Shown here in pieces: positions 1 to 64,000 of a DNA stretch of 64,000 nt. A program made the position numbers and the translations under genes. Source of the DNA: Hyphomicrobiales bacterium (lineage in GTDB: Bacteria > Pseudomonadota > Alphaproteobacteria > Rhizobiales > Methyloligellaceae); NCBI GenBank assembly GCA_021775555.1, contig JAJFHP010000057.1:124001-188000 (forward strand), read 5' to 3'. Every line of letters begins with the position of its first letter. Position 1 is the first letter of the stretch. Below the pieces are notes generated by a model that was not told where the DNA came from, searched no databases, and saw nothing but the letters and a program-made list of their open reading frames with translations.

Positions 1-1827
1 TACGAAATCCTCGACCAGGAATGTCGTCTCGCCAACGGCCACGCCTTTCGGGTCAGCAAAGGCCTTGACGCGCCATGTTCCGGTCATCGCACGATCCAGC
101 AGCCCAAGAGTGAAACTCCGCCCGCCCGCACCCTGGTCAGGCAGCAGCGCACGTTTTTGCTCAACCCCGTCGGGGCGCTCGAACACCAGCGTCAGCGGCA
201 CGTCTGGTACAGCATTGGCCTTGCGGTCGCGCAGGAGTGCTGTCACGTGAACATCAGCGCCGGGGCGGTAAACGCCGCGCTCGGTGAACAGGTAGGCATC
301 GAGTGTGGTTGGCGCGGGGCGTCCGGTCACACCGCGATCTGACAGATCAAAACCCGGCTTGTTCATCTCCAGGAAGGAATAATCCCCGCCTGGTCCCGAA
401 GCCACCAGCACGGCGGGTGCCAGTCCACCCTTGCCCCGTGTCAGGCCGGGATCGAAGCGGACAGCACCGCGCACGTCGGTCGTCGCCGTACCGAGTATCT
501 CGTTGTTCATGGCAAGAAGCCGCAGCTCCACGCCCTTCATCGGGGCGGCGGTGGTCAGGGAGCGTATAAAGGCATGGATGCCATCATCTCCCGAAATTGC
601 GGCAACTCCCATGTCTGACACAACGAACCATTGCGCCGGCCGCTCACCCCAATATTCCGTCTTGTCCGCAGTTGCAGTGGCGGCAACAACGTAAATGCCC
701 GGTTGAAGCTTGGGCAGGGCTTCGTCAACCGGAAACGCGGTCGTGACATCCTTGTTCAGCGGACTTTCCACCGGCATTTTTCCGGACCAGACTTTCTCAC
801 CCTTCTGGCTGGCAAGGTCCTCGAGCGATCCGCCATGCATCTGGCGGAAAATCTCGCCGGAAACGATCATTGACCCAAGGCTTCTGTCACCGATCCGGTA
901 GATGGCGATATCGATTTCCTTGGTGTTGACCGAGATAATCGGAATGCCGCTCTGGCCGGTGCGCGGCAGCACATATCCACGGCCGGAAAAGTGGACCGCG
1001 GGCTTGCGGTCACGCACATAGACGGTGAAGCGGGCCGGCTTTAGCAGTGTCTCATCGACCACCGAGGGCAGCCCGGCGCGGACATCGACATTATAGCGGG
1101 TGCCGTGGCGCAGACCCTCAACACAGAGTTGCCTTTGGTCCGCGCTCACTGCGGCTGCGGCGGCCCCGTCAACACGGATAAATTTGGAATAACCGTCTTT
1201 AACAAGGGCAAGGTTTTCAGAAAACTGGATGCACATGCGCGGGCTGACCGCATCTGAATCGACGCTGTAGTTGGTTGACCTGAAACCGCGCTGCTCACGC
1301 AATCCGTCATAGATGGTCTGGATTGCAGGGGACGCTCGCAGCGAGAGGCTGGCCTTGTAGGCATCAAGCGCCGGGCGCCAGAATTGCCGGTCGGAAAGGA
1401 CCCTGCCGAGAAATGCGAGGGCGTTTGCTTTCAGGGATTTGTCGCCTGCCCGCTTGTAGGCGAGGAATGCCGCCGAGCTTGCCTGTTCCTGCAAGTCGTA
1501 GCGTTCATTATTGTCTTTGGGCTGAGTTGCGGCGAGGGCACCGGCGAGGGCAAACCATGTCCTGGCGGAGGCGGGGGCAAGTGTCGCTGCAGCGGCGTAG
1601 TTCGCAGCGGCGGCACGTATGTCGCCTTTGCGCTGGGCGCGATCACCAAGTCTCTTCCACTGGCTCGAGGAGCGTCGGGTGTAGCCCGGTGTCTGGGCAA
1701 GCTTCTGTTCGTAGCGCTCGGCGCTGGCAGCTATTTCTTCATGGAAAAATTCGCCGTCTGCCGCATGGGCGGGCGAGATCAGAGCAAGGATGATACAGAC
1801 AAAAAAGACGCAAAAAAAACGGGGCAT
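1..1827 (-). CDS. alpha-2-macroglobulin family protein (YfhM-like), C-terminus cut by window edge
   Basis: Minus-strand frame open from ATG at 1827 to the window edge (not in ORF track because no stop in window). Begins MPRFFCVFFVCIILALISPAHAADGEF (signal peptide) and contains ...LDAYLFTERGVYRPGADVHVTALLRDRKANAVPDVPLTLVFERPDG, typical of bacterial alpha-2-macroglobulin MG domains. Confidence 0.85.
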   Translation of the reverse strand, partial: MPRFFCVFFVCIILALISPAHAADGEFFHEEIAASAERYEQKLAQTPGYTRRSSSQWKRLGDRAQRKGDIRAAAANYAAAATLAPASARTWFALAGALAATQPKDNNERYDLQEQASSAAFLAYKRAGDKSLKANALAFLGRVLSDRQFWRPALDAYKASLSLRASPAIQTIYDGLREQRGFRSTNYSVDSDAVSPRMCIQFSENLALVKDGYSKFIRVDGAAAAAVSADQRQLCVEGLRHGTRYNVDVRAGLPSVVDETLLKPARFTVYVRDRKPAVHFSGRGYVLPRTGQSGIPIISVNTKEIDIAIYRIGDRSLGSMIVSGEIFRQMHGGSLEDLASQKGEKVWSGKMPVESPLNKDVTTAFPVDEALPKLQPGIYVVAATATADKTEYWGERPAQWFVVSDMGVAAISGDDGIHAFIRSLTTAAPMKGVELRLLAMNNEILGTATTDVRGAVRFDPGLTRGKGGLAPAVLVASGPGGDYSFLEMNKPGFDLSDRGVTGRPAPTTLDAYLFTERGVYRPGADVHVTALLRDRKANAVPDVPLTLVFERPDGVEQKRALLPDQGAGGRSFTLGLLDRAMTGTWRVKAFADPKGVAVGETTFLVEDFV

Positions 1828-2005
1828 ACTGCAAGCCTCCTGCAGTTAAATCACAAACTGTCCCCCGTTTTATCCGCCACGGACACTCTCACGAGCGATG
1901 CTGCGTGAAAACATTCTGGGCGCAATCCCTCTCCCATTGCAAGCTGGAATCTGATGCAGGAGTTTCTTCGACAGCTACCCGGGGATGATATTCCAGCTCC
2001 TTGTC

Positions 2006-3805
2006 TCAGCCCTGTGCCGTGATCGCCTCCAGGAACAGTTCGCCGAAGCCTTTCAGCTTGCGCGGGCCAACGCCGTTGATGTCGGCCATCTGGTCCAGGG
2101 TTGCGGGGCGTTCACGCGCCATTTCCATCAATGTTGTATCGGGGAACACCACATAGGCAGGTACGTTTTTCTCGTGGGCGATCTCCAGCCTGAGAGTCTT
2201 GAGGGCGGCAAGAAGGTCCTGGTCACCCTCGGCCACGGGTAATTGCCCGGACTTGCGTTTTTTGCCCTTGCGGGCAGGTTTGCTCAGGTCGATCTCGCGA
2301 AGCCAAAAGGTTTCTTCGCCTTTTGCGACGCGCGCGCCGAGGCGCGTGATCTGAAGCGCACCGTATTTCTGGATATTGATGGAGATATATGTGCCGGCGA
2401 CCGCCTGTCGAATGAAGGCCTGCCAGTATTCTTTCGGATAGTCCGCGCCTGCTCCATAGCCCGTGTGCCGGTCATGGCCCCGATCGAGGATTTTCTGGGT
2501 TTTTGCGCCGCGCAGCACTTCGATAATATGCGCGCCGCCGAACATCTGTCCGGTGTCCTTGATCACAGAGAGCAGCATCTGCGCGTTGCGCGTACCATCG
2601 ATCATCTTCGGGGGGTCGAGGCAGTTGTCGCAATTGCCACAAGCACTTGCCTCTTCATCGAAATAAGCGAGCAGTGTGGTGCGCCGGCACGAGGCGGCCT
2701 CGCAATAAGCCAGCAGCGCATCGAGACGTTTATGCTCACGCATCTTGTGCGCTTCGTCTTCGCCGTCCTGCTCTATGAAGCGGCGGCGCTGGGCCATGTC
2801 GGCAAGACCAAAGAGCAGGAGGGTTTCTGCCGGCAGGCCGTCGCGTCCGGCGCGGCCGATCTCCTGATAATAAGCTTCCATGGAGCCAGGCAGGTTCATA
2901 TGGCAGACATAGCGGATGTCCGGCTTGTCCACGCCCATGCCAAAAGCGATGGTTGCCACCATGGTAACGGCATTCTCGCTCATGAACCGGTTCTGGTTTT
3001 CTCTGCGTGTTTGTGCATCAAGACCCGCATGATAGGCGATGGCATTGAAGCCTGATGCGTTCAGGAAGTCCGCCACTTCGCCGGTGAGTTTGCGCGATAG
3101 GCAATAGACGATACCGGCCTCCGCGCGCTTGTCTTCAAGGAAGGCGAGCAGTTGTGTCTTCCATTCGGTTTTAGGCAGGACCGCGAGCTTCAGATTGGGC
3201 CGGTCGAAGCCATGCACGATGATACGGCCCTTCCCGCGAAAGAGCTTGGCGGCAATATCAGCCCGGGTCGCTTCATCAGCGGTAGCCGTAAAGCCCGAGA
3301 TTGCCGCGTGAGGAAAATGTTCGCGCAAGCTCGAGAGCCGCTCATATTCAGGGCGGAAACTCATCCCCCATTTGGAGATGCAGTGCGCTTCGTCAACCAC
3401 GAAAAGTGCGGGCTTCAGCTTCGCAATTGCATCCAGCATACGCTGCGTCATGAGCCGTTCCGGCGAGAGGTAGAGCAGCCTGCAGTCGCCCGCGGCAACC
3501 GCGCGCCAGTTTGCGACCTGTTCCTCGCGCGTCAGTCCGGAATGAATGGAGACCGCCGGAACCCCGTTGGCGCGCAATGCAGCCACCTGATCGTCCATCA
3601 GTGCAACAAGCGGTGACACCACCACTGTTAGCCTGTCCGACAGTAGCGCGGGTATCTGGTAGCATAGAGATTTCCCTGCCCCCGTCGGCATGACAACGAG
3701 CGCACTTTCGCCTGAGGCGAGGAGATCAACGATCTCCTCCTGTCCCGGGCGGAACGCGCCATAGCCGAAAATGTCATGGAGAATTTGCGCCGCACTCTTC
3801 GTCAT
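2006..3805 (-). CDS. recQ: ATP-dependent DNA helicase RecQ
   Basis: 599 aa; FGYGAFRPGQEEIVDLL, MPTGAGKSLCYQIPAL, VVDEAHCISKWG, QEIGRAGRDG, Zn-binding cysteines (C..CGNCDNC) and C-terminal HRDC-like segment. Confidence 0.97.
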   Translation of the reverse strand: MTKSAAQILHDIFGYGAFRPGQEEIVDLLASGESALVVMPTGAGKSLCYQIPALLSDRLTVVVSPLVALMDDQVAALRANGVPAVSIHSGLTREEQVANWRAVAAGDCRLLYLSPERLMTQRMLDAIAKLKPALFVVDEAHCISKWGMSFRPEYERLSSLREHFPHAAISGFTATADEATRADIAAKLFRGKGRIIVHGFDRPNLKLAVLPKTEWKTQLLAFLEDKRAEAGIVYCLSRKLTGEVADFLNASGFNAIAYHAGLDAQTRRENQNRFMSENAVTMVATIAFGMGVDKPDIRYVCHMNLPGSMEAYYQEIGRAGRDGLPAETLLLFGLADMAQRRRFIEQDGEDEAHKMREHKRLDALLAYCEAASCRRTTLLAYFDEEASACGNCDNCLDPPKMIDGTRNAQMLLSVIKDTGQMFGGAHIIEVLRGAKTQKILDRGHDRHTGYGAGADYPKEYWQAFIRQAVAGTYISINIQKYGALQITRLGARVAKGEETFWLREIDLSKPARKGKKRKSGQLPVAEGDQDLLAALKTLRLEIAHEKNVPAYVVFPDTTLMEMARERPATLDQMADINGVGPRKLKGFGELFLEAITAQG

Positions 3806-3832
3806 GGCGCAACTCTATACGAGTCGCTCGAG

Positions 3833-4207
3833 TTATGAAGCTGCCTGGACCGAGACGACGCGGAATGTCCGTAACTCGTCATCATGCTCCATGATCGAGA
3901 CATATTCACCGGAGTTGAAAGCATGATCTCCGAAACGGTATCCCGTTTCGTCATCCTCTTCGTCTCCGTGGATATCGTAGTGGAAAGCCCATTTTCCCCC
4001 GGCCTTGCGCACCAGGTGACCTACTTCATCTTCCTGGCCGGCCCAGAAACGATGGACCCGGCACTGATCCCGATGATTGTCCCATTCCGCGCGATTGATT
4101 TTCCCCTCTGCGTCAAGCGGCGCAGAAAACTCATAGCCATGTTTGGCGCTGCCCGAGGGGAAGTCATGGTCACGGGCAAGCTCAAGCCTGATTTTCTTGA
4201 TGGTCAT
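3833..4207 (-). CDS. conserved hypothetical protein (124 aa)
   Basis: Intact ORF in the gap between recQ and usp, acidic composition; no family recognised. Confidence 0.6.
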   Translation of the reverse strand: MTIKKIRLELARDHDFPSGSAKHGYEFSAPLDAEGKINRAEWDNHRDQCRVHRFWAGQEDEVGHLVRKAGGKWAFHYDIHGDEEDDETGYRFGDHAFNSGEYVSIMEHDDELRTFRVVSVQAAS

Positions 4208-4228
4208 GTGATTCTCCGTGGAAGGGAT

Positions 4229-5068
4229 TTAGTGAGACATCAGCACTGGAACGATCATGTTTTGCAGCAAGTGCTGGGTTGCCCCGCCAAACAGGCGTTC
4301 GCGAAGTCGCGAATGACTGTAACAACCAGTGATGAGCAGATCGCCATCCTGTTCGGACGTGAATGCGAGCAGTGTTTCACCGGCGCTCTTGTCACTCTTG
4401 TTCAGCGCCACTGCTTCCGCCTTGACGCCATGGCGGGCAAGCGTGCGTGCCAGGTCCGCACCACCCGAGCCCAGTGTATCCTTGGCCTCTCCGCCCTCAC
4501 TGACAGTGACGATGCTGACACCCTTTGCCTTCTTCAGCAGTGGCAGCGCGTCGAAAGCCGCGCGTGCAGCCTCGCGTGATCCATCCCAGCCAACCACCAT
4601 CTGCCCCGCGAGGTTTCCAAACTTTCCATTCTTTGGAACCGTGAGGACCGGGCGTCCCGAGCCCAGGATCACATCAGCCGCCAAATCACCGACGCGCTGT
4701 TCGCTATCGCTCTGGCCCATGATTACCAGGTCTGCGCAGCGCGTTTGCTCGGTAATGTTATGAAGCAGGTCGGGGTGGACAGATGTATCATCCTGCCCTC
4801 GCCATTCACTCTGCACCTTCGAGGCTTTGATGGCCTTGGTGAAGCCATCCTTTATGGCTTCTGCATCCTTGTGCATGATATCGATATATTGCTCAATGAT
4901 ATCGGGTGGCACCTGTGCGCCGATGGTGCCCATGACGGGCACGCCCGGGCTAACATGCAGTCCAATCAGATGGGCTTCAAAGCTATCAGCCAGCGGCAGG
5001 GCCACATCCATGATGCTTGAGACACTGTCCGGCCGTGCCAGGTAGACTGCAATTGTTTTGTAAGACAT
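4229..5068 (-). CDS. universal stress protein (UspA family, tandem domain)
   Basis: Start probably at 5068 (MSYKTIAVYLARPDSV). C-terminal GxxxxG(9)G(S/T)-like ITGCYSHSRLRERLFGGATQHLLQNMIVPVLMSH is typical of Usp. Confidence 0.9.
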   Translation of the reverse strand: MSYKTIAVYLARPDSVSSIMDVALPLADSFEAHLIGLHVSPGVPVMGTIGAQVPPDIIEQYIDIMHKDAEAIKDGFTKAIKASKVQSEWRGQDDTSVHPDLLHNITEQTRCADLVIMGQSDSEQRVGDLAADVILGSGRPVLTVPKNGKFGNLAGQMVVGWDGSREAARAAFDALPLLKKAKGVSIVTVSEGGEAKDTLGSGGADLARTLARHGVKAEAVALNKSDKSAGETLLAFTSEQDGDLLITGCYSHSRLRERLFGGATQHLLQNMIVPVLMSH

Positions 5069-5132
5069 CTCATTCCTCACAAGCTTGATAAGCAATTGTG
5101 CAGTACATTAGCGGCTACGACGAGGGCTGGCA

Positions 5133-5146
5133 TTGACATCAATCAA
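5133..5146. promoter_or_regulatory. candidate FNR/FnrL box TTGAC-ATCA-ATCAA
   Basis: 9 of 10 half-site bases match TTGAT-N4-ATCAA. Located between divergent usp (start 5068, about 65 nt away) and APC permease (start 5227). An Fnr-family gene is in the same window. Confidence 0.65.
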
Positions 5147-5226
5147 TTTGATTTGGGTCATTGAACTGACACGCATCACAGGTGCTGTTGTGAAGGCCTT
5201 GAGGCGCGCGAAGGGAAATCAAACAA

Positions 5227-6462
5227 ATGAAAAGAAAGACCGGCACGTCGCAGTCCCCGGGCCTCAAACGCTCGCTCGGTCTCACTCTCGTGGTCCTGTA
5301 TGGGCTTGGCGTTACGATCGGGGCGGGAATTTATGTTTTGATCGGCGCGACAGCCGGACAGGCTGGCCTGTATGCCCCCTTGTCCTTCGGTATCGCAGCG
5401 CTTGTCATGGCCCCGACCGCCGCCTCATTTGCGGAGCTGTCCTCGCGTATGCCGGTGAGCGCGGGTGAAGCCGCATATGTGCGCGAAGGGTTCAGCTCAC
5501 GAGGTCTCGCGCTGGCCGTCGGTTTGCTTGTGGTGACGGCGGGCTCGGTATCAGCTGCGGCGGTTGCCATCGGTGCGGCGGGGTATATCGCAGTATTTAT
5601 TGCAGCTCCCGAAACCCTGATCATAACACTGGTGGTCCTGGCCATGGGGCTTGCCGCCGCTTGGGGCATTCTGGAATCGGTGTCTTTTGCAGGTGTGCTG
5701 ACGCTTATCGAGATAGGTGGATTGGTCCTGATTGTCGTGGCCTGCATTGGCCATGACCCGACCATCACACTTCGTTTGGGAGAAGTTGTTCCCAGCAACT
5801 TTGATCCGGTGATCTGGAGCGGTATCTTTTCAGCCGGGCTTCTGGCTTTTTTCGCCTTTATCGGCTTTGAGGACCTGGTCAATATTGCCGAAGAGGTAAA
5901 GCATCCGCTCAAGGTGCTGCCATGGGCCATCTTCCTGACACTCGCTCTCTCAACGCTCATTTATGTGATGGTGGTCTCCGTCGCAGTATTGTCTGTGCCG
6001 GTGGAGGGGTTGGCGGCCTCCAAAGCGCCGCTCGGATTTGTCTATGAAAGCGTGACGGGAGGTTCGCCACTGGTCATCAGCGCCATTGCCATCGTGGCCA
6101 CACTCAATGGTATCATCGTGCAGATGATCATGGCATCACGGGTGCTCTACGGATTATCGTCACAGGGAGATCTTCCCGAAATTCTCTCAAGAGTCAGTCC
6201 CCTGACGCGGACTCCGCTCATCGCCACCGCGCTGGTGGTTGCCATAATTCTCATTCTCGCCCTGTTGTTTCCGATAGGAAGCCTGGCCGAGATGACATCA
6301 CGGGTGACATTGACCATTTTCTCTCTGGTCAACCTGGCGCTATTGAGAATAAAGCTGCGCGAAGATGTATCGCCTGAAGGCATTTTCACCGTCAGGTTGT
6401 GGGTTCCGCTTGCAGGATTGGCGGGAAGCCTTCTCCTGCTGGTCTATGACGCCATCATCTAG
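5227..6462 (+). CDS. APC superfamily amino acid permease
   Basis: 411 aa, multiple TM segments; SLGLTLVVLYGLGVTIGAGIYVLIG and FFAFIGFEDLVNIAEEVKHP motifs. Confidence 0.93.
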   Translation: MKRKTGTSQSPGLKRSLGLTLVVLYGLGVTIGAGIYVLIGATAGQAGLYAPLSFGIAALVMAPTAASFAELSSRMPVSAGEAAYVREGFSSRGLALAVGLLVVTAGSVSAAAVAIGAAGYIAVFIAAPETLIITLVVLAMGLAAAWGILESVSFAGVLTLIEIGGLVLIVVACIGHDPTITLRLGEVVPSNFDPVIWSGIFSAGLLAFFAFIGFEDLVNIAEEVKHPLKVLPWAIFLTLALSTLIYVMVVSVAVLSVPVEGLAASKAPLGFVYESVTGGSPLVISAIAIVATLNGIIVQMIMASRVLYGLSSQGDLPEILSRVSPLTRTPLIATALVVAIILILALLFPIGSLAEMTSRVTLTIFSLVNLALLRIKLREDVSPEGIFTVRLWVPLAGLAGSLLLLVYDAII

Positions 6463-6476
6463 AGCAAGGTGCATAT

Positions 6477-8795
6477 ATGAGCAGTGGTAAGAGTCGCAAG
6501 GGCTTCTGGTTCAGCTTCGGAATAGAGCGCCTTGGCCTTGTTGCGCTCAAGGCACCGCTGATTTCAGCCCTCCTGATTGCGCTGGTCTCCATAGCTGCCG
6601 TGCCCGGCATGATGTCCATGTCCGTTGATGATTCCCTGAGCGAGTTGTTCCGGACCGATACGCAAGAGTTCCGCCGCTACGAGCAGGTTTCCAAACGCTT
6701 TCCCTCGAGTGAGTTCGACGTTCTGGTCGTCATTGAGAATGACAGGTTGCTCACGCCGGGAAATCTTGATGCGGTTCGCAACGTCATTCTTGACCTGCAG
6801 CTGATAGAGGGGCTGAAGGGTCAGATATCCATGTTTTCAGTCCGCGAGGCGCCGGACGAAACAGGTTTTGCGCCCGCACTGTTCCCAACTCAGTTGCCAA
6901 CAGGCGAAGCGTTTGACGTCTTGATGAAACGGGTGCGTGAAAACGAGATCATTCGTGGAAAACTCCTCTCGGAAGACGGCACTCTGGCGCTGGTGGTTTT
7001 ATCCCTCGACAAGGACAAGGTGCTTGAAATTGGTCTCAAGAAGACCATTCGGGAAATTGAAACCACGGTGGAGGCAGCGCTCGAGCCAACGCAATTGCGC
7101 GCCCAACTGGCGGGGGCGCCAGTGATGCAACTGGAAATCCGGAACGCCGTCCAGCGTGACCGTCTCGTTTATAACGGCCTGGGTTTCGCCCTTGGGGGGC
7201 TCATAGCCTTTATCTTTTTCGGCTCCTTCCGGCATATGCTTATTGCTGTGGCCGGGCCGGCGGCCGGGGTGCTGTGGTCGCTCGGAGCTGTTGGCTATCT
7301 CGGCTTCAAGCTCAACCTGTTCGTCAATGTGATTACCCCGCTCATCATAGTGAACGGTTTTTCCGACTCCATGCACCTGGTGTTCAATGTCAGACGCGAA
7401 CTCATGGCCGGTGTAGGCCGCCTGGAAGCCGCACGCATAGCGGTCATAAATGTGGCGCCGGCCTGTTTTCTCACCGCGTTGACGGCGGCGATTGCACTGG
7501 CATCCTTCATTTTCGCAGAGTCCGCGCTTATCAGGACCTTTGGCGGTGCTTCGACGATTGCCGTGCTTTTGTCTTACGTAGCGGTCGTGGTTGTCGTGCC
7601 CACATTGTCGGCCCTGTTGCTGCCACGCGAAAGCACGCAGCAGACACCGGGAGTTGGCCGCGATAGAGCCATAGGCACTCTGGGCAAGTGGTCGGAAAGT
7701 CTTTTCCGGCATCTCGCACGAAAACCGCTCGGGTATGTTGTAACCGGGATCATCCTCGTAGGCGTCATGGGAGCTGCCTATGTAAATCTTCAGCCGCATT
7801 ACCGTCTTGCCGACCAGGTGCCCGACCAGGAGCAGGCGCTGGCTGCGACCAGCCGGCTTGACGAAAAGCTCACAGGGGCCAATCCGGTCCACGTCATGAT
7901 CGAGTGGAAAGGTGGCCAATCAATCTATTCGCCTGACGTTCTGGCGGCGGTGGCCGCGGCCCATAGTGCCGTTGAGAAACAGGCCGGGCTTGGCAATGTC
8001 TGGTCGGTGGAAACGCTCCGGCGCTGGCTGGAGAAGGCGGGGGATTCGAGTGTGGAAACCTTGAAGAAATATATTGATCTGCTGCCCGAACATCTGGTGC
8101 GCCGCTTTATCGCCGTCGATGAGATGGCCGTAATCGTGTCGGCAAGATTGCCTGATGTGGATGCCAGCGAAATTCTTCCCGTCGTGGATCAGCTCGACGA
8201 GAGTCTGGTGCCTCTGCGTAAGCAGTATCCCGCCTTTGAATTTTCAGTGACGGGGCTGCCGGCGATTGCCGCACGCAATTCCGCGAAAATGATCTGGGAA
8301 CTCAATGTGGGGCTGGTGAGCGATATTGCTGTCGTGATCATTTTCCTCGGGCTGGCATTCCGCTCCTTATTTGCAAGCATCGTCAGTGTGCTGCCCAGCA
8401 CGTTGCCCATCTTTGCCACTGGCGCATTTTTATGGATGACGGGGGATGGATTGCATTTTGCAAGCATCATTGCACTGACTGTTGCGTTCGGCCTGGCACT
8501 CGACAGCACCATTCATTTCCTCAACCGTTATGACATTGAGGAGCGGGATGAAAAAGGGAACCTGCGAGAGACGGGCGAAGCACTGGCGCGCACGGCCCGT
8601 ATGATAGGGCCGGTCCTCACCCTCACAACAATTGTTCTGGCGCTTGGTCTCGGCGTGACGATCTTCTCGGACTTGCCATCCTTGCGGGTGTTCGGACAGT
8701 TGAGCGGGGCAACCTTGCTCGCGGCACTGGTGGCGCAGCTTATTGTCCTGCCGGCCTCTATTGCCTTGCTGCGCCGCTTTTGGAAGCGGACTTAA
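6477..8795 (+). CDS. RND/MMPL-family transporter (hopanoid-transporter/SSD-like exporter)
   Basis: 772 aa, two repeated TM halves; SIIALTVAFGLALDSTIHFLNRYDIEERDE and VNGFSDSMHLVFNVRRE. Confidence 0.9.
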   Translation: MSSGKSRKGFWFSFGIERLGLVALKAPLISALLIALVSIAAVPGMMSMSVDDSLSELFRTDTQEFRRYEQVSKRFPSSEFDVLVVIENDRLLTPGNLDAVRNVILDLQLIEGLKGQISMFSVREAPDETGFAPALFPTQLPTGEAFDVLMKRVRENEIIRGKLLSEDGTLALVVLSLDKDKVLEIGLKKTIREIETTVEAALEPTQLRAQLAGAPVMQLEIRNAVQRDRLVYNGLGFALGGLIAFIFFGSFRHMLIAVAGPAAGVLWSLGAVGYLGFKLNLFVNVITPLIIVNGFSDSMHLVFNVRRELMAGVGRLEAARIAVINVAPACFLTALTAAIALASFIFAESALIRTFGGASTIAVLLSYVAVVVVVPTLSALLLPRESTQQTPGVGRDRAIGTLGKWSESLFRHLARKPLGYVVTGIILVGVMGAAYVNLQPHYRLADQVPDQEQALAATSRLDEKLTGANPVHVMIEWKGGQSIYSPDVLAAVAAAHSAVEKQAGLGNVWSVETLRRWLEKAGDSSVETLKKYIDLLPEHLVRRFIAVDEMAVIVSARLPDVDASEILPVVDQLDESLVPLRKQYPAFEFSVTGLPAIAARNSAKMIWELNVGLVSDIAVVIIFLGLAFRSLFASIVSVLPSTLPIFATGAFLWMTGDGLHFASIIALTVAFGLALDSTIHFLNRYDIEERDEKGNLRETGEALARTARMIGPVLTLTTIVLALGLGVTIFSDLPSLRVFGQLSGATLLAALVAQLIVLPASIALLRRFWKRT

Positions 8796-9136
8796 GGCAG
8801 CTTGGGTTTCAGGGATCGGATATAGGCGACGAGATCCGCAATCGCCTGACGCGACAGGTTGAAGTCGGGCATTTGCGTCCCTGGTTTCGAATGCGCCGGA
8901 TTTGCGAGGAATAATGGCAATCGAAGCAATTCCTCTTCCCCACGATTGGCAATGGTCATAAAGGGCGGAACATCCGCTTTTGCCTGTTTCTGATCCGGCG
9001 TCACCAGGTGACATGACGCGCACCATTGCGTGGCGAGGCGTTTGCCGTTGGCCAGATCGTCGAGTGCATGTGAGGGGCGAGGCACAAGAAGCACGGTGAG
9101 GGAGATGGTGATCGCCAGATAGGTTCTCAAATTCAT
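8792..9136 (-). CDS. small class I c-type cytochrome
   Basis: 114 aa with signal peptide, CASCH haem-binding motif and distal Met region (GTQMPDFNLSRQAIADLVAYIRSLKP). Confidence 0.92.
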   Translation of the reverse strand: MNLRTYLAITISLTVLLVPRPSHALDDLANGKRLATQWCASCHLVTPDQKQAKADVPPFMTIANRGEEELLRLPLFLANPAHSKPGTQMPDFNLSRQAIADLVAYIRSLKPKLP

Positions 9137-9207
9137 ACCGGGCGATCTCCTGTGCGACTCATTTGCTCTATCGCATAGCAGATTGCCAAATGCATTCCAG
9201 CAATAAT

Positions 9208-9221
9208 TTGACGCAGATCAA
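9208..9221. promoter_or_regulatory. candidate FNR/FnrL box TTGAC-GCAG-ATCAA
   Basis: 9 of 10 half-site matches to TTGAT-N4-ATCAA; between divergent cytochrome c (start 9136) and hemerythrin genes. Confidence 0.7.
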
Positions 9222-9389
9222 TGAGCATTCCCTGAGTTTATGCGAGTTCTCGCAATCAGTGAAGCTGGGGTAGTTCGTCCCGCAAATGGGGGAAGGGTCT
9301 GGTCGAGTGTTGCCATTATGCTCTGCACAAATCGTGGCTCGCACTCAATGGGCTGGAGGAGTGGCGAGGTTTTTCTGAGCAGCAGCGAA

Positions 9390-9947
9390 ATGACCCGAAA
9401 ATGCCAACAAAATAATCTGGAGTCGTATGATTTGCTCACCAGCATACAAAAAGAGCATCGGTCGGAACGAAACCTCTGCGACATGCTGGAGAGGATAGCC
9501 GACAACTTACCGGAGCCGCTTGATGCGGACCTGGCACGAACGGGCATCTTTACATTGCGCAGATGCCTCAAGCGGCACGTGACGCTGGAGGAAGAGTATC
9601 TCTATCCGGTGCTGACGAAGCGCCTGTGTCCCGGAGATCTTGGAGAGAATATGCTGGACCATATCAGGCGTGAGCATGCTGCCGATGAAAGTCTCGCACA
9701 CGACACCGCGGACCAGCTCGAACTGGCTCTGGAGCGCGGGCGGGTGGAGAATCCGGAAATGCTGGGCTATATGCTACGGGGTTTTTTCGAATGCCGCCGC
9801 CGCCATATCGCCTGGGAAGATGCAATCGTGCTTCCGCTCGCACGATTGAGGCTCTCGGCAAAGGATTTCAGTACCTTCTCTGTTGAGAAATTTGAAGAAA
9901 GCATCGCTATGAAAAGTTCCGTGGAAATCACAAGGTCCAGATTTTAA
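9390..9947 (+). CDS. hemerythrin HHE-domain protein
   Basis: H...HxxxEExxLYP pattern (RCLKRHVTLEEEYLYPVL), DHIRREHAADE, RRRHIAWEDAIVLPLARLRL. ORF track start 9240; ATG at 9390 is a more likely start. Confidence 0.85.
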   Translation: MTRKCQQNNLESYDLLTSIQKEHRSERNLCDMLERIADNLPEPLDADLARTGIFTLRRCLKRHVTLEEEYLYPVLTKRLCPGDLGENMLDHIRREHAADESLAHDTADQLELALERGRVENPEMLGYMLRGFFECRRRHIAWEDAIVLPLARLRLSAKDFSTFSVEKFEESIAMKSSVEITRSRF

Positions 9948-10666
9948 TTGCCCGCAATTTCCTCGAGTGCTTCGAGGTTGGGAACCACGATTTCCCTGTT
10001 GTCGATGAGTTCGATAACGCCTGCTGTTTTCAGCCTTGTGATCTGACGGCTCACCGTCTCCAGCGTCAGCCCTAGAAAATCGGCCAGGTCAGCGCGGGTC
10101 AGTGTCAGGGAAAATTGCGCAAAGTTCATTTCTTCCGTGTGGCTGCATCCGATAGTTGGCGCGCGTTTGGCCATCATTAATAGAAGGCTCGCGACTTTTT
10201 CTTGGGCGGTCTTGCGCCCAAGAAGGAGCATCCATTCGCGGGCGCTGTCCAGCTCATTGAGAGTGTTCTCAAATAGCCGGTGTTGAAGGCCCGGATAGCG
10301 CTTCAGCATGACCTCGAACCCGTCCTTGGGGAAGGCGCAGAGTTCAACATTTGTGGCTGCTTCGGCGAAATAGGGGGTTTCTTCGGAATAGATGCGGCCG
10401 AGGAAATCCGGTGGAAATTGCAACCCCACGATCTGCTGGCGCCCATCGGCCAGTGTTTTTGTGAGCTTGATGACGCCTTCCATGATATTGGCAAAAACAA
10501 TATCTCTTTCCGCCGCAATCACCTGACCTGCGGGTATCAGCCGCTGCCGTGCGATCTTGTTGAAGTCTTTCAGTTCGGCTTCGGACAATACTGCGCATAT
10601 GGCCTTATGCCGAACGACGCACGTATCGCACTTCACCGGAACCTGCGCTGGTGTCCGATGTTCCAT
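9944..10666 (-). CDS. fnrL: Crp/Fnr-family regulator, FnrL/FNR type with N-terminal Fe-S cysteines
   Basis: CDTCVVRHKAIC (CX2CX7C) plus an internal cysteine (NVELCAFP); cNMP-binding-like core; HTH LTRADLADFLGLTLETVSRQITRLKTAGVIEL with FNR-type recognition helix (E-VSR). Confidence 0.9.
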   Translation of the reverse strand: MEHRTPAQVPVKCDTCVVRHKAICAVLSEAELKDFNKIARQRLIPAGQVIAAERDIVFANIMEGVIKLTKTLADGRQQIVGLQFPPDFLGRIYSEETPYFAEAATNVELCAFPKDGFEVMLKRYPGLQHRLFENTLNELDSAREWMLLLGRKTAQEKVASLLLMMAKRAPTIGCSHTEEMNFAQFSLTLTRADLADFLGLTLETVSRQITRLKTAGVIELIDNREIVVPNLEALEEIAGN

Positions 10667-10798
10667 TTAAACCCCGGTACTTTGACTTCCTTCTGGATTC
10701 ATTAGCATCAGGGTAGCCTGTCGCGCTAGAATTTGCACTGACAATAACTGAACAAATGCCGACATATTAACCCGGTGCCGGGTCACCTATAGATTGGG

Positions 10799-12142
10799 AT
10801 GGCGGGACATGATAAGAGCATCGCGCCAGCTTCAGAATTGGCGTTTCCGGACACGAATATGCCGCTTCCATCATTAGAACAAATCCGCATAGGCATTATA
10901 GGCCTTGGTTATGTCGGCCTGCCGCTTGGCGTCTATATGGCGCGGCACTTCCCGGTAGTGGGATTTGATATAGACAAGGGGCGGATTGAGGAACTCAACC
11001 GGAAAATTGATCGCACCCATGAGGTTAGCGATCAGGAATTCTCCGAGGCGCAGGATCTGACATTCTCAACCGATGAAGACACGCTTCGAGACTGCAACTT
11101 CCTGATCGTGACCGTGCCGACACCCATCGATGACAACCGTAAACCGGATTTGACCGCCCTGTTGGAAGCAAGCCGCCTGGTGGGAAGAACCTTGCAGGCG
11201 GGCGATACAGTCGTGTTTGAATCGACCGTCTATCCCGGTGCCACCGAAGAGGTGTGCATTCCTGAAATCGAGAATAACTCCGGGCTTGTCTTCAATCGTG
11301 ATTTTTACGCTGGTTATTCGCCTGAACGCATCAATCCCGGAGACGAGAAACACCGCCCGCCTGATATCATCAAGGTCACGTCCGGGTCCACGCCCGAGGT
11401 GGCGGATTTCGTGGATGAGGTTTACGCCAGGGTGATTACCGCCGGCACCCATAAGGCAAGCTCTATCCGCGTTGCCGAAGCGGCGAAAGTCATCGAAAAT
11501 ATCCAGCGGGATGTGAATATCGCGCTGGTGAACGAACTGGCGATGCTGTTCAAGGAGCTAAATCTGGATACATCCGAAGTGCTCGCAGCTGCTGGCACGA
11601 AATGGAATTTTCACTCCTACCGGCCAGGCTTGGTGGGCGGGCACTGTATCGGCGTTGATCCCTACTATTTAACCCACAAGGCAGAATCCATCGGCTTTCA
11701 TCCCGAAATGATACTCGCCGGGCGGAGGATCAATGACGCAATGTCCTCCTTCGTGGCCCAGGACATCATCAAAATGATGGTGAAGCGGAAGCTGCGCATT
11801 GATGAAGCGCGCATTCTGGTGATGGGCTTCACCTTCAAGGAGAATTGTCCGGATATCCGCAACACCAAAGTGGCGGATCTGGTGCAGGAACTGGACGAAT
11901 ATGCGAGAGAAACAATTCTCTATGATCCACAGGCCAATCCTGATGAGGTGAAACGGGCCTACGGACTTGTTATCACCAATGATCTGCCCGAAGGGCCGTT
12001 CGATGCGGTGGTGCTCGCGGTTCCGCATACCGAGATTGTGGAGCTGGGCACCCAGCGTATAGAAGGACTGCTTCGGGAGGGCGGGTTGCTCTACGATTTG
12101 AAGGCCATTCTTCCCGTTCAGGCGGGCGGAGTCAGGATTTAG
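10799..12142 (+). CDS. nucleotide sugar dehydrogenase, TviB/WbpO type (UDP-GlcNAc or UDP-GalNAc 6-dehydrogenase)
   Basis: IGIIGLGYVGLPLG, YSPERINPGD, GGHCIGVDPYYLTHKAE motifs. Confidence 0.93.
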   Translation: MAGHDKSIAPASELAFPDTNMPLPSLEQIRIGIIGLGYVGLPLGVYMARHFPVVGFDIDKGRIEELNRKIDRTHEVSDQEFSEAQDLTFSTDEDTLRDCNFLIVTVPTPIDDNRKPDLTALLEASRLVGRTLQAGDTVVFESTVYPGATEEVCIPEIENNSGLVFNRDFYAGYSPERINPGDEKHRPPDIIKVTSGSTPEVADFVDEVYARVITAGTHKASSIRVAEAAKVIENIQRDVNIALVNELAMLFKELNLDTSEVLAAAGTKWNFHSYRPGLVGGHCIGVDPYYLTHKAESIGFHPEMILAGRRINDAMSSFVAQDIIKMMVKRKLRIDEARILVMGFTFKENCPDIRNTKVADLVQELDEYARETILYDPQANPDEVKRAYGLVITNDLPEGPFDAVVLAVPHTEIVELGTQRIEGLLREGGLLYDLKAILPVQAGGVRI

Positions 12143-12145
12143 TTC

Positions 12146-13153
12146 ATGAAAATTCTCGTGACAGGTGCAGCCGGGTTTATCGGCTTTCACACCGCCAGGG
12201 CACTGCTTGACAGGGGCGACCAGGTGGTCGGTCTCGATAATCTCAATGACTATTATGATGTCACCTTGAAAGAGGCGCGCCTGGCGCAGCTAGAAGGGCG
12301 TAACGGCTTCAATTTCGCGAAGAACGATCTCGCGGACCGGACCGCCATGGAGGATCTGTTCGCGCGCGAAAAATTTGATCGCGTCATCCATCTCGCAGCG
12401 CAGGCCGGCGTCAGATACTCGATTGAGAACCCGCATGCCTATGTGTCTTCCAACCTTACCGGCTTCATGAATATCCTTGAGGGTTGCCGGCACAATGGTG
12501 TTGAGCATCTGGTTTATGCGTCATCCAGTTCAGTCTATGGCGCTAACACCGCCAAGCCCTTCAGCATTCATCAGAATGTTGATCATCCACTGAGCTTGTA
12601 TGCTGCGACCAAGAAATCGAACGAGCTGATGGCGCACACCTATGCGCATCTCTACGAGCTCCCCGTGACGGGCTTACGCTTCTTTACCGTTTACGGGCCG
12701 TGGGGCAGGCCTGACATGGCGCTGTTCCTGTTCACGAGGAAAATTCTCGCGGGCGAGCCGATAGACGTCTTCAACAATGGCGAACATGCCCGCGATTTTA
12801 CTTATATTGACGATATCGTTGAGGGGCTCGTGCGCTCTGTAGACCGTGTTGCGGTGACAAATGAGGACTGGAATGGTGCCAGCCCAGATCCTGGCACGTC
12901 ATTGGGACCTTATCGACTGTACAATATCGGCAACAATGATCCCGTTCAGCTCATGGACTATATTGCCTGCATTGAGAAGGCGCTGGGCATGAAGGCTGAG
13001 AAAAAATTTCTTCCCCTGCAGCCCGGCGATGTTCCGGAAACCTATGCAGATATTGACGATCTGAGGCGAGATATCGGGTATCAGCCTGCGACAAAATTGG
13101 AGGATGGTATCGCGAAGTTTGTTGAGTGGTACCGGGAGTATTACGGGGCTTAG
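12146..13153 (+). CDS. NAD-dependent epimerase, UDP-glucuronate 4-epimerase-like
   Basis: [64 protein letters not shown]. Confidence 0.92.
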
Positions 13154-13168
13154 AGCTCCTCGCGGGAC

Positions 13169-14371
13169 TCAATAGAGTAAGTGGGGTGCCCTGATGCCGG
13201 CCCAGTCCCGCTCGTCCGTTTTCAGGCGTTTGTCGAAATCACCAGGCTCTGATGCCGGATCGTCCACCCAGTCCCGCAAGAATGTGCCCCCGCTCAACAG
13301 ATCGATCGCCAGCCTGTCTGTCTCATATTCGTAAGCGAAGTCCCGCAAGATTTCATAGTCGGGATATTCCATGCGGACCGTCTTCAGCAGAAGGGCGACA
13401 AGCCGGTAGGGCCGGAAATGTTCGTGGCTGTACGCCTCGTTGTCGGTGTGAATTTGCAGGCCCGAACACAGTTGGCCCTGATGCTTGTGAAAGGTTGGCT
13501 CAAAATGACATGGCCTGACTATGCAACCTGCCAACCACTCACTTTGCAGGGAATTCATACGTCCGAGCACCGCATCGAAATCGATATCCGGTGCCCCAAT
13601 GACTTCAAGCGACGTTGTTGTGCCCCGCCCTTCCGACAGGGTGGTCCCCTCAATGAGAACCGTACCGGGAAAGCATCGGGCCATGTTGAGACTGGACGCA
13701 TTGGGGCTGGGGTTCACCCACGATAACTCATGGAGGGGCCATCCAAATCCCGGCGCCGCGTCGGGATCGTAGTCAAGCATCGGGACGAGATTCATATCCA
13801 GATCCAGTTTCTTCAACGCGACGTACCAGCTGGCAAGTTCTGCGAATGTGAGCCCATGTCTCATGATCAGCGGCCCGGCGCCGACGAAACTTTCCCACCC
13901 CTCTTCCAGGATGGTCCCCTCGATCGGCCGCCCTGCCGGGTTTGGGCGATCAAGTATCCAGATGGGTTTCTTGTATTTGCTACAGGCCTCCAGGAAATAG
14001 AACAGCGTCGTCACATAGGTGTAGATTCTTGTTCCGATATCCTGGATGTCCACCAGGAGGACATCGAATGTCTGCATCATCTCGTCGCTCGGGCGCCGAA
14101 CCTCGCCATATAGGCTGAACACCGGAATACCAAGCCGGGGATCGGCATAGTCGCCGGACTCGATCATATTGTCCTGCTTGTCGCCGCGCATGCCATGCTG
14201 GGGGCCAAAGGCTGACGAGAGGGAAATATCCGGACACCCGGCGAGCGCATCCAGCGTGTGAATTGAGCTTCTTGTGACAGAGGGCGGGTGTCCCAGCAAA
14301 GCAACACGGCGCCCTTCGAGCGGTTTTCGCAGGTCCCGATTTTCGAGAAGATTTTCTATTCCCAGTTTCAT
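13169..14371 (-). CDS. DUF1343 / NamZ-type exo-beta-N-acetylmuramidase family protein
   Basis: FGPQHGMRGDKQDNM, SLYGEVRRPSDEMMQTFDVLLVDIQDIGTRIYTYVTTL, LDRPNPAGR. Confidence 0.88.
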   Translation of the reverse strand: MKLGIENLLENRDLRKPLEGRRVALLGHPPSVTRSSIHTLDALAGCPDISLSSAFGPQHGMRGDKQDNMIESGDYADPRLGIPVFSLYGEVRRPSDEMMQTFDVLLVDIQDIGTRIYTYVTTLFYFLEACSKYKKPIWILDRPNPAGRPIEGTILEEGWESFVGAGPLIMRHGLTFAELASWYVALKKLDLDMNLVPMLDYDPDAAPGFGWPLHELSWVNPSPNASSLNMARCFPGTVLIEGTTLSEGRGTTTSLEVIGAPDIDFDAVLGRMNSLQSEWLAGCIVRPCHFEPTFHKHQGQLCSGLQIHTDNEAYSHEHFRPYRLVALLLKTVRMEYPDYEILRDFAYEYETDRLAIDLLSGGTFLRDWVDDPASEPGDFDKRLKTDERDWAGIRAPHLLY

Positions 14372-14711
14372 AGCGCCTTCATCAATCGAACGGGTGGAAC
14401 GGGTTCGAAAAAAACCACATATAAAATTTGAATTTCCTTGTTATCTCAACCTTTGATGGGGTGTTCGTCCCTGAAGAGTGTATTCTTGTGATGCAGGGAA
14501 AATACAGGGAATAGATTTTCTTGAATTTGTGGTGGGCAGTTGTCGATCTGCACGAAAATCGAAGGATTTAGGCGATATTTTAGTCTATCAATTTCCTCTG
14601 GTCCACGCGGTCACGAACTGTGTAGAGAGGCTCGACATCACAGCTTTTGGCGTGTTTGTGCTTAATTAAATAACCTATGCCCTTGTTCACTTCATCCCAG
14701 ATTTGGCTCTC

Positions 14712-15485
14712 TCACTTCAAATCACTTTTAACAAAGCTTCTCAACTGGTCCTGATTTTTTGTGCAAACCGGATGATGTTCAATCATATATTCTGTGAGCT
14801 GGTCTCGCCGCATGTTGATGAGGGCTGACATATTTTCGATAAAATCAGAATGCGGATCATCCCACCATATGTAGGGATGTGTAAGTAGTTGTATCCTTGG
14901 ATATTTGCCGCTTTCGAAAAGCTTGCACACGCATCCCTCATACCATCCTTGGCTATCGGACAGGTACTTGTACGCAGAAAAATATCTGGGTTCGTACGTG
15001 TGATGGATGCCGGCCACTTCCTTATCGATCACTTTGTTCGCATACGTGCCCGGATTATGAAATGAGACGATATCGGGTATATCAAGACCAGTCAGGTGAG
15101 ACAGTAATTCCCGCTCCTTCGTGCACAAATTGGGCAGTTCTTCCCATTGCGAGGCCCCTCGCCATGTTACGTCAAAGTGCAGGGCAATTTGGTGACCCAT
15201 GTCACTCAGTTCACGTATGGCCTGATAACTTGCTCGTTCACGTATATTGTATGTCCAGGCGACGATCTGAAAAAAATAAGTGCTCCGAATTCCGAGATCA
15301 GCCTCAATCTTCCCAAATTCCGTTGCTTTTTCTGGAGTATAATCGATGTCATGCCGCAGCAGGCAGCATTGCTCAGCAGTTGATAGTAATTCGTCGAACA
15401 GCAGAAACTCATACCCGGACTCTTTTGCGGTTTGGAGAATTTCTCTATAGTGATCCAGACTGAATGAGCATGTTTTGTCAGGCAT
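14712..15485 (-). CDS. polysaccharide-deacetylase-like protein
   Basis: CCLLRHDIDYTPEKA, GHQIALHFD, VSFHNPG, QLLTHPYIWW; clear relative of the ORF at 55972-56715. Confidence 0.75.
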   Translation of the reverse strand: MPDKTCSFSLDHYREILQTAKESGYEFLLFDELLSTAEQCCLLRHDIDYTPEKATEFGKIEADLGIRSTYFFQIVAWTYNIRERASYQAIRELSDMGHQIALHFDVTWRGASQWEELPNLCTKERELLSHLTGLDIPDIVSFHNPGTYANKVIDKEVAGIHHTYEPRYFSAYKYLSDSQGWYEGCVCKLFESGKYPRIQLLTHPYIWWDDPHSDFIENMSALINMRRDQLTEYMIEHHPVCTKNQDQLRSFVKSDLK

Positions 15486-15641
15486 TGGAGACTCTCATTA
15501 GAATGTTCTTATGGATTAGTATTGCGAAGAAAACAGGGTTCATAATTTCAGTAGAATATCACAGGCTCGATACTAACACCAAAGCCACTCAACAGATCAG
15601 TAACGCCAATAAGTACATACCCCGGAGTCGCATACTCTCCG

Positions 15642-16430
15642 TTAATCCCGTACGTCCTGATGATAAGATTCCAACCAAGACGCTGTGGCTTGTAACAAAT
15701 CACCACATCGGCATGCAATCACACCGGGCTTTTCAAACGGGCCGTCGAACGGGAAAAAACTTCCATGCAGGTCTGAAATCTCACCGCCCGCTTCGGTGAG
15801 AATGAGGTGTCCGGGAGCAATATCCCAGTCTCGAACAACAACGTCTTTAAAAAACAGATCTGCCTGCCCATCGGCTATCCGACATATCTTCAGGCCGATG
15901 CTACCACTCTCAAGATAGTCGGTGCAGTTAAGGGCCTTAATCGCATCAGCCGCGCTTCCTTTTGGTTCGGGGTAGTTATCGATGAGAACTGTTCGCTTGG
16001 ACTCATTTCCGACATCCAGTCTGCGACCGTTTAAGGTTGATCCGCGGCCCTCCGCCGCCAAATAGGTCAATTGAAGCGCCGGCGCGTACACGGCTGCCAA
16101 GGTGGGGCTGAAATCTTCTATGAGCGCTACCTGAGTGACAAACCCGTCATACCCGCCAGAAAAGCTGGCGGTTCCGTCGATTGGATCAATCAGCCAATAC
16201 CGTCTTGGGCGGTCTGCAGCATGGGATTTTAGGTCTTCCTCGCTGATAACGGGGATATCCTCTCCCAGGCTGTGAAGACCGGTGCTCAGCTCACGGTGGG
16301 CCAAACGGTCAGCTTCGGTCTTTAACTGTGTGCCTTCCCAGGTGCCGCCGGAGGCCGCGGAATACCGAAGCTCCATGATCGTCGTGCCGACCGATTTGAG
16401 GAGTTGGCCTAAATCCTCAAGCACGGTCAA
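15642..16430 (-). CDS. inositol monophosphatase / CysQ family phosphatase
   Basis: WLIDPIDGTASFSGG and VVVRDWDIAPGHLILTEAGGEISD metal-binding motifs. Confidence 0.9.
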   Translation of the reverse strand: MTVLEDLGQLLKSVGTTIMELRYSAASGGTWEGTQLKTEADRLAHRELSTGLHSLGEDIPVISEEDLKSHAADRPRRYWLIDPIDGTASFSGGYDGFVTQVALIEDFSPTLAAVYAPALQLTYLAAEGRGSTLNGRRLDVGNESKRTVLIDNYPEPKGSAADAIKALNCTDYLESGSIGLKICRIADGQADLFFKDVVVRDWDIAPGHLILTEAGGEISDLHGSFFPFDGPFEKPGVIACRCGDLLQATASWLESYHQDVRD

Positions 16431-17337
16431 ATTCCTTCATCAGAGTTGTTTCAATGTTGCGGGTCGGCAAAAAGTGATCCCCCGTTATGGATCTAGGCAA
16501 GGCAGAGAGCCACTCACGACGAGGTGTGGGCTGGAGACCAACAGCTTGAAAAATATTATGATCTGTTATGGGAATTTCGGATTCTCTCCAAAGGGGTTCG
16601 TCTTCAAGATATTGAGGTAATCTCTGCAGGAGAACTTGTTCAGAGATTTCCACGAATTGGTTCGTGAGTTCCCCCGCCATTTCCTCCATAATGGTCTTCA
16701 CAGAGGCCCCCGCGTCGGGAAGGGCCTCCCAAAGGAGATGGCCTTCAGCGAGGCCGGAATCCAGCCATCGGACAAGGACATTCGCCACGTCTTCTTTCCA
16801 GGCGATCTGAGCTAAATTGTGACCTCCGTTTATCAGGATCAATCCTTGGCTGTCGGCCATCCGATCAAGATAAAATCTACAACGCCCTGTATGGTCGGCC
16901 TTACCAAGGGTAAGGGGAAGTCGCACAATGGTGGCGGATTTTCCGCTGTCCCGGAGCTTGGAGATTTCCTTTTCCGCAGCGGCCTTGCCGTTCAGATATT
17001 CCCGCGTGGCGGGTAAAATCGAAGTGCTTTTCCCGGTGGAAATATCCAGTCGAGGCAACCATGTGGAGGACACCATGCTATACTGGCCCGGATCAAGATT
17101 ATCAAAAACGGGCCGGACCTGATCGGCGTCATAACAAATAAAATCCAGACAAGCGTCAAACACTGAGCCGCGGAGCCGCGCCAGGCCGGTATCTCTCTCG
17201 CCGGTTACATATCTGATTCTGTCGTTATCTTTACCCGGACGGCGAGAGATGACGGTTACCTTGTGTCCCCCTTCTGCGAGGTGCCGAACCACTGCTTTTC
17301 CGGTAAATCGGGTTCCTCCTAAAACCAGAACCTTCAT
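16417..17337 (-). CDS. NAD-dependent epimerase/dehydratase (extended SDR)
   Basis: MKVLVLGGTRFTGKAVVRHLAEGGHKVTVISRRPG; start at 17337 overlaps upstream stop (ATGA). Confidence 0.85.
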   Translation of the reverse strand: MKVLVLGGTRFTGKAVVRHLAEGGHKVTVISRRPGKDNDRIRYVTGERDTGLARLRGSVFDACLDFICYDADQVRPVFDNLDPGQYSMVSSTWLPRLDISTGKSTSILPATREYLNGKAAAEKEISKLRDSGKSATIVRLPLTLGKADHTGRCRFYLDRMADSQGLILINGGHNLAQIAWKEDVANVLVRWLDSGLAEGHLLWEALPDAGASVKTIMEEMAGELTNQFVEISEQVLLQRLPQYLEDEPLWRESEIPITDHNIFQAVGLQPTPRREWLSALPRSITGDHFLPTRNIETTLMKEFDRA

Positions 17338-18422
17338 CACTCGTTCTCTTCGATGTCCTCCCAAACCAGGGGTGTTCCCGCCCGAACGTCTTGGGCGAGG
17401 CTTTTCCCCATAATTCGGCTGAGGTCTTTTGGTTGAATGCCGGTTCCAGGCCGTGCGGCGTATATGTTGGCATCTGTGATGATATCGCCGGCCGAGAGAT
17501 CCCTGACCGCGATCAAACTCTTCAGATATTTGGCCCGGTTGTCTAGTTCCCGAGCGGAAGGCTCGCGAAATTCTTGCGGTCCAATCGATGAGGATGCCGT
17601 TTGAAGGTTATCCACATACTGCTGTAGCATAGGAAACTCCAGAGCAAAGGCATGGTCCGGCCCTTGGTGCCGCTTGTCCAATGTGACGTGTTTTTCAAAA
17701 AAACCAGCCCCAAGGCCAAGCGCGACGAGGGCGGTCATCGTGTCGCTGGAGTGGTCGGAAAAACCAACCGGAACACCGTACCGGTCCTGATAAAAGGGAA
17801 TCTTCCCGAGCATGAGTTCTTCTGGACGTGGTGGGTAAATAGCCGTGCAGTGAAACATCCCGACGCCGGGGGGATGTTCACGCAGCACCGACATGGCAGC
17901 GTCCACATCCGCCAACTGAGCCATGCCAAATGAAATGAGAATGGGAGCCGGGACCGTATCAACGAGAGCTTCAAGAAGCGGCAAGTTGGTGTGATCCATG
18001 GATGCTATCTTGATAATGTCCGGTTCGGTCTCCAAGCTCCAGGAAAGTCCTTCTGGTCCATGTATGGTGGCGGCGAAATCCAGACCGAGCTCATGACAGT
18101 CCTCTTTCAGTTCAGGAAACCATTCCTTGGGCGTCATCAGATGCCGGGCAAACATCTCCTGGGCAGCGATATCGCCATACCATTTGTCGAGTCCGTAGTC
18201 AGAGGCGCTAACTTTTGCGCTCACGATTTCACTCGGTTCGTAGATTTGGAACTTCGCGCATTGGGTGCCAGCGGCCGCCACCTTGCGGATCATTTCTTTG
18301 GCCGTTTCTTTGTCACGATTATGATTCGTCCCAATTTCCGCTATGACGTAGGGGGTTTGTCCAAGCCCGACCTTTCGACCGGTTCGCCGAATTCGAACAG
18401 GCATGAGTTCATTGGGGGTCAT
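17337..18422 (-). CDS. NeuB-family sialic-acid-like synthase with C-terminal SAF domain (divergent)
   Basis: YVIAEIGTNHNRDKETAKEMIRKVAAAGTQCAKFQIY, GFSDHSSDTMTALVALGLGAGFFEKHVTLDK, SAF-like tail ARDIITDANIYAARPGTGIQPKDLSRIMGK. Confidence 0.88.
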   Translation of the reverse strand: MTPNELMPVRIRRTGRKVGLGQTPYVIAEIGTNHNRDKETAKEMIRKVAAAGTQCAKFQIYEPSEIVSAKVSASDYGLDKWYGDIAAQEMFARHLMTPKEWFPELKEDCHELGLDFAATIHGPEGLSWSLETEPDIIKIASMDHTNLPLLEALVDTVPAPILISFGMAQLADVDAAMSVLREHPPGVGMFHCTAIYPPRPEELMLGKIPFYQDRYGVPVGFSDHSSDTMTALVALGLGAGFFEKHVTLDKRHQGPDHAFALEFPMLQQYVDNLQTASSSIGPQEFREPSARELDNRAKYLKSLIAVRDLSAGDIITDANIYAARPGTGIQPKDLSRIMGKSLAQDVRAGTPLVWEDIEENE

Positions 18423-19608
18423 GGGAGTCCTGCGAGCAAAGTGTTGCCAGCTCATGGAACTGAACTGACTCTGGTACTCCCAACTCGAAAATCAGGTTCT
18501 GGCGAATGGCAGCAGAATAATGTTCCCGGCAAATGACAACATGATCTGGCAAATTCGCGACCAAATCTGCAGGAGAGCGAATTGGTGACAATCCCTGGAG
18601 CCATATCTTGCCCTGCTTTTCTGGATCACCGTCATAGAATTGGATTTTATCACTAAATCCGCACAATTCGGCAAAAGCGTATCCGCCTGCGTAAAAGCCG
18701 ATCGTTTCACCACAATCCAACATTCCCTGGATTTCGCGCTTTCCGTTCTCTAGCCGGGCATTCAATCCATTGGCAAAATTTTGTAATGCAAGCTCTTCTT
18801 TTTCCAGGGCTTGTTCATTGTTACCTGGCTGACTGAGTTGTGCGGCAACGTCTCGGTAGCCCCATACATGAAGCTCGTTGCCGGCTTTGGTCGGCACAGC
18901 CTGTGAGTCTGAAAACCCATTAGCGTCGAAAAGGCGCCGCGCTGACTCAGGAGTAAAATAAGAGACATGCTCATGGCAAAGGTCATCGACGGCGAATTGG
19001 GAGTAGGTGGATTCCAAGTTGGGAACGCTGTGAAAGAACAGCCCACCATCTACGAGAGTATTGCGGCAAGTTTCGAGGAATTCTTCCAATTCGACAATAT
19101 GTTCGAGTGTTCCGTATGAAAGGATACAATCAAACGGTTCTGAGAACAGATCCGGCCTTAAAGGCTTAGAAACAACCTCGATCCCGTACTTTGCCACCGC
19201 CTCTTCACCCTGCGGTCCGATCTCAAGGCCAGTTATCAGAGCTCCTCGTTTTTTCAGCTCATTCAATAATTTTCCCTGACCGCAACCGATCTCAAGAAAC
19301 CTTTTTCCGGTCATATTGTGATGAAAGGCGGTCTCCAGACCGGTGATAAACTCCATCATCCGGTCACTTGCGAGAGCCCCTTGCCCGAGCGGGGTTGAAA
19401 GCATGCTGCCAAGCTCATAAGCCAACTCAAGGGCGGCATTGATATTTTCGGTTATGGTCGCCCGGACCGTCGCAGTCGCTGGATCAACATACAGTGAAAA
19501 CGGGAGATGGCTCGGGAGCTTTGCCCCGTCCTTAGGATCGCGGACACCCACGAAGAACGGAAATTCTTGGAACGCCAGCGCAGGGGAATGTTTCAGCTGT
19601 ACTGTCAA
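18409..19608 (-). CDS. class I SAM-dependent methyltransferase with C-terminal C-methyltransferase-like domain
   Basis: RFLEIGCGQGKLLNELKKRGALITGLEIG; C-terminal GETIGFYAGGYAFAELCGFSDKIQFYDGDPEKQGK. Confidence 0.82.
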   Translation of the reverse strand: MTVQLKHSPALAFQEFPFFVGVRDPKDGAKLPSHLPFSLYVDPATATVRATITENINAALELAYELGSMLSTPLGQGALASDRMMEFITGLETAFHHNMTGKRFLEIGCGQGKLLNELKKRGALITGLEIGPQGEEAVAKYGIEVVSKPLRPDLFSEPFDCILSYGTLEHIVELEEFLETCRNTLVDGGLFFHSVPNLESTYSQFAVDDLCHEHVSYFTPESARRLFDANGFSDSQAVPTKAGNELHVWGYRDVAAQLSQPGNNEQALEKEELALQNFANGLNARLENGKREIQGMLDCGETIGFYAGGYAFAELCGFSDKIQFYDGDPEKQGKIWLQGLSPIRSPADLVANLPDHVVICREHYSAAIRQNLIFELGVPESVQFHELATLCSQDSHDPQ

Positions 19609-19614
19609 ATCCAG

Positions 19615-20628
19615 TTACCCATCAAATTCGTTCTGGTAATGCCGTCTTATACTGACCCCGGTTCGTATTGGTAACAATCCGGGGCCCGAAGTCTCGGAAA
19701 TAAATAAATCAACAGGGTCCACACCTGCCATAATGCCAAGGCAGAATGTCGTCGAAACTCGTGGGTTTATTTCAAAAGCAGCAATTCGCCCGGAGTTTGT
19801 TTTCATCAATTGTACGTTGTAACAGGCACTGCCTGACAGACCTTCATGAATGCGCTGGCAATATTCTACAATCGCACTGTCATCCACCACTTCGCCAGAA
19901 ATCGTTATTCCACGCTTCATTCCCACTTTCACGGGAACAGTGGCACGAAGCCGATCTTGTGAATCTGCGGCAACCAGAACCGTATATTCATCTCCCTTCA
20001 AGAGTTCCTGGACAATATAGTCCTCACTGCTAATTGAACAGAGATCGGAAAAGCATGCAGCTTCTTTTTGACTGGTTATAATTCTGAGGCCCTTTGATCC
20101 CCGGCCGTGCTTTGGTTTGGCGATGCAAGGGAACTCAAAAGCAGCTATGCTGTCGAGGTTCAATGGCGCCGTCATTGGCACATCAATACCAGCTTTTTCC
20201 AGGACGCGAGCAGCCTCAAGCTTGTCTAATGTCGATGAGACGAACTCAGCGCGCGGGACAAGGATACGAACTTTCTCCATGAGAGCTTGGACAGTACGCA
20301 TTTTTGGCAATTCCTCATCGACACCTGGAACTAACACATCAACGCCGGATTCTCGGCACAGGGCGGCAAGGGATTCAGAGAAAGCTGTATGGTTTGCCAA
20401 AGGAATTGAGAATTGTCGGTCCTGCGGGATTGCCGGTGCTATCCCGTCTATATCCGCGTCGGCAAAGTAGAGGTTATACTTATCTTTCCAAAGCCGATAG
20501 ATAGCCTCGTTTCCGGCTCCACCACCGCCTGTGAACAAAATTCCTGTCAATGTCCAGGTACCTACTGAAGGTTGGAGCGAAGTTTCATCGTTGATTTCTC
20601 TAGAGCTAACTGACGGGCTGAGTGCCAA
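19615..20628 (-). CDS. ATP-grasp domain protein (carbamoyl-phosphate-synthase/PylC-like)
   Basis: DVLVPGVDEELPKMR, FPCIAKPKHGRGSKGLRIITS, EDYIVQELLKGDEYTVLVAAD, AFEINPRVSTT. Confidence 0.87.
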   Translation of the reverse strand: MALSPSVSSREINDETSLQPSVGTWTLTGILFTGGGGAGNEAIYRLWKDKYNLYFADADIDGIAPAIPQDRQFSIPLANHTAFSESLAALCRESGVDVLVPGVDEELPKMRTVQALMEKVRILVPRAEFVSSTLDKLEAARVLEKAGIDVPMTAPLNLDSIAAFEFPCIAKPKHGRGSKGLRIITSQKEAACFSDLCSISSEDYIVQELLKGDEYTVLVAADSQDRLRATVPVKVGMKRGITISGEVVDDSAIVEYCQRIHEGLSGSACYNVQLMKTNSGRIAAFEINPRVSTTFCLGIMAGVDPVDLFISETSGPGLLPIRTGVSIRRHYQNEFDG

Positions 20629-20772
20629 TATCTAATTAACGAGCCAGCGATCAACTTCGCCCTTGCAGACACTTATTTGATTTTTTAACAGTCTTCAGGC
20701 AGGCGTCAAACCTACCATAATGCCATAAATTTTGGAACGGCAACCTGACTGGTTTTGGTTTGTTCTCTCCTG

Positions 20773-21927
20773 CTATTGCCTATTCCCCAGTGCACCTTTC
20801 ACTACATCAATGATCTGGTCCTGTGTTGCCTCATCCAGATAGGGATGCATCGGCAGGCTGAGAACCGTTTCGGACAGCTGTTCTGATACAGGCAAGCCGT
20901 CCGGGTCCACAGGGTAGTGGGAATAGCCGGTCTGTCTGTGCAGAGGTACGGGGTAGTAAATTGCCGTTGGAATTCCAGACTCCGCGCAGTGTTTGCGCAC
21001 CGTGTCACGTTGAGGGCTGTCAGCGAGCCGAACTGTATATTGCGCCCATGAAGATGTATATGCCTTAGTGCTTTCGGGGACATGCATGTTGTCTCTCAAA
21101 GCGTTGCTGTAGCGCCGTGCGATGCGATCGCGAGCTTCCAGTTCATCGTTAAAGATGCCGAGCTTTTCAAGCAGGATCGCAGCCTGAAGGGTGTCGAGCC
21201 TGCTGTTCAGTCCAATGCGTACATTGTCGTATTTCTGCGATCCTTTCCCATGAAAGCGCAGTGAACGCAGCAATTCAGCTTTCTCCTCATCGTGCGTGAA
21301 AATAGCGCCGCCGTCGCCATAACACCCAAGAGGTTTGGCTGGGAAAAAGCTGGTTGTTGTGTAGGGTGCGAGAGTTCCGACCTTGCTCTTTGCTGAGCAA
21401 CCGCCAAGCGACTGGGCTGCATCGGCCACTAAAATCAAATCATGCTTTCCGGCTACGTCGCTTAATGCATTGTAATCTGCAGGATGGCCAAACAGGTCGA
21501 CGGCAATCACGGCCCGTGGGTTTAGTCCAGCCTTACTGGCTGAGCTTATCGCGCGCTGAAGAGACGCCACCTCCAGGTTGAAGGTGTCGGCATTCACATC
21601 TGCGAAAACAGGAACTGCGCCTAGTTGAGCTACGGCCTCGGCGGTTGCCACAAAGGTGAATGAGGGAACAATAACTGCGTCACCCCGCCCGATGTTTTCT
21701 GCCATCAGGACGAGTGTCAGTGCATCGGTACCGTTGGCGCATGTCACACAATGACGAGCACCGGTAAATGTCTGGAGGGCCTTTTCAAGTTCTGCGACCT
21801 CGGGGCCAAGAATGTATTGGCCATGCTCGAGAACCCGCGCTATTGCCGATTCAAGTTTCTCTCCAAGCCGGGCGCGCTGGCTCGCAAGATCGACAAAGGG
21901 AATGGATTCTGCTCTATCACCCATCAA
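20773..21927 (-). CDS. DegT/DnrJ/EryC1/StrS aminotransferase, WbpE-like
   Basis: [64 protein letters not shown] (PLP Lys), [16 protein letters not shown]. Confidence 0.92.
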
Positions 21928-22522
21928 TCAACTCAAGCTTGCCATCATCAGTGAGTTGGTAGCACGTATCGTCTGCCGGACAGATGAGTTCAAGACCGAG
22001 ACGTTCTCCCGCGCGGCTCATCCAGCCGATCCGGTGGGCAGGATTGCCAACCACCAAGGCATAATCGGGCACATCGGAAAGAACCACAGCGCCAGCGCCG
22101 ATGAACGCATATTGTCCAATGGTAATGCCGCAGAGGATGGTTGCATTAGCACCGATGGTTGCGCCTTCGCGAACCAGCGTCTCAAGAAATTCGGACTTTC
22201 GGTTCACAGCTGAGCGCGGGTTGATCACGTTGGTGAAAACGCAGGATGGCCCGCAAAAGACGTTCATTTCCAGTTGCACGCCTTCGTACAGCGAAACGTT
22301 GTTCTGGATCTTGCAGCCATCCCCGACATTGACGCGCGGTCCTGCCATGACGTTCTGACCCATACTCACATTTTTTCCGATGTGAGTTTCCGACAGCAGG
22401 TGGACAAAGTGCCAGAGAGATGTGCCTTGGCCTATTTCAACGTCATCATCGATATAGGCGCTCTCGTGAATGCGGACACCGGGAAAGCGCGGGTCTTCAA
22501 TGAGGCCGCTCATTCCATGCAA
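21917..22522 (-). CDS. left-handed beta-helix N-acetyltransferase, WbpD-like
   Basis: Hexapeptide repeats; [64 protein letters not shown]. Confidence 0.92.
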
Positions 22523-23448
22523 CTTTCAAGCAAGGGATGCCGCTGGCCTTCATCGGGCGTCACGGCCAGATTGCGCAGGGCTGAGGCCAGTTCGATGGAA
22601 GGACGCACCTGATCGATGCCAAATCCCTTGCCCTCAAGGATGTGTTTGTAACTTTCGGTATGGAGGTCAGTGAAACCTGCTGAGAATTCCAACTCTTCTC
22701 CATCGATCAGGATGGAACGGTATGTGGTTTTATCTCCGGCTCCGGATGGCAGGTGACTGCTGTTGATTGAGAGAAACCATCGCACCCTCGCGCGCTGTAA
22801 CTCGAGATAGCCGGCAGCATAAGTCGGGGTTTGGGCTTGTAGAACTGTTTGTTTTATCTCTCCAAAAACATGGATCAGCATGTCCATGAAATGAATACCG
22901 ATATTGGTAGCAATGCCACCTGCTTTGCTTTCGTCACCTTTCCAGGAAACTTGATACCAGCGTCCGCGCGAGGTGATGTAACTCAGATCAACATCATGGA
23001 TTTTATCTGGTTCTGCCAGCACGCGTTCTCGCAGTTTTGCCACTGCGGGATGTAGCCGAAGTTGCAGGATCGTATGGACCTGAAAGCCGGTTTGTTCAGA
23101 AATTTCCTCCAGCCCGTCCAGGTTCCAGGGATTGAGCACAAGCGGCTTTTCACAGATCGCATGCGCCCCGGACCGCAGAGCAAAACGCACGTGAGCGTCA
23201 TGGAGATAGTTGGGTGAGCAGATGGAAACATAGTCTATCGGCTGGCCGGCGCGGCGCATCTTGTCGATGTGCCTGTCAAACGGCTCAAATTCCCTGAAGT
23301 ATCTGGCGTCGGGAAAAAAGCTGTCCAGCACACCCACAGAATCGTTCGGGTCACAGGCTGCTTTCAGGGTCCCGTCGACATCCCGGATTGCTCTCATATG
23401 TCGCGGCGCCACGTAACCCGCAGCTCCCAGTAGTGCAAAATTTGTCAT
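22510..23448 (-). CDS. Gfo/Idh/MocA oxidoreductase, WbpB-like
   Basis: [73 protein letters not shown]. Confidence 0.92.
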
Positions 23449-23553
23449 TGTATTTTCCGTATACTTCTTAAACCGCTATGGCTTGATAATATTGCAGGCA
23501 TTTCTTGATATCCTGGGTCAAACGTTGCTGGTTGCAGGGTGACAGGAACCATA

Positions 23554-23568
23554 GTTCATGCTATGAAC
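23554..23568. promoter_or_regulatory. operator-like palindrome GTTCAT-GCT-ATGAAC
   Basis: Perfect 6-bp arms, 3-nt spacer, 28 bp upstream of the 23596 start; same motif recurs at 26593 and, degenerate, at 26559. Confidence 0.55.
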
Positions 23569-23595
23569 GATAGAGACTAAGGGAAACATTTTCAA

Positions 23596-24267
23596 ATGGC
23601 AAAGACTGCGCGCGCCGGCAAATCAGAGGAATTTCGTAACCAGGACGAGATTACTCTTGGGGTCCTTACGGCGATCGAACACGATGCCAATTTGTCCCAG
23701 AGAATGATTTCCACCGAGCTTGGTGTAGCTCTTGGACTGGCTAATGCTTATCTCAAACGCTGCGTGGGCAAGGGCTGGATCAAGATCCAGGAGGCCCCGA
23801 CCCGGAGATATGCCTATTATCTGACACCAAAAGGATTTTCGGAGAAAGCGCGTCTTACCGGAAATTATCTATCTGCATCATTCAATTTTTTCAGGCGGGC
23901 GCGCGAACAGATGGATGAACTTGTGGAGCTATGCGTGGCTAATGGCTGGCGGCGCATTGCATACGCTGGCATATCTGAGCTTGCTGAGGTGGGCATGCTA
24001 TGTGCGCAGGAATTTGACATTACGATCGTTGCCATCATTGATCCCTATGCAGAACAAACCCAATTTCGCCGTTTACCTGTCATCTCGAAAATTTCAAAAT
24101 CTGATCATATTGATGCCGTCATCGTCACTGAACTGTCTCGCCCGCAGGAAGTGTGCAAATTGATTGAAGCATCTGTGGGGGCAGAACATATGCTCGTTCC
24201 GCGGTTGTTAAAAATTACGCCGCGGCCCGGGATCAGTGATGAGAAGGTAAAACAGGCTGCGGGATGA
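23596..24267 (+). CDS. winged-helix transcriptional regulator with C-terminal Rossmann-like domain
   Basis: N-terminal wHTH (LTAIEHDANLSQRMISTELGVALGLANAYLKRCVGKGWIKIQEAPTRRYAYYLTPKGFSEKARLT); C-terminal RRIAYAGISELAEVGMLCAQEFDITIVAIIDPYAEQTQFRRLPVISKI... resembles Rossmann-like domains of polysaccharide-locus proteins. Confidence 0.8.
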   Translation: MAKTARAGKSEEFRNQDEITLGVLTAIEHDANLSQRMISTELGVALGLANAYLKRCVGKGWIKIQEAPTRRYAYYLTPKGFSEKARLTGNYLSASFNFFRRAREQMDELVELCVANGWRRIAYAGISELAEVGMLCAQEFDITIVAIIDPYAEQTQFRRLPVISKISKSDHIDAVIVTELSRPQEVCKLIEASVGAEHMLVPRLLKITPRPGISDEKVKQAAG

Positions 24268-24767
24268 AGCGCTGGTATGCCGTCTATACCCAGCCGCATA
24301 AGGAAATGCTGGCGCGAGAGCATCTGGAGCGGCAGGGGTTTGATGTTTTTGCGCCCCGTTATCTCAAGCGGCGCCGACATGCACGCCGGGTTGAGGATGT
24401 GCCGGCTTCCCTTTTCCCGCGCTACATTTTTGTTGCCTTCGATGTGAGCGAGCCCTCTTGGAGAGTTATCAGATCTACACGAGGGGTCGCTGATTTGGTG
24501 CGCAGTGGCCTCGATCCTGTCCCATTGCCCTTTGAATTACTTCAGGAGATCAAAGATCGCTCAGGAGATGACGGGTATGTGGCTCTGGCGCGCAGTGATC
24601 AATTGAAAGCTGGCGCAAAGCTCCGGATCGAGTCAGGACCATTCGCTGAATGTGAGGCAATTTTCCAGTCATTACGCGACGAGGACCGGGTTGTTGTTTT
24701 GTTGTCGGTTCTGGGTCGAATAGTGAAAACCCAGTTGTCCGTTGATATCATGACGCCGGTTGGCTAA
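24264..24767 (+). CDS. NusG paralogue, RfaH-type transcription antitermination factor
   Basis: 167 aa; MKRWYAVYTQPHKEMLAREHLERQGFDVFAPRY...LFPRYIFVAFDVSEPSWRVIRSTRGVADLVRSGLDPVPLP, RfaH-like NGN domain plus KOW-like tail GPFAECEAIFQSL. Confidence 0.9.
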   Translation: MKRWYAVYTQPHKEMLAREHLERQGFDVFAPRYLKRRRHARRVEDVPASLFPRYIFVAFDVSEPSWRVIRSTRGVADLVRSGLDPVPLPFELLQEIKDRSGDDGYVALARSDQLKAGAKLRIESGPFAECEAIFQSLRDEDRVVVLLSVLGRIVKTQLSVDIMTPVG

Positions 24768-25678
24768 TGTCTAGCTGGCAGGATATCAGGCAATCATATG
24801 TTGAGTTGAGCCTCGCATGTCTATCCGGCGAGGACCTCAAGGATAGTTGGGAAAATTTTTACGAAGTCGCTGCCGCCTCTGCAACAAACCCTCCCTACCA
24901 TCTGCAAATTTTGCTCACCATTCTGGAGGAAGCGCGCGGAGGCCGTTCAAAATCCGAAATTGTCATACTTGATCATGGCTGTGGCGGGTGCGTGTCACTT
25001 CTCTACCTCATGGCCAGAGGGTATGAAGGCATTCATGGTGTAGATTTAGGTGGTGATTGTGAAAGCTGGAACCGGTTGCTCAATGAGCATCTGAATCTCA
25101 AGGGTACGCGCTTTTTTCTCTATGATGGCAAAAACCTCCCTTTCGATGACGGCAAATTTCACTTCGTATTTTCAAATCAGGTCATCGAACATATCCACGA
25201 TGATGTGCTTGATGCCTTCTATTCCGAAGAACGTCGTGTTTTGGCCGCCGGCGGCATGGCCTACCATCAGGTTCCTCACCGCCTTTCCCCTTATGACAGC
25301 CACACGCGGACCTGGTTTATTCATTACCTGCCACGGCAAATCTGGCTTGGTATACTTCGCCGCATGGGGCAGGACATGACCACACCGGAACATCATCTCT
25401 TCTTGCGATGGCCTTCGGTTCACAGGAGGCTTGCCCGGCATCATTTGGGTCACGTCGAAGACCGCACCATGGAGCGGTTTATGGGAAATTCAGAGCTGCG
25501 CGACTATGAAGGACCAAAAGGATTGCGCAGTTTTGTGATGCACTTGCTGAACATACCTGTACTGGGCTGGTTTGGCCGCAAGGCGCTGGTCAATTTTGTC
25601 ATGCTGGACACAGTCTCGCGTGTTTCGCTCACCCCTGCCACGAACGGGGATCAAGCAAGCTCTCTGGGACGCTCCTAA
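24767..25678 (+). CDS. class I SAM-dependent methyltransferase
   Basis: IVILDHGCGGCVSLLYLMARGYEGIHGVDLGGD; FHFVFSNQVIEHIHDDVLDAFYSEERRVLAAGGMAYHQVPH. Confidence 0.85.
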   Translation: MSSWQDIRQSYVELSLACLSGEDLKDSWENFYEVAAASATNPPYHLQILLTILEEARGGRSKSEIVILDHGCGGCVSLLYLMARGYEGIHGVDLGGDCESWNRLLNEHLNLKGTRFFLYDGKNLPFDDGKFHFVFSNQVIEHIHDDVLDAFYSEERRVLAAGGMAYHQVPHRLSPYDSHTRTWFIHYLPRQIWLGILRRMGQDMTTPEHHLFLRWPSVHRRLARHHLGHVEDRTMERFMGNSELRDYEGPKGLRSFVMHLLNIPVLGWFGRKALVNFVMLDTVSRVSLTPATNGDQASSLGRS

Positions 25679-26528
25679 CAATCTCTTGAATGCTGTAAAT
25701 CCCCTCTGCCTCGATTGCAGGTTCGGCGGCGGCAACCACGAGTTCCTCTAGTTGCACGTGGGAGTAAACCCCGATTATGGTTGAGGCGACTTGCGGAATA
25801 TCCCGGACGAAGCGCAAGGAGAGACTTGCCGGGGTTGTGCCCATTTCTCCAGCCAGTTCCTGCAGGGCGCTGATCGCACCGGCGCATGGCTGCATTTCAG
25901 GTGGTACTTTATCGGGTGGAAGAAGAATAAGCCCTTGCAGCATCACGCTTCGTGCAAACACGGTGACATTGGACTGCTGGCAAGCAGACAGGGCGCCGGA
26001 AGACACCATGCGCTGGTCAAGTACGCTCAATGGGAGCTGGATTGCGCCGGGGGGAGCGGTCTCCAGTGCTGCAAACACTTCATCGGCCAGGTACAGGGAG
26101 GGACCATAGGCTCCAATCCTGCCCTGATCGGCAAGTGAAGACATGTGCCGTCTCACGGCAGGCCGCAGATAATCAGACGCATCATGGGTGAGGTAATAGT
26201 CAGCGCAGTCAGTGCCCAAGGCCAGAAGTGAACGCTCGAGATGGGATGTGATAGCATCCCCTATCTCATCATCTGCGATCCCGGAGAGGGAGGGGAGTTT
26301 TGTCGTCAGGGTCGGCGAGACCCCACGCATGCGAGACCACGCACCTATACGGTTTTCAGCCGCGCCATAAGCGGGCGCGGTATCCAGGCTGGTAATGCCT
26401 GCGTCCCATGCCCGGTCGAGAATAGACAGCGCCATATCGGTATCGAGCATGCTGGGAGGATTAGCAACGCCATAGGCCATGCCCAGGGTTGCGGTACCAA
26501 GGGTCAGCCGTAAATTAGGGTTAGGCAT
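25629..26528 (-). CDS. aldo/keto reductase
   Basis: LRLTLGTATLGMAYGVANPPSMLDTDMALSILDRAWDAGITSLDTAPAYGAAENRIGAW. Confidence 0.92.
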   Translation of the reverse strand: MPNPNLRLTLGTATLGMAYGVANPPSMLDTDMALSILDRAWDAGITSLDTAPAYGAAENRIGAWSRMRGVSPTLTTKLPSLSGIADDEIGDAITSHLERSLLALGTDCADYYLTHDASDYLRPAVRRHMSSLADQGRIGAYGPSLYLADEVFAALETAPPGAIQLPLSVLDQRMVSSGALSACQQSNVTVFARSVMLQGLILLPPDKVPPEMQPCAGAISALQELAGEMGTTPASLSLRFVRDIPQVASTIIGVYSHVQLEELVVAAAEPAIEAEGIYSIQEIVRSVPESLLDPRSWQG

Positions 26529-26558
26529 TTCAAACTATCCGGCCTCGTTTACCACACC

Positions 26559-26573
26559 GTTCGTCTCGTGAAC
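26559..26573. promoter_or_regulatory. degenerate operator-like palindrome GTTCGT-CTC-GTGAAC
   Basis: Same architecture as 23554 and 26593 motifs; 30 bp upstream of aldo/keto reductase start (26528). Confidence 0.45.
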
Positions 26574-26592
26574 ATTATGCCTTGACCATACC

Positions 26593-26607
26593 GTTCATAT
26601 CATGAAC
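26593..26607. promoter_or_regulatory. operator-like palindrome GTTCAT-ATC-ATGAAC
   Basis: Perfect 6-bp arms with 3-nt spacer in divergent control region of the leg operon. Confidence 0.55.
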
Positions 26608-26701
26608 AGTATATCCTGCATTTTCCGACAGCCCAAGATCATCGTCTTGGGTGTATCGAACTTAAAGCCTATTTGATGGTTGGCGGCAACGTCACCCAAA
26701 T

Positions 26702-26713
26702 GGCGGTAGCGTG
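26702..26713 (+). promoter_or_regulatory. ops-like element (exact GGCGGTAGCGTG), with a degenerate copy GGCGGCAACGT 20 bp upstream (26682-26692)
   Basis: Identical to the ops core of enterobacterial JUMPStart leaders, on the coding strand, about 115 nt upstream of the first gene of the plus-strand train; RfaH-type gene at 24264-24767. Confidence 0.7.
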
Positions 26714-26828
26714 TTTTCTCAGTTCACAACCTCAGCTGTTCAATGGCTGATATTATGAGATCATGCAGACACGTATCATTGCTATCCGCCAACCAATTTG
26801 CAAAACGATTTAAGATACACGCATTACA

Positions 26829-27968
26829 GTGAACTCTTCAGCATCATCAAAGTCAAAAATACCGCTCTCGGTACCGGATCTTAGAGGGCGTGAGACCCAG
26901 ATGCTCGCGCAATGCATTAAGGAAAACTGGGTTTCCTCTGCCGGTCCACAAGTGGAGGAGTTCGAGCGAGCAGTGGCGCTGCTGACAGGAAGGGAGAACG
27001 CAGTAGCCGTTGTCAATGGGACAGCAGCTATACAATTGTCGCTGATAGCAGCAGGTGTGGGTCCTGGCGACCATGTCATTGTCCCCGATTGGACCTTCGC
27101 TGCTTCAGCCAATGCCGTAGCCCATGCTGGTGCCGTATCCCATTTTGTTGATGTGAGCGAAGATGACTGGGCGCTCGATGCTGAACTGACCCAAAAGGCG
27201 TTGGAAAGTGATCAGGGTATAAAGGCCGTGATCGCGGTTGATCCGCTTGGGCATGCCGCTCACATGGACCCTTTGCGCAGCCTTTGCGAACATTACTCCA
27301 TACCCCTCATCGAGGACGCCGCTGGCGCAATCGGCGGGTCCTATCATGGTAGGCCTTGCGGCAGTCTCGGCGATCTGTCGATGTTTTCCTTCAACGGAAA
27401 CAAAACCGTCACGACAGGCGGCGGTGGAATGGTTCTGACAGACGATGATGACATGGCGGGTCTGATCCGCCACGTTGCTACCCAGGCGCGCCCGGGAATT
27501 GACTATATTCACGACCGCATCGGCTATAATTACCGCATGACGAATATAGCCGCCGCGATTGGCCTCGCCCAACTTGAACGGCTGGACGAGATGGTAGAAT
27601 TCAAGTGCGCGATTGCATCGCGCTACGACGAAGCCTTCTCAGGCCGAAACGACATATGCCCCATGCCGCGGCCCACCCATTCCGATAGCGCATGCTGGTT
27701 GTATTCTGTCCGGCTACCGAGCGAAGCAGACGCCAAAAGCCTGGTCAATGCAATGGAGGATGGCGGCGTCGAGGCGCGGATTTTCTGGCGTTCATTGTCT
27801 TCCCAAACTCCATGGTGCGATGCGCCGAGGACCTTGAATGGAATGTCTGCCAGCCTGTCAGGAACTGTCGTGTCCCTGCCCAGTTCATCGTCTCTCGGGA
27901 AGGATGAGCAGGCCAGGGTAATCGAAGGTCTGAATAAATGGTCCGGATCCGGACTGCGAACTCAGTGA
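26829..27968 (+). CDS. legC: DegT/DnrJ/EryC1/StrS aminotransferase, LegC-like (GTG start)
   Basis: NWVSSAGPQVEEFERAVALLTGRENAVAVVNGTAAIQLSLIAAGVGPGDHVIVPDWTFAASANAVAHAGA; FSFNGNKTVTTGGGGMV (PLP Lys). Confidence 0.87.
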   Translation: MNSSASSKSKIPLSVPDLRGRETQMLAQCIKENWVSSAGPQVEEFERAVALLTGRENAVAVVNGTAAIQLSLIAAGVGPGDHVIVPDWTFAASANAVAHAGAVSHFVDVSEDDWALDAELTQKALESDQGIKAVIAVDPLGHAAHMDPLRSLCEHYSIPLIEDAAGAIGGSYHGRPCGSLGDLSMFSFNGNKTVTTGGGGMVLTDDDDMAGLIRHVATQARPGIDYIHDRIGYNYRMTNIAAAIGLAQLERLDEMVEFKCAIASRYDEAFSGRNDICPMPRPTHSDSACWLYSVRLPSEADAKSLVNAMEDGGVEARIFWRSLSSQTPWCDAPRTLNGMSASLSGTVVSLPSSSSLGKDEQARVIEGLNKWSGSGLRTQ

Positions 27969-28591
27969 CCGAAGATAGCAAATTTGCCATTTTCGGCACC
28001 GGCGGACATGCCACAGTCGTGATCGATCTTCTGAAATCCGCCGGGTTTAATATTCTGGGATCGATAGGTCCTGAAGAGCCGGACTTCCCCCCTTCCTTTT
28101 GCGACTATTTGGGTGGCGACGAGGTGCTGGAGACGCTTGACCCAAATACCACAAGCTTTGCCATCGGCATTGGCAGCATAGGCGATACATCATTACGCCG
28201 CCGCCTGTTTGATATGGCACGGACAAAAGGCTTCCCATTGCCTCCGATCCAACACGCAAGAGCAATTGTCGCGGGCGACGTAAATCTTAGTGATGGCGTT
28301 CAGGTCATGGCGGGGTCAGTGGTAAATCCGTTTGTGCGAATAGGCGAAAACGTCATCGTCAATACAGGCGCTATTGTCGAACACCACGCACAAATCGGAC
28401 AGGATGCCCATATCGCGCCCGGCGCCACCATCTGCGGAGAAGTCAAGATAGGGGCCCGCAGCCATATTGGCGCGGGAAGTACCGTGCTTCATGGTGTGAG
28501 CGTTGGTGAAGACGCAATGGTTGCTGCAGGATCCCTGGTCAATAGCGACGTTGGCGATAGCAAGACGGTCAAAGGGGTGCCCGCCCATTGA
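27938..28591 (+). CDS. NeuD/PglD-family sugar O/N-acyltransferase (LegH candidate)
   Basis: FAIFGTGGHATVVIDLLKSAGFNILGSIG plus hexapeptide repeats VNTGAIVEHHAQIGQDAHIAPGATICGEVKIG. Confidence 0.9.
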   Translation: MVRIRTANSVTEDSKFAIFGTGGHATVVIDLLKSAGFNILGSIGPEEPDFPPSFCDYLGGDEVLETLDPNTTSFAIGIGSIGDTSLRRRLFDMARTKGFPLPPIQHARAIVAGDVNLSDGVQVMAGSVVNPFVRIGENVIVNTGAIVEHHAQIGQDAHIAPGATICGEVKIGARSHIGAGSTVLHGVSVGEDAMVAAGSLVNSDVGDSKTVKGVPAH

Positions 28592-29610
28592 CCTCCTCCG
28601 TGTGTATCATCGCTGAAGCGGGTGTGAACCACAATGGTAGTTTAGGCCGAGCCCTCGAAATGGTGGCATCGGCAGCGAATGCAGGCGCTGACTATGTAAA
28701 GTTCCAGGCTTTCAAGGCTGAAGAGCTCGCGGCCGCAGGTGCGCCGACGGCGGGCTATCAGGCAGACAACACCGGTAAAACCGATCAGATTTCATTGTTG
28801 AAGGGTCTGGAGCTGGAACGCGAAGAATTTGCAGCGATTGGCGATTGCTGTCGCTCAAACGCCATAGGCTTCATGGTGTCTGCATTCGATACAGATTACA
28901 TCGACGATTTTGTTTTAATGGGCCAGGATAGAATAAAAATTCCATCTGGCGAGATTACCAACAGGCCAATGCTCGAAGACGTGGCCAATTTTGGTCTGCC
29001 AGTTTTGCTCTCAACGGGAATGTCAACTCTGCAGGAGGTGGAGGACGCAGTAACCGCACTGAACACATCCGGGGCAAAGGATATCACATTGCTGCACTGC
29101 ACCTCCCTTTATCCAGCGCCCATGGACACGCTGAATCTGCTAGCAATCAAAACTATGGCGGAGCATTTCAGCCTGTCAGTGGGTTTTTCCGACCACAGTC
29201 TCGGTGGTCATGCGACCATTGCGGCTGTGGCCTTGGGAGCAACGGTCATAGAAAAGCATTTCACCTTGAACCGTACACTACCCGGGCCAGACCATCGCGC
29301 TTCTGTGGAGCCAGATGAACTGGCGGAAATGATCACTCATATACGTGACATATCCGTCGCCCTGGGTGATGGAGAAAAAAGGCCCATGCCAGGCGAATTG
29401 GAAACATCACAAAAAGTGAGGCGCAGCTGGCATGCATCTCGGGATCTGGCTGCGGGCACGGTTTTGACCGATGAGGACATGGTCCTGAAGCGCCCTGCAG
29501 ATGGGATAACCCCCGCGGTTTCTCTTGTTGGTAGAAGATTGCTCCAGTCAGTTGTTGTGGAAGAGCCCATTCGGGAGGTGGATATCGACGCTGCTGATTC
29601 CTGCGCATGA
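28588..29610 (+). CDS. legI: N-acetylneuraminate/legionaminate synthase family
   Basis: VCIIAEAGVNHNGSLGRALEMVASAANAGADYVKFQAFKAEEL; SVGFSDHSLGGHATIAAVALGATVIEKHFTLNRTLPGPDHRASVEP. Confidence 0.93.
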   Translation: MTSSVCIIAEAGVNHNGSLGRALEMVASAANAGADYVKFQAFKAEELAAAGAPTAGYQADNTGKTDQISLLKGLELEREEFAAIGDCCRSNAIGFMVSAFDTDYIDDFVLMGQDRIKIPSGEITNRPMLEDVANFGLPVLLSTGMSTLQEVEDAVTALNTSGAKDITLLHCTSLYPAPMDTLNLLAIKTMAEHFSLSVGFSDHSLGGHATIAAVALGATVIEKHFTLNRTLPGPDHRASVEPDELAEMITHIRDISVALGDGEKRPMPGELETSQKVRRSWHASRDLAAGTVLTDEDMVLKRPADGITPAVSLVGRRLLQSVVVEEPIREVDIDAADSCA

Positions 29611-30785
29611 TCAATAGGTGTTTCCAGATTGCCGTTGTTTCGGGGACACGGGCTGACTATGGATTGTTGAACCCGGTAATCAAACGCATCGACGAGGCTC
29701 CTGACCTCGAGCTGCAACTCATACTCTCTGCCATGCATTTATCTCCGGAGTTTGGATATACGGCTCAAGATGCAGAGGCTGACGGCTTCGAAATTGCTGC
29801 TCGTGTAGAGATGTTGTTGTCGAGCGACACGCCCGTTGGAGTTGCCAAATCAACAGGGCTCGGGATAATTGGTTTCGCCGATGCCTTTGAGGGGCTCAAA
29901 CCGGACATTGTTGTTTGTCTGGGTGATCGTTCTGAACTCTTGGCGGCGGCAACTGCTGCGATGATGCATCGACTGCCGATTGCTCATATCCATGGCGGTG
30001 AAGCTACAGAAGCCGCGATTGATGAAGCTATTAGGCACTCAGTTACCAAGATGTCTTTTCTGCATTTCACATCAACGGACCCGTATCGTCAGCGTGTTAT
30101 TCAGTTGGGTGAAAGCCCCGACCGGGTTTTCAATGTCGGGGCGCTGTCTGTGGAAAATGCACAGACCATCCCCCTCATGGACCTTTCGGAATTTGAGAGC
30201 AGCCTAGATATAGTGGTAGAACGACCATTTTTCATGGTGTCTTTTCATCCGGTGACTCTGGAGGGTGAACAAAGCAAGCCGCAGGTTGAAGCACTAATCA
30301 GAGCGATCAGTGAATGGCCCGACGCGACCTGCGTTGTCACATTTCCAAATGCTGATATTGAGAACAGCGCGATCAGCAGGAAAATGCGAAAGTTCTGTGC
30401 TGAAAAGCCGTCGCATCGCCGGTTTGTGGCATCCCTTGGCCAACAGCGCTACATGAGCGGTATGGCGCTGGCCGACATTGTGATTGGGAATTCCTCGAGC
30501 GGGTTGTTGGAGGCGCCATTGTTTGGAACACCCACAGTTGACATTGGCGATCGGCAACGGGGGAGGGTACGACCTCCATCGGTTGTTCACTGTGGGGCTG
30601 ACTATGAAGCTATCTTGGAGGCGATGCGTCGGGCACTTGAACCGGAGATGCAGAAGGTGGCGGCACGACGGGATCATCCCTACGGTGATGGACAAACATC
30701 ACAAAGGATTGTGGAGGAGATCCGTAGTGCGCTGGTACATGGGATTAATCTCAAAAAATCATTCCACACCTTAGAAAAACACTGA
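29607..30785 (+). CDS. legG: UDP-N-acetylglucosamine 2-epimerase (hydrolysing), NeuC/LegG family
   Basis: FQIAVVSGTRADYGLLNPVIKRIDEAPDLELQLILSAMHLSPEFG; IAHIHGGEATEAAIDEAIRHSVTKMSFLHF. Confidence 0.93.
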   Translation: MINRCFQIAVVSGTRADYGLLNPVIKRIDEAPDLELQLILSAMHLSPEFGYTAQDAEADGFEIAARVEMLLSSDTPVGVAKSTGLGIIGFADAFEGLKPDIVVCLGDRSELLAAATAAMMHRLPIAHIHGGEATEAAIDEAIRHSVTKMSFLHFTSTDPYRQRVIQLGESPDRVFNVGALSVENAQTIPLMDLSEFESSLDIVVERPFFMVSFHPVTLEGEQSKPQVEALIRAISEWPDATCVVTFPNADIENSAISRKMRKFCAEKPSHRRFVASLGQQRYMSGMALADIVIGNSSSGLLEAPLFGTPTVDIGDRQRGRVRPPSVVHCGADYEAILEAMRRALEPEMQKVAARRDHPYGDGQTSQRIVEEIRSALVHGINLKKSFHTLEKH

Positions 30786-30899
30786 TGAGACATTTCGGGC
30801 TAGGAGTTCATACTGACAGCAAAATCACCTGTTTATAGATGGCTACTGATACAAGGTTTCATACCCATTCGAGTGAAATTGTGCTGGAAGGAGGTAGTG

Positions 30900-31712
30900 A
30901 TGTCATCCCTTGACTCAACAATGCCCGTGGATGACCGGCATTTGGTCACCTATTCCTCTCTGATGGAAGACCTTGATCGTGCGGGAATCAAGAAAGGTGA
31001 TGTCGTATTAGTTCATACATCTCTCAGCGCCTTGGGCTTCGTTGTTGGTGCTGCGCGCACCGTAATTGAGGCTGTTTTAGAGTCTGTGGGGCATACCGGA
31101 ACGGTAATGATGCCAACCTATTCCGGAGAGTTATCAAATCCAGCCGAATGGCGCTACCCGCCAGTGCGTAAGGAATGGATCAAAACTATACGGACGGAAA
31201 TGCAAGCTTATGATCCGCTCAAGACCCCGACGCGCGGGATGGGGGCTGTTGCTGAGTTGTTTCGCCATTGGCCAGGAGCAATACGAAGTTCCCACCCGCA
31301 GTCATCCTTCACGGCAATTGGAGCACAGGCTGAGTTTCTTGTCGGCGATCATCCACTCGATATCAGGTTCGGTCTCTCATCGCCGCTTGGGAAGTTGCGT
31401 GAAATCGACGGCACCTCTCTGTTGCTCGGCGCGCCGCCGCAGACCTGCTCCCTATATTACCTTAGCCAACACGAACTCGAAGATAAGCTGGAAGTGCGGA
31501 AATCAACTCCCATGATGATTGATGGCGTTAAAAAATGGGTTGACTACCGGGACATCGAATATCCCAATCATTGGTTCAATGATGTGACACGCTATCTTGT
31601 CGATGCCGGGATCGTCAAAAAGACGTTGCTGGGGGCAGCCGACTGCTACCTCCTGCCGGCCCGCAAGACCATTGCCAGTGTCGTCGACTGGCGGCGCAAA
31701 CAGGGTGTTTAG
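30900..31712 (+). CDS. AAC(3)-like N-acetyltransferase family protein
   Basis: MEDLDRAGIKKGDVVLVHTSLSALGFVVGAARTVIEAVLESVGHTGTVMMPTYSGELSNPAEW; HPQSSFTAIGAQAEFL. Confidence 0.88.
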   Translation: MSSLDSTMPVDDRHLVTYSSLMEDLDRAGIKKGDVVLVHTSLSALGFVVGAARTVIEAVLESVGHTGTVMMPTYSGELSNPAEWRYPPVRKEWIKTIRTEMQAYDPLKTPTRGMGAVAELFRHWPGAIRSSHPQSSFTAIGAQAEFLVGDHPLDIRFGLSSPLGKLREIDGTSLLLGAPPQTCSLYYLSQHELEDKLEVRKSTPMMIDGVKKWVDYRDIEYPNHWFNDVTRYLVDAGIVKKTLLGAADCYLLPARKTIASVVDWRRKQGV

Positions 31713-31969
31713 ATGAGAATGGACGCACGGCTCACCAATTCTTTTGCTGTAAGACCACAGATGACGCCGGTCAGGAAGTCCACAAACGCCACATTTTGTG
31801 AGAAGAAGTCGTAGCACTTGTGCGCCGTCGCGATGAGGAAAAAAGTGGAAATATTTCCAGGAAATTTTTGAAATCACCAACAGCTTCTGTTTCCCCCATT
31901 TTTGGAAGAAAACCAATGAGCTATGGCGGTTACAGCACAAGGTAAAGAACCTGTCGTCCGACTAGAACT

Positions 31970-32695
31970 ATGCCCAGCCCTGACATTCTCATTATAGTGC
32001 CCGCTCGTGGAGGCTCCAAAAGATTGCCTGGCAAGAATTTGAACTGTCTCGCCGGGAAAACGCTTCTGCAGCATACTGCTGATGCCGTTGTATCAGCAGG
32101 CTTGAATGCGCCGGTGCTGTTGAGCACGGATGATGATTTTATGGCTGAGGAGGGCGAGCGTCTTGGGTGGCTCGTACCCTTCAGGCGACCCGCTGAGTTG
32201 TCAACGGACTTAGCCCCTATGATTGGTGTCGTGTTGCATGCTCTGGACTGGTACCGCGATACCAATGGTGATGATCCCGACAGCGTCATGTTGTTGCAAC
32301 CGACATCTCCGTTGCGGGGAAGCGCATGTTTGACCGAGGCGACGCAACTGCTGAGAACACATGATGCCATCGATGGCGTAATAGGCATGCAAGCGCTTAA
32401 CTTGCCGCTTTCGAAACTCTTTCATGCCGGTCCCGACGGGGTGGCCGTGCCCGTCTCGGACGATGATCGTCGACCCGTTTATGTTCCCAACGGGGCGCTG
32501 TATCTGGGTCGCGTAAAGGCAATCCGTAAAGAGCGTACGCTTTACATGAGCAGGATTCTGCCATTTGTCTTCGATGCCGCTAGGTCAATCGATATAGACA
32601 CACAGGCTGACTGGTCGCTTGCAGCTGCTTTGCTGGCAGCTGGCTTGCCACCTGATCAGACTGATTTTTCTCCGGTGCCTACACAAGAAGAGTAG
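31970..32695 (+). CDS. legF: CMP-nonulosonate cytidylyltransferase, NeuA/LegF family
   Basis: ILIIVPARGGSKRLPGKNLNCLAGKTLLQHTADAV; VMLLQPTSPLRGSACLTEA; FVFDAARSIDIDTQADW. Confidence 0.92.
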   Translation: MPSPDILIIVPARGGSKRLPGKNLNCLAGKTLLQHTADAVVSAGLNAPVLLSTDDDFMAEEGERLGWLVPFRRPAELSTDLAPMIGVVLHALDWYRDTNGDDPDSVMLLQPTSPLRGSACLTEATQLLRTHDAIDGVIGMQALNLPLSKLFHAGPDGVAVPVSDDDRRPVYVPNGALYLGRVKAIRKERTLYMSRILPFVFDAARSIDIDTQADWSLAAALLAAGLPPDQTDFSPVPTQEE

Positions 32696-32740
32696 GGTCC
32701 ATAATTTCCAAGCATGTTCACATAAAAGTTGTGCGAAATC

Positions 32741-34225
32741 ATGGTAATTGATCGCATTCTACTGACCGCTCATTCCCAGTTCCGGGGCCTCCAGATGGGA
32801 CTGGCAAAGCGTCTCAAGGCGGAGCATGGCTCGCGGATCTACATCTATTGCGCCACTGAACAGGAGAAGACTCACTGGGAAAAGGGCGGTGATGTTTTCG
32901 CCGAAGTGCTGGTGAGCAGAACACTCTACGATACGGCGCGCCAGCCCGTGACAGATCCTGGTGACCTGCTGAAACGGGCGCGTAAATACGAAACGGAGTT
33001 GGGCACAACAATTAATGAACTGGCCATTACCGACCGGCATCTTGGTCGAGGCTATGCACTTGGCGGATTTCATCATCCGCGTTCACAGATATCCGAGCGC
33101 ACCAGCTATCACCAGATGGTTGCAGCCTTTGTCAGCGAAATTGAATACTGGGCCAAGGAATTTGACGAGAAATCACCAACACTGGTTCTCGGCTATAGCA
33201 AGGTGCAGGCTCTTACGGCCCGTCAGCGCGCTGTGCCATACAGGCTGCTGGCCGGTTCTAGGTACAAGACCTTTTATCAATGGTCCGATAATGAATATCT
33301 TGAGAACCCCCGCGTCAAAGAAGAGTTCGACCGTATTGAAGGCACGGAAACCGATGAAATAACCGTCATCAAGGAGCCTTACCAAGCACATATGGATATA
33401 CGCGCCAATTTTATCAATGAGGTGCGCCTCCTGCCAATTCTGAAATACAGCCTTCGTACCATTCTGCAATTTTACTATTGGAAACTTCGCAGATACGAGA
33501 AGGCCCGGGGTTATTTTCTTTCAGACCGGCTCCGTTATCCGTGGAGCAGGCGTTCAGATACTCTAAAACTTAGCGGGAAGATGACCAGGACACTTTCCTC
33601 TCTGGAGGGTCAGCCCTTCGTGTACTACCCGCTTCATACGGAACCCGAGATGGCACTCCAGTGCCTGTCGCCTGAATACTTTTATCAATTGTCCTGCATT
33701 GCTGCTTTGTCACGCGATCTGCCCGCAGGTGTACTTCTCGCCGTAAAGGAAACATTCCAGGCGACCGGGCGCAGGCCGCGCGACTTTTATGAGCAGATCT
33801 TGGAATTCAAGAATGTCGTGATGCTCGAGATGATGGAGTTTGGCCCGAATGTGATCAGGGCTTGCGATGCGGTAGCCACTATTACAGGAACGGCAGGTTT
33901 TGAAGCCTCGGTCATGGGTAAGCCGGTTATCGCCTTCGGCCAGCACAATCTCTATAATTTTCTCGACTCAGTATCGGTCGTGACGGAAGAGTCTCAGCTG
34001 AAGGGTTATCTTGCCAAGGTGCTTGCTGGTGATTTTGACCAGGCCAAAGCAGTCCGGGATGGCAATCGCTATCTAAATGCGGTGGTGCAATGCTCATTCG
34101 ATCTGCAAGGTTATGATATCACTGCACCGGATCGTATTACTGATGAGCTCAATGAAACTCTTTATCGTGCTCTCTTTGCATCGCTTCCGGAAATCGATGC
34201 CGATGCGAAACAGGTGCAACTTTGA
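32741..34225 (+). CDS. capsule-polysaccharide-synthesis-like / GT-B-type protein (nonulosonate transferase candidate)
   Basis: C-terminal ACDAVATITGTAGFEASVMGKPVIAFGQHNLYNFLDSVSVVTEESQLKGYLAKVL typical of Capsule_synth/GT-B proteins. Confidence 0.65.
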   Translation: MVIDRILLTAHSQFRGLQMGLAKRLKAEHGSRIYIYCATEQEKTHWEKGGDVFAEVLVSRTLYDTARQPVTDPGDLLKRARKYETELGTTINELAITDRHLGRGYALGGFHHPRSQISERTSYHQMVAAFVSEIEYWAKEFDEKSPTLVLGYSKVQALTARQRAVPYRLLAGSRYKTFYQWSDNEYLENPRVKEEFDRIEGTETDEITVIKEPYQAHMDIRANFINEVRLLPILKYSLRTILQFYYWKLRRYEKARGYFLSDRLRYPWSRRSDTLKLSGKMTRTLSSLEGQPFVYYPLHTEPEMALQCLSPEYFYQLSCIAALSRDLPAGVLLAVKETFQATGRRPRDFYEQILEFKNVVMLEMMEFGPNVIRACDAVATITGTAGFEASVMGKPVIAFGQHNLYNFLDSVSVVTEESQLKGYLAKVLAGDFDQAKAVRDGNRYLNAVVQCSFDLQGYDITAPDRITDELNETLYRALFASLPEIDADAKQVQL

Positions 34226-34503
34226 CGAGGTGCCAGCGTTTGCCACCCGACCAGAAAGATCCTGATCCCATTCTTCAATTCGATGACCCCGATTTGTGTA
34301 ATCGGCCTCGCTTTCGGCAGAAGTTGCTTGAGTCACTGGGGTAAGAGATTTTTGACAAATGTTCAACCGAGCTGGTTGCAGAGATATTCGAGGGAACGGA
34401 CACGCCTGACTATGCAACTTTGTGAACGCTGTGGACCAACGGATCAAGTCCGGAAATCTGCCCCCGGACGACCATGACAGATTGACAGAAATTTTAGATG
34501 ACT

Positions 34504-34531
34504 GAACTGTTATTCATGAGAATAACAGTTC
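34504..34531. repeat. perfect 12-bp inverted repeat, 4-nt loop: GAACTGTTATTC-ATGA-GAATAACAGTTC
   Basis: Read directly; sits at the 5' edge of the amidotransferase remnant. No T-run after it, so not an obvious intrinsic terminator. Confidence 0.8.
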
Positions 34532-34832
34532 GGATTATTGCCCCAAATATGAAAATGGTGTGCACGACTATCTCAAGTTCATCAAATTTGGCTATGGACG
34601 TGCCAGCGCCCGTGCATCGAAGGATATTCGTGGTGGCCATATGAGCAGTCGCGAAGGTATAGAGATGGTCAGCAAATATGATCATGTGCGGTCATCCGAT
34701 CTTTATCAATGGCACGACTATGTTGGGCGGGACGAAGCTTGGTTTGACACAATCAGCAATAGCTTCCGTGAACCACGTGCCTGGGTTCAAGACAGCCAGA
34801 AAAACTGGTTGAAACGCAACTTTTGGGACTAG
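34506..34832 (+). pseudogene. C-terminal remnant of N-acetyl sugar amidotransferase (WbuX/WbpG/PseA family)
   Basis: YENGVHDYLKFIKFGYGRASARASKDIRGGHMSSREGIEMVSKYDHVRSSDLYQWHDYVGRDEAWFDTISNSFREPRAWVQDSQKNWLKRNFWD matches only the C-terminal ~90 aa of a ~370-aa family; no upstream ATP-binding domain. Confidence 0.75.
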
Positions 34833-34852
34833 AGAGACTGGTTCGGAGACAT

Positions 34853-35905
34853 ATGGTGGAGTCGATCAAAGATTTATCCGGGTATTCAATTGGACCTCAA
34901 ACGCCAATCCGGGTGCTTCTCGAACAGTTGAACCGGTCTGAACACCTGTTCCAGATTGTTGTGGGTGACAACGGTCAGTTACTCGGGACTGTTACGGACG
35001 GCGATATCCGACGTTCAATTTTGAGTGGTGCAACACTCGATTCGCCGACAAGTGTCTGTATGCAGAATGAGCCAATAGTCGGTGAGGTCGGCCGAGAGCG
35101 TGAAAACCGTAAGAAACTGGTTGGACTGGGCAGTACTCGAGCATTACTGCCTATTGTGGATACATCAAATGTAGTCCGTGAGATTCTCGCAGCCAATCGT
35201 GGGGCGGACTCCGGAATGGCTCTGGTAATGGCCGGGGGTATGGGGAAACGTCTTGGCAAGCGCACACGCGATACGCCAAAGCCGCTACTTGATGTTGGCG
35301 GAAAGCCAATTCTTGATCATGTTCTCTCGGCACTGGAAGACGCCAACTTCGACGATGTCTATATTTCGCTTCACTATCTTGCGTCGCAGATTAGTGAATT
35401 TGTTACAGAGCGAGATAGCAAGTGCCGAATTCATACTCTGGAAGAGGATGCGCCACTCGGTACGGCGGGGGCGCTCGGCCTAATGCCACCGGACTTGTCA
35501 GGTCCGGTACTTGTCGTAAACGGTGATGTGATTACCAGAGTTGATTTTGCTCGGGTGCATGATTTCCACGTACGGCATGGCTTGGACGGGACGATTTGCG
35601 TAGCGCGTTACGATGTTGATGTGCCGTTTGGGGTCGTGGAATACGGCGAAGACGGACTTTTCCAGGATATCAAGGAAAAACCCTGTATCAGCAACTTTAT
35701 TGCAGCGGGCGTTTACTACCTATCACCAGAGTTCAGGGCTCTGGTCTCAAAAAGCAAGCCTATGGATATGCCAGACCTTCTTAGGTTAGGGCGTCAGATT
35801 GGTCTTCGAGTTGGTCTCTTTCCCATACACGAATACTGGACTGATGTTGGGCATCCGGGTGATTTGGAACTGGCTCAGCGCGACCATGAGGGACGGGCTG
35901 GTTAA
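34853..35905 (+). CDS. CBS-pair + sugar-phosphate nucleotidyltransferase (PtmE-like)
   Basis: CBS segments QIVVGDNGQLLGTVTDGDIRRSIL; MALVMAGGMGKRLGKRTRDTPKPLLDVGGKPILDHVLSAL; VLVVNGDVITRVDF. Confidence 0.9.
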   Translation: MVESIKDLSGYSIGPQTPIRVLLEQLNRSEHLFQIVVGDNGQLLGTVTDGDIRRSILSGATLDSPTSVCMQNEPIVGEVGRERENRKKLVGLGSTRALLPIVDTSNVVREILAANRGADSGMALVMAGGMGKRLGKRTRDTPKPLLDVGGKPILDHVLSALEDANFDDVYISLHYLASQISEFVTERDSKCRIHTLEEDAPLGTAGALGLMPPDLSGPVLVVNGDVITRVDFARVHDFHVRHGLDGTICVARYDVDVPFGVVEYGEDGLFQDIKEKPCISNFIAAGVYYLSPEFRALVSKSKPMDMPDLLRLGRQIGLRVGLFPIHEYWTDVGHPGDLELAQRDHEGRAG

Positions 35906-35919
35906 GGCTAAGTTTCTAA

Positions 35920-37758
35920 GTGACATCAATTTTTAACAGATCATTCAAGACGCTTTTTGAGAGTGCTGAGGCGACCCACTTCGGGCGCAAAAGTGTTCTC
36001 GCTTTGCTGACCTTCCAGTTGGGCAGTGTGTTGATCGAGCTGCTCGGTTTTTTCTCGCTAATACCTATCCTGCAATATCTGCAAAATGATGGTGATGTAG
36101 CGGGTCTGTTGACCAAGCACGATCACTGGCGAGCACTGCGCGATTTCTATGGGATGGTGGGGTTGCCATTGCGGCTGGAGTTGTTGTTGGTAAGCAGCTT
36201 TGTCCTGTTGGTTTTGCGCCAAAGCTTCGTGTTCGCTCGTCTGCGCTATATGGCCTATGTGCAAACACGCGCCATTGCGCAGATGCGCCTGGAAATATTC
36301 TTGGCCTTTATTGGCGCACGCACTGATGCACAGGAGAAGCATGCCACCGGAGTAATCGTCAATGACATGACAACCGAACTTAACCGTGCTGCATCATATC
36401 TGGTTGCTTTGGTGACGCTCTACGGCTCAGCTATCCTATTTGTCTTTTACATGTGCGCGATGCTGTTTTTGTCTCCTAGCATGACGGTTGCAGCGCTTTT
36501 GGTCTTTGGCTCTGCTGTATTGCTTCTCAGAACACAGATGGTAAAGAGCGGGAAAATTGGTCAATTGGTGACGGACTCAAACCAGCGCATGTCCAGCTTT
36601 CTGGTTGAGCGGTTGCAGCAGGTGCGGCTGATCCGGCTGGCAGGTATGGAAAATGCTGAAGTCGAGGCCATGAGTCATTTGGTGGAGCGTCAGCGTGAAG
36701 CTATGAAGAATGTGCATTATCTATTGTCCAATATTGAGGTGATTATGGAACCGGTGGTGGTGGCCGCCGGGTTCACATTCCTGTATGTCGCAGTCGCCGT
36801 TCTACATTTACCTTTATCCCATATTGCACTGTTCCTTCTGATCCTCATGCGGCTGATGCCAGTGGTGAAGGAGGCGAGCCGTACCCGCCAGTCCTGTTTG
36901 GCTCAGATGCCCAGTTTCAGCGCGGTCGTCGAGAGCAAGAATGAATATGAGCAGGCAGCAGAACTTAAGGGCGGGGATATGACTTTCAAGGGGGTGCAGG
37001 GTGCTATCCGCTTTGAGGATGTGACCTTCTGTTATCCTGGGTCAGTTGCACCTTCGTTGAGTGGTGTTAATCTCGAATTTCCGGTTGGCACAGCTACGGC
37101 ACTGGTGGGGCCTTCTGGAGCAGGTAAATCGACCTTGATCGACATGTTACCGCGCATACGGATTCCGCAAGAAGGCCAAATAATAGTAGGTGATACACCA
37201 ATAATGGCATTCGACCTTGAAAGTTTGCGCAGTGGCATCGCTTATGCCCCACAGACCCCGCAAATATTTAACGTTCCGCTCTCCGAGCACATTCGTTACG
37301 GCAAGCCGGGTGCGTCCATGGCAGAAGTTGAGCGGGCTGCAGAGCTGGCCTGTATTGCCGAGTTCATCAGTAGTTTGCCTGAAGGGTATGAGACTATGAC
37401 TGGCGAAGGAGGCGAGCGCTTGTCAGGCGGTCAACGGCAAAGGCTCGATCTTGCCAGAGCATTAGTAGCACAAACACCAATCCTGCTCCTTGATGAACCA
37501 ACTAGCAATCTTGATGCTCGTTCCGAAGAATTGTTTCGTGACGCCATGGTGAGAATTCGCAGCGAAACTGATATCACCATTATTCTGATCGGACACCAAC
37601 TGTCGAGTATAATGACAGCAGATCAGATTGTTGTGATGGGTGACGGTCGAATCGTGGAGATTGGCCGTCACGAAAGTCTTATGAAATCGGACGGTTGGTA
37701 CGCCCACGCCTTTAAGACTCAACGGAATGCCGCTATGCCAGCAGAACAAGAAACCTGA
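35920..37758 (+). CDS. ABC transporter, fused permease/ATPase (PglK-like flippase candidate)
   Basis: Walker A GPSGAGKSTLID, signature LSGGQRQRLDLARAL, Walker B ILLLDEPTSNLD, N-terminal TM domain. Confidence 0.92.
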   Translation: MTSIFNRSFKTLFESAEATHFGRKSVLALLTFQLGSVLIELLGFFSLIPILQYLQNDGDVAGLLTKHDHWRALRDFYGMVGLPLRLELLLVSSFVLLVLRQSFVFARLRYMAYVQTRAIAQMRLEIFLAFIGARTDAQEKHATGVIVNDMTTELNRAASYLVALVTLYGSAILFVFYMCAMLFLSPSMTVAALLVFGSAVLLLRTQMVKSGKIGQLVTDSNQRMSSFLVERLQQVRLIRLAGMENAEVEAMSHLVERQREAMKNVHYLLSNIEVIMEPVVVAAGFTFLYVAVAVLHLPLSHIALFLLILMRLMPVVKEASRTRQSCLAQMPSFSAVVESKNEYEQAAELKGGDMTFKGVQGAIRFEDVTFCYPGSVAPSLSGVNLEFPVGTATALVGPSGAGKSTLIDMLPRIRIPQEGQIIVGDTPIMAFDLESLRSGIAYAPQTPQIFNVPLSEHIRYGKPGASMAEVERAAELACIAEFISSLPEGYETMTGEGGERLSGGQRQRLDLARALVAQTPILLLDEPTSNLDARSEELFRDAMVRIRSETDITIILIGHQLSSIMTADQIVVMGDGRIVEIGRHESLMKSDGWYAHAFKTQRNAAMPAEQET

Positions 37759-37759
37759 A

Positions 37760-38806
37760 ATGACAATTATGAATTTATTCCATACACCAAGATCCGATCT
37801 AAACAATAAAACCATACTGCTGACTGGCGGGACGGGTTCGTTCGGCCGACAATTCACGCGGATGGTTTTGAAGCAGTTCAAACTACGGAAGCTGATCATC
37901 TTCTCACGTGATGAACTTAAGCAATATGAGATGCACGCTGATATCGATGCCGAGTTCGGGAAGAACCCATTGCGCTTCTTTATCGGTGATGTCCGTGACG
38001 TCGACAGGCTGGAGATGGCCATGCGCGGTGTCGATTATGTGGTTCACGCAGCAGCTCTGAAACATGTTCCGACCGCCGAATACAATCCGATCGAATGCAT
38101 ACGTACCAATGTTTATGGCGCGGAAAATATCGTAGCAGCGGCCCTACGATGCCGGGTCAAAAGGATTATCACCCTATCTACAGATAAGGCGGCTAGCCCG
38201 ATTAATCTTTATGGCGCAAGTAAACTCGCATCGGACAAGATATTTATAGCCGCCAATAATCTTTCTGGTGATATTGGCACGCGCTTTTCTGTTGTTCGCT
38301 ATGGAAACGTTCTTGGTTCACGGGGCAGCGTTGTACCGCTTTTCCTGAAGCTGATTCGGGAAGGTGCTAAAGAGATACCAATTACAGACCCGCGCATGAC
38401 ACGCTTCTGGATTACCATCGACCAAGGTGTTGATTTTGTTCTCAGCTCATTGGAAATGATGCAGGGTGGTGAAATATTCGTCCCCAAGATTCCAAGCATG
38501 AGAGTTTCTGATCTCGCGGAAGCATTGGCCCCAGGTGTAAAACACCGTGTGGTGGGTATTCGTCCGGGTGAAAAACTACACGAAGCCATGATCACTGTGG
38601 ACGATGCGCGCCGCACCATTGAATTGAGTGATCGGTATGTGATCCAGCCCGACTTCAGTTACTGGCGCGCTGCTGATTATGAATATGAGAATGCCAAGCC
38701 CGTCCCGCAGGATTTCCATTATTCAAGCGAGAACAATGAGCATTGGCTCGACGAAAAAGATATTCGTGAGATGCTCGGAGTAACCATCAACGCTCCTGCG
38801 GAGTGA
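37760..38806 (+). CDS. pseB: UDP-GlcNAc 4,6-dehydratase (inverting), PseB
   Basis: NNKTILLTGGTGSFGRQFTRMVLKQF, FSRDELKQYEM, FIGDVRDVDRLEMAMRGVDYVVHAAALKHVPTAEYNPIECIRTNVYGAENI, LSTDKAASPINLYGASKLASDK. Confidence 0.95.
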   Translation: MTIMNLFHTPRSDLNNKTILLTGGTGSFGRQFTRMVLKQFKLRKLIIFSRDELKQYEMHADIDAEFGKNPLRFFIGDVRDVDRLEMAMRGVDYVVHAAALKHVPTAEYNPIECIRTNVYGAENIVAAALRCRVKRIITLSTDKAASPINLYGASKLASDKIFIAANNLSGDIGTRFSVVRYGNVLGSRGSVVPLFLKLIREGAKEIPITDPRMTRFWITIDQGVDFVLSSLEMMQGGEIFVPKIPSMRVSDLAEALAPGVKHRVVGIRPGEKLHEAMITVDDARRTIELSDRYVIQPDFSYWRAADYEYENAKPVPQDFHYSSENNEHWLDEKDIREMLGVTINAPAE

Positions 38807-38896
38807 CTAGGGTTTGCTGCAAGAGATTTATTCTGCATTCAATTATTACGCCACCACGAAATATTTTGAGAGCGCCTAACAGGCATTAGATAAACA

Positions 38897-40078
38897 GTGT
38901 CATTCATTCCATATGGACGCCAATGCATCGACGACGATGATGTGGGTGCCGTGGCTGCTGTACTGCGCAGTGATTATCTGACGACAGGGCCAACTGTTGA
39001 AGCATTTGAAACAGCCTTATCGTCTCACGTATGGGCTGACCACTCGGTCGTTTGCTCTAGTGGTACGGCCGCACTGCATCTTGCAATGCTGTCCCTCGGA
39101 CTGGCTAAAGGTGATTGGGCAATCGTACCGAGCATGACTTTTGCCGCCACGGCAAATGCCGTGCGCTATGTCGGCGGTGAGGTCATTTTCGCCGATGTCG
39201 ATCCGGATAGCGGTCTGATGCGACCAGGTGATTTCGAAGCAGCACTTGAGCGGGCCGGTGCCCATCATGTTCGTGCCGTGCTGCCAGTTCACTATGCTGG
39301 GCAATGCGCTGACATGCCTGCCATTGCCGAAATCGCCAAGTCCCGGAATATTGCAGTAATAGACGATGCCAGTCATGCCATCGGAACGCGTTATCAGGGC
39401 AATGGGACCGAATGGTCAATAGGGTCCTGTGCGCATTCATCTGCCACGATATTCTCATTTCATCCCGTGAAAACGATTGCGATGGGAGAAGGTGGGGCAG
39501 TCACCACGAAGGACAATAGTTTTGCACAGCGATTGCGCCGATTCCGCTCACATGGAATCGAACGCAACCCGGCTCAATTTGTGAATCAGGATGCTGCAGA
39601 AAACCCCTGGTATTACGAACTTGTGGAACTTGGTTTTAATTACAGGGCATCTGACATTCAGTGCGCGCTCGGCCTTAGCCAACTTGGAAAACTGGACAGG
39701 TTCGTATCCCGAAGGTCCGAATTGGTGGCCAGATATGACAGCTTGATTACACCCTTGTCCCCCACTGTTCTCCCGATCGGAAGAGTCAGCGGTTGCACTC
39801 CCGCGTGGCACCTCTACCCGGTCCTGATCGATTATTCCACCATTGGGCGCAGCCGCGATTTCTTAATGAATGCCATGCGGGAGCAGGGCATAGGGACCCA
39901 GGTTCATTACATTCCGCTCCACACGCAGCCATATTACAATGATCGTTATGGGGAGCTCTCGCTACCTGGAGCGGAACAATTTTATGAGCGTATCTTGTCC
40001 CTGCCGCTCTATCCGCAATTGACGGACAGCGATCAGGACCGCGTTGTTGAGACGCTGATTTACATTCTGCAAAAGTGA
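38897..40078 (+). CDS. pseC: UDP-4-amino-4,6-dideoxy-sugar aminotransferase, PseC
   Basis: FIPYGRQCIDDDDVGAVAAVLRSDYLTTGPTVEAFETALSSHV; IFSFHPVKTIAMGEGGAV. Confidence 0.93.
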   Translation: MSFIPYGRQCIDDDDVGAVAAVLRSDYLTTGPTVEAFETALSSHVWADHSVVCSSGTAALHLAMLSLGLAKGDWAIVPSMTFAATANAVRYVGGEVIFADVDPDSGLMRPGDFEAALERAGAHHVRAVLPVHYAGQCADMPAIAEIAKSRNIAVIDDASHAIGTRYQGNGTEWSIGSCAHSSATIFSFHPVKTIAMGEGGAVTTKDNSFAQRLRRFRSHGIERNPAQFVNQDAAENPWYYELVELGFNYRASDIQCALGLSQLGKLDRFVSRRSELVARYDSLITPLSPTVLPIGRVSGCTPAWHLYPVLIDYSTIGRSRDFLMNAMREQGIGTQVHYIPLHTQPYYNDRYGELSLPGAEQFYERILSLPLYPQLTDSDQDRVVETLIYILQK

Positions 40079-40187
40079 TTTCCCCGTTGAGAAACCAGCA
40101 CCCAAACCAGCTCATTGTCGATCTGGATCACAATCAATGCTGGTCCGGTGATTTTGAACAATTGCTGAGAGTTCTGGACGGAGTCTG

Positions 40188-42101
40188 ATGCCAAAAGAAA
40201 ACTTCGTAATTGTGGAAAGCATCGGCGCGTCACAGCATTATCTGAACGGTAAATCCGGAAATGCGGATGAGACCTTTCTCACCACATCTCCCTCTGTTTT
40301 TGAGCATCTACGAGCAAGCGGTTCTCGGGTATTGTTCATGGATGCTGATTTGACTTTAAACGAAGCAGACCGTGTCGGATATGCAGCCATCCATGCTGCT
40401 AATTCAATATCAGAAAGTTTGAACCAAAACTCCGATAGCCTGGGCGTGTCCCGGGTGGGTGATGCACTCAAGGCGGATATTCAACGCCTCGTTTGCTGCC
40501 TTTTATACAAGGCACGCATTTTTGATCCTTGGGTTGCAAAATCTCAAGGGAATCTGGTCAATGTGGGTCATGCCGATCTCACTCCGGTAAAAGGGCTGAC
40601 AACGGGTCTGGGAAGATTCGATACGGTTTTTACTCTGTTCGCAGCGCATCACGGGCTTGAGATAATTCCGCACGTTGCGGAGATTCCCAAATGTGCCCAG
40701 CCAAATGGTGATTTCCTGCAAGTGACGTCCTGGACGCGGTTCATAACGATGATCAACATGCCCCTACCTGTAGTTTTTTTCAGAATTCTCAAGCGTTTCA
40801 GACGATGGGCCCAACCGACCAGCAAAAAACCGATTGTAGGCATTTTTTCAAGTAATGAACTGATCGAGGAAACCGCTCTTGCACTTAGCCGGGAAGGGGC
40901 ATTCGTCACATTCGCACCTGCTGGAATGATGGGCTCCGATCAATCAAATGACCGCCAGAGCGAGGGTGTGGCCAGATCACTTAAGATAGATGAGGCCATT
41001 AAGGAGGGTGTACACAAAGCCAAACTTGGATGGACTGCCAGCATGGATCCTATACCCGGTGTTGTTACAGAGCGATTGGGTGCTGCTTTGGGGTACGTTC
41101 CAGCGGCATTGGAGAGAGCAAAGGGATATGTGAATAGTTGCGAGAAACTGATGATTAAGGGCCCGTTTGGAGTGGTAGCAAACTTCATTTCCAGTCCTGC
41201 GGATATTCTCCTGAGTGATGTATTGAAAAGTGAAAACATTCCCGTCTTTGTGTTCGATCATGGCGTTGGCCCAGGTTTGGATTGGCATCACAAAGCATAT
41301 TTCGATGCAGGGTTTTCACCGGTTGCTGATATTCCGATTTCACACAATTCAGTGCAGCACAAGGTCATGGCAGATGTGCGTGGTGATCATATCGATCATG
41401 GCCTCGTTGCTGGCGCACCGAGTATACTTCGAAAGATCGGTTTTCGAGAAATTCAACGAAGTCTCGTTCGCCGTCACCTGGGTATCGAAGACAAACTTCT
41501 GTGCTGGGTGTCTGGTCTTTACCCCAACAATATGCAGCGCCAGCCACACTATTATCTCGATGGGCCTTATCACGAGTTGCGGCGAGAAATTGTTTATGAC
41601 GTTCTCGGGAAAGCGCCTTACGATGTTCTTTTCAAGCTCTATCCAACGTTGCGATATATCGATGGCGACCCCTTCGCCAATAAAATGGAATTGCCGGCTA
41701 ATTGCCGCTCAGAGATGCTGATAGATTTCCGTAATTTTCGCGCCGCATCCGACGTAACTATAATTGATGAACCTGGCAGCGGTGTTGCGTGGTGCTGGGG
41801 GCTCGATCGGCCGCTCATTTACCTGGATACGCAGGTCCGTCTTTTACCAGAAGTTGCACGTGCCTTTTCCGAAGCGATTTTCTACGTTGATACTGAACAG
41901 AAAGACTGGAAATCCGAATTGTTGTCACTGGTGACAATGCCATATGACGAACTTGCCTCAGCCTATCGTGATAAAGCCAAAATTCGTGAAGAGATAGCCC
42001 ATGACTATATCTTTGGGCCGGGCGGAAAGCCGGGAGCGCGTGCAGCAAACTATATTACTCAAACAATTGCCGAGTGTAGTACGATGAGCGGCACACTGTG
42101 A
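40188..42101 (+). CDS. capsule/CDP-glycerol-transferase-like protein of unknown specificity (637 aa)
   Basis: Intact 637 aa ORF; C-terminal VTIIDEPGSGVAWCWGLDRPLIYLDTQVRLLPEVARAFSEAIFYVD resembles GT-B capsule proteins; family call tentative. Confidence 0.55.
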   Translation: MPKENFVIVESIGASQHYLNGKSGNADETFLTTSPSVFEHLRASGSRVLFMDADLTLNEADRVGYAAIHAANSISESLNQNSDSLGVSRVGDALKADIQRLVCCLLYKARIFDPWVAKSQGNLVNVGHADLTPVKGLTTGLGRFDTVFTLFAAHHGLEIIPHVAEIPKCAQPNGDFLQVTSWTRFITMINMPLPVVFFRILKRFRRWAQPTSKKPIVGIFSSNELIEETALALSREGAFVTFAPAGMMGSDQSNDRQSEGVARSLKIDEAIKEGVHKAKLGWTASMDPIPGVVTERLGAALGYVPAALERAKGYVNSCEKLMIKGPFGVVANFISSPADILLSDVLKSENIPVFVFDHGVGPGLDWHHKAYFDAGFSPVADIPISHNSVQHKVMADVRGDHIDHGLVAGAPSILRKIGFREIQRSLVRRHLGIEDKLLCWVSGLYPNNMQRQPHYYLDGPYHELRREIVYDVLGKAPYDVLFKLYPTLRYIDGDPFANKMELPANCRSEMLIDFRNFRAASDVTIIDEPGSGVAWCWGLDRPLIYLDTQVRLLPEVARAFSEAIFYVDTEQKDWKSELLSLVTMPYDELASAYRDKAKIREEIAHDYIFGPGGKPGARAANYITQTIAECSTMSGTL

Positions 42102-42227
42102 GTATGACGGATTGCATCAGGATATTCAGCGATCGACACGCTTGCTGTGCTGTGCAGATTGACTGGTATCGCCCGGTCATTGGATGTAAAAGAACCTTGG
42201 CTGACTGCTAAGAGGGATGTCCGTATC

Positions 42228-44027
42228 ATGAGAGTTTTATTTATCCACCCCGAACGCTACATGAATATCGGCATTCCATCTGGCATAGCAACTTTGAGTG
42301 CTCTGATTAAACAGCATGGGCATCAAGTTGATCTCTTCGATACGACGCTTTTGAAGCCTACGACTGATGGTGCCGGCCACAATGTTTCTGCGGACGAGGC
42401 AGAAAAAATCATAGCTGCGGGCGATGAAGCATCACCCGGGAGAAAAAACCAGATTGGCGTTTTCAAGCAAACAGCTATTACGCTGGAAGACTTGCTCGCA
42501 GATGATCCCGTTGTTGATTATGCGGAAGTATTTCAGAAAAAAATCGACAGCTTCTCACCTGACCTCATAGCAGTTTCGGCCATGACAACCACCTTCGACT
42601 TTGCATGTGAGCTTTTGCGGAAGGTGAAATTCGACGCCAAGGTCATTGTTGGTGGCGTGCATGCAACAATCGCCCCGGATGATTGCCTTGCCCAGGACGT
42701 CATAGATATCGTTTGTATCGGGGAAGCAGACGATACCTTCGTGGAATTGTGCAATCATATGGCTGCTGGAACGGACTATACAAATGTCCATTCCATGTAC
42801 ATCAAGATGCCAGGTGGTGAAATCAAGAAGAATCCACTCTCAGCCAGATTCCACGACCTGGACAGCTTGCCGACACCTGACTGGTCCATTTTTGACGAAC
42901 GCCATTTATTCCGCCCGTATGACGGTCAGATATACAAGGGTTCCCTGTACTCCCAAGCCAGAGGGTGCCCCATGAGATGCACCTACTGTGTAGATCCGAC
43001 CATAGCAAATATCACCGGTGGGCGGAGTGGGTACTTCCGCTATCAGTCTCCGCAAACGACCTACAATCAATTGAAGGATCTTTATGATCTGCATGGCGCG
43101 ACGTGGTTTAAATTTGTAGATGACACTTTCTTGCTGCCGCCGGTCGAACATCTTGAGGAACTCCGGGATTTAATCAAACCGATGAACCTCAAATTCGGTT
43201 GTTCCGTGATGCCCAATACTATCAAACCGGAAAAGGTTGCACTTGCCCGCGAAATGGGATGTGTTGCCATGAGTATCGGTGTTGAAAGCGGTGATCCGGA
43301 TATTCGCCAGACCGTTATGCGCAAATACAAGAATGAGGATTTGATCGAGCGGTTAAAAGTTGTGCGAGATCATGACATCCGGATTTCAACATTCAATATG
43401 ATCGGATTTCCTGGTGAATCTCGTGAGCAGGTTTTCCGCACCGTCGAGCTAAATCGCAATCTCGGGGCGGACGCGTGTAATGTTTACATTCTTTACCCTT
43501 ACCCGGGTTCTCCTATCGCTCTCCAGCACAAGATACCGCTGAGAGACAGAAATGGCCGTATTCCTGAGGCGACCAAAGGTGGCCGGCTGGGACTCTCGAA
43601 AATGGGTGAGGACGAACTGGAGGGCCTTCGCCAGACATTCAATGTATATCTCCATTCGCCCAAGTCACTTTGGCCCTTGGTCAAGCTGGCGGAAAAGGCA
43701 GATGAAAAGGGTGGGACAGTTCTCGAAATGACGAAACAGTTCGTTATCGAATTGCTGATCGGGGAGGAAATTTCTACCGTCGCAGTCTCGAACATCATAT
43801 TGGACCCTGAACTGGTCAGTTCTGATGATCCTGAATTGCAAATCCCGACGGTGTTCGCCCCGATTTTTGAACTGGGCTACGATCATGAAACATTTGTAAA
43901 AATACTTGAAGCGTTTCGGTGTTACGCCAGCGGTGAGGACGAAGTAGACGAAAATTCAGATGTACATCGCGATCCAGAGATAGTGGACGAAGCGCCATTT
44001 GCAGGGGAACTGCGGTCATTCGTTTGA
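42228..44027 (+). CDS. B12-binding-domain radical SAM protein
   Basis: N-terminal cobalamin-binding-like FIHPERYMNIGIPSGIATLSALIKQHGHQVDLFDTT, GGVHATIAPDDCL; radical SAM CPMRCTYC (CX3CX2C); GVESGDPDIRQTVMRKYKNEDLIERL. Confidence 0.92.
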   Translation: MRVLFIHPERYMNIGIPSGIATLSALIKQHGHQVDLFDTTLLKPTTDGAGHNVSADEAEKIIAAGDEASPGRKNQIGVFKQTAITLEDLLADDPVVDYAEVFQKKIDSFSPDLIAVSAMTTTFDFACELLRKVKFDAKVIVGGVHATIAPDDCLAQDVIDIVCIGEADDTFVELCNHMAAGTDYTNVHSMYIKMPGGEIKKNPLSARFHDLDSLPTPDWSIFDERHLFRPYDGQIYKGSLYSQARGCPMRCTYCVDPTIANITGGRSGYFRYQSPQTTYNQLKDLYDLHGATWFKFVDDTFLLPPVEHLEELRDLIKPMNLKFGCSVMPNTIKPEKVALAREMGCVAMSIGVESGDPDIRQTVMRKYKNEDLIERLKVVRDHDIRISTFNMIGFPGESREQVFRTVELNRNLGADACNVYILYPYPGSPIALQHKIPLRDRNGRIPEATKGGRLGLSKMGEDELEGLRQTFNVYLHSPKSLWPLVKLAEKADEKGGTVLEMTKQFVIELLIGEEISTVAVSNIILDPELVSSDDPELQIPTVFAPIFELGYDHETFVKILEAFRCYASGEDEVDENSDVHRDPEIVDEAPFAGELRSFV

Positions 44028-44188
44028 CCTCTGAATGCGCAGGCCATTTATATCGCACTGAATAATCATTCTGAAATTGAAACAGGTTTGCATCTGAAAG
44101 GTTGTGCCTTGGTAATGACCTCGGCCATCTTTTCACCAGGCGGATGTTTTCATTTCGTTTTTTAGAGCCGTGAAACCGTATACAGAGC

Positions 44189-44785
44189 ATGGCTGAAAAG
44201 ACAAAATACTCCGAGGAACTGGTAGGCGAAAAAATCGTTTTGAGGCGAATTTTCTCTGACTCCATACCCGAGAAGTATCTGGAATTTCTGGGTGATAGTG
44301 AGGTTACCCGCTATCTGCAGGCCCGATTCAATGATCACACCCCGGACACCTTGCACCAATTCGTTGAAGGCTTCGATCATATCGACAGCTTTCTGTTTGG
44401 TATCTATACAAAACCTTACGGGAAATTTATTGGCACCTGCACACTTCGCGTAAATCCTGTTCATCTGTTTTCCAATCTTGGCTACATGATCGGTGACAAG
44501 GAATACTGGAAAGGGGGCACGGCATTGGAGATGTGCACCTTACTGCTGGATTTTGCTTTTGGAGAGCGAAAGGTACGCAAGATTTTTGAAGCGACAACCG
44601 GTAACCACATTGCGTCCAATTTCAATTTCAAACGCATTGGTTTTACGCTGGCGGCCAATATTCCCGAATTATTTTGGGGTGAAGGGAAATACCAGTCTGG
44701 GATGTATTGGACCCTTGATATTGCCGACTGGGCGAAGATGCGTGGTGTTCCATGCCCGGAAATAGCTCCACCCGACAGGCCGTAA
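44189..44785 (+). CDS. GNAT N-acetyltransferase (RimJ/RimL-like)
   Basis: VLRRIFSDSIPEKYLEFLGDSEVTRYLQARF; NLGYMIGDKEYWKGGTALEMCTLLLDFAFGERKVRKIFEATTGNHIASNFNFKRIGFTLAA. Confidence 0.88.
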   Translation: MAEKTKYSEELVGEKIVLRRIFSDSIPEKYLEFLGDSEVTRYLQARFNDHTPDTLHQFVEGFDHIDSFLFGIYTKPYGKFIGTCTLRVNPVHLFSNLGYMIGDKEYWKGGTALEMCTLLLDFAFGERKVRKIFEATTGNHIASNFNFKRIGFTLAANIPELFWGEGKYQSGMYWTLDIADWAKMRGVPCPEIAPPDRP

Positions 44786-44811
44786 CCAATTGAACCCTCT
44801 ACAGGTGATAA

Positions 44812-45486
44812 GTGTCCGATAAAATAAAAGATCAAGATCAACAAATGTGGGATGCGTATAATGCATTCCACTATCTGTGCGAAACGCATCGCTTTCAGAA
44901 AATATTTGCGCGCGCCGATCTCATGCGGATGGTTCACAATTTACCCGGAGATATCGTTGATGCTGGGGCTTACAAGGGAACAAGCACTATCCAATTTGCG
45001 CATCTTCTGAAAACCTATCAGCCGAATTCCCGTAGCAAGGTTGTTAGTTTCGACACCTTCGAAGCGGTGTTTCCACGTGTGCGTGCTGACGAAGCGCAGA
45101 GCGCGGAAGATCATATGAAGACTTATGATGTCAACGCCTACGACAATCTGGTCGAGGCGCTGGGCAACCTTGATTTGGATGGCCGGGTGGAGATCGTCAA
45201 AGGCGATATCACCGACACCATGCCAAAATATGTGGCGGACAATCCGGGCTTCAGAATTTCACTGCTTCATTGTGATCTGGATGTGTATCCGGCAACCCTG
45301 TCGACGCTCAATGTGGCATGGGGTCGTCTTGTGCCGGGAGGAATTTGCGTATTTGATGAATATGCGGTGGGCAACTGGGGTGAATCTGACGCGGTTGATG
45401 AGTTTTTTGCAACACTCGAAAACCCGCCGATATTGCAGATGCTTGAGAGCAGTGCGACGCCAACAGCCTATTGTGTGAAATTTTAG
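44812..45486 (+). CDS. TylF/MycF-family O-methyltransferase (GTG start)
   Basis: LPGDIVDAGAYKGTSTIQFAHLLKTY; VVSFDTFEAVFP; ISLLHCDLDVYPATLSTLNVAWGRLVPGGICVFDEYAVGNWGESDAVDEFF. Confidence 0.88.
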   Translation: MSDKIKDQDQQMWDAYNAFHYLCETHRFQKIFARADLMRMVHNLPGDIVDAGAYKGTSTIQFAHLLKTYQPNSRSKVVSFDTFEAVFPRVRADEAQSAEDHMKTYDVNAYDNLVEALGNLDLDGRVEIVKGDITDTMPKYVADNPGFRISLLHCDLDVYPATLSTLNVAWGRLVPGGICVFDEYAVGNWGESDAVDEFFATLENPPILQMLESSATPTAYCVKF

Positions 45487-45501
45487 AAACGGACCATAGC
45501 G

Positions 45502-47013
45502 ATGAAAAATTTCAAAGAAGTTGAAGCAACCCGGCGCGCGTATCATGCAGATGCCACCCTCAACAGCGTGCATCGTGCATCGCTTCTGGTGCCTGAGTTG
45601 CCCAATACAAATGTTGAGATTAGCTTTCTCAATCACTTCCTGATAAAACGGGACTTCAAGAAGGTGGCCTGCAGGGTCACAGCCATTGATGCGCAGGGAA
45701 ATCGTATCGAGAGCCGGCTCCATCCTGTTACGGAGCCGCGTGTCTATACGATACCTCTGACCGGTATGGTTGAGACTGAAGTTGTCACATATCTGGTGGA
45801 ATTTTTTGCGGCCGAAAATCTCTTTATTCCGTTCCCGGCGGTCATGGTGAACCATCGCGGCGATGGTTTCGTCAATACGGTGCACGCATTCAACCGCGTT
45901 CTCAACGATGTGTTTGAGGATGACTCAGTCAATGCAACCTCCATAGCGGAAGCATCCATCGATGTTTCATTGGGAGATGACATCGACACGGTTGCCTATT
46001 TCATGGCGGGTCAACAGCCCTGCAAAGGGGATGTCGAGCTTGAGTTGTCGGTCAATGGTGAAACGCGTACCGCCAAGGTTCCCGTTGACGTGGCGCGTTT
46101 TCAGCGCAAGCCGCTTTCGCTGAAGCAGGCATTTCCGGGCATCAATACCGATGGCGGCGTCTTAAAAATCCGTCAACCCCAACAGTTCATGTTCTACGGA
46201 CGGATGTTTGTCGCGATGGAACGTTCTGATGGGTCCTTCTCTGGAAATCATAGCTACTACGACATGTCGCATGTCGAGGAATATTGGGACGATGCACGGC
46301 CTTCGACACGGATCTACCCCTTCTTTCAGGCGTTCGAAAACAAGCTGCGTATGTATCCGATCATGTCGCCTGGTGAACTGGAAATCGCGGTTGAATTTTT
46401 CAATGGTGCAGGAGGATCACTGGGAACTGCTAATGTTGGGAAACTGAAAAACCCCTCTTCAGAATATATCGATTTTTCAATCGATGAAGGCGCGTCCTCT
46501 ATGGGGATCGAACGCAGTGATATTACAGGATTTGTTGTGACCGCCACTCCAGCGTCCGGAAATACACCAACCCGTGTGAACCATCAGCTGGTTTATTGTG
46601 ATCGGGGTGAAAACAGTCAGTTGGCGGCATCTGTGAATGTATCTCTATTCAATCCCAATATTTTTCAACCCAAGAAGAAAAAAGGCCTCACATGGGGACA
46701 AGCTACTGTGGGTGATGATGTTTCCACCACGCTTGGCATTGTCCGTAATTTTCCTGAGGGCGAAACAGAAAATGTTCAGGTCTGTTTTTATTCAGAAGCT
46801 GGCGAAATCCTCGTTCAGGACTACGAGCTTCCTCCAACAGGCTCTATCATTCTGGATGTTGCGGAGCTCGTGTCTGAGCATATAGACACCGGATCGGAGT
46901 CAGATCCGCATAATATTTGGTATGAAGTACGCTCTGAGCGTCCGGACATTTCGGCTTTTGTCGCGTCTCGTCATGGCGCAACGGGCCATTGCACTGGCGA
47001 GCACTCTTACTGA
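45502..47013 (+). CDS. hypothetical protein of unknown family (503 aa)
   Basis: Intact ORF with own spacing in the gene train; no recognised motif; beta-rich-looking composition. Confidence 0.7.
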   Translation: MKNFKEVEATRRAYHADATLNSVHRASLLVPELPNTNVEISFLNHFLIKRDFKKVACRVTAIDAQGNRIESRLHPVTEPRVYTIPLTGMVETEVVTYLVEFFAAENLFIPFPAVMVNHRGDGFVNTVHAFNRVLNDVFEDDSVNATSIAEASIDVSLGDDIDTVAYFMAGQQPCKGDVELELSVNGETRTAKVPVDVARFQRKPLSLKQAFPGINTDGGVLKIRQPQQFMFYGRMFVAMERSDGSFSGNHSYYDMSHVEEYWDDARPSTRIYPFFQAFENKLRMYPIMSPGELEIAVEFFNGAGGSLGTANVGKLKNPSSEYIDFSIDEGASSMGIERSDITGFVVTATPASGNTPTRVNHQLVYCDRGENSQLAASVNVSLFNPNIFQPKKKKGLTWGQATVGDDVSTTLGIVRNFPEGETENVQVCFYSEAGEILVQDYELPPTGSIILDVAELVSEHIDTGSESDPHNIWYEVRSERPDISAFVASRHGATGHCTGEHSY

Positions 47014-47188
47014 GGCAAAAAACAATCAGGTTATCTCCCAGGCGAAGGTGTTGGTGCTATCTTCCTGGTGGGATACATGACCGGAATGGTTGTTAGAGCG
47101 TAATCAACCCACTCCTGACCTCATAAATCAGCTGCATTAAGCGAATGATCGTTGAAACCACACCATATTCCTGCACTGGACTACGAGG

Positions 47189-48397
47189 GTGACTGATCTG
47201 CCAGCTATAGGTGACAGCAAGAGCATTTCGATTGATGTGTCGGAGGGTCTTGTTGAGGCCTTTGCAGAGTTCAGTGGTGATCGAAATCCGCTCCACCTTG
47301 ATGATGACTTTGCACGAGAACTGGGATTCGCCGGCAGGGTGATCCATGGAATGAGTTATGCCAGCTTCCTGTCAACATTGATCGGAATGCATCTGCCCGG
47401 TCATGGAGCCTTGTGGGCCTCTCAAACCATCCGGTTTTCCGCTCCGGCATTTATAGGTGATCAAATCGAGTTGAGTGGAACGGTTACAAGGGTCGATACA
47501 CCAACAAGAACCGTTCGGATGAGTGTCGAAGCTGTCAATCAGAATGGCGAACATTTGATGGCGGGCGAAAGTGAAATTGTCATGCCACGCTCAAAAGGCG
47601 AATTGTTACCCGAAGGCAAGGCGAGCACTTCAGGGGCAGCAGATAAAAGTCAGTCAGGTGTCAGGGTTGCAATTTTAGCTGGCGCATCAGGAGACCTTGG
47701 ATCGGCAATAGCTAAGACATTATCTGCAGCAGGGTATAGCGTTGCGCTGGGTGGCCGGCGCATATCAAAGCTTGAAGCATTGGCGACCTCACTCAATGCG
47801 ACAGGGAGCAAATGTCTCCCGGTGGCGCTTGATCTGAGAGACGACAAATCCGTTGCTGCGGCCATTGAAGCTACAAACCAGTCACTGGGCTCCGTTTCCC
47901 TGGTTGTACATTGCGCGACTCTCGGATTGGAAAATTTGGCGGCCAAAGATCTGACACAAGAAACTCTCGCAGCAAATCTGGATGTGCAGGCCGGTGGGCT
48001 GTTGCGCCTGTTCAATGGAACGATTGATGGTATGTGCCAACGCGGTGACGGGCAGTTTATTTATATTGGCTCGACTGCAACTCAGGGACCTCCTCCCAAA
48101 GGACTGGCGGCTTATACGGCAGCCAAGGCATCTGGCAAGTCGCTTGCACGCTCGATTGGTCTTGAATATGCCCATGCCGGAGTGAGATCTAATATCGTCT
48201 CACCATACTTTCTGGATACGGGGCTTAATGCTCATGTTAGCGAAAAAGCGCGCATGTTGGCTTCGGCACGAACCCCATTGCGGCGTCTTGCAAACCTTGA
48301 GGAAGTGGCCTCGATGGTTTCTTTCCTCGCCTCTGATACGAGTAATTTTGTCAACGGACATGATTTGATTGTCGATGGTGGAGTCACGATGGCTTAG
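47189..48397 (+). CDS. MaoC-like hydratase domain fused to SDR oxidoreductase (GTG start)
   Basis: N-terminal FAEFSGDRNPLHLDDDFARELGFAGRVIHGMSYASFLSTLIG (MaoC hot-dog); C-terminal VAILAGASGDLGSAIAKTLSAAGYSVALGGRR, YTAAKASGKSLARSIGLEYA, GHDLIVDGGVTMA (SDR). Confidence 0.92.
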   Translation: MTDLPAIGDSKSISIDVSEGLVEAFAEFSGDRNPLHLDDDFARELGFAGRVIHGMSYASFLSTLIGMHLPGHGALWASQTIRFSAPAFIGDQIELSGTVTRVDTPTRTVRMSVEAVNQNGEHLMAGESEIVMPRSKGELLPEGKASTSGAADKSQSGVRVAILAGASGDLGSAIAKTLSAAGYSVALGGRRISKLEALATSLNATGSKCLPVALDLRDDKSVAAAIEATNQSLGSVSLVVHCATLGLENLAAKDLTQETLAANLDVQAGGLLRLFNGTIDGMCQRGDGQFIYIGSTATQGPPPKGLAAYTAAKASGKSLARSIGLEYAHAGVRSNIVSPYFLDTGLNAHVSEKARMLASARTPLRRLANLEEVASMVSFLASDTSNFVNGHDLIVDGGVTMA

Positions 48398-48449
48398 AGA
48401 GCCTGCGTTTAATCCTCCTATCCTTGAGCCTATCAAACGACCAAAAATA

Positions 48450-50249
48450 ATGTCTTCACCCAGCCCATCATTGGAAGAGCTCCTGCTGGATTTCGAGCGG
48501 CAATCACTTGCTCGTTGTGAGCTAATGAAGGAATTGGATAGCACGCCTACAACGCTGTCCTATCTGAAATATGGCCAGTTGTTGCCTGAGCCCCTGAAGC
48601 CAAGAAAAATTGCACTGCTTACACCCTTTACGCTTGAAACGATCCGTCCGTTTTTGGATGTGGAATGCTATCTGTCAGGATGGCGTTGTGATCCGGTGTT
48701 CTACCAATACAGTCAGTGGCAACCAGCACTGTTTGATCTGGCCGGTGACGAAAGTTGTGATGTTGATGCGGTGTTGTTGTTGCTTGATGACGCCACCCTG
48801 ATTGAGGGTCTGGGAGAGACGCCAGCCAAGGCTGCTTCTGCATTATTGGGAATGCTTGAGGCATTTCGAAATTCTTCGCAGATACCATTATTCCTGGGGC
48901 CTGCGCCATCTCGACCGCACGATGGATCCTTGCCCCAAACCGTGGCTGAGAACGGTCGTTCATTAGCCATGGTCCAGGCTGCCAATTCAGCGCTGGTGAA
49001 TTTTACTGATAAGGCGAAAGATACATATCTGATCAATTTCCCCGAGACCGTGACAGAACTCGGTGCAGGCTGGCATGATCCTAAAGCTTTCGCTGCAAAC
49101 TTGTCTTACCTGACGCATTCGGGGCTGAGGGTGCTGGCTCGAGATATAGCCCGTACGGTTGGCCCTTTGTTTGTGCCACCGCGCAAAGTGCTTGTGACCG
49201 ATCTCGACAACACATTTTGGGGCGGCATCGTTGGCGAAGACGGGATAGAAGGGGTTCTGCTTGGCCCCCAGGGCAAGGGTGCACCCTACAAAAAATACCA
49301 GCAATTTCTTTGTCAGTTACGTGAAACCGGAACATTGCTAGCCATAGCTTCCAAAAACAATCTTGATGATGCACGTGCTGTTTTTGGAGAGCGAGCCGAC
49401 GATTTGTCCGTTGGCTGGGACAAGTTCAGCGCGGTCCGCATCGACTGGAATGACAAAGCTGAAAACCTGATTCAGATTTCAGACGAGCTGGGTTTGGGGC
49501 TGGATGCATTCGTATTTGTTGATGACAGCCCGGTCGAGTGTGAACGCGTAAGACAAGCTTTACCAATGGTTACGGTCATCCAGGCTGGTGATGGTGTTGA
49601 TGGTTTGCCGGAACGAATAGCAGCAAGCCGGGCCTTCGATATTTTGTCTGTATCAGATGATGACAGAGAGCGGGCGGGCAGGTATCAGACCGACCGGCAG
49701 AGATCCGAGGCTAAAAATACAGCAGGTAATGTGAATGATTTCCTGGCGTCTCTGGACCTGACACTCACTGTTGACGTGCTTGATGATGAGAACCGTGAGC
49801 GGGCGCATCAGTTGATGAATAAGACCAACCAGTTTCATCTCACCCTTGAGAGGCCAACGCCTGTCGATTTGTTCCAACGGGCTGAAGGCAACAATGAAAT
49901 CTACTGCGTTAAGCTTCGAGACAAATTCGGCGACTACGGTATTATCGCCGTCCTTGAGCTGGAGCCACAGGACAAGGCAATTGATATACGGAATTTGGTT
50001 ATTAGCTGCAGGGCCCTGGGACGACATGTGGAAGATGCCCTTGTTGCGTTTGCTGGGATTAGGGCAAGGCAAAAGGGATTGAGTTCAGTAAAAACGCAAT
50101 TCGTGGCAGGACCTCGAAATCAGCAGGTACCAGAAGCATTAGGGCGTATAGGTTTTTCCCAATCTGGCGAGGCTGAGGGTCAGACCCAGTACGTATTGTC
50201 GTCAGGTGAGACAACTACGTCTTGGCCCGAATATTTGAAATTGGATTGA
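48450..50249 (+). CDS. FkbH-like HAD-superfamily IIIC protein
   Basis: VLVTDLDNTFWGGIVGEDGIEGVLLGP, LLAIASKNNLDDARAVF, FVFVDDSPVECERVRQALP; C-terminal GNAT-like segment. Confidence 0.92.
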   Translation: MSSPSPSLEELLLDFERQSLARCELMKELDSTPTTLSYLKYGQLLPEPLKPRKIALLTPFTLETIRPFLDVECYLSGWRCDPVFYQYSQWQPALFDLAGDESCDVDAVLLLLDDATLIEGLGETPAKAASALLGMLEAFRNSSQIPLFLGPAPSRPHDGSLPQTVAENGRSLAMVQAANSALVNFTDKAKDTYLINFPETVTELGAGWHDPKAFAANLSYLTHSGLRVLARDIARTVGPLFVPPRKVLVTDLDNTFWGGIVGEDGIEGVLLGPQGKGAPYKKYQQFLCQLRETGTLLAIASKNNLDDARAVFGERADDLSVGWDKFSAVRIDWNDKAENLIQISDELGLGLDAFVFVDDSPVECERVRQALPMVTVIQAGDGVDGLPERIAASRAFDILSVSDDDRERAGRYQTDRQRSEAKNTAGNVNDFLASLDLTLTVDVLDDENRERAHQLMNKTNQFHLTLERPTPVDLFQRAEGNNEIYCVKLRDKFGDYGIIAVLELEPQDKAIDIRNLVISCRALGRHVEDALVAFAGIRARQKGLSSVKTQFVAGPRNQQVPEALGRIGFSQSGEAEGQTQYVLSSGETTTSWPEYLKLD

Positions 50250-50268
50250 TCGACAGAATGGAAAAATC

Positions 50269-50532
50269 ATGACGCGTGATGAAGTTGCAGAACAGCTACG
50301 GACTATCTTCGCGGCAGTATTACAATTGTCGCCTGAGGCTGTTGGCCCCGAGCTTTCGCCCGACACATGCGAAGCTTGGGATTCACTTCATCATATTCAT
50401 CTGATGAGCGCGATAGATGAAACCTTTGGCATCACGCTCGATATCGAACAGCAGATTGAAATACTCACGTTCAATCTTGGTGTCGAGGTAGTTTATGAGG
50501 AGCTTCAAGGGGCTGATGCGGTTGGCGTGTGA
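50269..50532 (+). CDS. acyl carrier protein
   Basis: 87 aa; CEAWDSLHHIHLMSAIDETFGI contains DSL phosphopantetheine motif. Confidence 0.92.
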   Translation: MTRDEVAEQLRTIFAAVLQLSPEAVGPELSPDTCEAWDSLHHIHLMSAIDETFGITLDIEQQIEILTFNLGVEVVYEELQGADAVGV

Positions 50533-50589
50533 GAGATTGGCGGGAATGCGTACTGTGAAATCCCTCGTTGTTTCGCTAATAGTTATACT

Positions 50590-51636
50590 ATGAAGAAACT
50601 GGCACTCTTTCGGGCTGATGCGGGGCCAGACATAGGAATAGGCCACGTCATGCGATGCGCGATCATTGCGAACGAGTTGGCTCAAAATGGTTATGAATGC
50701 CGCTTTGCGACGGTCAGCAAGTCTCTGACGAACATTCCTGACGATGACAAGATGCTGGAACCGATTGAGATTGATCCAGCAGCTGACCCAGCTTCTCAGC
50801 TTGAAGCTATGCGCGCAGAAGTATCATTCGCGGACCTGCTCGTTGTTGATCACTATGGACTGGAGGCTGATTTCGAAACGGCGGCACGCGACTGGTGCGG
50901 AAAATTGATGGTGATTGATGACTTCACCCATCGCAGTCATGATTGCGATCTGTATTTGAATTTTTCTATTGATTTGAGCCTTTCAGATATCACAGGTCTG
51001 CTGCCCTCTAATTGCAAAAAACTCCTGGGCCCTCTCTTCGCGCCGTTGCGAAAAGAATATTCAGAAGCACGGTCGCGTTGTTTGCCACGGCCCAAGCGCC
51101 CAGCAAGACAGTTGCTGATAACCCTTGGTGGGGGGAATTTTCGGAATGTTGTATTAATGGTGCTCGAGGGCCTTTCAAAATCGAGCATCACATTTGAGAT
51201 TGATCTGATTCTGACGGGGGTTAAAGCCGCCACTGATGTCTGTACGCGTGCTCGTGATTTGGGTGCGGTCTTACACAACCATGTTCCCAATCTTGCCGCT
51301 TTGATAGAAAAAGCCGACATCTGTATTGGAGCTGGTGGAATGACGACCTGGGATCGTGCGTGCCTTGGACTGCCGACGCTGATGATTGAACTCTCAGATA
51401 ATCAAAAAAGAAATATATCCGGTCTACAGAACGCCGGAGCTGCAATTGAGGTGGATGCCTCATCATCAGACGCGATTGCAGTTGCCCTGGCTTCCCTTGC
51501 CAATGATGAGGACAAGTTGGCCTCCATGTCAGCGGCGGGCGCAGCCTTGTGCGATGGACAGGGAGCTGGGCGGATAGTAGATGCTATCGTGGAACATACT
51601 AGTGTGAGTACCAATGAGCTTCCGGCATCTAAATGA
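50590..51636 (+). CDS. pseG: PseG, UDP-2,4-diacetamido-2,4,6-trideoxy-beta-L-altropyranose hydrolase
   Basis: KKLALFRADAGPDIGIGHVMRCAIIANELAQNGYECRFAT; VVDHYGLEADFE; ADICIGAGGMTTWDRACLGLPTLMIELSDNQ. Confidence 0.92.
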   Translation: MKKLALFRADAGPDIGIGHVMRCAIIANELAQNGYECRFATVSKSLTNIPDDDKMLEPIEIDPAADPASQLEAMRAEVSFADLLVVDHYGLEADFETAARDWCGKLMVIDDFTHRSHDCDLYLNFSIDLSLSDITGLLPSNCKKLLGPLFAPLRKEYSEARSRCLPRPKRPARQLLITLGGGNFRNVVLMVLEGLSKSSITFEIDLILTGVKAATDVCTRARDLGAVLHNHVPNLAALIEKADICIGAGGMTTWDRACLGLPTLMIELSDNQKRNISGLQNAGAAIEVDASSSDAIAVALASLANDEDKLASMSAAGAALCDGQGAGRIVDAIVEHTSVSTNELPASK

Positions 51637-51797
51637 GTAAGCCACATAGCCTGACCATTGCAGGACACAATAACAGCGTGTCGGAACCGCTCTACGTGAT
51701 TGCCGAGATGTCGTGCAATAACAACGGGAGCCTTAATCATGTACTTGCTAGGGAAGCATTAGGCCAAACCGGTTTCTTTCGTGGTGAAGGCGCATGA
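51633..51797 (+). pseudogene. 54-codon remnant of a PseI/NeuB-type synthase (N-terminus retained)
   Basis: MSKPHSLTIAGHNNSVSEPLYVIAEMSCNNNGSLNHVLAREALGQTGFFRGEGA*: IAEMSCNNNGSL aligns with IAEAGVNHNGSL of intact NeuB-family proteins, then ends. Overlaps pseG stop and the next start on both sides. Below ORF-track length cut-off. Confidence 0.7.
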
Positions 51798-52984
51798 AGC
51801 CGATCGCGATCATTCAGGCGCGGATGACGTCAACCCGGCTCCCCGGGAAAGTCCTGGCCGATTTGGCGGGCAAGCCCTTGCTTGAACGAATGCTGGAGCG
51901 CGTTTCTACTTCTCGTAAACTCAAGGGTATCGTCGTTGCGACCACATCCAACACGGATGATGATGCTATTGTGGGGCTTGCAGAGCGCTTCGGTGCTGGC
52001 GTGTTTCGTGGGGATGAGATGGATGTCCTTGGCCGCATGCACGAAACTGCTCTCCAGGTCGGAGCCGATCCGATCATCCGCCTCACAGCGGATTGCCCGA
52101 TGTCGGATCCTTCGGTGATAGATGCAGCTCTGGAGCTGTATCAAGATGGTGGAGCGGATTATGTCTCGAATTGCATGAGACGGACTTATCCAGACGGCCT
52201 GGATGTTGAGGTCATGTCATTTGCTGCTCTTGGGCAGGCACACCGCGAAGCGCAGAACAGTACTTTGAGAGAGCATGTGACGCCTTATATTCGGGGCAAT
52301 ATGCCGGAGCTTGGAACAGGTGCTTTCAAGCGTGTTGACCTTCTAGCCGAGGCGGATTTTGGCCATGTCCGTTTTACGATCGACACCGAAAATGATTTGA
52401 AGAATATGCGGTGGCTGTTTGAGAGACTGCCGGATAGTTTTCATTGGCTTGACGCAGTTGCTCTCGCATCACGTGAACCTGAAAACCTGCCTGTTACGTG
52501 CCCTCCGATGGAAATCGACAGCATTGAGTTGCGTGAAGCCAGGGCAAGTTATTCAGAACTTTTGTTCAGGTGGCTGAATGAAACTGACAGGCTTGGGTCA
52601 TCTCTGTCAACACTGTCGCCAGTTTCCTGGAAGGAGCACCAAGCCTGGCTCAAGACTTATCTGGAGAATGAACATGGCTGGTTGGCGATAGCCTTTCATG
52701 ATGGTCTGCCGGCGGGTCAGGTGCGGTTGGATCATGAAAGCAATACGACCGTGATTTCGATATATGTCGACAAGCTATTCCGTGGCAGAAATGTTGGTAA
52801 GGCCATAATTTTTGAAGGCTGCCGTCAGGCTGCACAGCGTTGGCCGAATATCCCGGTGGTGGCGCGGGTCAGAAGTGATAACCAGCAATCACTTGGTTTT
52901 TTTGAATCCTGCGGCTTTGTTGTTATCGAGACGAAAGACGATCACTTTGTTCTGCGCCCGAGTGATGAGAAAAAAAAGCTGTGA
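51794..52984 (+). CDS. SpsF-type cytidylyltransferase fused to GNAT acetyltransferase (PseF + PseH candidate)
   Basis: KPIAIIQARMTSTRLPGKVLADLAGKPLLERMLERV ... IDTENDLKNMRWLFERLP then GNAT WLAIAFHDGLPAGQVRLDHESNTTVISIYVDKLFRGRNVGKAIIFEGCRQAA...NQQSLGFFESCGF. Confidence 0.9.
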   Translation: MKPIAIIQARMTSTRLPGKVLADLAGKPLLERMLERVSTSRKLKGIVVATTSNTDDDAIVGLAERFGAGVFRGDEMDVLGRMHETALQVGADPIIRLTADCPMSDPSVIDAALELYQDGGADYVSNCMRRTYPDGLDVEVMSFAALGQAHREAQNSTLREHVTPYIRGNMPELGTGAFKRVDLLAEADFGHVRFTIDTENDLKNMRWLFERLPDSFHWLDAVALASREPENLPVTCPPMEIDSIELREARASYSELLFRWLNETDRLGSSLSTLSPVSWKEHQAWLKTYLENEHGWLAIAFHDGLPAGQVRLDHESNTTVISIYVDKLFRGRNVGKAIIFEGCRQAAQRWPNIPVVARVRSDNQQSLGFFESCGFVVIETKDDHFVLRPSDEKKKL

Positions 52985-54285
52985 CCGGAAAGATAGAAAA
53001 TTTTTCTGAATCCGAACGCCTTTACCAGCGTGCCTTGGAGGTCATACCGACCGCCAGCCAGACATTTTCGAAATCTGCGATGAATTATGTGCGAGGCGCG
53101 AGTCCCCTCTTCGCCGATCGAGGAGAGGGAGGACGGCTGTGGGATGTGGACGATAATCTCTATATCGATTTCGTACTCGGGCTCCTGCCCATCGTGCTTG
53201 GGTACAGCGATCCTGACGTGGATAAGGCGATCACTTTGCAGCTTGAGCGGGGAATTACCCTGTCGCTCGCCACAGAATTGGAGATCGAGCTTGCTGAGAG
53301 ACTAGTAAAGCTCATCCCGTGCGCCGAAATGGTTCGTTTTGGAAAGAACGGAACGGATGGCACATCAGCCGCGGTACGCATCGCGCGTGCCGCCACAGGC
53401 CGGGATATCATTGTCGTCTGCGGCTATCACGGTTGGCAGGACTGGTATATCGGCTCAACGACGCGGCATCTGGGTGTGCCCGAAGCAGTACGCGATCTGA
53501 CGAAGACCTTTCCCTATAACGATGCTGCTGCTCTTGAGTATTTGCTTAACGAGAACAAGGACAAGGTTGCCGCCATCGTGCTGGAACCGATGGCTTTGAC
53601 GCAGCCAGAACCTGGTTTTCTGGAAGCCGTCCGGGATCTTGCTACACGCCACGAAGTGGTGCTGGTCTTCGACGAGATCATAACCGGGTTCCGAATTGGT
53701 ATGGGCGGGGCCCAGAGCGAATTTGGCGTGACACCTGATATTGGGGTTTTCGGCAAGGCCATGGCGAACGGCATGCCCATATCAGCCATCACCGGGCGGC
53801 GCGATCTGATGCGCTATTTCGAGGATATTTTCATCTCGGGTACATTTGGCGGAGAGGCGCTTTCACTAGCGGCCTCTCTTGCGACGCTCAACAAGATGGA
53901 AGAGCAGAATGTGCCGCAAAAATTGAAAGCGATCGGTTCTGGTCTATGCAACCAGATTACAGAGAAACTTTCACAAGCCGGACTTGGTGAAACCTATTCA
54001 CGTGTTGGCGGGGACTGGTGGCCCGGTTTTGTTCCCAACCCGGACAGCGACAAGGATCCAATTCTGCTGACGAGCTTATTGCGCCAGGAACTGATAGCAA
54101 ACGGTGTTCTTATGGGCACGACGCTTAATCTCTGCCTTGCTCACACCGAACCTGGTCTCATCGATGAGACGGTTTCAGCATTCGGCAAGGCATTGGCGAG
54201 CGTAGCCGAAGCGCTCGACGCTCCAGACCCGTGGCTGCTTCTTCGCGGCGAACCCATTCGTCCCGTATTTTCGGTACGCAGTTGA
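52981..54285 (+). CDS. class-III aminotransferase, glutamate-1-semialdehyde aminomutase-like (GTG start)
   Basis: LEVIPTASQTFSKSAMNYVRGASPLFADRGEGGRLWDVDDNLYIDFVLG; VVLVFDEIITGFRIGMGGAQSEFGVTPDIGVFGKAMANGMPISAITGRRD. Confidence 0.92.
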   Translation: MTGKIENFSESERLYQRALEVIPTASQTFSKSAMNYVRGASPLFADRGEGGRLWDVDDNLYIDFVLGLLPIVLGYSDPDVDKAITLQLERGITLSLATELEIELAERLVKLIPCAEMVRFGKNGTDGTSAAVRIARAATGRDIIVVCGYHGWQDWYIGSTTRHLGVPEAVRDLTKTFPYNDAAALEYLLNENKDKVAAIVLEPMALTQPEPGFLEAVRDLATRHEVVLVFDEIITGFRIGMGGAQSEFGVTPDIGVFGKAMANGMPISAITGRRDLMRYFEDIFISGTFGGEALSLAASLATLNKMEEQNVPQKLKAIGSGLCNQITEKLSQAGLGETYSRVGGDWWPGFVPNPDSDKDPILLTSLLRQELIANGVLMGTTLNLCLAHTEPGLIDETVSAFGKALASVAEALDAPDPWLLLRGEPIRPVFSVRS

Positions 54286-54326
54286 CAACACATCACAAGA
54301 CCAAATCTTCAACCGTGAGCATCTCC

Positions 54327-55979
54327 ATGGCCAAGGAGTTTGGCTGGTCTTTGGTTGAAGGTGATGGCATCCAGTTGTGGACCAAGGGTTATGGTAAGAT
54401 ACGCGATAGAGATGTACTGGCGCGGAAGCTCAGGCTTATCGGCTCAAAACCATCCGTTGCTGATGTTGAGAAAGTCATCAATTCGCTGGATGGGCATTTC
54501 GCACTCGTTGCTCAAGGGTGGAGCTGGACGATTGCCGCGGTTGACCGAGTGCGCTCAGTGCCGGTCGCCTATGGAGAAGGGTCACAGGGCTGGGTGATTA
54601 ACGACCAGGCAGAGCGCCTGCGCCTGCAACTTGGTTTAGGTGAGAAAAATATCGATGCCGACGCTGCGCTGTCACTGGCAATGTCGGGTTACACCATCGA
54701 TGTGGGCACTCTCTATAAAGGCATCCATCAGCTTGGCCCTGGTGAGCTGGTGTTAATCTGCGATGGGGAAGAACCGCAAAGACAGAGATATTATTGCTAC
54801 AGGCCCTGGCGCGCAGACAAGCCATCTTACAATCGAAAAAAAGAAAATAAGGTGCTTGCGGATACATTGCTCCAGATTGTCGACGAGATGATGTCTGGCA
54901 TAGGAGACCGGCTTCTCGTTGTGCCGCTTTCTGCCGGGCGCGATTCCCGGGCTATCGTCAGCGCGGCCAGCCATCTGGGTTATAAAAATATCCGAACCTT
55001 TGCTTATGGCCAGGAAGGCAATCACGAAGCCAAGACGAGTCGGTATATTGCCGAGCGGCTTGGATATGACTGGAAATTCGTACCTACTGACACATCTTCG
55101 ATGAAGCGTCATTATGAGAGCGTTGAATGGCCCGCCTATTGCCGCTTTGCAGATTCACTTCAGTCGACTCCGTTCGTTCAGGATCTGCCACAGGCGCTAT
55201 CCTTGAAGAAAGAGGGCTATATCCCTGACGACGCGGTTTTCGCAAATGGCAACTCCGGCGACTATATTAGTGGTGCTCATATCAAAGCGGATATGTGTGA
55301 AGATGCTGAGGGAATGACTGTTGAACAGCGTCTTGCGCGCATCACTGCTTCTTTGTGCGAGAAACATTTCTCGCTTTGGCAGTCACTTCGCACACCGGAA
55401 AATTGCCAGCAAATAGAGGATTTGTTGAAAGCCTCAATCATCAGATCTGGTGCAGAGGTAGCTGATCCGGCTGATGATTTCGGACTATATGAATATGCCG
55501 AGTTCCAGGATCGGCAATGCAAATATGTAATTTCTGGTCAGCGTATATACGAGTTTCTGGGTCACGAATGGCGACTGCCGCTTTGGGATAATTTATTGCT
55601 CGATTTCTTTGAAAGAATGCCGCTTGAAGCCAAGGTTGGTCAGCGGCTCTATGCGGACACTCTAATACAGGAGAACTGGGGTGATGTCTGGCGGGACGTA
55701 CCAGTTAACCGCCGATCAATCAAACCAAACTGGGTTCGCCCATTTCGTTTCCTGGCAAAAGTTGCTCACGCTCCGTTTGGCAAGTCCGCATGGCATGATT
55801 TTGAAAAACGGTATTTCAGCTACTGGATGGAACTCGGGGCGCAATCTGCAATCCGATCCTACAGGCAGGTATCCAGTGACAGGCGATGTGCAAGACATGG
55901 CGTTGCATGGTTGACCGAGGCTTACCTTGCCAGACATACCCTGGAATATGATGGGGGGGTTATAAGCCAAGATGCCTAG
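54327..55979 (+). CDS. asparagine-synthase-like protein
   Basis: RLLVVPLSAGRDSRAIVSAASHLGYKNIRTFAYGQEGNHEAKTSRYIAERLGYDWKFVPTDTS (PP-loop SxGxDS); N-terminal glutaminase-like fold region. ORF track starts at 54231. Confidence 0.82.
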   Translation: MAKEFGWSLVEGDGIQLWTKGYGKIRDRDVLARKLRLIGSKPSVADVEKVINSLDGHFALVAQGWSWTIAAVDRVRSVPVAYGEGSQGWVINDQAERLRLQLGLGEKNIDADAALSLAMSGYTIDVGTLYKGIHQLGPGELVLICDGEEPQRQRYYCYRPWRADKPSYNRKKENKVLADTLLQIVDEMMSGIGDRLLVVPLSAGRDSRAIVSAASHLGYKNIRTFAYGQEGNHEAKTSRYIAERLGYDWKFVPTDTSSMKRHYESVEWPAYCRFADSLQSTPFVQDLPQALSLKKEGYIPDDAVFANGNSGDYISGAHIKADMCEDAEGMTVEQRLARITASLCEKHFSLWQSLRTPENCQQIEDLLKASIIRSGAEVADPADDFGLYEYAEFQDRQCKYVISGQRIYEFLGHEWRLPLWDNLLLDFFERMPLEAKVGQRLYADTLIQENWGDVWRDVPVNRRSIKPNWVRPFRFLAKVAHAPFGKSAWHDFEKRYFSYWMELGAQSAIRSYRQVSSDRRCARHGVAWLTEAYLARHTLEYDGGVISQDA

Positions 55980-56715
55980 TGAATTTACCCACGTTGGCTA
56001 CAAGGCGCTGATAAATGCCTTGCTTGAGCAGGGATATCAGGCTCACAGCTATGATGACGCCAACCCTGAAGAACGCCATCTCATTTTGCGGCATGATATC
56101 GATATATCATTGCAAGCGGCTGAAGACTTGGCCGAGATTGAGAACGGGCTAGGGGTAGCTGCGTGCTACTTCATTCTCCTCAGGACCGAGATGTACAATC
56201 CGTTTTCTGAGGCATCCGGAAAATCACTGGCAGCCATTGCCGTACAGGGACATGACATAGGGCTGCATCTTGATGCTTCACTATACGGGAACGACATAAC
56301 CGCCCTCGATAAGGCCACGGAGGAGGAATGCGGAATACTTGAGGTCATAACGGGAGCCCCGGTAAAATATGTCAGTTTCCACCGTCCTGTTGAGGCACTT
56401 CACGGTCTGGCACAGACTTTGGCAGGACGCCGGCATGCTTATGAGCCCCGTTTCTTTTCTGAGATGGGATACTGCTCAGATTCTCGTGGGGCCTGGCACT
56501 ATGGTCATCCGCTCGATCATCCAGCCGTTTGTCAAGGGCGTGCCATGCAATTGCTGACACACCCGGTCTGGTGGTCGGATCAGGAAACAGGCGAACCGCT
56601 AACTAGACTGCGGTCGTTCGTCTCCGATCGGAACCGCTGGTTGAAGCAGCAATTGGCAGATAATTGCGAACCCTACAGAGCTGTGCTGGAAGAAGATGAC
56701 GCGGAGAATTCTTGA
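55972..56715 (+). CDS. polysaccharide-deacetylase-like protein
   Basis: HLILRHDIDISLQAAEDLAEIENGLGVAACYF, GHDIGLHLDASLYG, VSFHRP, QLLTHPVWW; relative of 14712-15485. Confidence 0.75.
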   Translation: MPSEFTHVGYKALINALLEQGYQAHSYDDANPEERHLILRHDIDISLQAAEDLAEIENGLGVAACYFILLRTEMYNPFSEASGKSLAAIAVQGHDIGLHLDASLYGNDITALDKATEEECGILEVITGAPVKYVSFHRPVEALHGLAQTLAGRRHAYEPRFFSEMGYCSDSRGAWHYGHPLDHPAVCQGRAMQLLTHPVWWSDQETGEPLTRLRSFVSDRNRWLKQQLADNCEPYRAVLEEDDAENS

Positions 56716-56782
56716 GCACATACTAGTGCTATCAGTATCAGTCTCCCGGTAATTGATAGCCGGGCCAATAAAACAAGAAACC

Positions 56783-57475
56783 ATGACAACAGTAGCAATC
56801 CATCAACCGAACTACATGCCTTGGCTGGGCTATTTCAGAAAAATTGCCTTATCTGATATTTTCGTATTTTACGACAATGTGCAGATGCCCATGGGTAAAA
56901 GCCTGGTATCCCGGAACCAGTTCAAATCACCCCAAGGACTTAAATGGTTGACTGTTCCAACTGTAAAGTCGGGCACCCCCGGGTTGATCCGGGAAACCTC
57001 TATTGTCTCGGGAAATTGGCCGGGCAAACATGTGGGAAGTTTGAAAAACTGGTATGGCGGAAGCAAGTGTCTGGATGATGTTTGTTCCATTCTTGAAGAC
57101 GCTTACCAAGTTGCTGATGGGAGCATCGCAACGCTGAACATTTCCATCATCAAAGCGTTGTGCAGTCTCTCAGGGCTGGCTGAGACACGCTTCGTCCTGG
57201 CATCTGAAATGAAGCATGGCATTGTCGGTTCAGAAAGCATCATGGAGATTTTAAAGGAGTTGGAGGCCAGCAAATATCTGACTGGTCAGGGAGCCGGATC
57301 GATGCGGCACCTCGATATTGAGAGTATGGTTGAGCAGGGAATTCAAACGGAGTTCCTGTCGACCGAATTTGCTCCTTATCCCCAGCGTCATGGAGAATTC
57401 GAACCCGGGCTTTCTGCTGTGGATGCCTTGCTGAATATCGGGCCAGATGCTTTTCGGGACCTGCTGTCTCTCTGA
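56783..57475 (+). CDS. WbqC family protein
   Basis: TTVAIHQPNYMPWLGYFRKIALSDIFVFYDNVQMPMGKSLVSRNQFKSPQGLKWLTVPT. Confidence 0.92.
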   Translation: MTTVAIHQPNYMPWLGYFRKIALSDIFVFYDNVQMPMGKSLVSRNQFKSPQGLKWLTVPTVKSGTPGLIRETSIVSGNWPGKHVGSLKNWYGGSKCLDDVCSILEDAYQVADGSIATLNISIIKALCSLSGLAETRFVLASEMKHGIVGSESIMEILKELEASKYLTGQGAGSMRHLDIESMVEQGIQTEFLSTEFAPYPQRHGEFEPGLSAVDALLNIGPDAFRDLLSL

Positions 57476-57476
57476 C

Positions 57477-58946
57477 ATGCTGTTCAATTCATTCACATTT
57501 TTGTTCGTTTTCCTGCCTGCAGTGCTGATCGGGTTCGCCGCTGCAGTGCGCTTCGGTGCAGGCCGGACTGCACTCCAGATATCTTTATTCGCAGCGTCCT
57601 GTATCTTCATCGGGGCGAGCGGTCTTCTCAGCCTTGGCCTGTTGCTGATCAGCCTTGGAATGAATTACGTCTTATTGCGTTGGATGGCCGCGAGCGAGGG
57701 AGAACGGGTTCGCCGACTGATCCTGATACTCTCAGTTAGTGCAAATCTTTCGCTGATTGCCGTGTTCAAATATGCGGACTTTATTGGCCAAAGCTTTGCT
57801 GCGGTGAGCGGTCTGGATATCCCCCGGGCAGGAGTTGAGCTGCCGCTAGCAATATCCTTCTATACATTCCAACAAATTGCCCTGATCATAGACAGCTGGC
57901 GTCATAAATGGGAATGCCCACCATTAGCGAAGCTGGCCGTGTTCGTAACATTTTTCCCGCAATTGATTGCGGGGCCGATTGTACGCTTTGACGAGATTGA
58001 GAAAGATCTCGATGCACTGGGCAGCATCAAGAGCAGGAATCTCGCAATAGGCGCCGGAATTATCGCCGTTGGTCTTTTCAAGAAGGCTGTCATTGCAGAC
58101 AGCTTGGCGCCTGCAGCCAATCTTTTTTTTGCGGGTGTCGAGGCTGGTGCAGAGCCTGCGCTGTTCGAGGCATGGGGCGGCGCGCTGGCCTACACCTTCC
58201 AGCTCTATTTCGATTTTTCCGGTTATTCCGACATGGCAATCGGCCTTGCTGCTTTGTTTGGTATACACATACCTACGAATTTTTATTCACCCTATAAGGC
58301 CACATCCATCATTGAGTTCTGGAGTCGCTGGCACATGACTTTGTCGCGGTTTCTACGGGACTATCTCTACATACCACTGGGGGGCAATCACGACGGGATT
58401 ACAGCACGTTGGCGCAACGTGCTGGTGACAATGCTACTGGGTGGTTTATGGCACGGGGCATCATGGAACTTCGTAGTCTGGGGTGGCATGCACGGAATAC
58501 TGATAGCAGGAAACCATTTGGCTAGACGGCTTGGTCTGACTGTCACCAGTTGGCTGGGCTGGGCTTTGACTTTTCTTGCAGTTGTACTTTGCTGGGTGGT
58601 TTTCCGCACACATGATATGAGTGCGGCTGTCAGGATTTATGCCGGGATGGCAGGGTTGAACGGTATTGTCATTCCTGAGCGCCTTGAAGCTCTCCTGGGG
58701 CAGGCACTTCATTGGCTACCCGTCATCAAGTTTGCCTCATCTGAATTGCTTCGGGTCCCAACAGTGGCGTGGATACTTTTTGCAGGGATGGTTGCATTGC
58801 TGTTTCCCAACACAGAACAGTTATTTCGCGAGCGCCAGGTTTCTCACTTATTCATTGCCAGGAATGCCATTGCCTTCGGGATGATTGCGGCCGTTGGGTT
58901 TCTGGGTATCCATCAGGCGGTTGAGTTTGTGTATTTCAGGTTCTGA
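57477..58946 (+). CDS. MBOAT-family O-acyltransferase (AlgI-like)
   Basis: MLFNSFTFLFVFLPAVLIGF; FFPQLIAGPIVRFDEI; YFDFSGYSDMAIGLAALFGIHIPTNFYSPYKATSIIEFWSRWHMTLSRFLRDYLYIPLGG; LLGGLWHGASWNFVVWGGMHG. Confidence 0.95.
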   Translation: MLFNSFTFLFVFLPAVLIGFAAAVRFGAGRTALQISLFAASCIFIGASGLLSLGLLLISLGMNYVLLRWMAASEGERVRRLILILSVSANLSLIAVFKYADFIGQSFAAVSGLDIPRAGVELPLAISFYTFQQIALIIDSWRHKWECPPLAKLAVFVTFFPQLIAGPIVRFDEIEKDLDALGSIKSRNLAIGAGIIAVGLFKKAVIADSLAPAANLFFAGVEAGAEPALFEAWGGALAYTFQLYFDFSGYSDMAIGLAALFGIHIPTNFYSPYKATSIIEFWSRWHMTLSRFLRDYLYIPLGGNHDGITARWRNVLVTMLLGGLWHGASWNFVVWGGMHGILIAGNHLARRLGLTVTSWLGWALTFLAVVLCWVVFRTHDMSAAVRIYAGMAGLNGIVIPERLEALLGQALHWLPVIKFASSELLRVPTVAWILFAGMVALLFPNTEQLFRERQVSHLFIARNAIAFGMIAAVGFLGIHQAVEFVYFRF

Positions 58947-59905
58947 TGGTGATGAATTCACTTAGCTTTCTGGCCCTGATTGCGGCTTCCGCAACGGCCA
59001 CTCTGGCACTCCTTCTGGTGTTCGTTGTGCTTGTTGATCCATATGGTCTTTATGGGAGCGCCATCGCGCCATCGCTCACTAAGAACAAATATAAGATGAG
59101 CGCCTTTGAACGCATCACCAAGCCCGTGACAGTCTGCCGGCGAAAGCCAAAAGCCGTCATACTGGGTTCATCCCGGGCTGCGGTAGGCCTGCGGCCCGCA
59201 AGCCTCTCGAAGCGGACGGGCCCAGCCTATAATTTTGGCATTAACGGTGCCTATCTGATGGAAATAAATCAGGCTCTGAGGGCGTCAGTTGAGTGCGGTG
59301 TTAAAACGGCCTTGTATGGACTGGACTTCTTCACCTTCACTAAGGTGACGCGGGCGCGGGCGAAACAAGTGCAGGATGTTCGCGGTGGTTTCTCCTGGCG
59401 AAGGAGCGCGGCATTTTCGCGTCATACAATAAGCCTACAGGCGGTTACAGATTCTCTCTACACCCTTTGGGGAAACATTCGTGGCCTTGAACCCTCCCAC
59501 AACAGGGCGGGAATGTATGTGCATTACGATCCCGCCAATGTGCCGTTCCTCAGTCCGTCCGCAGAACAACGCAAGCCATTTGAAAACGCCTACAAGATGT
59601 TCAATGATATGCTGGCGTTTGCGAAACGCAACGATATCGATCTGCGAATTTTCACCTCACCCGTCTATGGGTCTCATCAGCGTAAGGATCCAGTCTACAC
59701 GGCATGGTTTGTCCGAGTGACAACCCTTGCTGCAAACTATGGTTTTCGCATCTACGACATGGCTGCCAATGCGGACTACACCGCCGATCGCGGTAATTTC
59801 TATGATGTCAGCCATTACCGGACGGACATTGGAGATCGTATTATCGGCGTGATTTTCAAGCCAGAGCTACGAACTTATCCGGATAGAGTCAGACATGCAA
59901 AATGA
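58946..59905 (+). CDS. membrane-anchored SGNH/DltD-like partner of MBOAT
   Basis: N-terminal TM; AVILGSSRAAVGLRPASLSKRTGPAYNFGINGAYLMEINQALR; start overlaps MBOAT stop. Confidence 0.65.
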   Translation: MVMNSLSFLALIAASATATLALLLVFVVLVDPYGLYGSAIAPSLTKNKYKMSAFERITKPVTVCRRKPKAVILGSSRAAVGLRPASLSKRTGPAYNFGINGAYLMEINQALRASVECGVKTALYGLDFFTFTKVTRARAKQVQDVRGGFSWRRSAAFSRHTISLQAVTDSLYTLWGNIRGLEPSHNRAGMYVHYDPANVPFLSPSAEQRKPFENAYKMFNDMLAFAKRNDIDLRIFTSPVYGSHQRKDPVYTAWFVRVTTLAANYGFRIYDMAANADYTADRGNFYDVSHYRTDIGDRIIGVIFKPELRTYPDRVRHAK

Positions 59906-60396
59906 ACCCTAAATCTTCCCCAACCGATGAGCCGGGAGACAATGCTGAGTTGATTGTGCGGCAACTGGATCGGGCGGAAGTCGTCGCGCATCTCGAAGCT
60001 TTTTTGGCCGTAGCCGATGACGTTATCGGAGAATATTGGGATGAAAGCCATTTCTTGGCCGAGAGAGACCAAAAATGGGAATTGTCGTTCGCGGCCTGGA
60101 AGAATGTGACACCTGTTGGCTATGCCATCATTTCAGAACGTGCACCGGGCCACGCCCACCTGCATCATTTCATGGTCAAGGCGCAGATGCGTGGTTTCGG
60201 TGTGGGCCAGATGCTTGCGGAATCGATGATCTCTTTGGTTTCAGCCAAGGGATATCAAAAGCTTACACTCAAAGTTGAAAGCAATAATCACGGTGCCCGG
60301 CAGTTTTACCGCCGCCTCGGCTTTACTGAAATGCATGTTGAAGAGTCTCGGCTTTGGTATGTCCTTATGATGAAGGAACCAGAAGTTGGGTGCTGA
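59902..60396 (+). CDS. GNAT N-acetyltransferase
   Basis: HLHHFMVKAQMRGFGVGQMLAESMISLVSAKGYQKLTLKVESNNHGARQFYRRLGFTEMHVEE. Confidence 0.9.
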   Translation: MNPKSSPTDEPGDNAELIVRQLDRAEVVAHLEAFLAVADDVIGEYWDESHFLAERDQKWELSFAAWKNVTPVGYAIISERAPGHAHLHHFMVKAQMRGFGVGQMLAESMISLVSAKGYQKLTLKVESNNHGARQFYRRLGFTEMHVEESRLWYVLMMKEPEVGC

Positions 60397-60472
60397 TCAT
60401 GGACTTTAGTCATCTGCCTACTGCTACCATTCACTTTGGGGAATACGTAGTGAATTTATCCTCCACCTAGCG

Positions 60473-61660
60473 ATGCGTGTCCTGTGTCTCGATATCGAGG
60501 GCGGTTACGGCGGCTCATCGCGCTCTTTGTATGAGAGCGTGCGCAATCTGCACGGCAACGTGGAGATTGAGGTCTGGTGCCGCAGGGAAGGGCCGATCCA
60601 ACCTCGTTACGAAGCGCTTGGCGTTCCCTGTAGGGTTGTACCAACCATGCTCCATATCAGTTCGCTACCGCGGCTTTCGCGCAACTTCTATGCCTTCGGC
60701 CAATTTGCGATGAACTGGCGCGGAAGTGGTCGATTTCGCCAGGAGTTGTTGCGCGCCGCAGATGAGCGCTTCGATGTGGTCCATTTCAATCACGAGGGTT
60801 TGTTTCTGCTTTTGCGCTGGCTCAGATCACAGCTTGGGCGCCAGAAGCCGATGACCATGCATATCCGCACCCATCTGCCCTCGACGGTTTTCTCTCGCTG
60901 GCAATACCGGACAATTGCAGGTGCAGCGGATCGTCTTGCATATATCACCGGGAATGAACGCGAGCGCGTCAGTGAGCTTGCCGGACGAGAGGTTCCCGGC
61001 GACGTCATCTATAATATTGTGACCCCGCCCGGCACATCAGTGACCGCCGACCTAGATCTGGCGACGGATAAGCGTTTCAAGATTGCCGTGCTGTCCAACT
61101 ATGCATGGATACGCGGCATAGACCGGATGGTGGATGTTGCCTGCGCTTTGGCCGAGCGAGGGCGGCGTGATGTGCTGATCGTAATCGCGGGCGATATCAA
61201 CGTGAAAGGGTCGCTTCCCGGTCTGCTTGGCCGTATCGCACGATCAGGAGGCAATCTGGCTGATTATGCAAAACAGCGCGGTGTGGCTGACATGTTCCGT
61301 TTCCTGGGTCATGTATCTGACCCCCAGCCTGTCCTGGCGGCTTGTGACATCCTGGCCAAGCCCACGCGCGAATATAATCCGTGGGGACGGGACATACTTG
61401 AAGCCATGGCGTTCGCTGTGCCGCCGATGACAATTGGCAGTTATGACCGTTTCGTGGAACAGGGAGTCACGGGAATTCTTCATCGTGAATTTGATGCAGA
61501 TGAGTGGGCAAAAGAGATTGCCGCACTGTCGGATGACAGCTCGCGTCTTGAAAGCCTGTGCGCTGCCGCAGCCTTGCGTGTCGGGAAACTGTGTGATGGC
61601 CCATCACGGGCGGAGGACTTACTTGGCCTGTGGAATGCCGCGCATCGTCAAACGATGTAA
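60473..61660 (+). CDS. glycosyltransferase family 4-like
   Basis: GGYGGSSRSLYESVRNL; FKIAVLSNYAWIRGIDRMVDVACAL; ILAKPTREYNPWGRDILEAMAFAVPPMTIGSYDRFVEQGVTGIL. Confidence 0.88.
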   Translation: MRVLCLDIEGGYGGSSRSLYESVRNLHGNVEIEVWCRREGPIQPRYEALGVPCRVVPTMLHISSLPRLSRNFYAFGQFAMNWRGSGRFRQELLRAADERFDVVHFNHEGLFLLLRWLRSQLGRQKPMTMHIRTHLPSTVFSRWQYRTIAGAADRLAYITGNERERVSELAGREVPGDVIYNIVTPPGTSVTADLDLATDKRFKIAVLSNYAWIRGIDRMVDVACALAERGRRDVLIVIAGDINVKGSLPGLLGRIARSGGNLADYAKQRGVADMFRFLGHVSDPQPVLAACDILAKPTREYNPWGRDILEAMAFAVPPMTIGSYDRFVEQGVTGILHREFDADEWAKEIAALSDDSSRLESLCAAAALRVGKLCDGPSRAEDLLGLWNAAHRQTM

Positions 61661-62655
61661 CCGGTATCGTCGCGCACCTGGCCTTGTGAAATGCGGCTCC
61701 GCCACCAGTCTACGGTCTTGCCCAGTCCGGACTTGAGATCAACTTCAGCTTTCCATCCGGAAACAGAATTGAGATCCCCAGGGTCAGCGATGAGCGCCCT
61801 TACTTCAGAATTCGCAGGGCGGATACGTGAGGCTTCCTCCACCACGGGCTTATTGGTCACAGTGATATCCCGGATCGTGTCGATCATTTCGGCAATTGTG
61901 ACACTGCTTCCTGAACCGGCATTATATGCGCGGCCATAGTCAATTTTGTCTACAAGGCCGATCTTGAGAAAGGCGCCAACGGTATCTCCAACATAGTTGA
62001 AGTCACGCACGGTGCTGGTATCGCCGACCTTGATGGCGTCGCATGCAGAATCGAGCGCCTGCCTGATTACAGTTGCGATGACCGCCCGTTCGCTCTGGCG
62101 CGGGCCATAGGTATTGAACGGGCGCAGCGTGGTAACCGGCGTATCGAACGACAATGCATATGATTCCGCCAGCTTGTCCGCGGCAATCTTGCTCGCGGCG
62201 TAAGGCGACTGGGCGACAAGAGGATGTGTCTCGGATATCGGTACGGTCTGGGCGCTGCCATAGACTTCGCTGGTCGATGTGTGGACTACGCGGCTTGTGC
62301 CGTGATATCGCGCGGCTTCCAGGATGTTCCCCGTGCCGGTCACATTGACATCAATATGCGAAAATGGAGCCTCGTAGGAATGCGGAATAGAGATCAGTGC
62401 CGCGAGGTGAAAAACGACATCCTTGCCGTCAACCAGGCGGTTCATCAGGGAGGCGTCGCGCACGTCGCCGCGGGTAATTTTCATCTGGGAGCGGATTTCG
62501 CCATCGACGTCATCAAGCCATCCGCAGCGGTCCTGCCCGGTGTAAAGGGCAAGCGCCGTCACCTCGGCGCCAGAGCGAGCCAGCCCTTCAGCCAGATGCG
62601 AGCCGATAAAGCCGTCCGCACCGGTTACAAGCACTTTCTTGCCACTATAGGCCAT
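61648..62655 (-). CDS. legB: LegB-type GlcNAc-nucleotide 4,6-dehydratase (extended SDR)
   Basis: KKVLVTGADGFIGSHLAEGLARSGAEVTALALYTGQDRCGWLDD; VVFHLAALISIPHSYEAPFSHIDVNVTGTGNILEAAR; TSTSEVYGSAQTVPISETHPLVAQSPYAASKIAADK. True start probably 62655, not 62937. Confidence 0.87.
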   Translation of the reverse strand: MAYSGKKVLVTGADGFIGSHLAEGLARSGAEVTALALYTGQDRCGWLDDVDGEIRSQMKITRGDVRDASLMNRLVDGKDVVFHLAALISIPHSYEAPFSHIDVNVTGTGNILEAARYHGTSRVVHTSTSEVYGSAQTVPISETHPLVAQSPYAASKIAADKLAESYALSFDTPVTTLRPFNTYGPRQSERAVIATVIRQALDSACDAIKVGDTSTVRDFNYVGDTVGAFLKIGLVDKIDYGRAYNAGSGSSVTIAEMIDTIRDITVTNKPVVEEASRIRPANSEVRALIADPGDLNSVSGWKAEVDLKSGLGKTVDWWRSRISQGQVRDDTGYIV

Positions 62656-62732
62656 CGTAAATCCAATCGTGAACTGTATATGCATCGCATAAAGCGCATG
62701 CCGTATCGGGTCAAGGAGTCGATTGAGCGGGC

Positions 62733-63839
62733 TTGTGCGAGGCAGATGCTGTGACACATCGCGTGACTTTCGTACTTCCTGACTTCCAGGCCGGGGGTGC
62801 ACAACGTGTTTTGCTGACTTTTGCAAACGGGCTCGACCGAACTCAATTTTCACCATCCATTGTGGTGCTGGATGGACACGGGCCGTGGAAGGATAAATTT
62901 GTTTCCGGGCTGCCGGTTCGCGACCTGGAAAAAACACGTGTGCGCACAGCCTTCCCTGCGCTGGTCCGGGCGCTGCGTGCCGAGAAGCCCGAAATCATTG
63001 TATCGACAATGAACTATATGAACTTCGTGGTCCTCGCATGCAGGCCATTCTTGGCAAACAAAGCACTGATTTTTGTACGTGAAGCGAACATGCCCTGGTC
63101 AACCGTGAGTGGACACGCCGCTCGTCTGGGTTTGCGTCTGGCTTATGGCCTGCTGTACTCGCGTGCCGATCGCGTGATCTCACCAAGCAAGTTGATTGAG
63201 AGAGAACTTGTGCGGGATTTCGGCGTACCGGAACACCTCATATCGGTTTTGCGGAATCCGGTTGACGAACAATTTCTTCGCAACAGCGCAACGCGGCCCC
63301 AACGCCATCCGGGCCCAGGTCCGCGTTTTGTTGCGGTTGGCAGGCTGTTTCGTCAAAAAGGGTATGATCTTTTAATCCAGACCATGAAAGAGTATGGAGT
63401 GGAGGGCCAAGTCACGATTTTGGGTGAGGGCGTGGAGCGCCCAATGCTTGAGGAAATGATCGCCCAATCGGGTCTTGAGGAAAAAATACAACTTGCCGGT
63501 TTCAATGCTGACAGCGCTCCGTGGGTAGCGGGCGCTGATGCTCTGCTTCTGCCATCACGCTGGGAAGGGTTGCCCAATGTGGCGCTGGAGGCCCTTGCCC
63601 TTGGAACCCCGGTCATTGCCGCGCCACAGGCCGGGGGAATTGGAGAAATTGCCGGGGAGGCCGGAGCTGGCGCGGTAACTCTCGCTGAACATGGAGCGGA
63701 ATTCGCCTCTGCCATGAATGCGGTGGCGGGCAACAGCCCAATGGCATTGAGGCCTTCGCTTCTACCCGCAATATTTACGAAAGCCGAAGCGATAGCGGCT
63801 TTCTCCGATCTGCAATTACAGGAGGCGGCCGCGTTGTGA
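62733..63839 (+). CDS. glycosyltransferase family 4
   Basis: VTFVLPDFQAGGAQRVLLTFANGL; FVAVGRLFRQKGYDLLIQTMKEYG; ALLLPSRWEGLPNVALEALALGTPVIAAPQAGGIGEI. Confidence 0.93.
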   Translation: MCEADAVTHRVTFVLPDFQAGGAQRVLLTFANGLDRTQFSPSIVVLDGHGPWKDKFVSGLPVRDLEKTRVRTAFPALVRALRAEKPEIIVSTMNYMNFVVLACRPFLANKALIFVREANMPWSTVSGHAARLGLRLAYGLLYSRADRVISPSKLIERELVRDFGVPEHLISVLRNPVDEQFLRNSATRPQRHPGPGPRFVAVGRLFRQKGYDLLIQTMKEYGVEGQVTILGEGVERPMLEEMIAQSGLEEKIQLAGFNADSAPWVAGADALLLPSRWEGLPNVALEALALGTPVIAAPQAGGIGEIAGEAGAGAVTLAEHGAEFASAMNAVAGNSPMALRPSLLPAIFTKAEAIAAFSDLQLQEAAAL

Positions 63840-64000
63840 AAAGGCTGATGACGAAACTCGGGGCTATGCTCGATCTGACGCCACGCGAAACATGGCGGCT
63901 GGCCCGTGGGCGGCTTCCACTGGTGCCAAAGGGGCCAGGCTGGACGGCAAATGATCTGCTCAATTCGGTAAAGCACCGTCATGGCATCCGGTTTGCCGAA
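63836..64000 (+). CDS. 5' part of an unidentified gene (GTG start overlapping upstream stop), truncated by window
   Basis: MKRLMTKLGAMLDLTPRETWRLARGRLPLVPKGPGWTANDLLNSVKHRHGIRFAE open to window end. Confidence 0.5.
   Translation, partial: MKRLMTKLGAMLDLTPRETWRLARGRLPLVPKGPGWTANDLLNSVKHRHGIRFAE

Follow-up and report, generated by a model that had tools for sequence, protein, structure and literature searches.

The leader preceding a long glycan operon in an alphaproteobacterium contains a 12-nt sequence identical to the ops element of E. coli, which raises the question of whether this sequence is a true ops-type element, read there by an RfaH-like factor. The window (the whole 64,000-nt stretch of DNA under analysis) contains the 12-mer, the operon and, 1.9 kb upstream of the 12-mer, a gene for an RfaH-like NusG paralogue (NusGSP). 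A first-pass annotation, made from the letters alone, had brought these features together and suggested RfaH/ops-type antitermination, possibly with a duplicated recruitment site. The features concerned are the following.

23596 to 24267, plus strand: gene for a MarR/HTH EPS-associated regulator that immediately precedes and overlaps the NusGSP gene
24264 to 24767, plus strand: gene for the RfaH-like NusG paralogue (NusGSP), 167 aa, matching Pfam NusG and TIGR01955
25629 to 26528, minus strand: aldo-keto reductase gene, bordering the gap that holds the ops leader
26682 to 26692, plus strand: degenerate ops-like copy GGCGGCAACGT, 20 bp upstream of ops, of doubtful role
26702 to 26713, plus strand: ops element GGCGGTAGCGTG, an exact match, conserved in relatives
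26703 to 26710, plus strand: core GCGGTAGC (ops positions 2-9), invariant in the family, with a putative single-strand DNA fold at the positions of the E. coli hairpin (PMC11001881)
26712 and 26713, plus strand: predicted pause, with the RNA 3' end at T11 (26712) and G12 at 26713; T11-G12 is present in the window ops
26829 to 61660, plus strand: glycan operon train with nonulosonic-acid-type sugar, capsule and glycosyltransferase genes

A check of the sequence agrees with the annotation that GGCGGTAGCGTG is an exact E. coli-type ops 12-mer on the coding strand, intergenic and within the operon leader. The 300-bp gap in which it lies (26529-26828) has the aldo-keto reductase gene on one side and the first operon ORF on the other. 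From T11 to the GTG of that ORF (26829) the distance is 117 nt, close to the 115 nt or so first estimated, and an in-frame ATG as the true start is not excluded. The element meets the leader criterion for ops, a position 5' of the first gene of a long operon (the transcription start has not been mapped), as well as the sequence criterion, 12 nt whose non-template strand carries the GCGGTAGC core with G5 and T6 in its loop. A sigma-70 promoter scan of the window leader gave no plus-strand match. The site is the sole exact copy of GGCGGTAGCGTG in the 3.54-Mb genome, for which chance predicts about 0.4 copies on both strands. Copies with up to two mismatches number three in the window, compared with 4.7 in shuffled sequences. 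Because such copies are no more numerous than in shuffles, the copy count is weak as proof; as far as sequence evidence goes, the weight of the window ops lies in its position and conservation, not in the count of 12-mers.

The gene content of the long plus-strand glycan train that had been described 3' of ops is confirmed, and the train extends to about 61.6 kb. It encodes a LegC-type aminotransferase, PglD, NeuB, NeuC, CMP-sugar synthetases, capsule synthesis proteins and glycosyltransferases, the sugar genes being of the sialic/legionaminic type. That the ~35 kb train forms one continuous transcript is inferred.

Several other features of this region may be recorded in their own right. The operon includes a gene for a B12-binding radical SAM protein (42147-44027), near which three ORFs of 503-637 aa lack a Pfam match (40188-42101, 45502-47013 and 48369-50249). 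Between the aldo-keto reductase gene and the ops leader a palindromic operator-like sequence is present twice, as GTTCGTCTCGTGAAC and GTTCATATCATGAAC, 34 bp apart (26548-26612); it is kept in the nearest relative, L025, and is probably a regulator binding site. Within the leader, TGGTTGGCGG (26677-26686) is perfectly complementary to CCGCCAACCA (26786-26795), 99 nt downstream; a long-range RNA pairing of the two is possible and would involve the upstream ops-like copy. The product of the MarR-type gene scores 66 bits with TIGR04176, below the cut-off of 88.

The identification of the NusG paralogue as RfaH-like is upheld by profile scores of 77.9 bits for Pfam NusG and 131.4 bits for the NCBIfam RfaH model TIGR01955. 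The latter is its best-scoring family, although the equivalog cut-off of 144.5 bits is not reached; the curated LoaP model gives 51 bits and its cut-off of 125 is not met. The genome has only one other NusG-domain gene, that of the housekeeping NusG. Membership among NusGSPs is satisfied by an NGN domain, by the status of a second copy beside the housekeeping NusG, and by an RfaH/NusG-like fold; in Foldseek the protein matches RfaH and NusG, and the solved structures nearest to it are those of RfaH. In E. coli RfaH, K10 is required for ops contact, and autoinhibition depends on an alpha-helical KOW domain (E48-R138, F130). The window NusGSP keeps H20, R23, Q24, T72 and R73, has Q at K10 and A at E48, and retains the autoinhibition residues R138 and F130. 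None of the T6-pocket residues among them (H20, R23, Q24 and R73) is present in the genome's housekeeping NusG. In NusGSPs of other lineages H20 is frequently replaced by N, and R73 is mostly lost, only 5 of the 39 factors with an element next to their gene having retained it. This residue survey rules out a universal role of K10 and R73 as determinants in alphaproteobacterial NusGSPs. E48 is missing from most NusGSPs of the set, which are encoded in cis. AlphaFold (best of five models only) predicts a beta-barrel KOW both for the window NusGSP and for that of L067, a relative with the element adjacent to its NusGSP gene; such models are not proof of the free-state fold of NusGSPs.

A search for related loci queried with the window NusGSP alone found none, and whole-genome searches were therefore used. 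From a scan of the surroundings of NusGSP genes emerged an extended element, TCACCC-N4-[G/T]GCGGTAGC, which was counted as the pattern CACCCNNNNKGCGGTAGC in a set of 398 genomes from the order Rhizobiales, 78 of them with a NusGSP called at E <= 1e-15. It occurs in 58/78 NusGSP genomes and in 17/320 without NusGSP (Fisher 6e-37); the annotation had proposed a search of related genomes for co-occurrence of the 12-mer with the NusG paralogue. The third spacer base is A at 54 of 63 sites in NusGSP genomes and at only 3 of 17 sites elsewhere, and for this reason sites in genomes without NusGSP appear mostly chance-like. A stricter pattern was found in 36 of 385 genomes across the class, 33 of which have a NusGSP (Fisher 1e-20). 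Related genomes in these counts are not independent data points.

In most cases the element follows a NusGSP gene on the same strand, at a distance of 50-250 bp. At class level, this arrangement holds, at 59-244 bp, for 21 of 34 sites in NusGSP genomes. A scan of named genomes with the DNA pattern only returned at least 119 loci, mostly from Alphaproteobacteria and including Methylosinus, Bradyrhizobium, Blastochloris and Kiloniella; among the matches listed, 79 of the 106 with enough upstream sequence have a same-strand NusGSP gene whose end lies less than 400 bp before the element. In the 350 bp that follow NusGSP genes, counted without selection on the extended motif, GCGGTAGC has 44 copies on the same strand and none on the opposite one (0.43 expected per strand), and 39 of these 44 have TCACCC at identical spacing. 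In family elements a median of 103 nt separates T11 from the first possible start codon; E. coli ops lies within 100 nt of the start codon (PMC11001881).

Lack of conservation of the 12-mer in relatives had been named as an outcome that would refute the annotation's reading. When this was checked, the reading was not refuted: the core GCGGTAGC proved invariant, while position 1 (G or T) varied, as did positions 10-12; T11 is present in 42 of 56 family sites and G12 in 33 of 56, neither being universal. Conservation of the full 12-mer is ruled out. In the paused complex of E. coli, the non-template strand of ops forms a hairpin in which G2:C9, C3:G8 and G4:A7 pair and G5 and T6 make up the loop (PMC11001881); RfaH recruitment is lowered or abolished when positions 3-8 are changed (PMC5995543). 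The bases concerned, C3 to G8, are invariant in the relatives. The element is scattered across deep branches of the NusGSP tree, which indicates that its association with NusGSPs is old. It is missing from 20 of 78 NusGSP genomes of the order, and the stricter pattern from 55 of 88 in the class sample; since some NusGSPs have no motif in their genome, not every such factor uses the element.

The alignment of leaders with the closest relative, also proposed at the outset, gave a concordant result. The NusGSP of L025 is 74% identical to that of the window, and gene order is kept (MarR, NusGSP, methyltransferase, reverse-strand aldo-keto reductase, leader). The two leaders have diverged to 73% identity over 156 bp, yet the ops 12-mer is exact in L025. 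The first operon gene differs between the two loci and ops is unchanged.

Variant arrangements also occur. In a divergent NusGSP subgroup (L112, L117 and L118) the core is found downstream of the NusGSP gene in the context ctttggtggtGCGGTAGCcattct, without TCACCC, which is perhaps a second variant of the element. Some genomes (L073, L018, G165 and L196) carry two elements, which are 1.76 kb apart in L073, divergent in L018 and 183 bp apart in L196.

The TCACCC motif, which the first reading of the window missed, belongs to a second structure 5' of ops.

26647 to 26653, plus strand: TTGGGTG, predicted 5' arm, pairing with CACCCAA (26693-26699) over 7 bp with a large loop
26692 to 26697, plus strand: TCACCC, RNA-hairpin 3' arm, exactly 4 nt 5' of ops position 1

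Folds and covariation identify TCACCC as the 3' arm of a nascent-RNA hairpin. In a fold test of 56 sites, the mean z was -1.4 and the arm was paired at 5.0 of 6 positions, compared with 3.5 in shuffles. Across 162 sites, covariation was seen at the first outer pair (132/158; 121 +- 2 shuffled), the second outer pair (101; 83 +- 3.5 shuffled) and the first inner pair (114/138; 71 +- 5 shuffled), with shuffles uncorrected for sequence relatedness. The third outer position had no covariation in these 162 sites, and the stem is accordingly taken to end 13 nt before T11. T-9 is present in 55 of 56 sites though it was not selected for, and the 3' arm is conserved beyond the needs of pairing. The window hairpin is weak, with z -1.0 and -1.03 in two folding tests, which is not significant for a single sequence. 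Its TTGGGTG 5' arm is the weakest part of the hairpin assignment in this genome, and the weak fold counts against a strong role for the hairpin in the window. An Rfam search of the window leader (E 5) found neither JUMPstart RF01707 nor another relevant RNA family, and a search of eight relatives at the gathering score found no JUMPstart or other relevant RNA match; the E. coli JUMPstart, as control, matched RF01707 at 61 bits. A JUMPstart-like architecture, in which an RNA hairpin abuts ops, is met at the family level by covariation.

The favoured reading, held at a probability of roughly 0.85, is that the leader contains a true ops-type element, read by the RfaH-like factor for antitermination of the operon. 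RNA polymerase in the leader would pause at T11 of GGCGGTAGCGTG, and non-template positions 2-9 would fold into a small DNA hairpin whose loop bases, G5 and T6, would be bound by the factor encoded upstream. The bound factor would remain on the polymerase and exclude NusG and Rho, and the ~35 kb operon would thereby be transcribed and translated to its end. The nascent RNA hairpin would form upstream, its base ~13 nt from the paused 3' end, where it would probably strengthen or time the pause or help to dock the factor. Comparison of sequences establishes that the element exists, is conserved, lies in one orientation and is coupled to NusGSP genes, and that the family RNA hairpin covaries. Pausing, NusGSP binding and recruitment, antitermination and any part played by the RNA hairpin are inferred, there being no expression or binding data. 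The 12-mer alone is weak, and the case becomes strong through comparison across genomes: coupling, direction, proximity and the invariant core lend strong comparative support to RfaH/ops-type recruitment in an alphaproteobacterium, as first suggested, with its function still inferred. A wider proposal, that a composite of RNA pause hairpin and non-template DNA hairpin loads cis-made, non-autoinhibited RfaH-like factors in Alphaproteobacteria, is tentative and falls somewhat short of even odds. Because most NusGSPs lack E48 and two are modelled with a beta-barrel KOW, ops pairing need not, perhaps, involve autoinhibition.

The same observations can be accounted for differently if the RNA hairpin is the real recruitment signal, bound by NusGSP in nascent RNA, and GCGGTAGC only pauses the polymerase. 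LoaP does bind a leader RNA hairpin (PMC12691694), and both the covariation and the surplus conservation of the 3' arm (T-9, 55/56) fit such a role. However, GCGGTAGC is invariant at G5 and T6 as well, bases that a consensus pause does not need (PMC5995543); L112, L117 and L118 keep the core without TCACCC; and the window combines a weak RNA hairpin with a NusGSP that keeps the T6-pocket residues. Direct recruitment by the RNA is on balance unlikely. The element might instead be a double-stranded DNA site for a regulator of initiation, for instance the MarR-type product of the gene adjoining NusGSP, given its intergenic location and the MarR-like gene directly upstream of NusGSP in 22 of 81 loci. 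Such a site is very hard to reconcile with the single orientation (44:0), the placement 50-250 bp downstream of a probably cotranscribed gene, a core that is not palindromic, covariation at the RNA level, and the absence of a detectable MarR-like neighbour at most loci with the element.

Two further alternatives concern the window itself. The upstream ops-like copy was suggested by the annotation to duplicate the recruitment site, which would imply a double pause. The copy does exist, 20 bp upstream; a DNA mini-hairpin can form in both window copies, L025 carries GGCGGTCGCGT at the same offset, and a GGTAGC copy is likewise found 21 bp upstream in the E. coli JUMPstart. Its interpretation as a duplicated site does not stand as well: among 162 elements, good matches at this offset are confined to the window (9/12) and L025 (10/12), none of the others reaching 8, and the upstream copy breaks the invariant core in both species, with C in place of T6 in the window and of A7 in L025. 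The stretch also overlaps the RNA hairpin region. As a family feature the tandem copy is ruled out, and in the window a second recruitment site is improbable. That the window 12-mer is a chance match, functionless at this locus even if the family element is genuine elsewhere, would suit the ~0.4 exact copies expected per genome, the loss of K10 and the weak RNA hairpin. Yet the genome's single copy sits in the operon leader, next to its one NusGSP gene, with TCACCC at the right spacing, and it persists in the diverged leader of L025 (73% over 156 bp) in front of a different first gene; coincidence is scarcely credible.

With the true ops-type element as the preferred reading, the locus resembles the ops-RfaH system of E. 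coli and Salmonella in its identical 12-mer (the family shares the DNA-hairpin core), in the position of ops ~100 nt before the first start codon, in the long envelope-glycan operon, and in an RfaH-like factor with, in the window protein, a T6 pocket. It differs in that the factor is encoded beside its target rather than alone, lacks E48 and K10, and has a KOW modelled as a beta barrel, whereas positions 1 and 10-12 of the element vary in the alphaproteobacterial family. No earlier report of ops in Alphaproteobacteria was found in the open-access papers searched (subscription papers were not covered).

JUMPstart RNA (RF01707) of Gammaproteobacteria likewise places a short RNA hairpin directly 5' of ops, and the distance from stem end to T11 is 12 nt in the E. 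coli rfb-leader JUMPstart and ~13 nt in the alphaproteobacterial family. In contrast to JUMPstart, the hairpin described here has another stem sequence (TCACCC 3' arm, variable loop), follows a NusGSP gene and is missed by Rfam. A JUMPstart-like hairpin of different sequence is new, and it points to hairpin plus ops as a layout in general use, in which the RNA hairpin keeps a fixed distance from the pause. LoaP of Bacillus is also a NusGSP with a conserved leader RNA hairpin (PMC12691694), but that hairpin is UNCG-type, without ops or pause, and the LoaP model scores the window NusGSP at 51 bits versus 125.

The closest counterparts of the factors are the clusters of Wang et al. 2020 (PMC7593976) and the monomorphic homologues (PMC13015549), which are RfaH-like and encoded beside envelope operons, with an HTH neighbour in one cluster, mostly no E48 salt bridge and a predicted beta KOW. 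For cis-encoded NusG paralogues the recruitment mode was stated to be unknown (PMC7593976), and a 2026 preprint reports that monomorphic RfaH homologues with beta KOW act without ops (PMC13015549), whereas here an ops-type element accompanies the factors. That cis-encoded, possibly non-autoinhibited factors make use of ops throughout the class is inferred as a new point. A class-wide ops-type element would be a concrete recruitment signal for NusGSPs, from which target operons become predictable from DNA, and its many natural variants could serve to test the coevolution of ops and RfaH positions. In the current literature, ops reading and autoinhibition arose together, late in RfaH evolution; if the present inference is true, ops reading is independent of fold-switch autoinhibition, contrary to that scheme.
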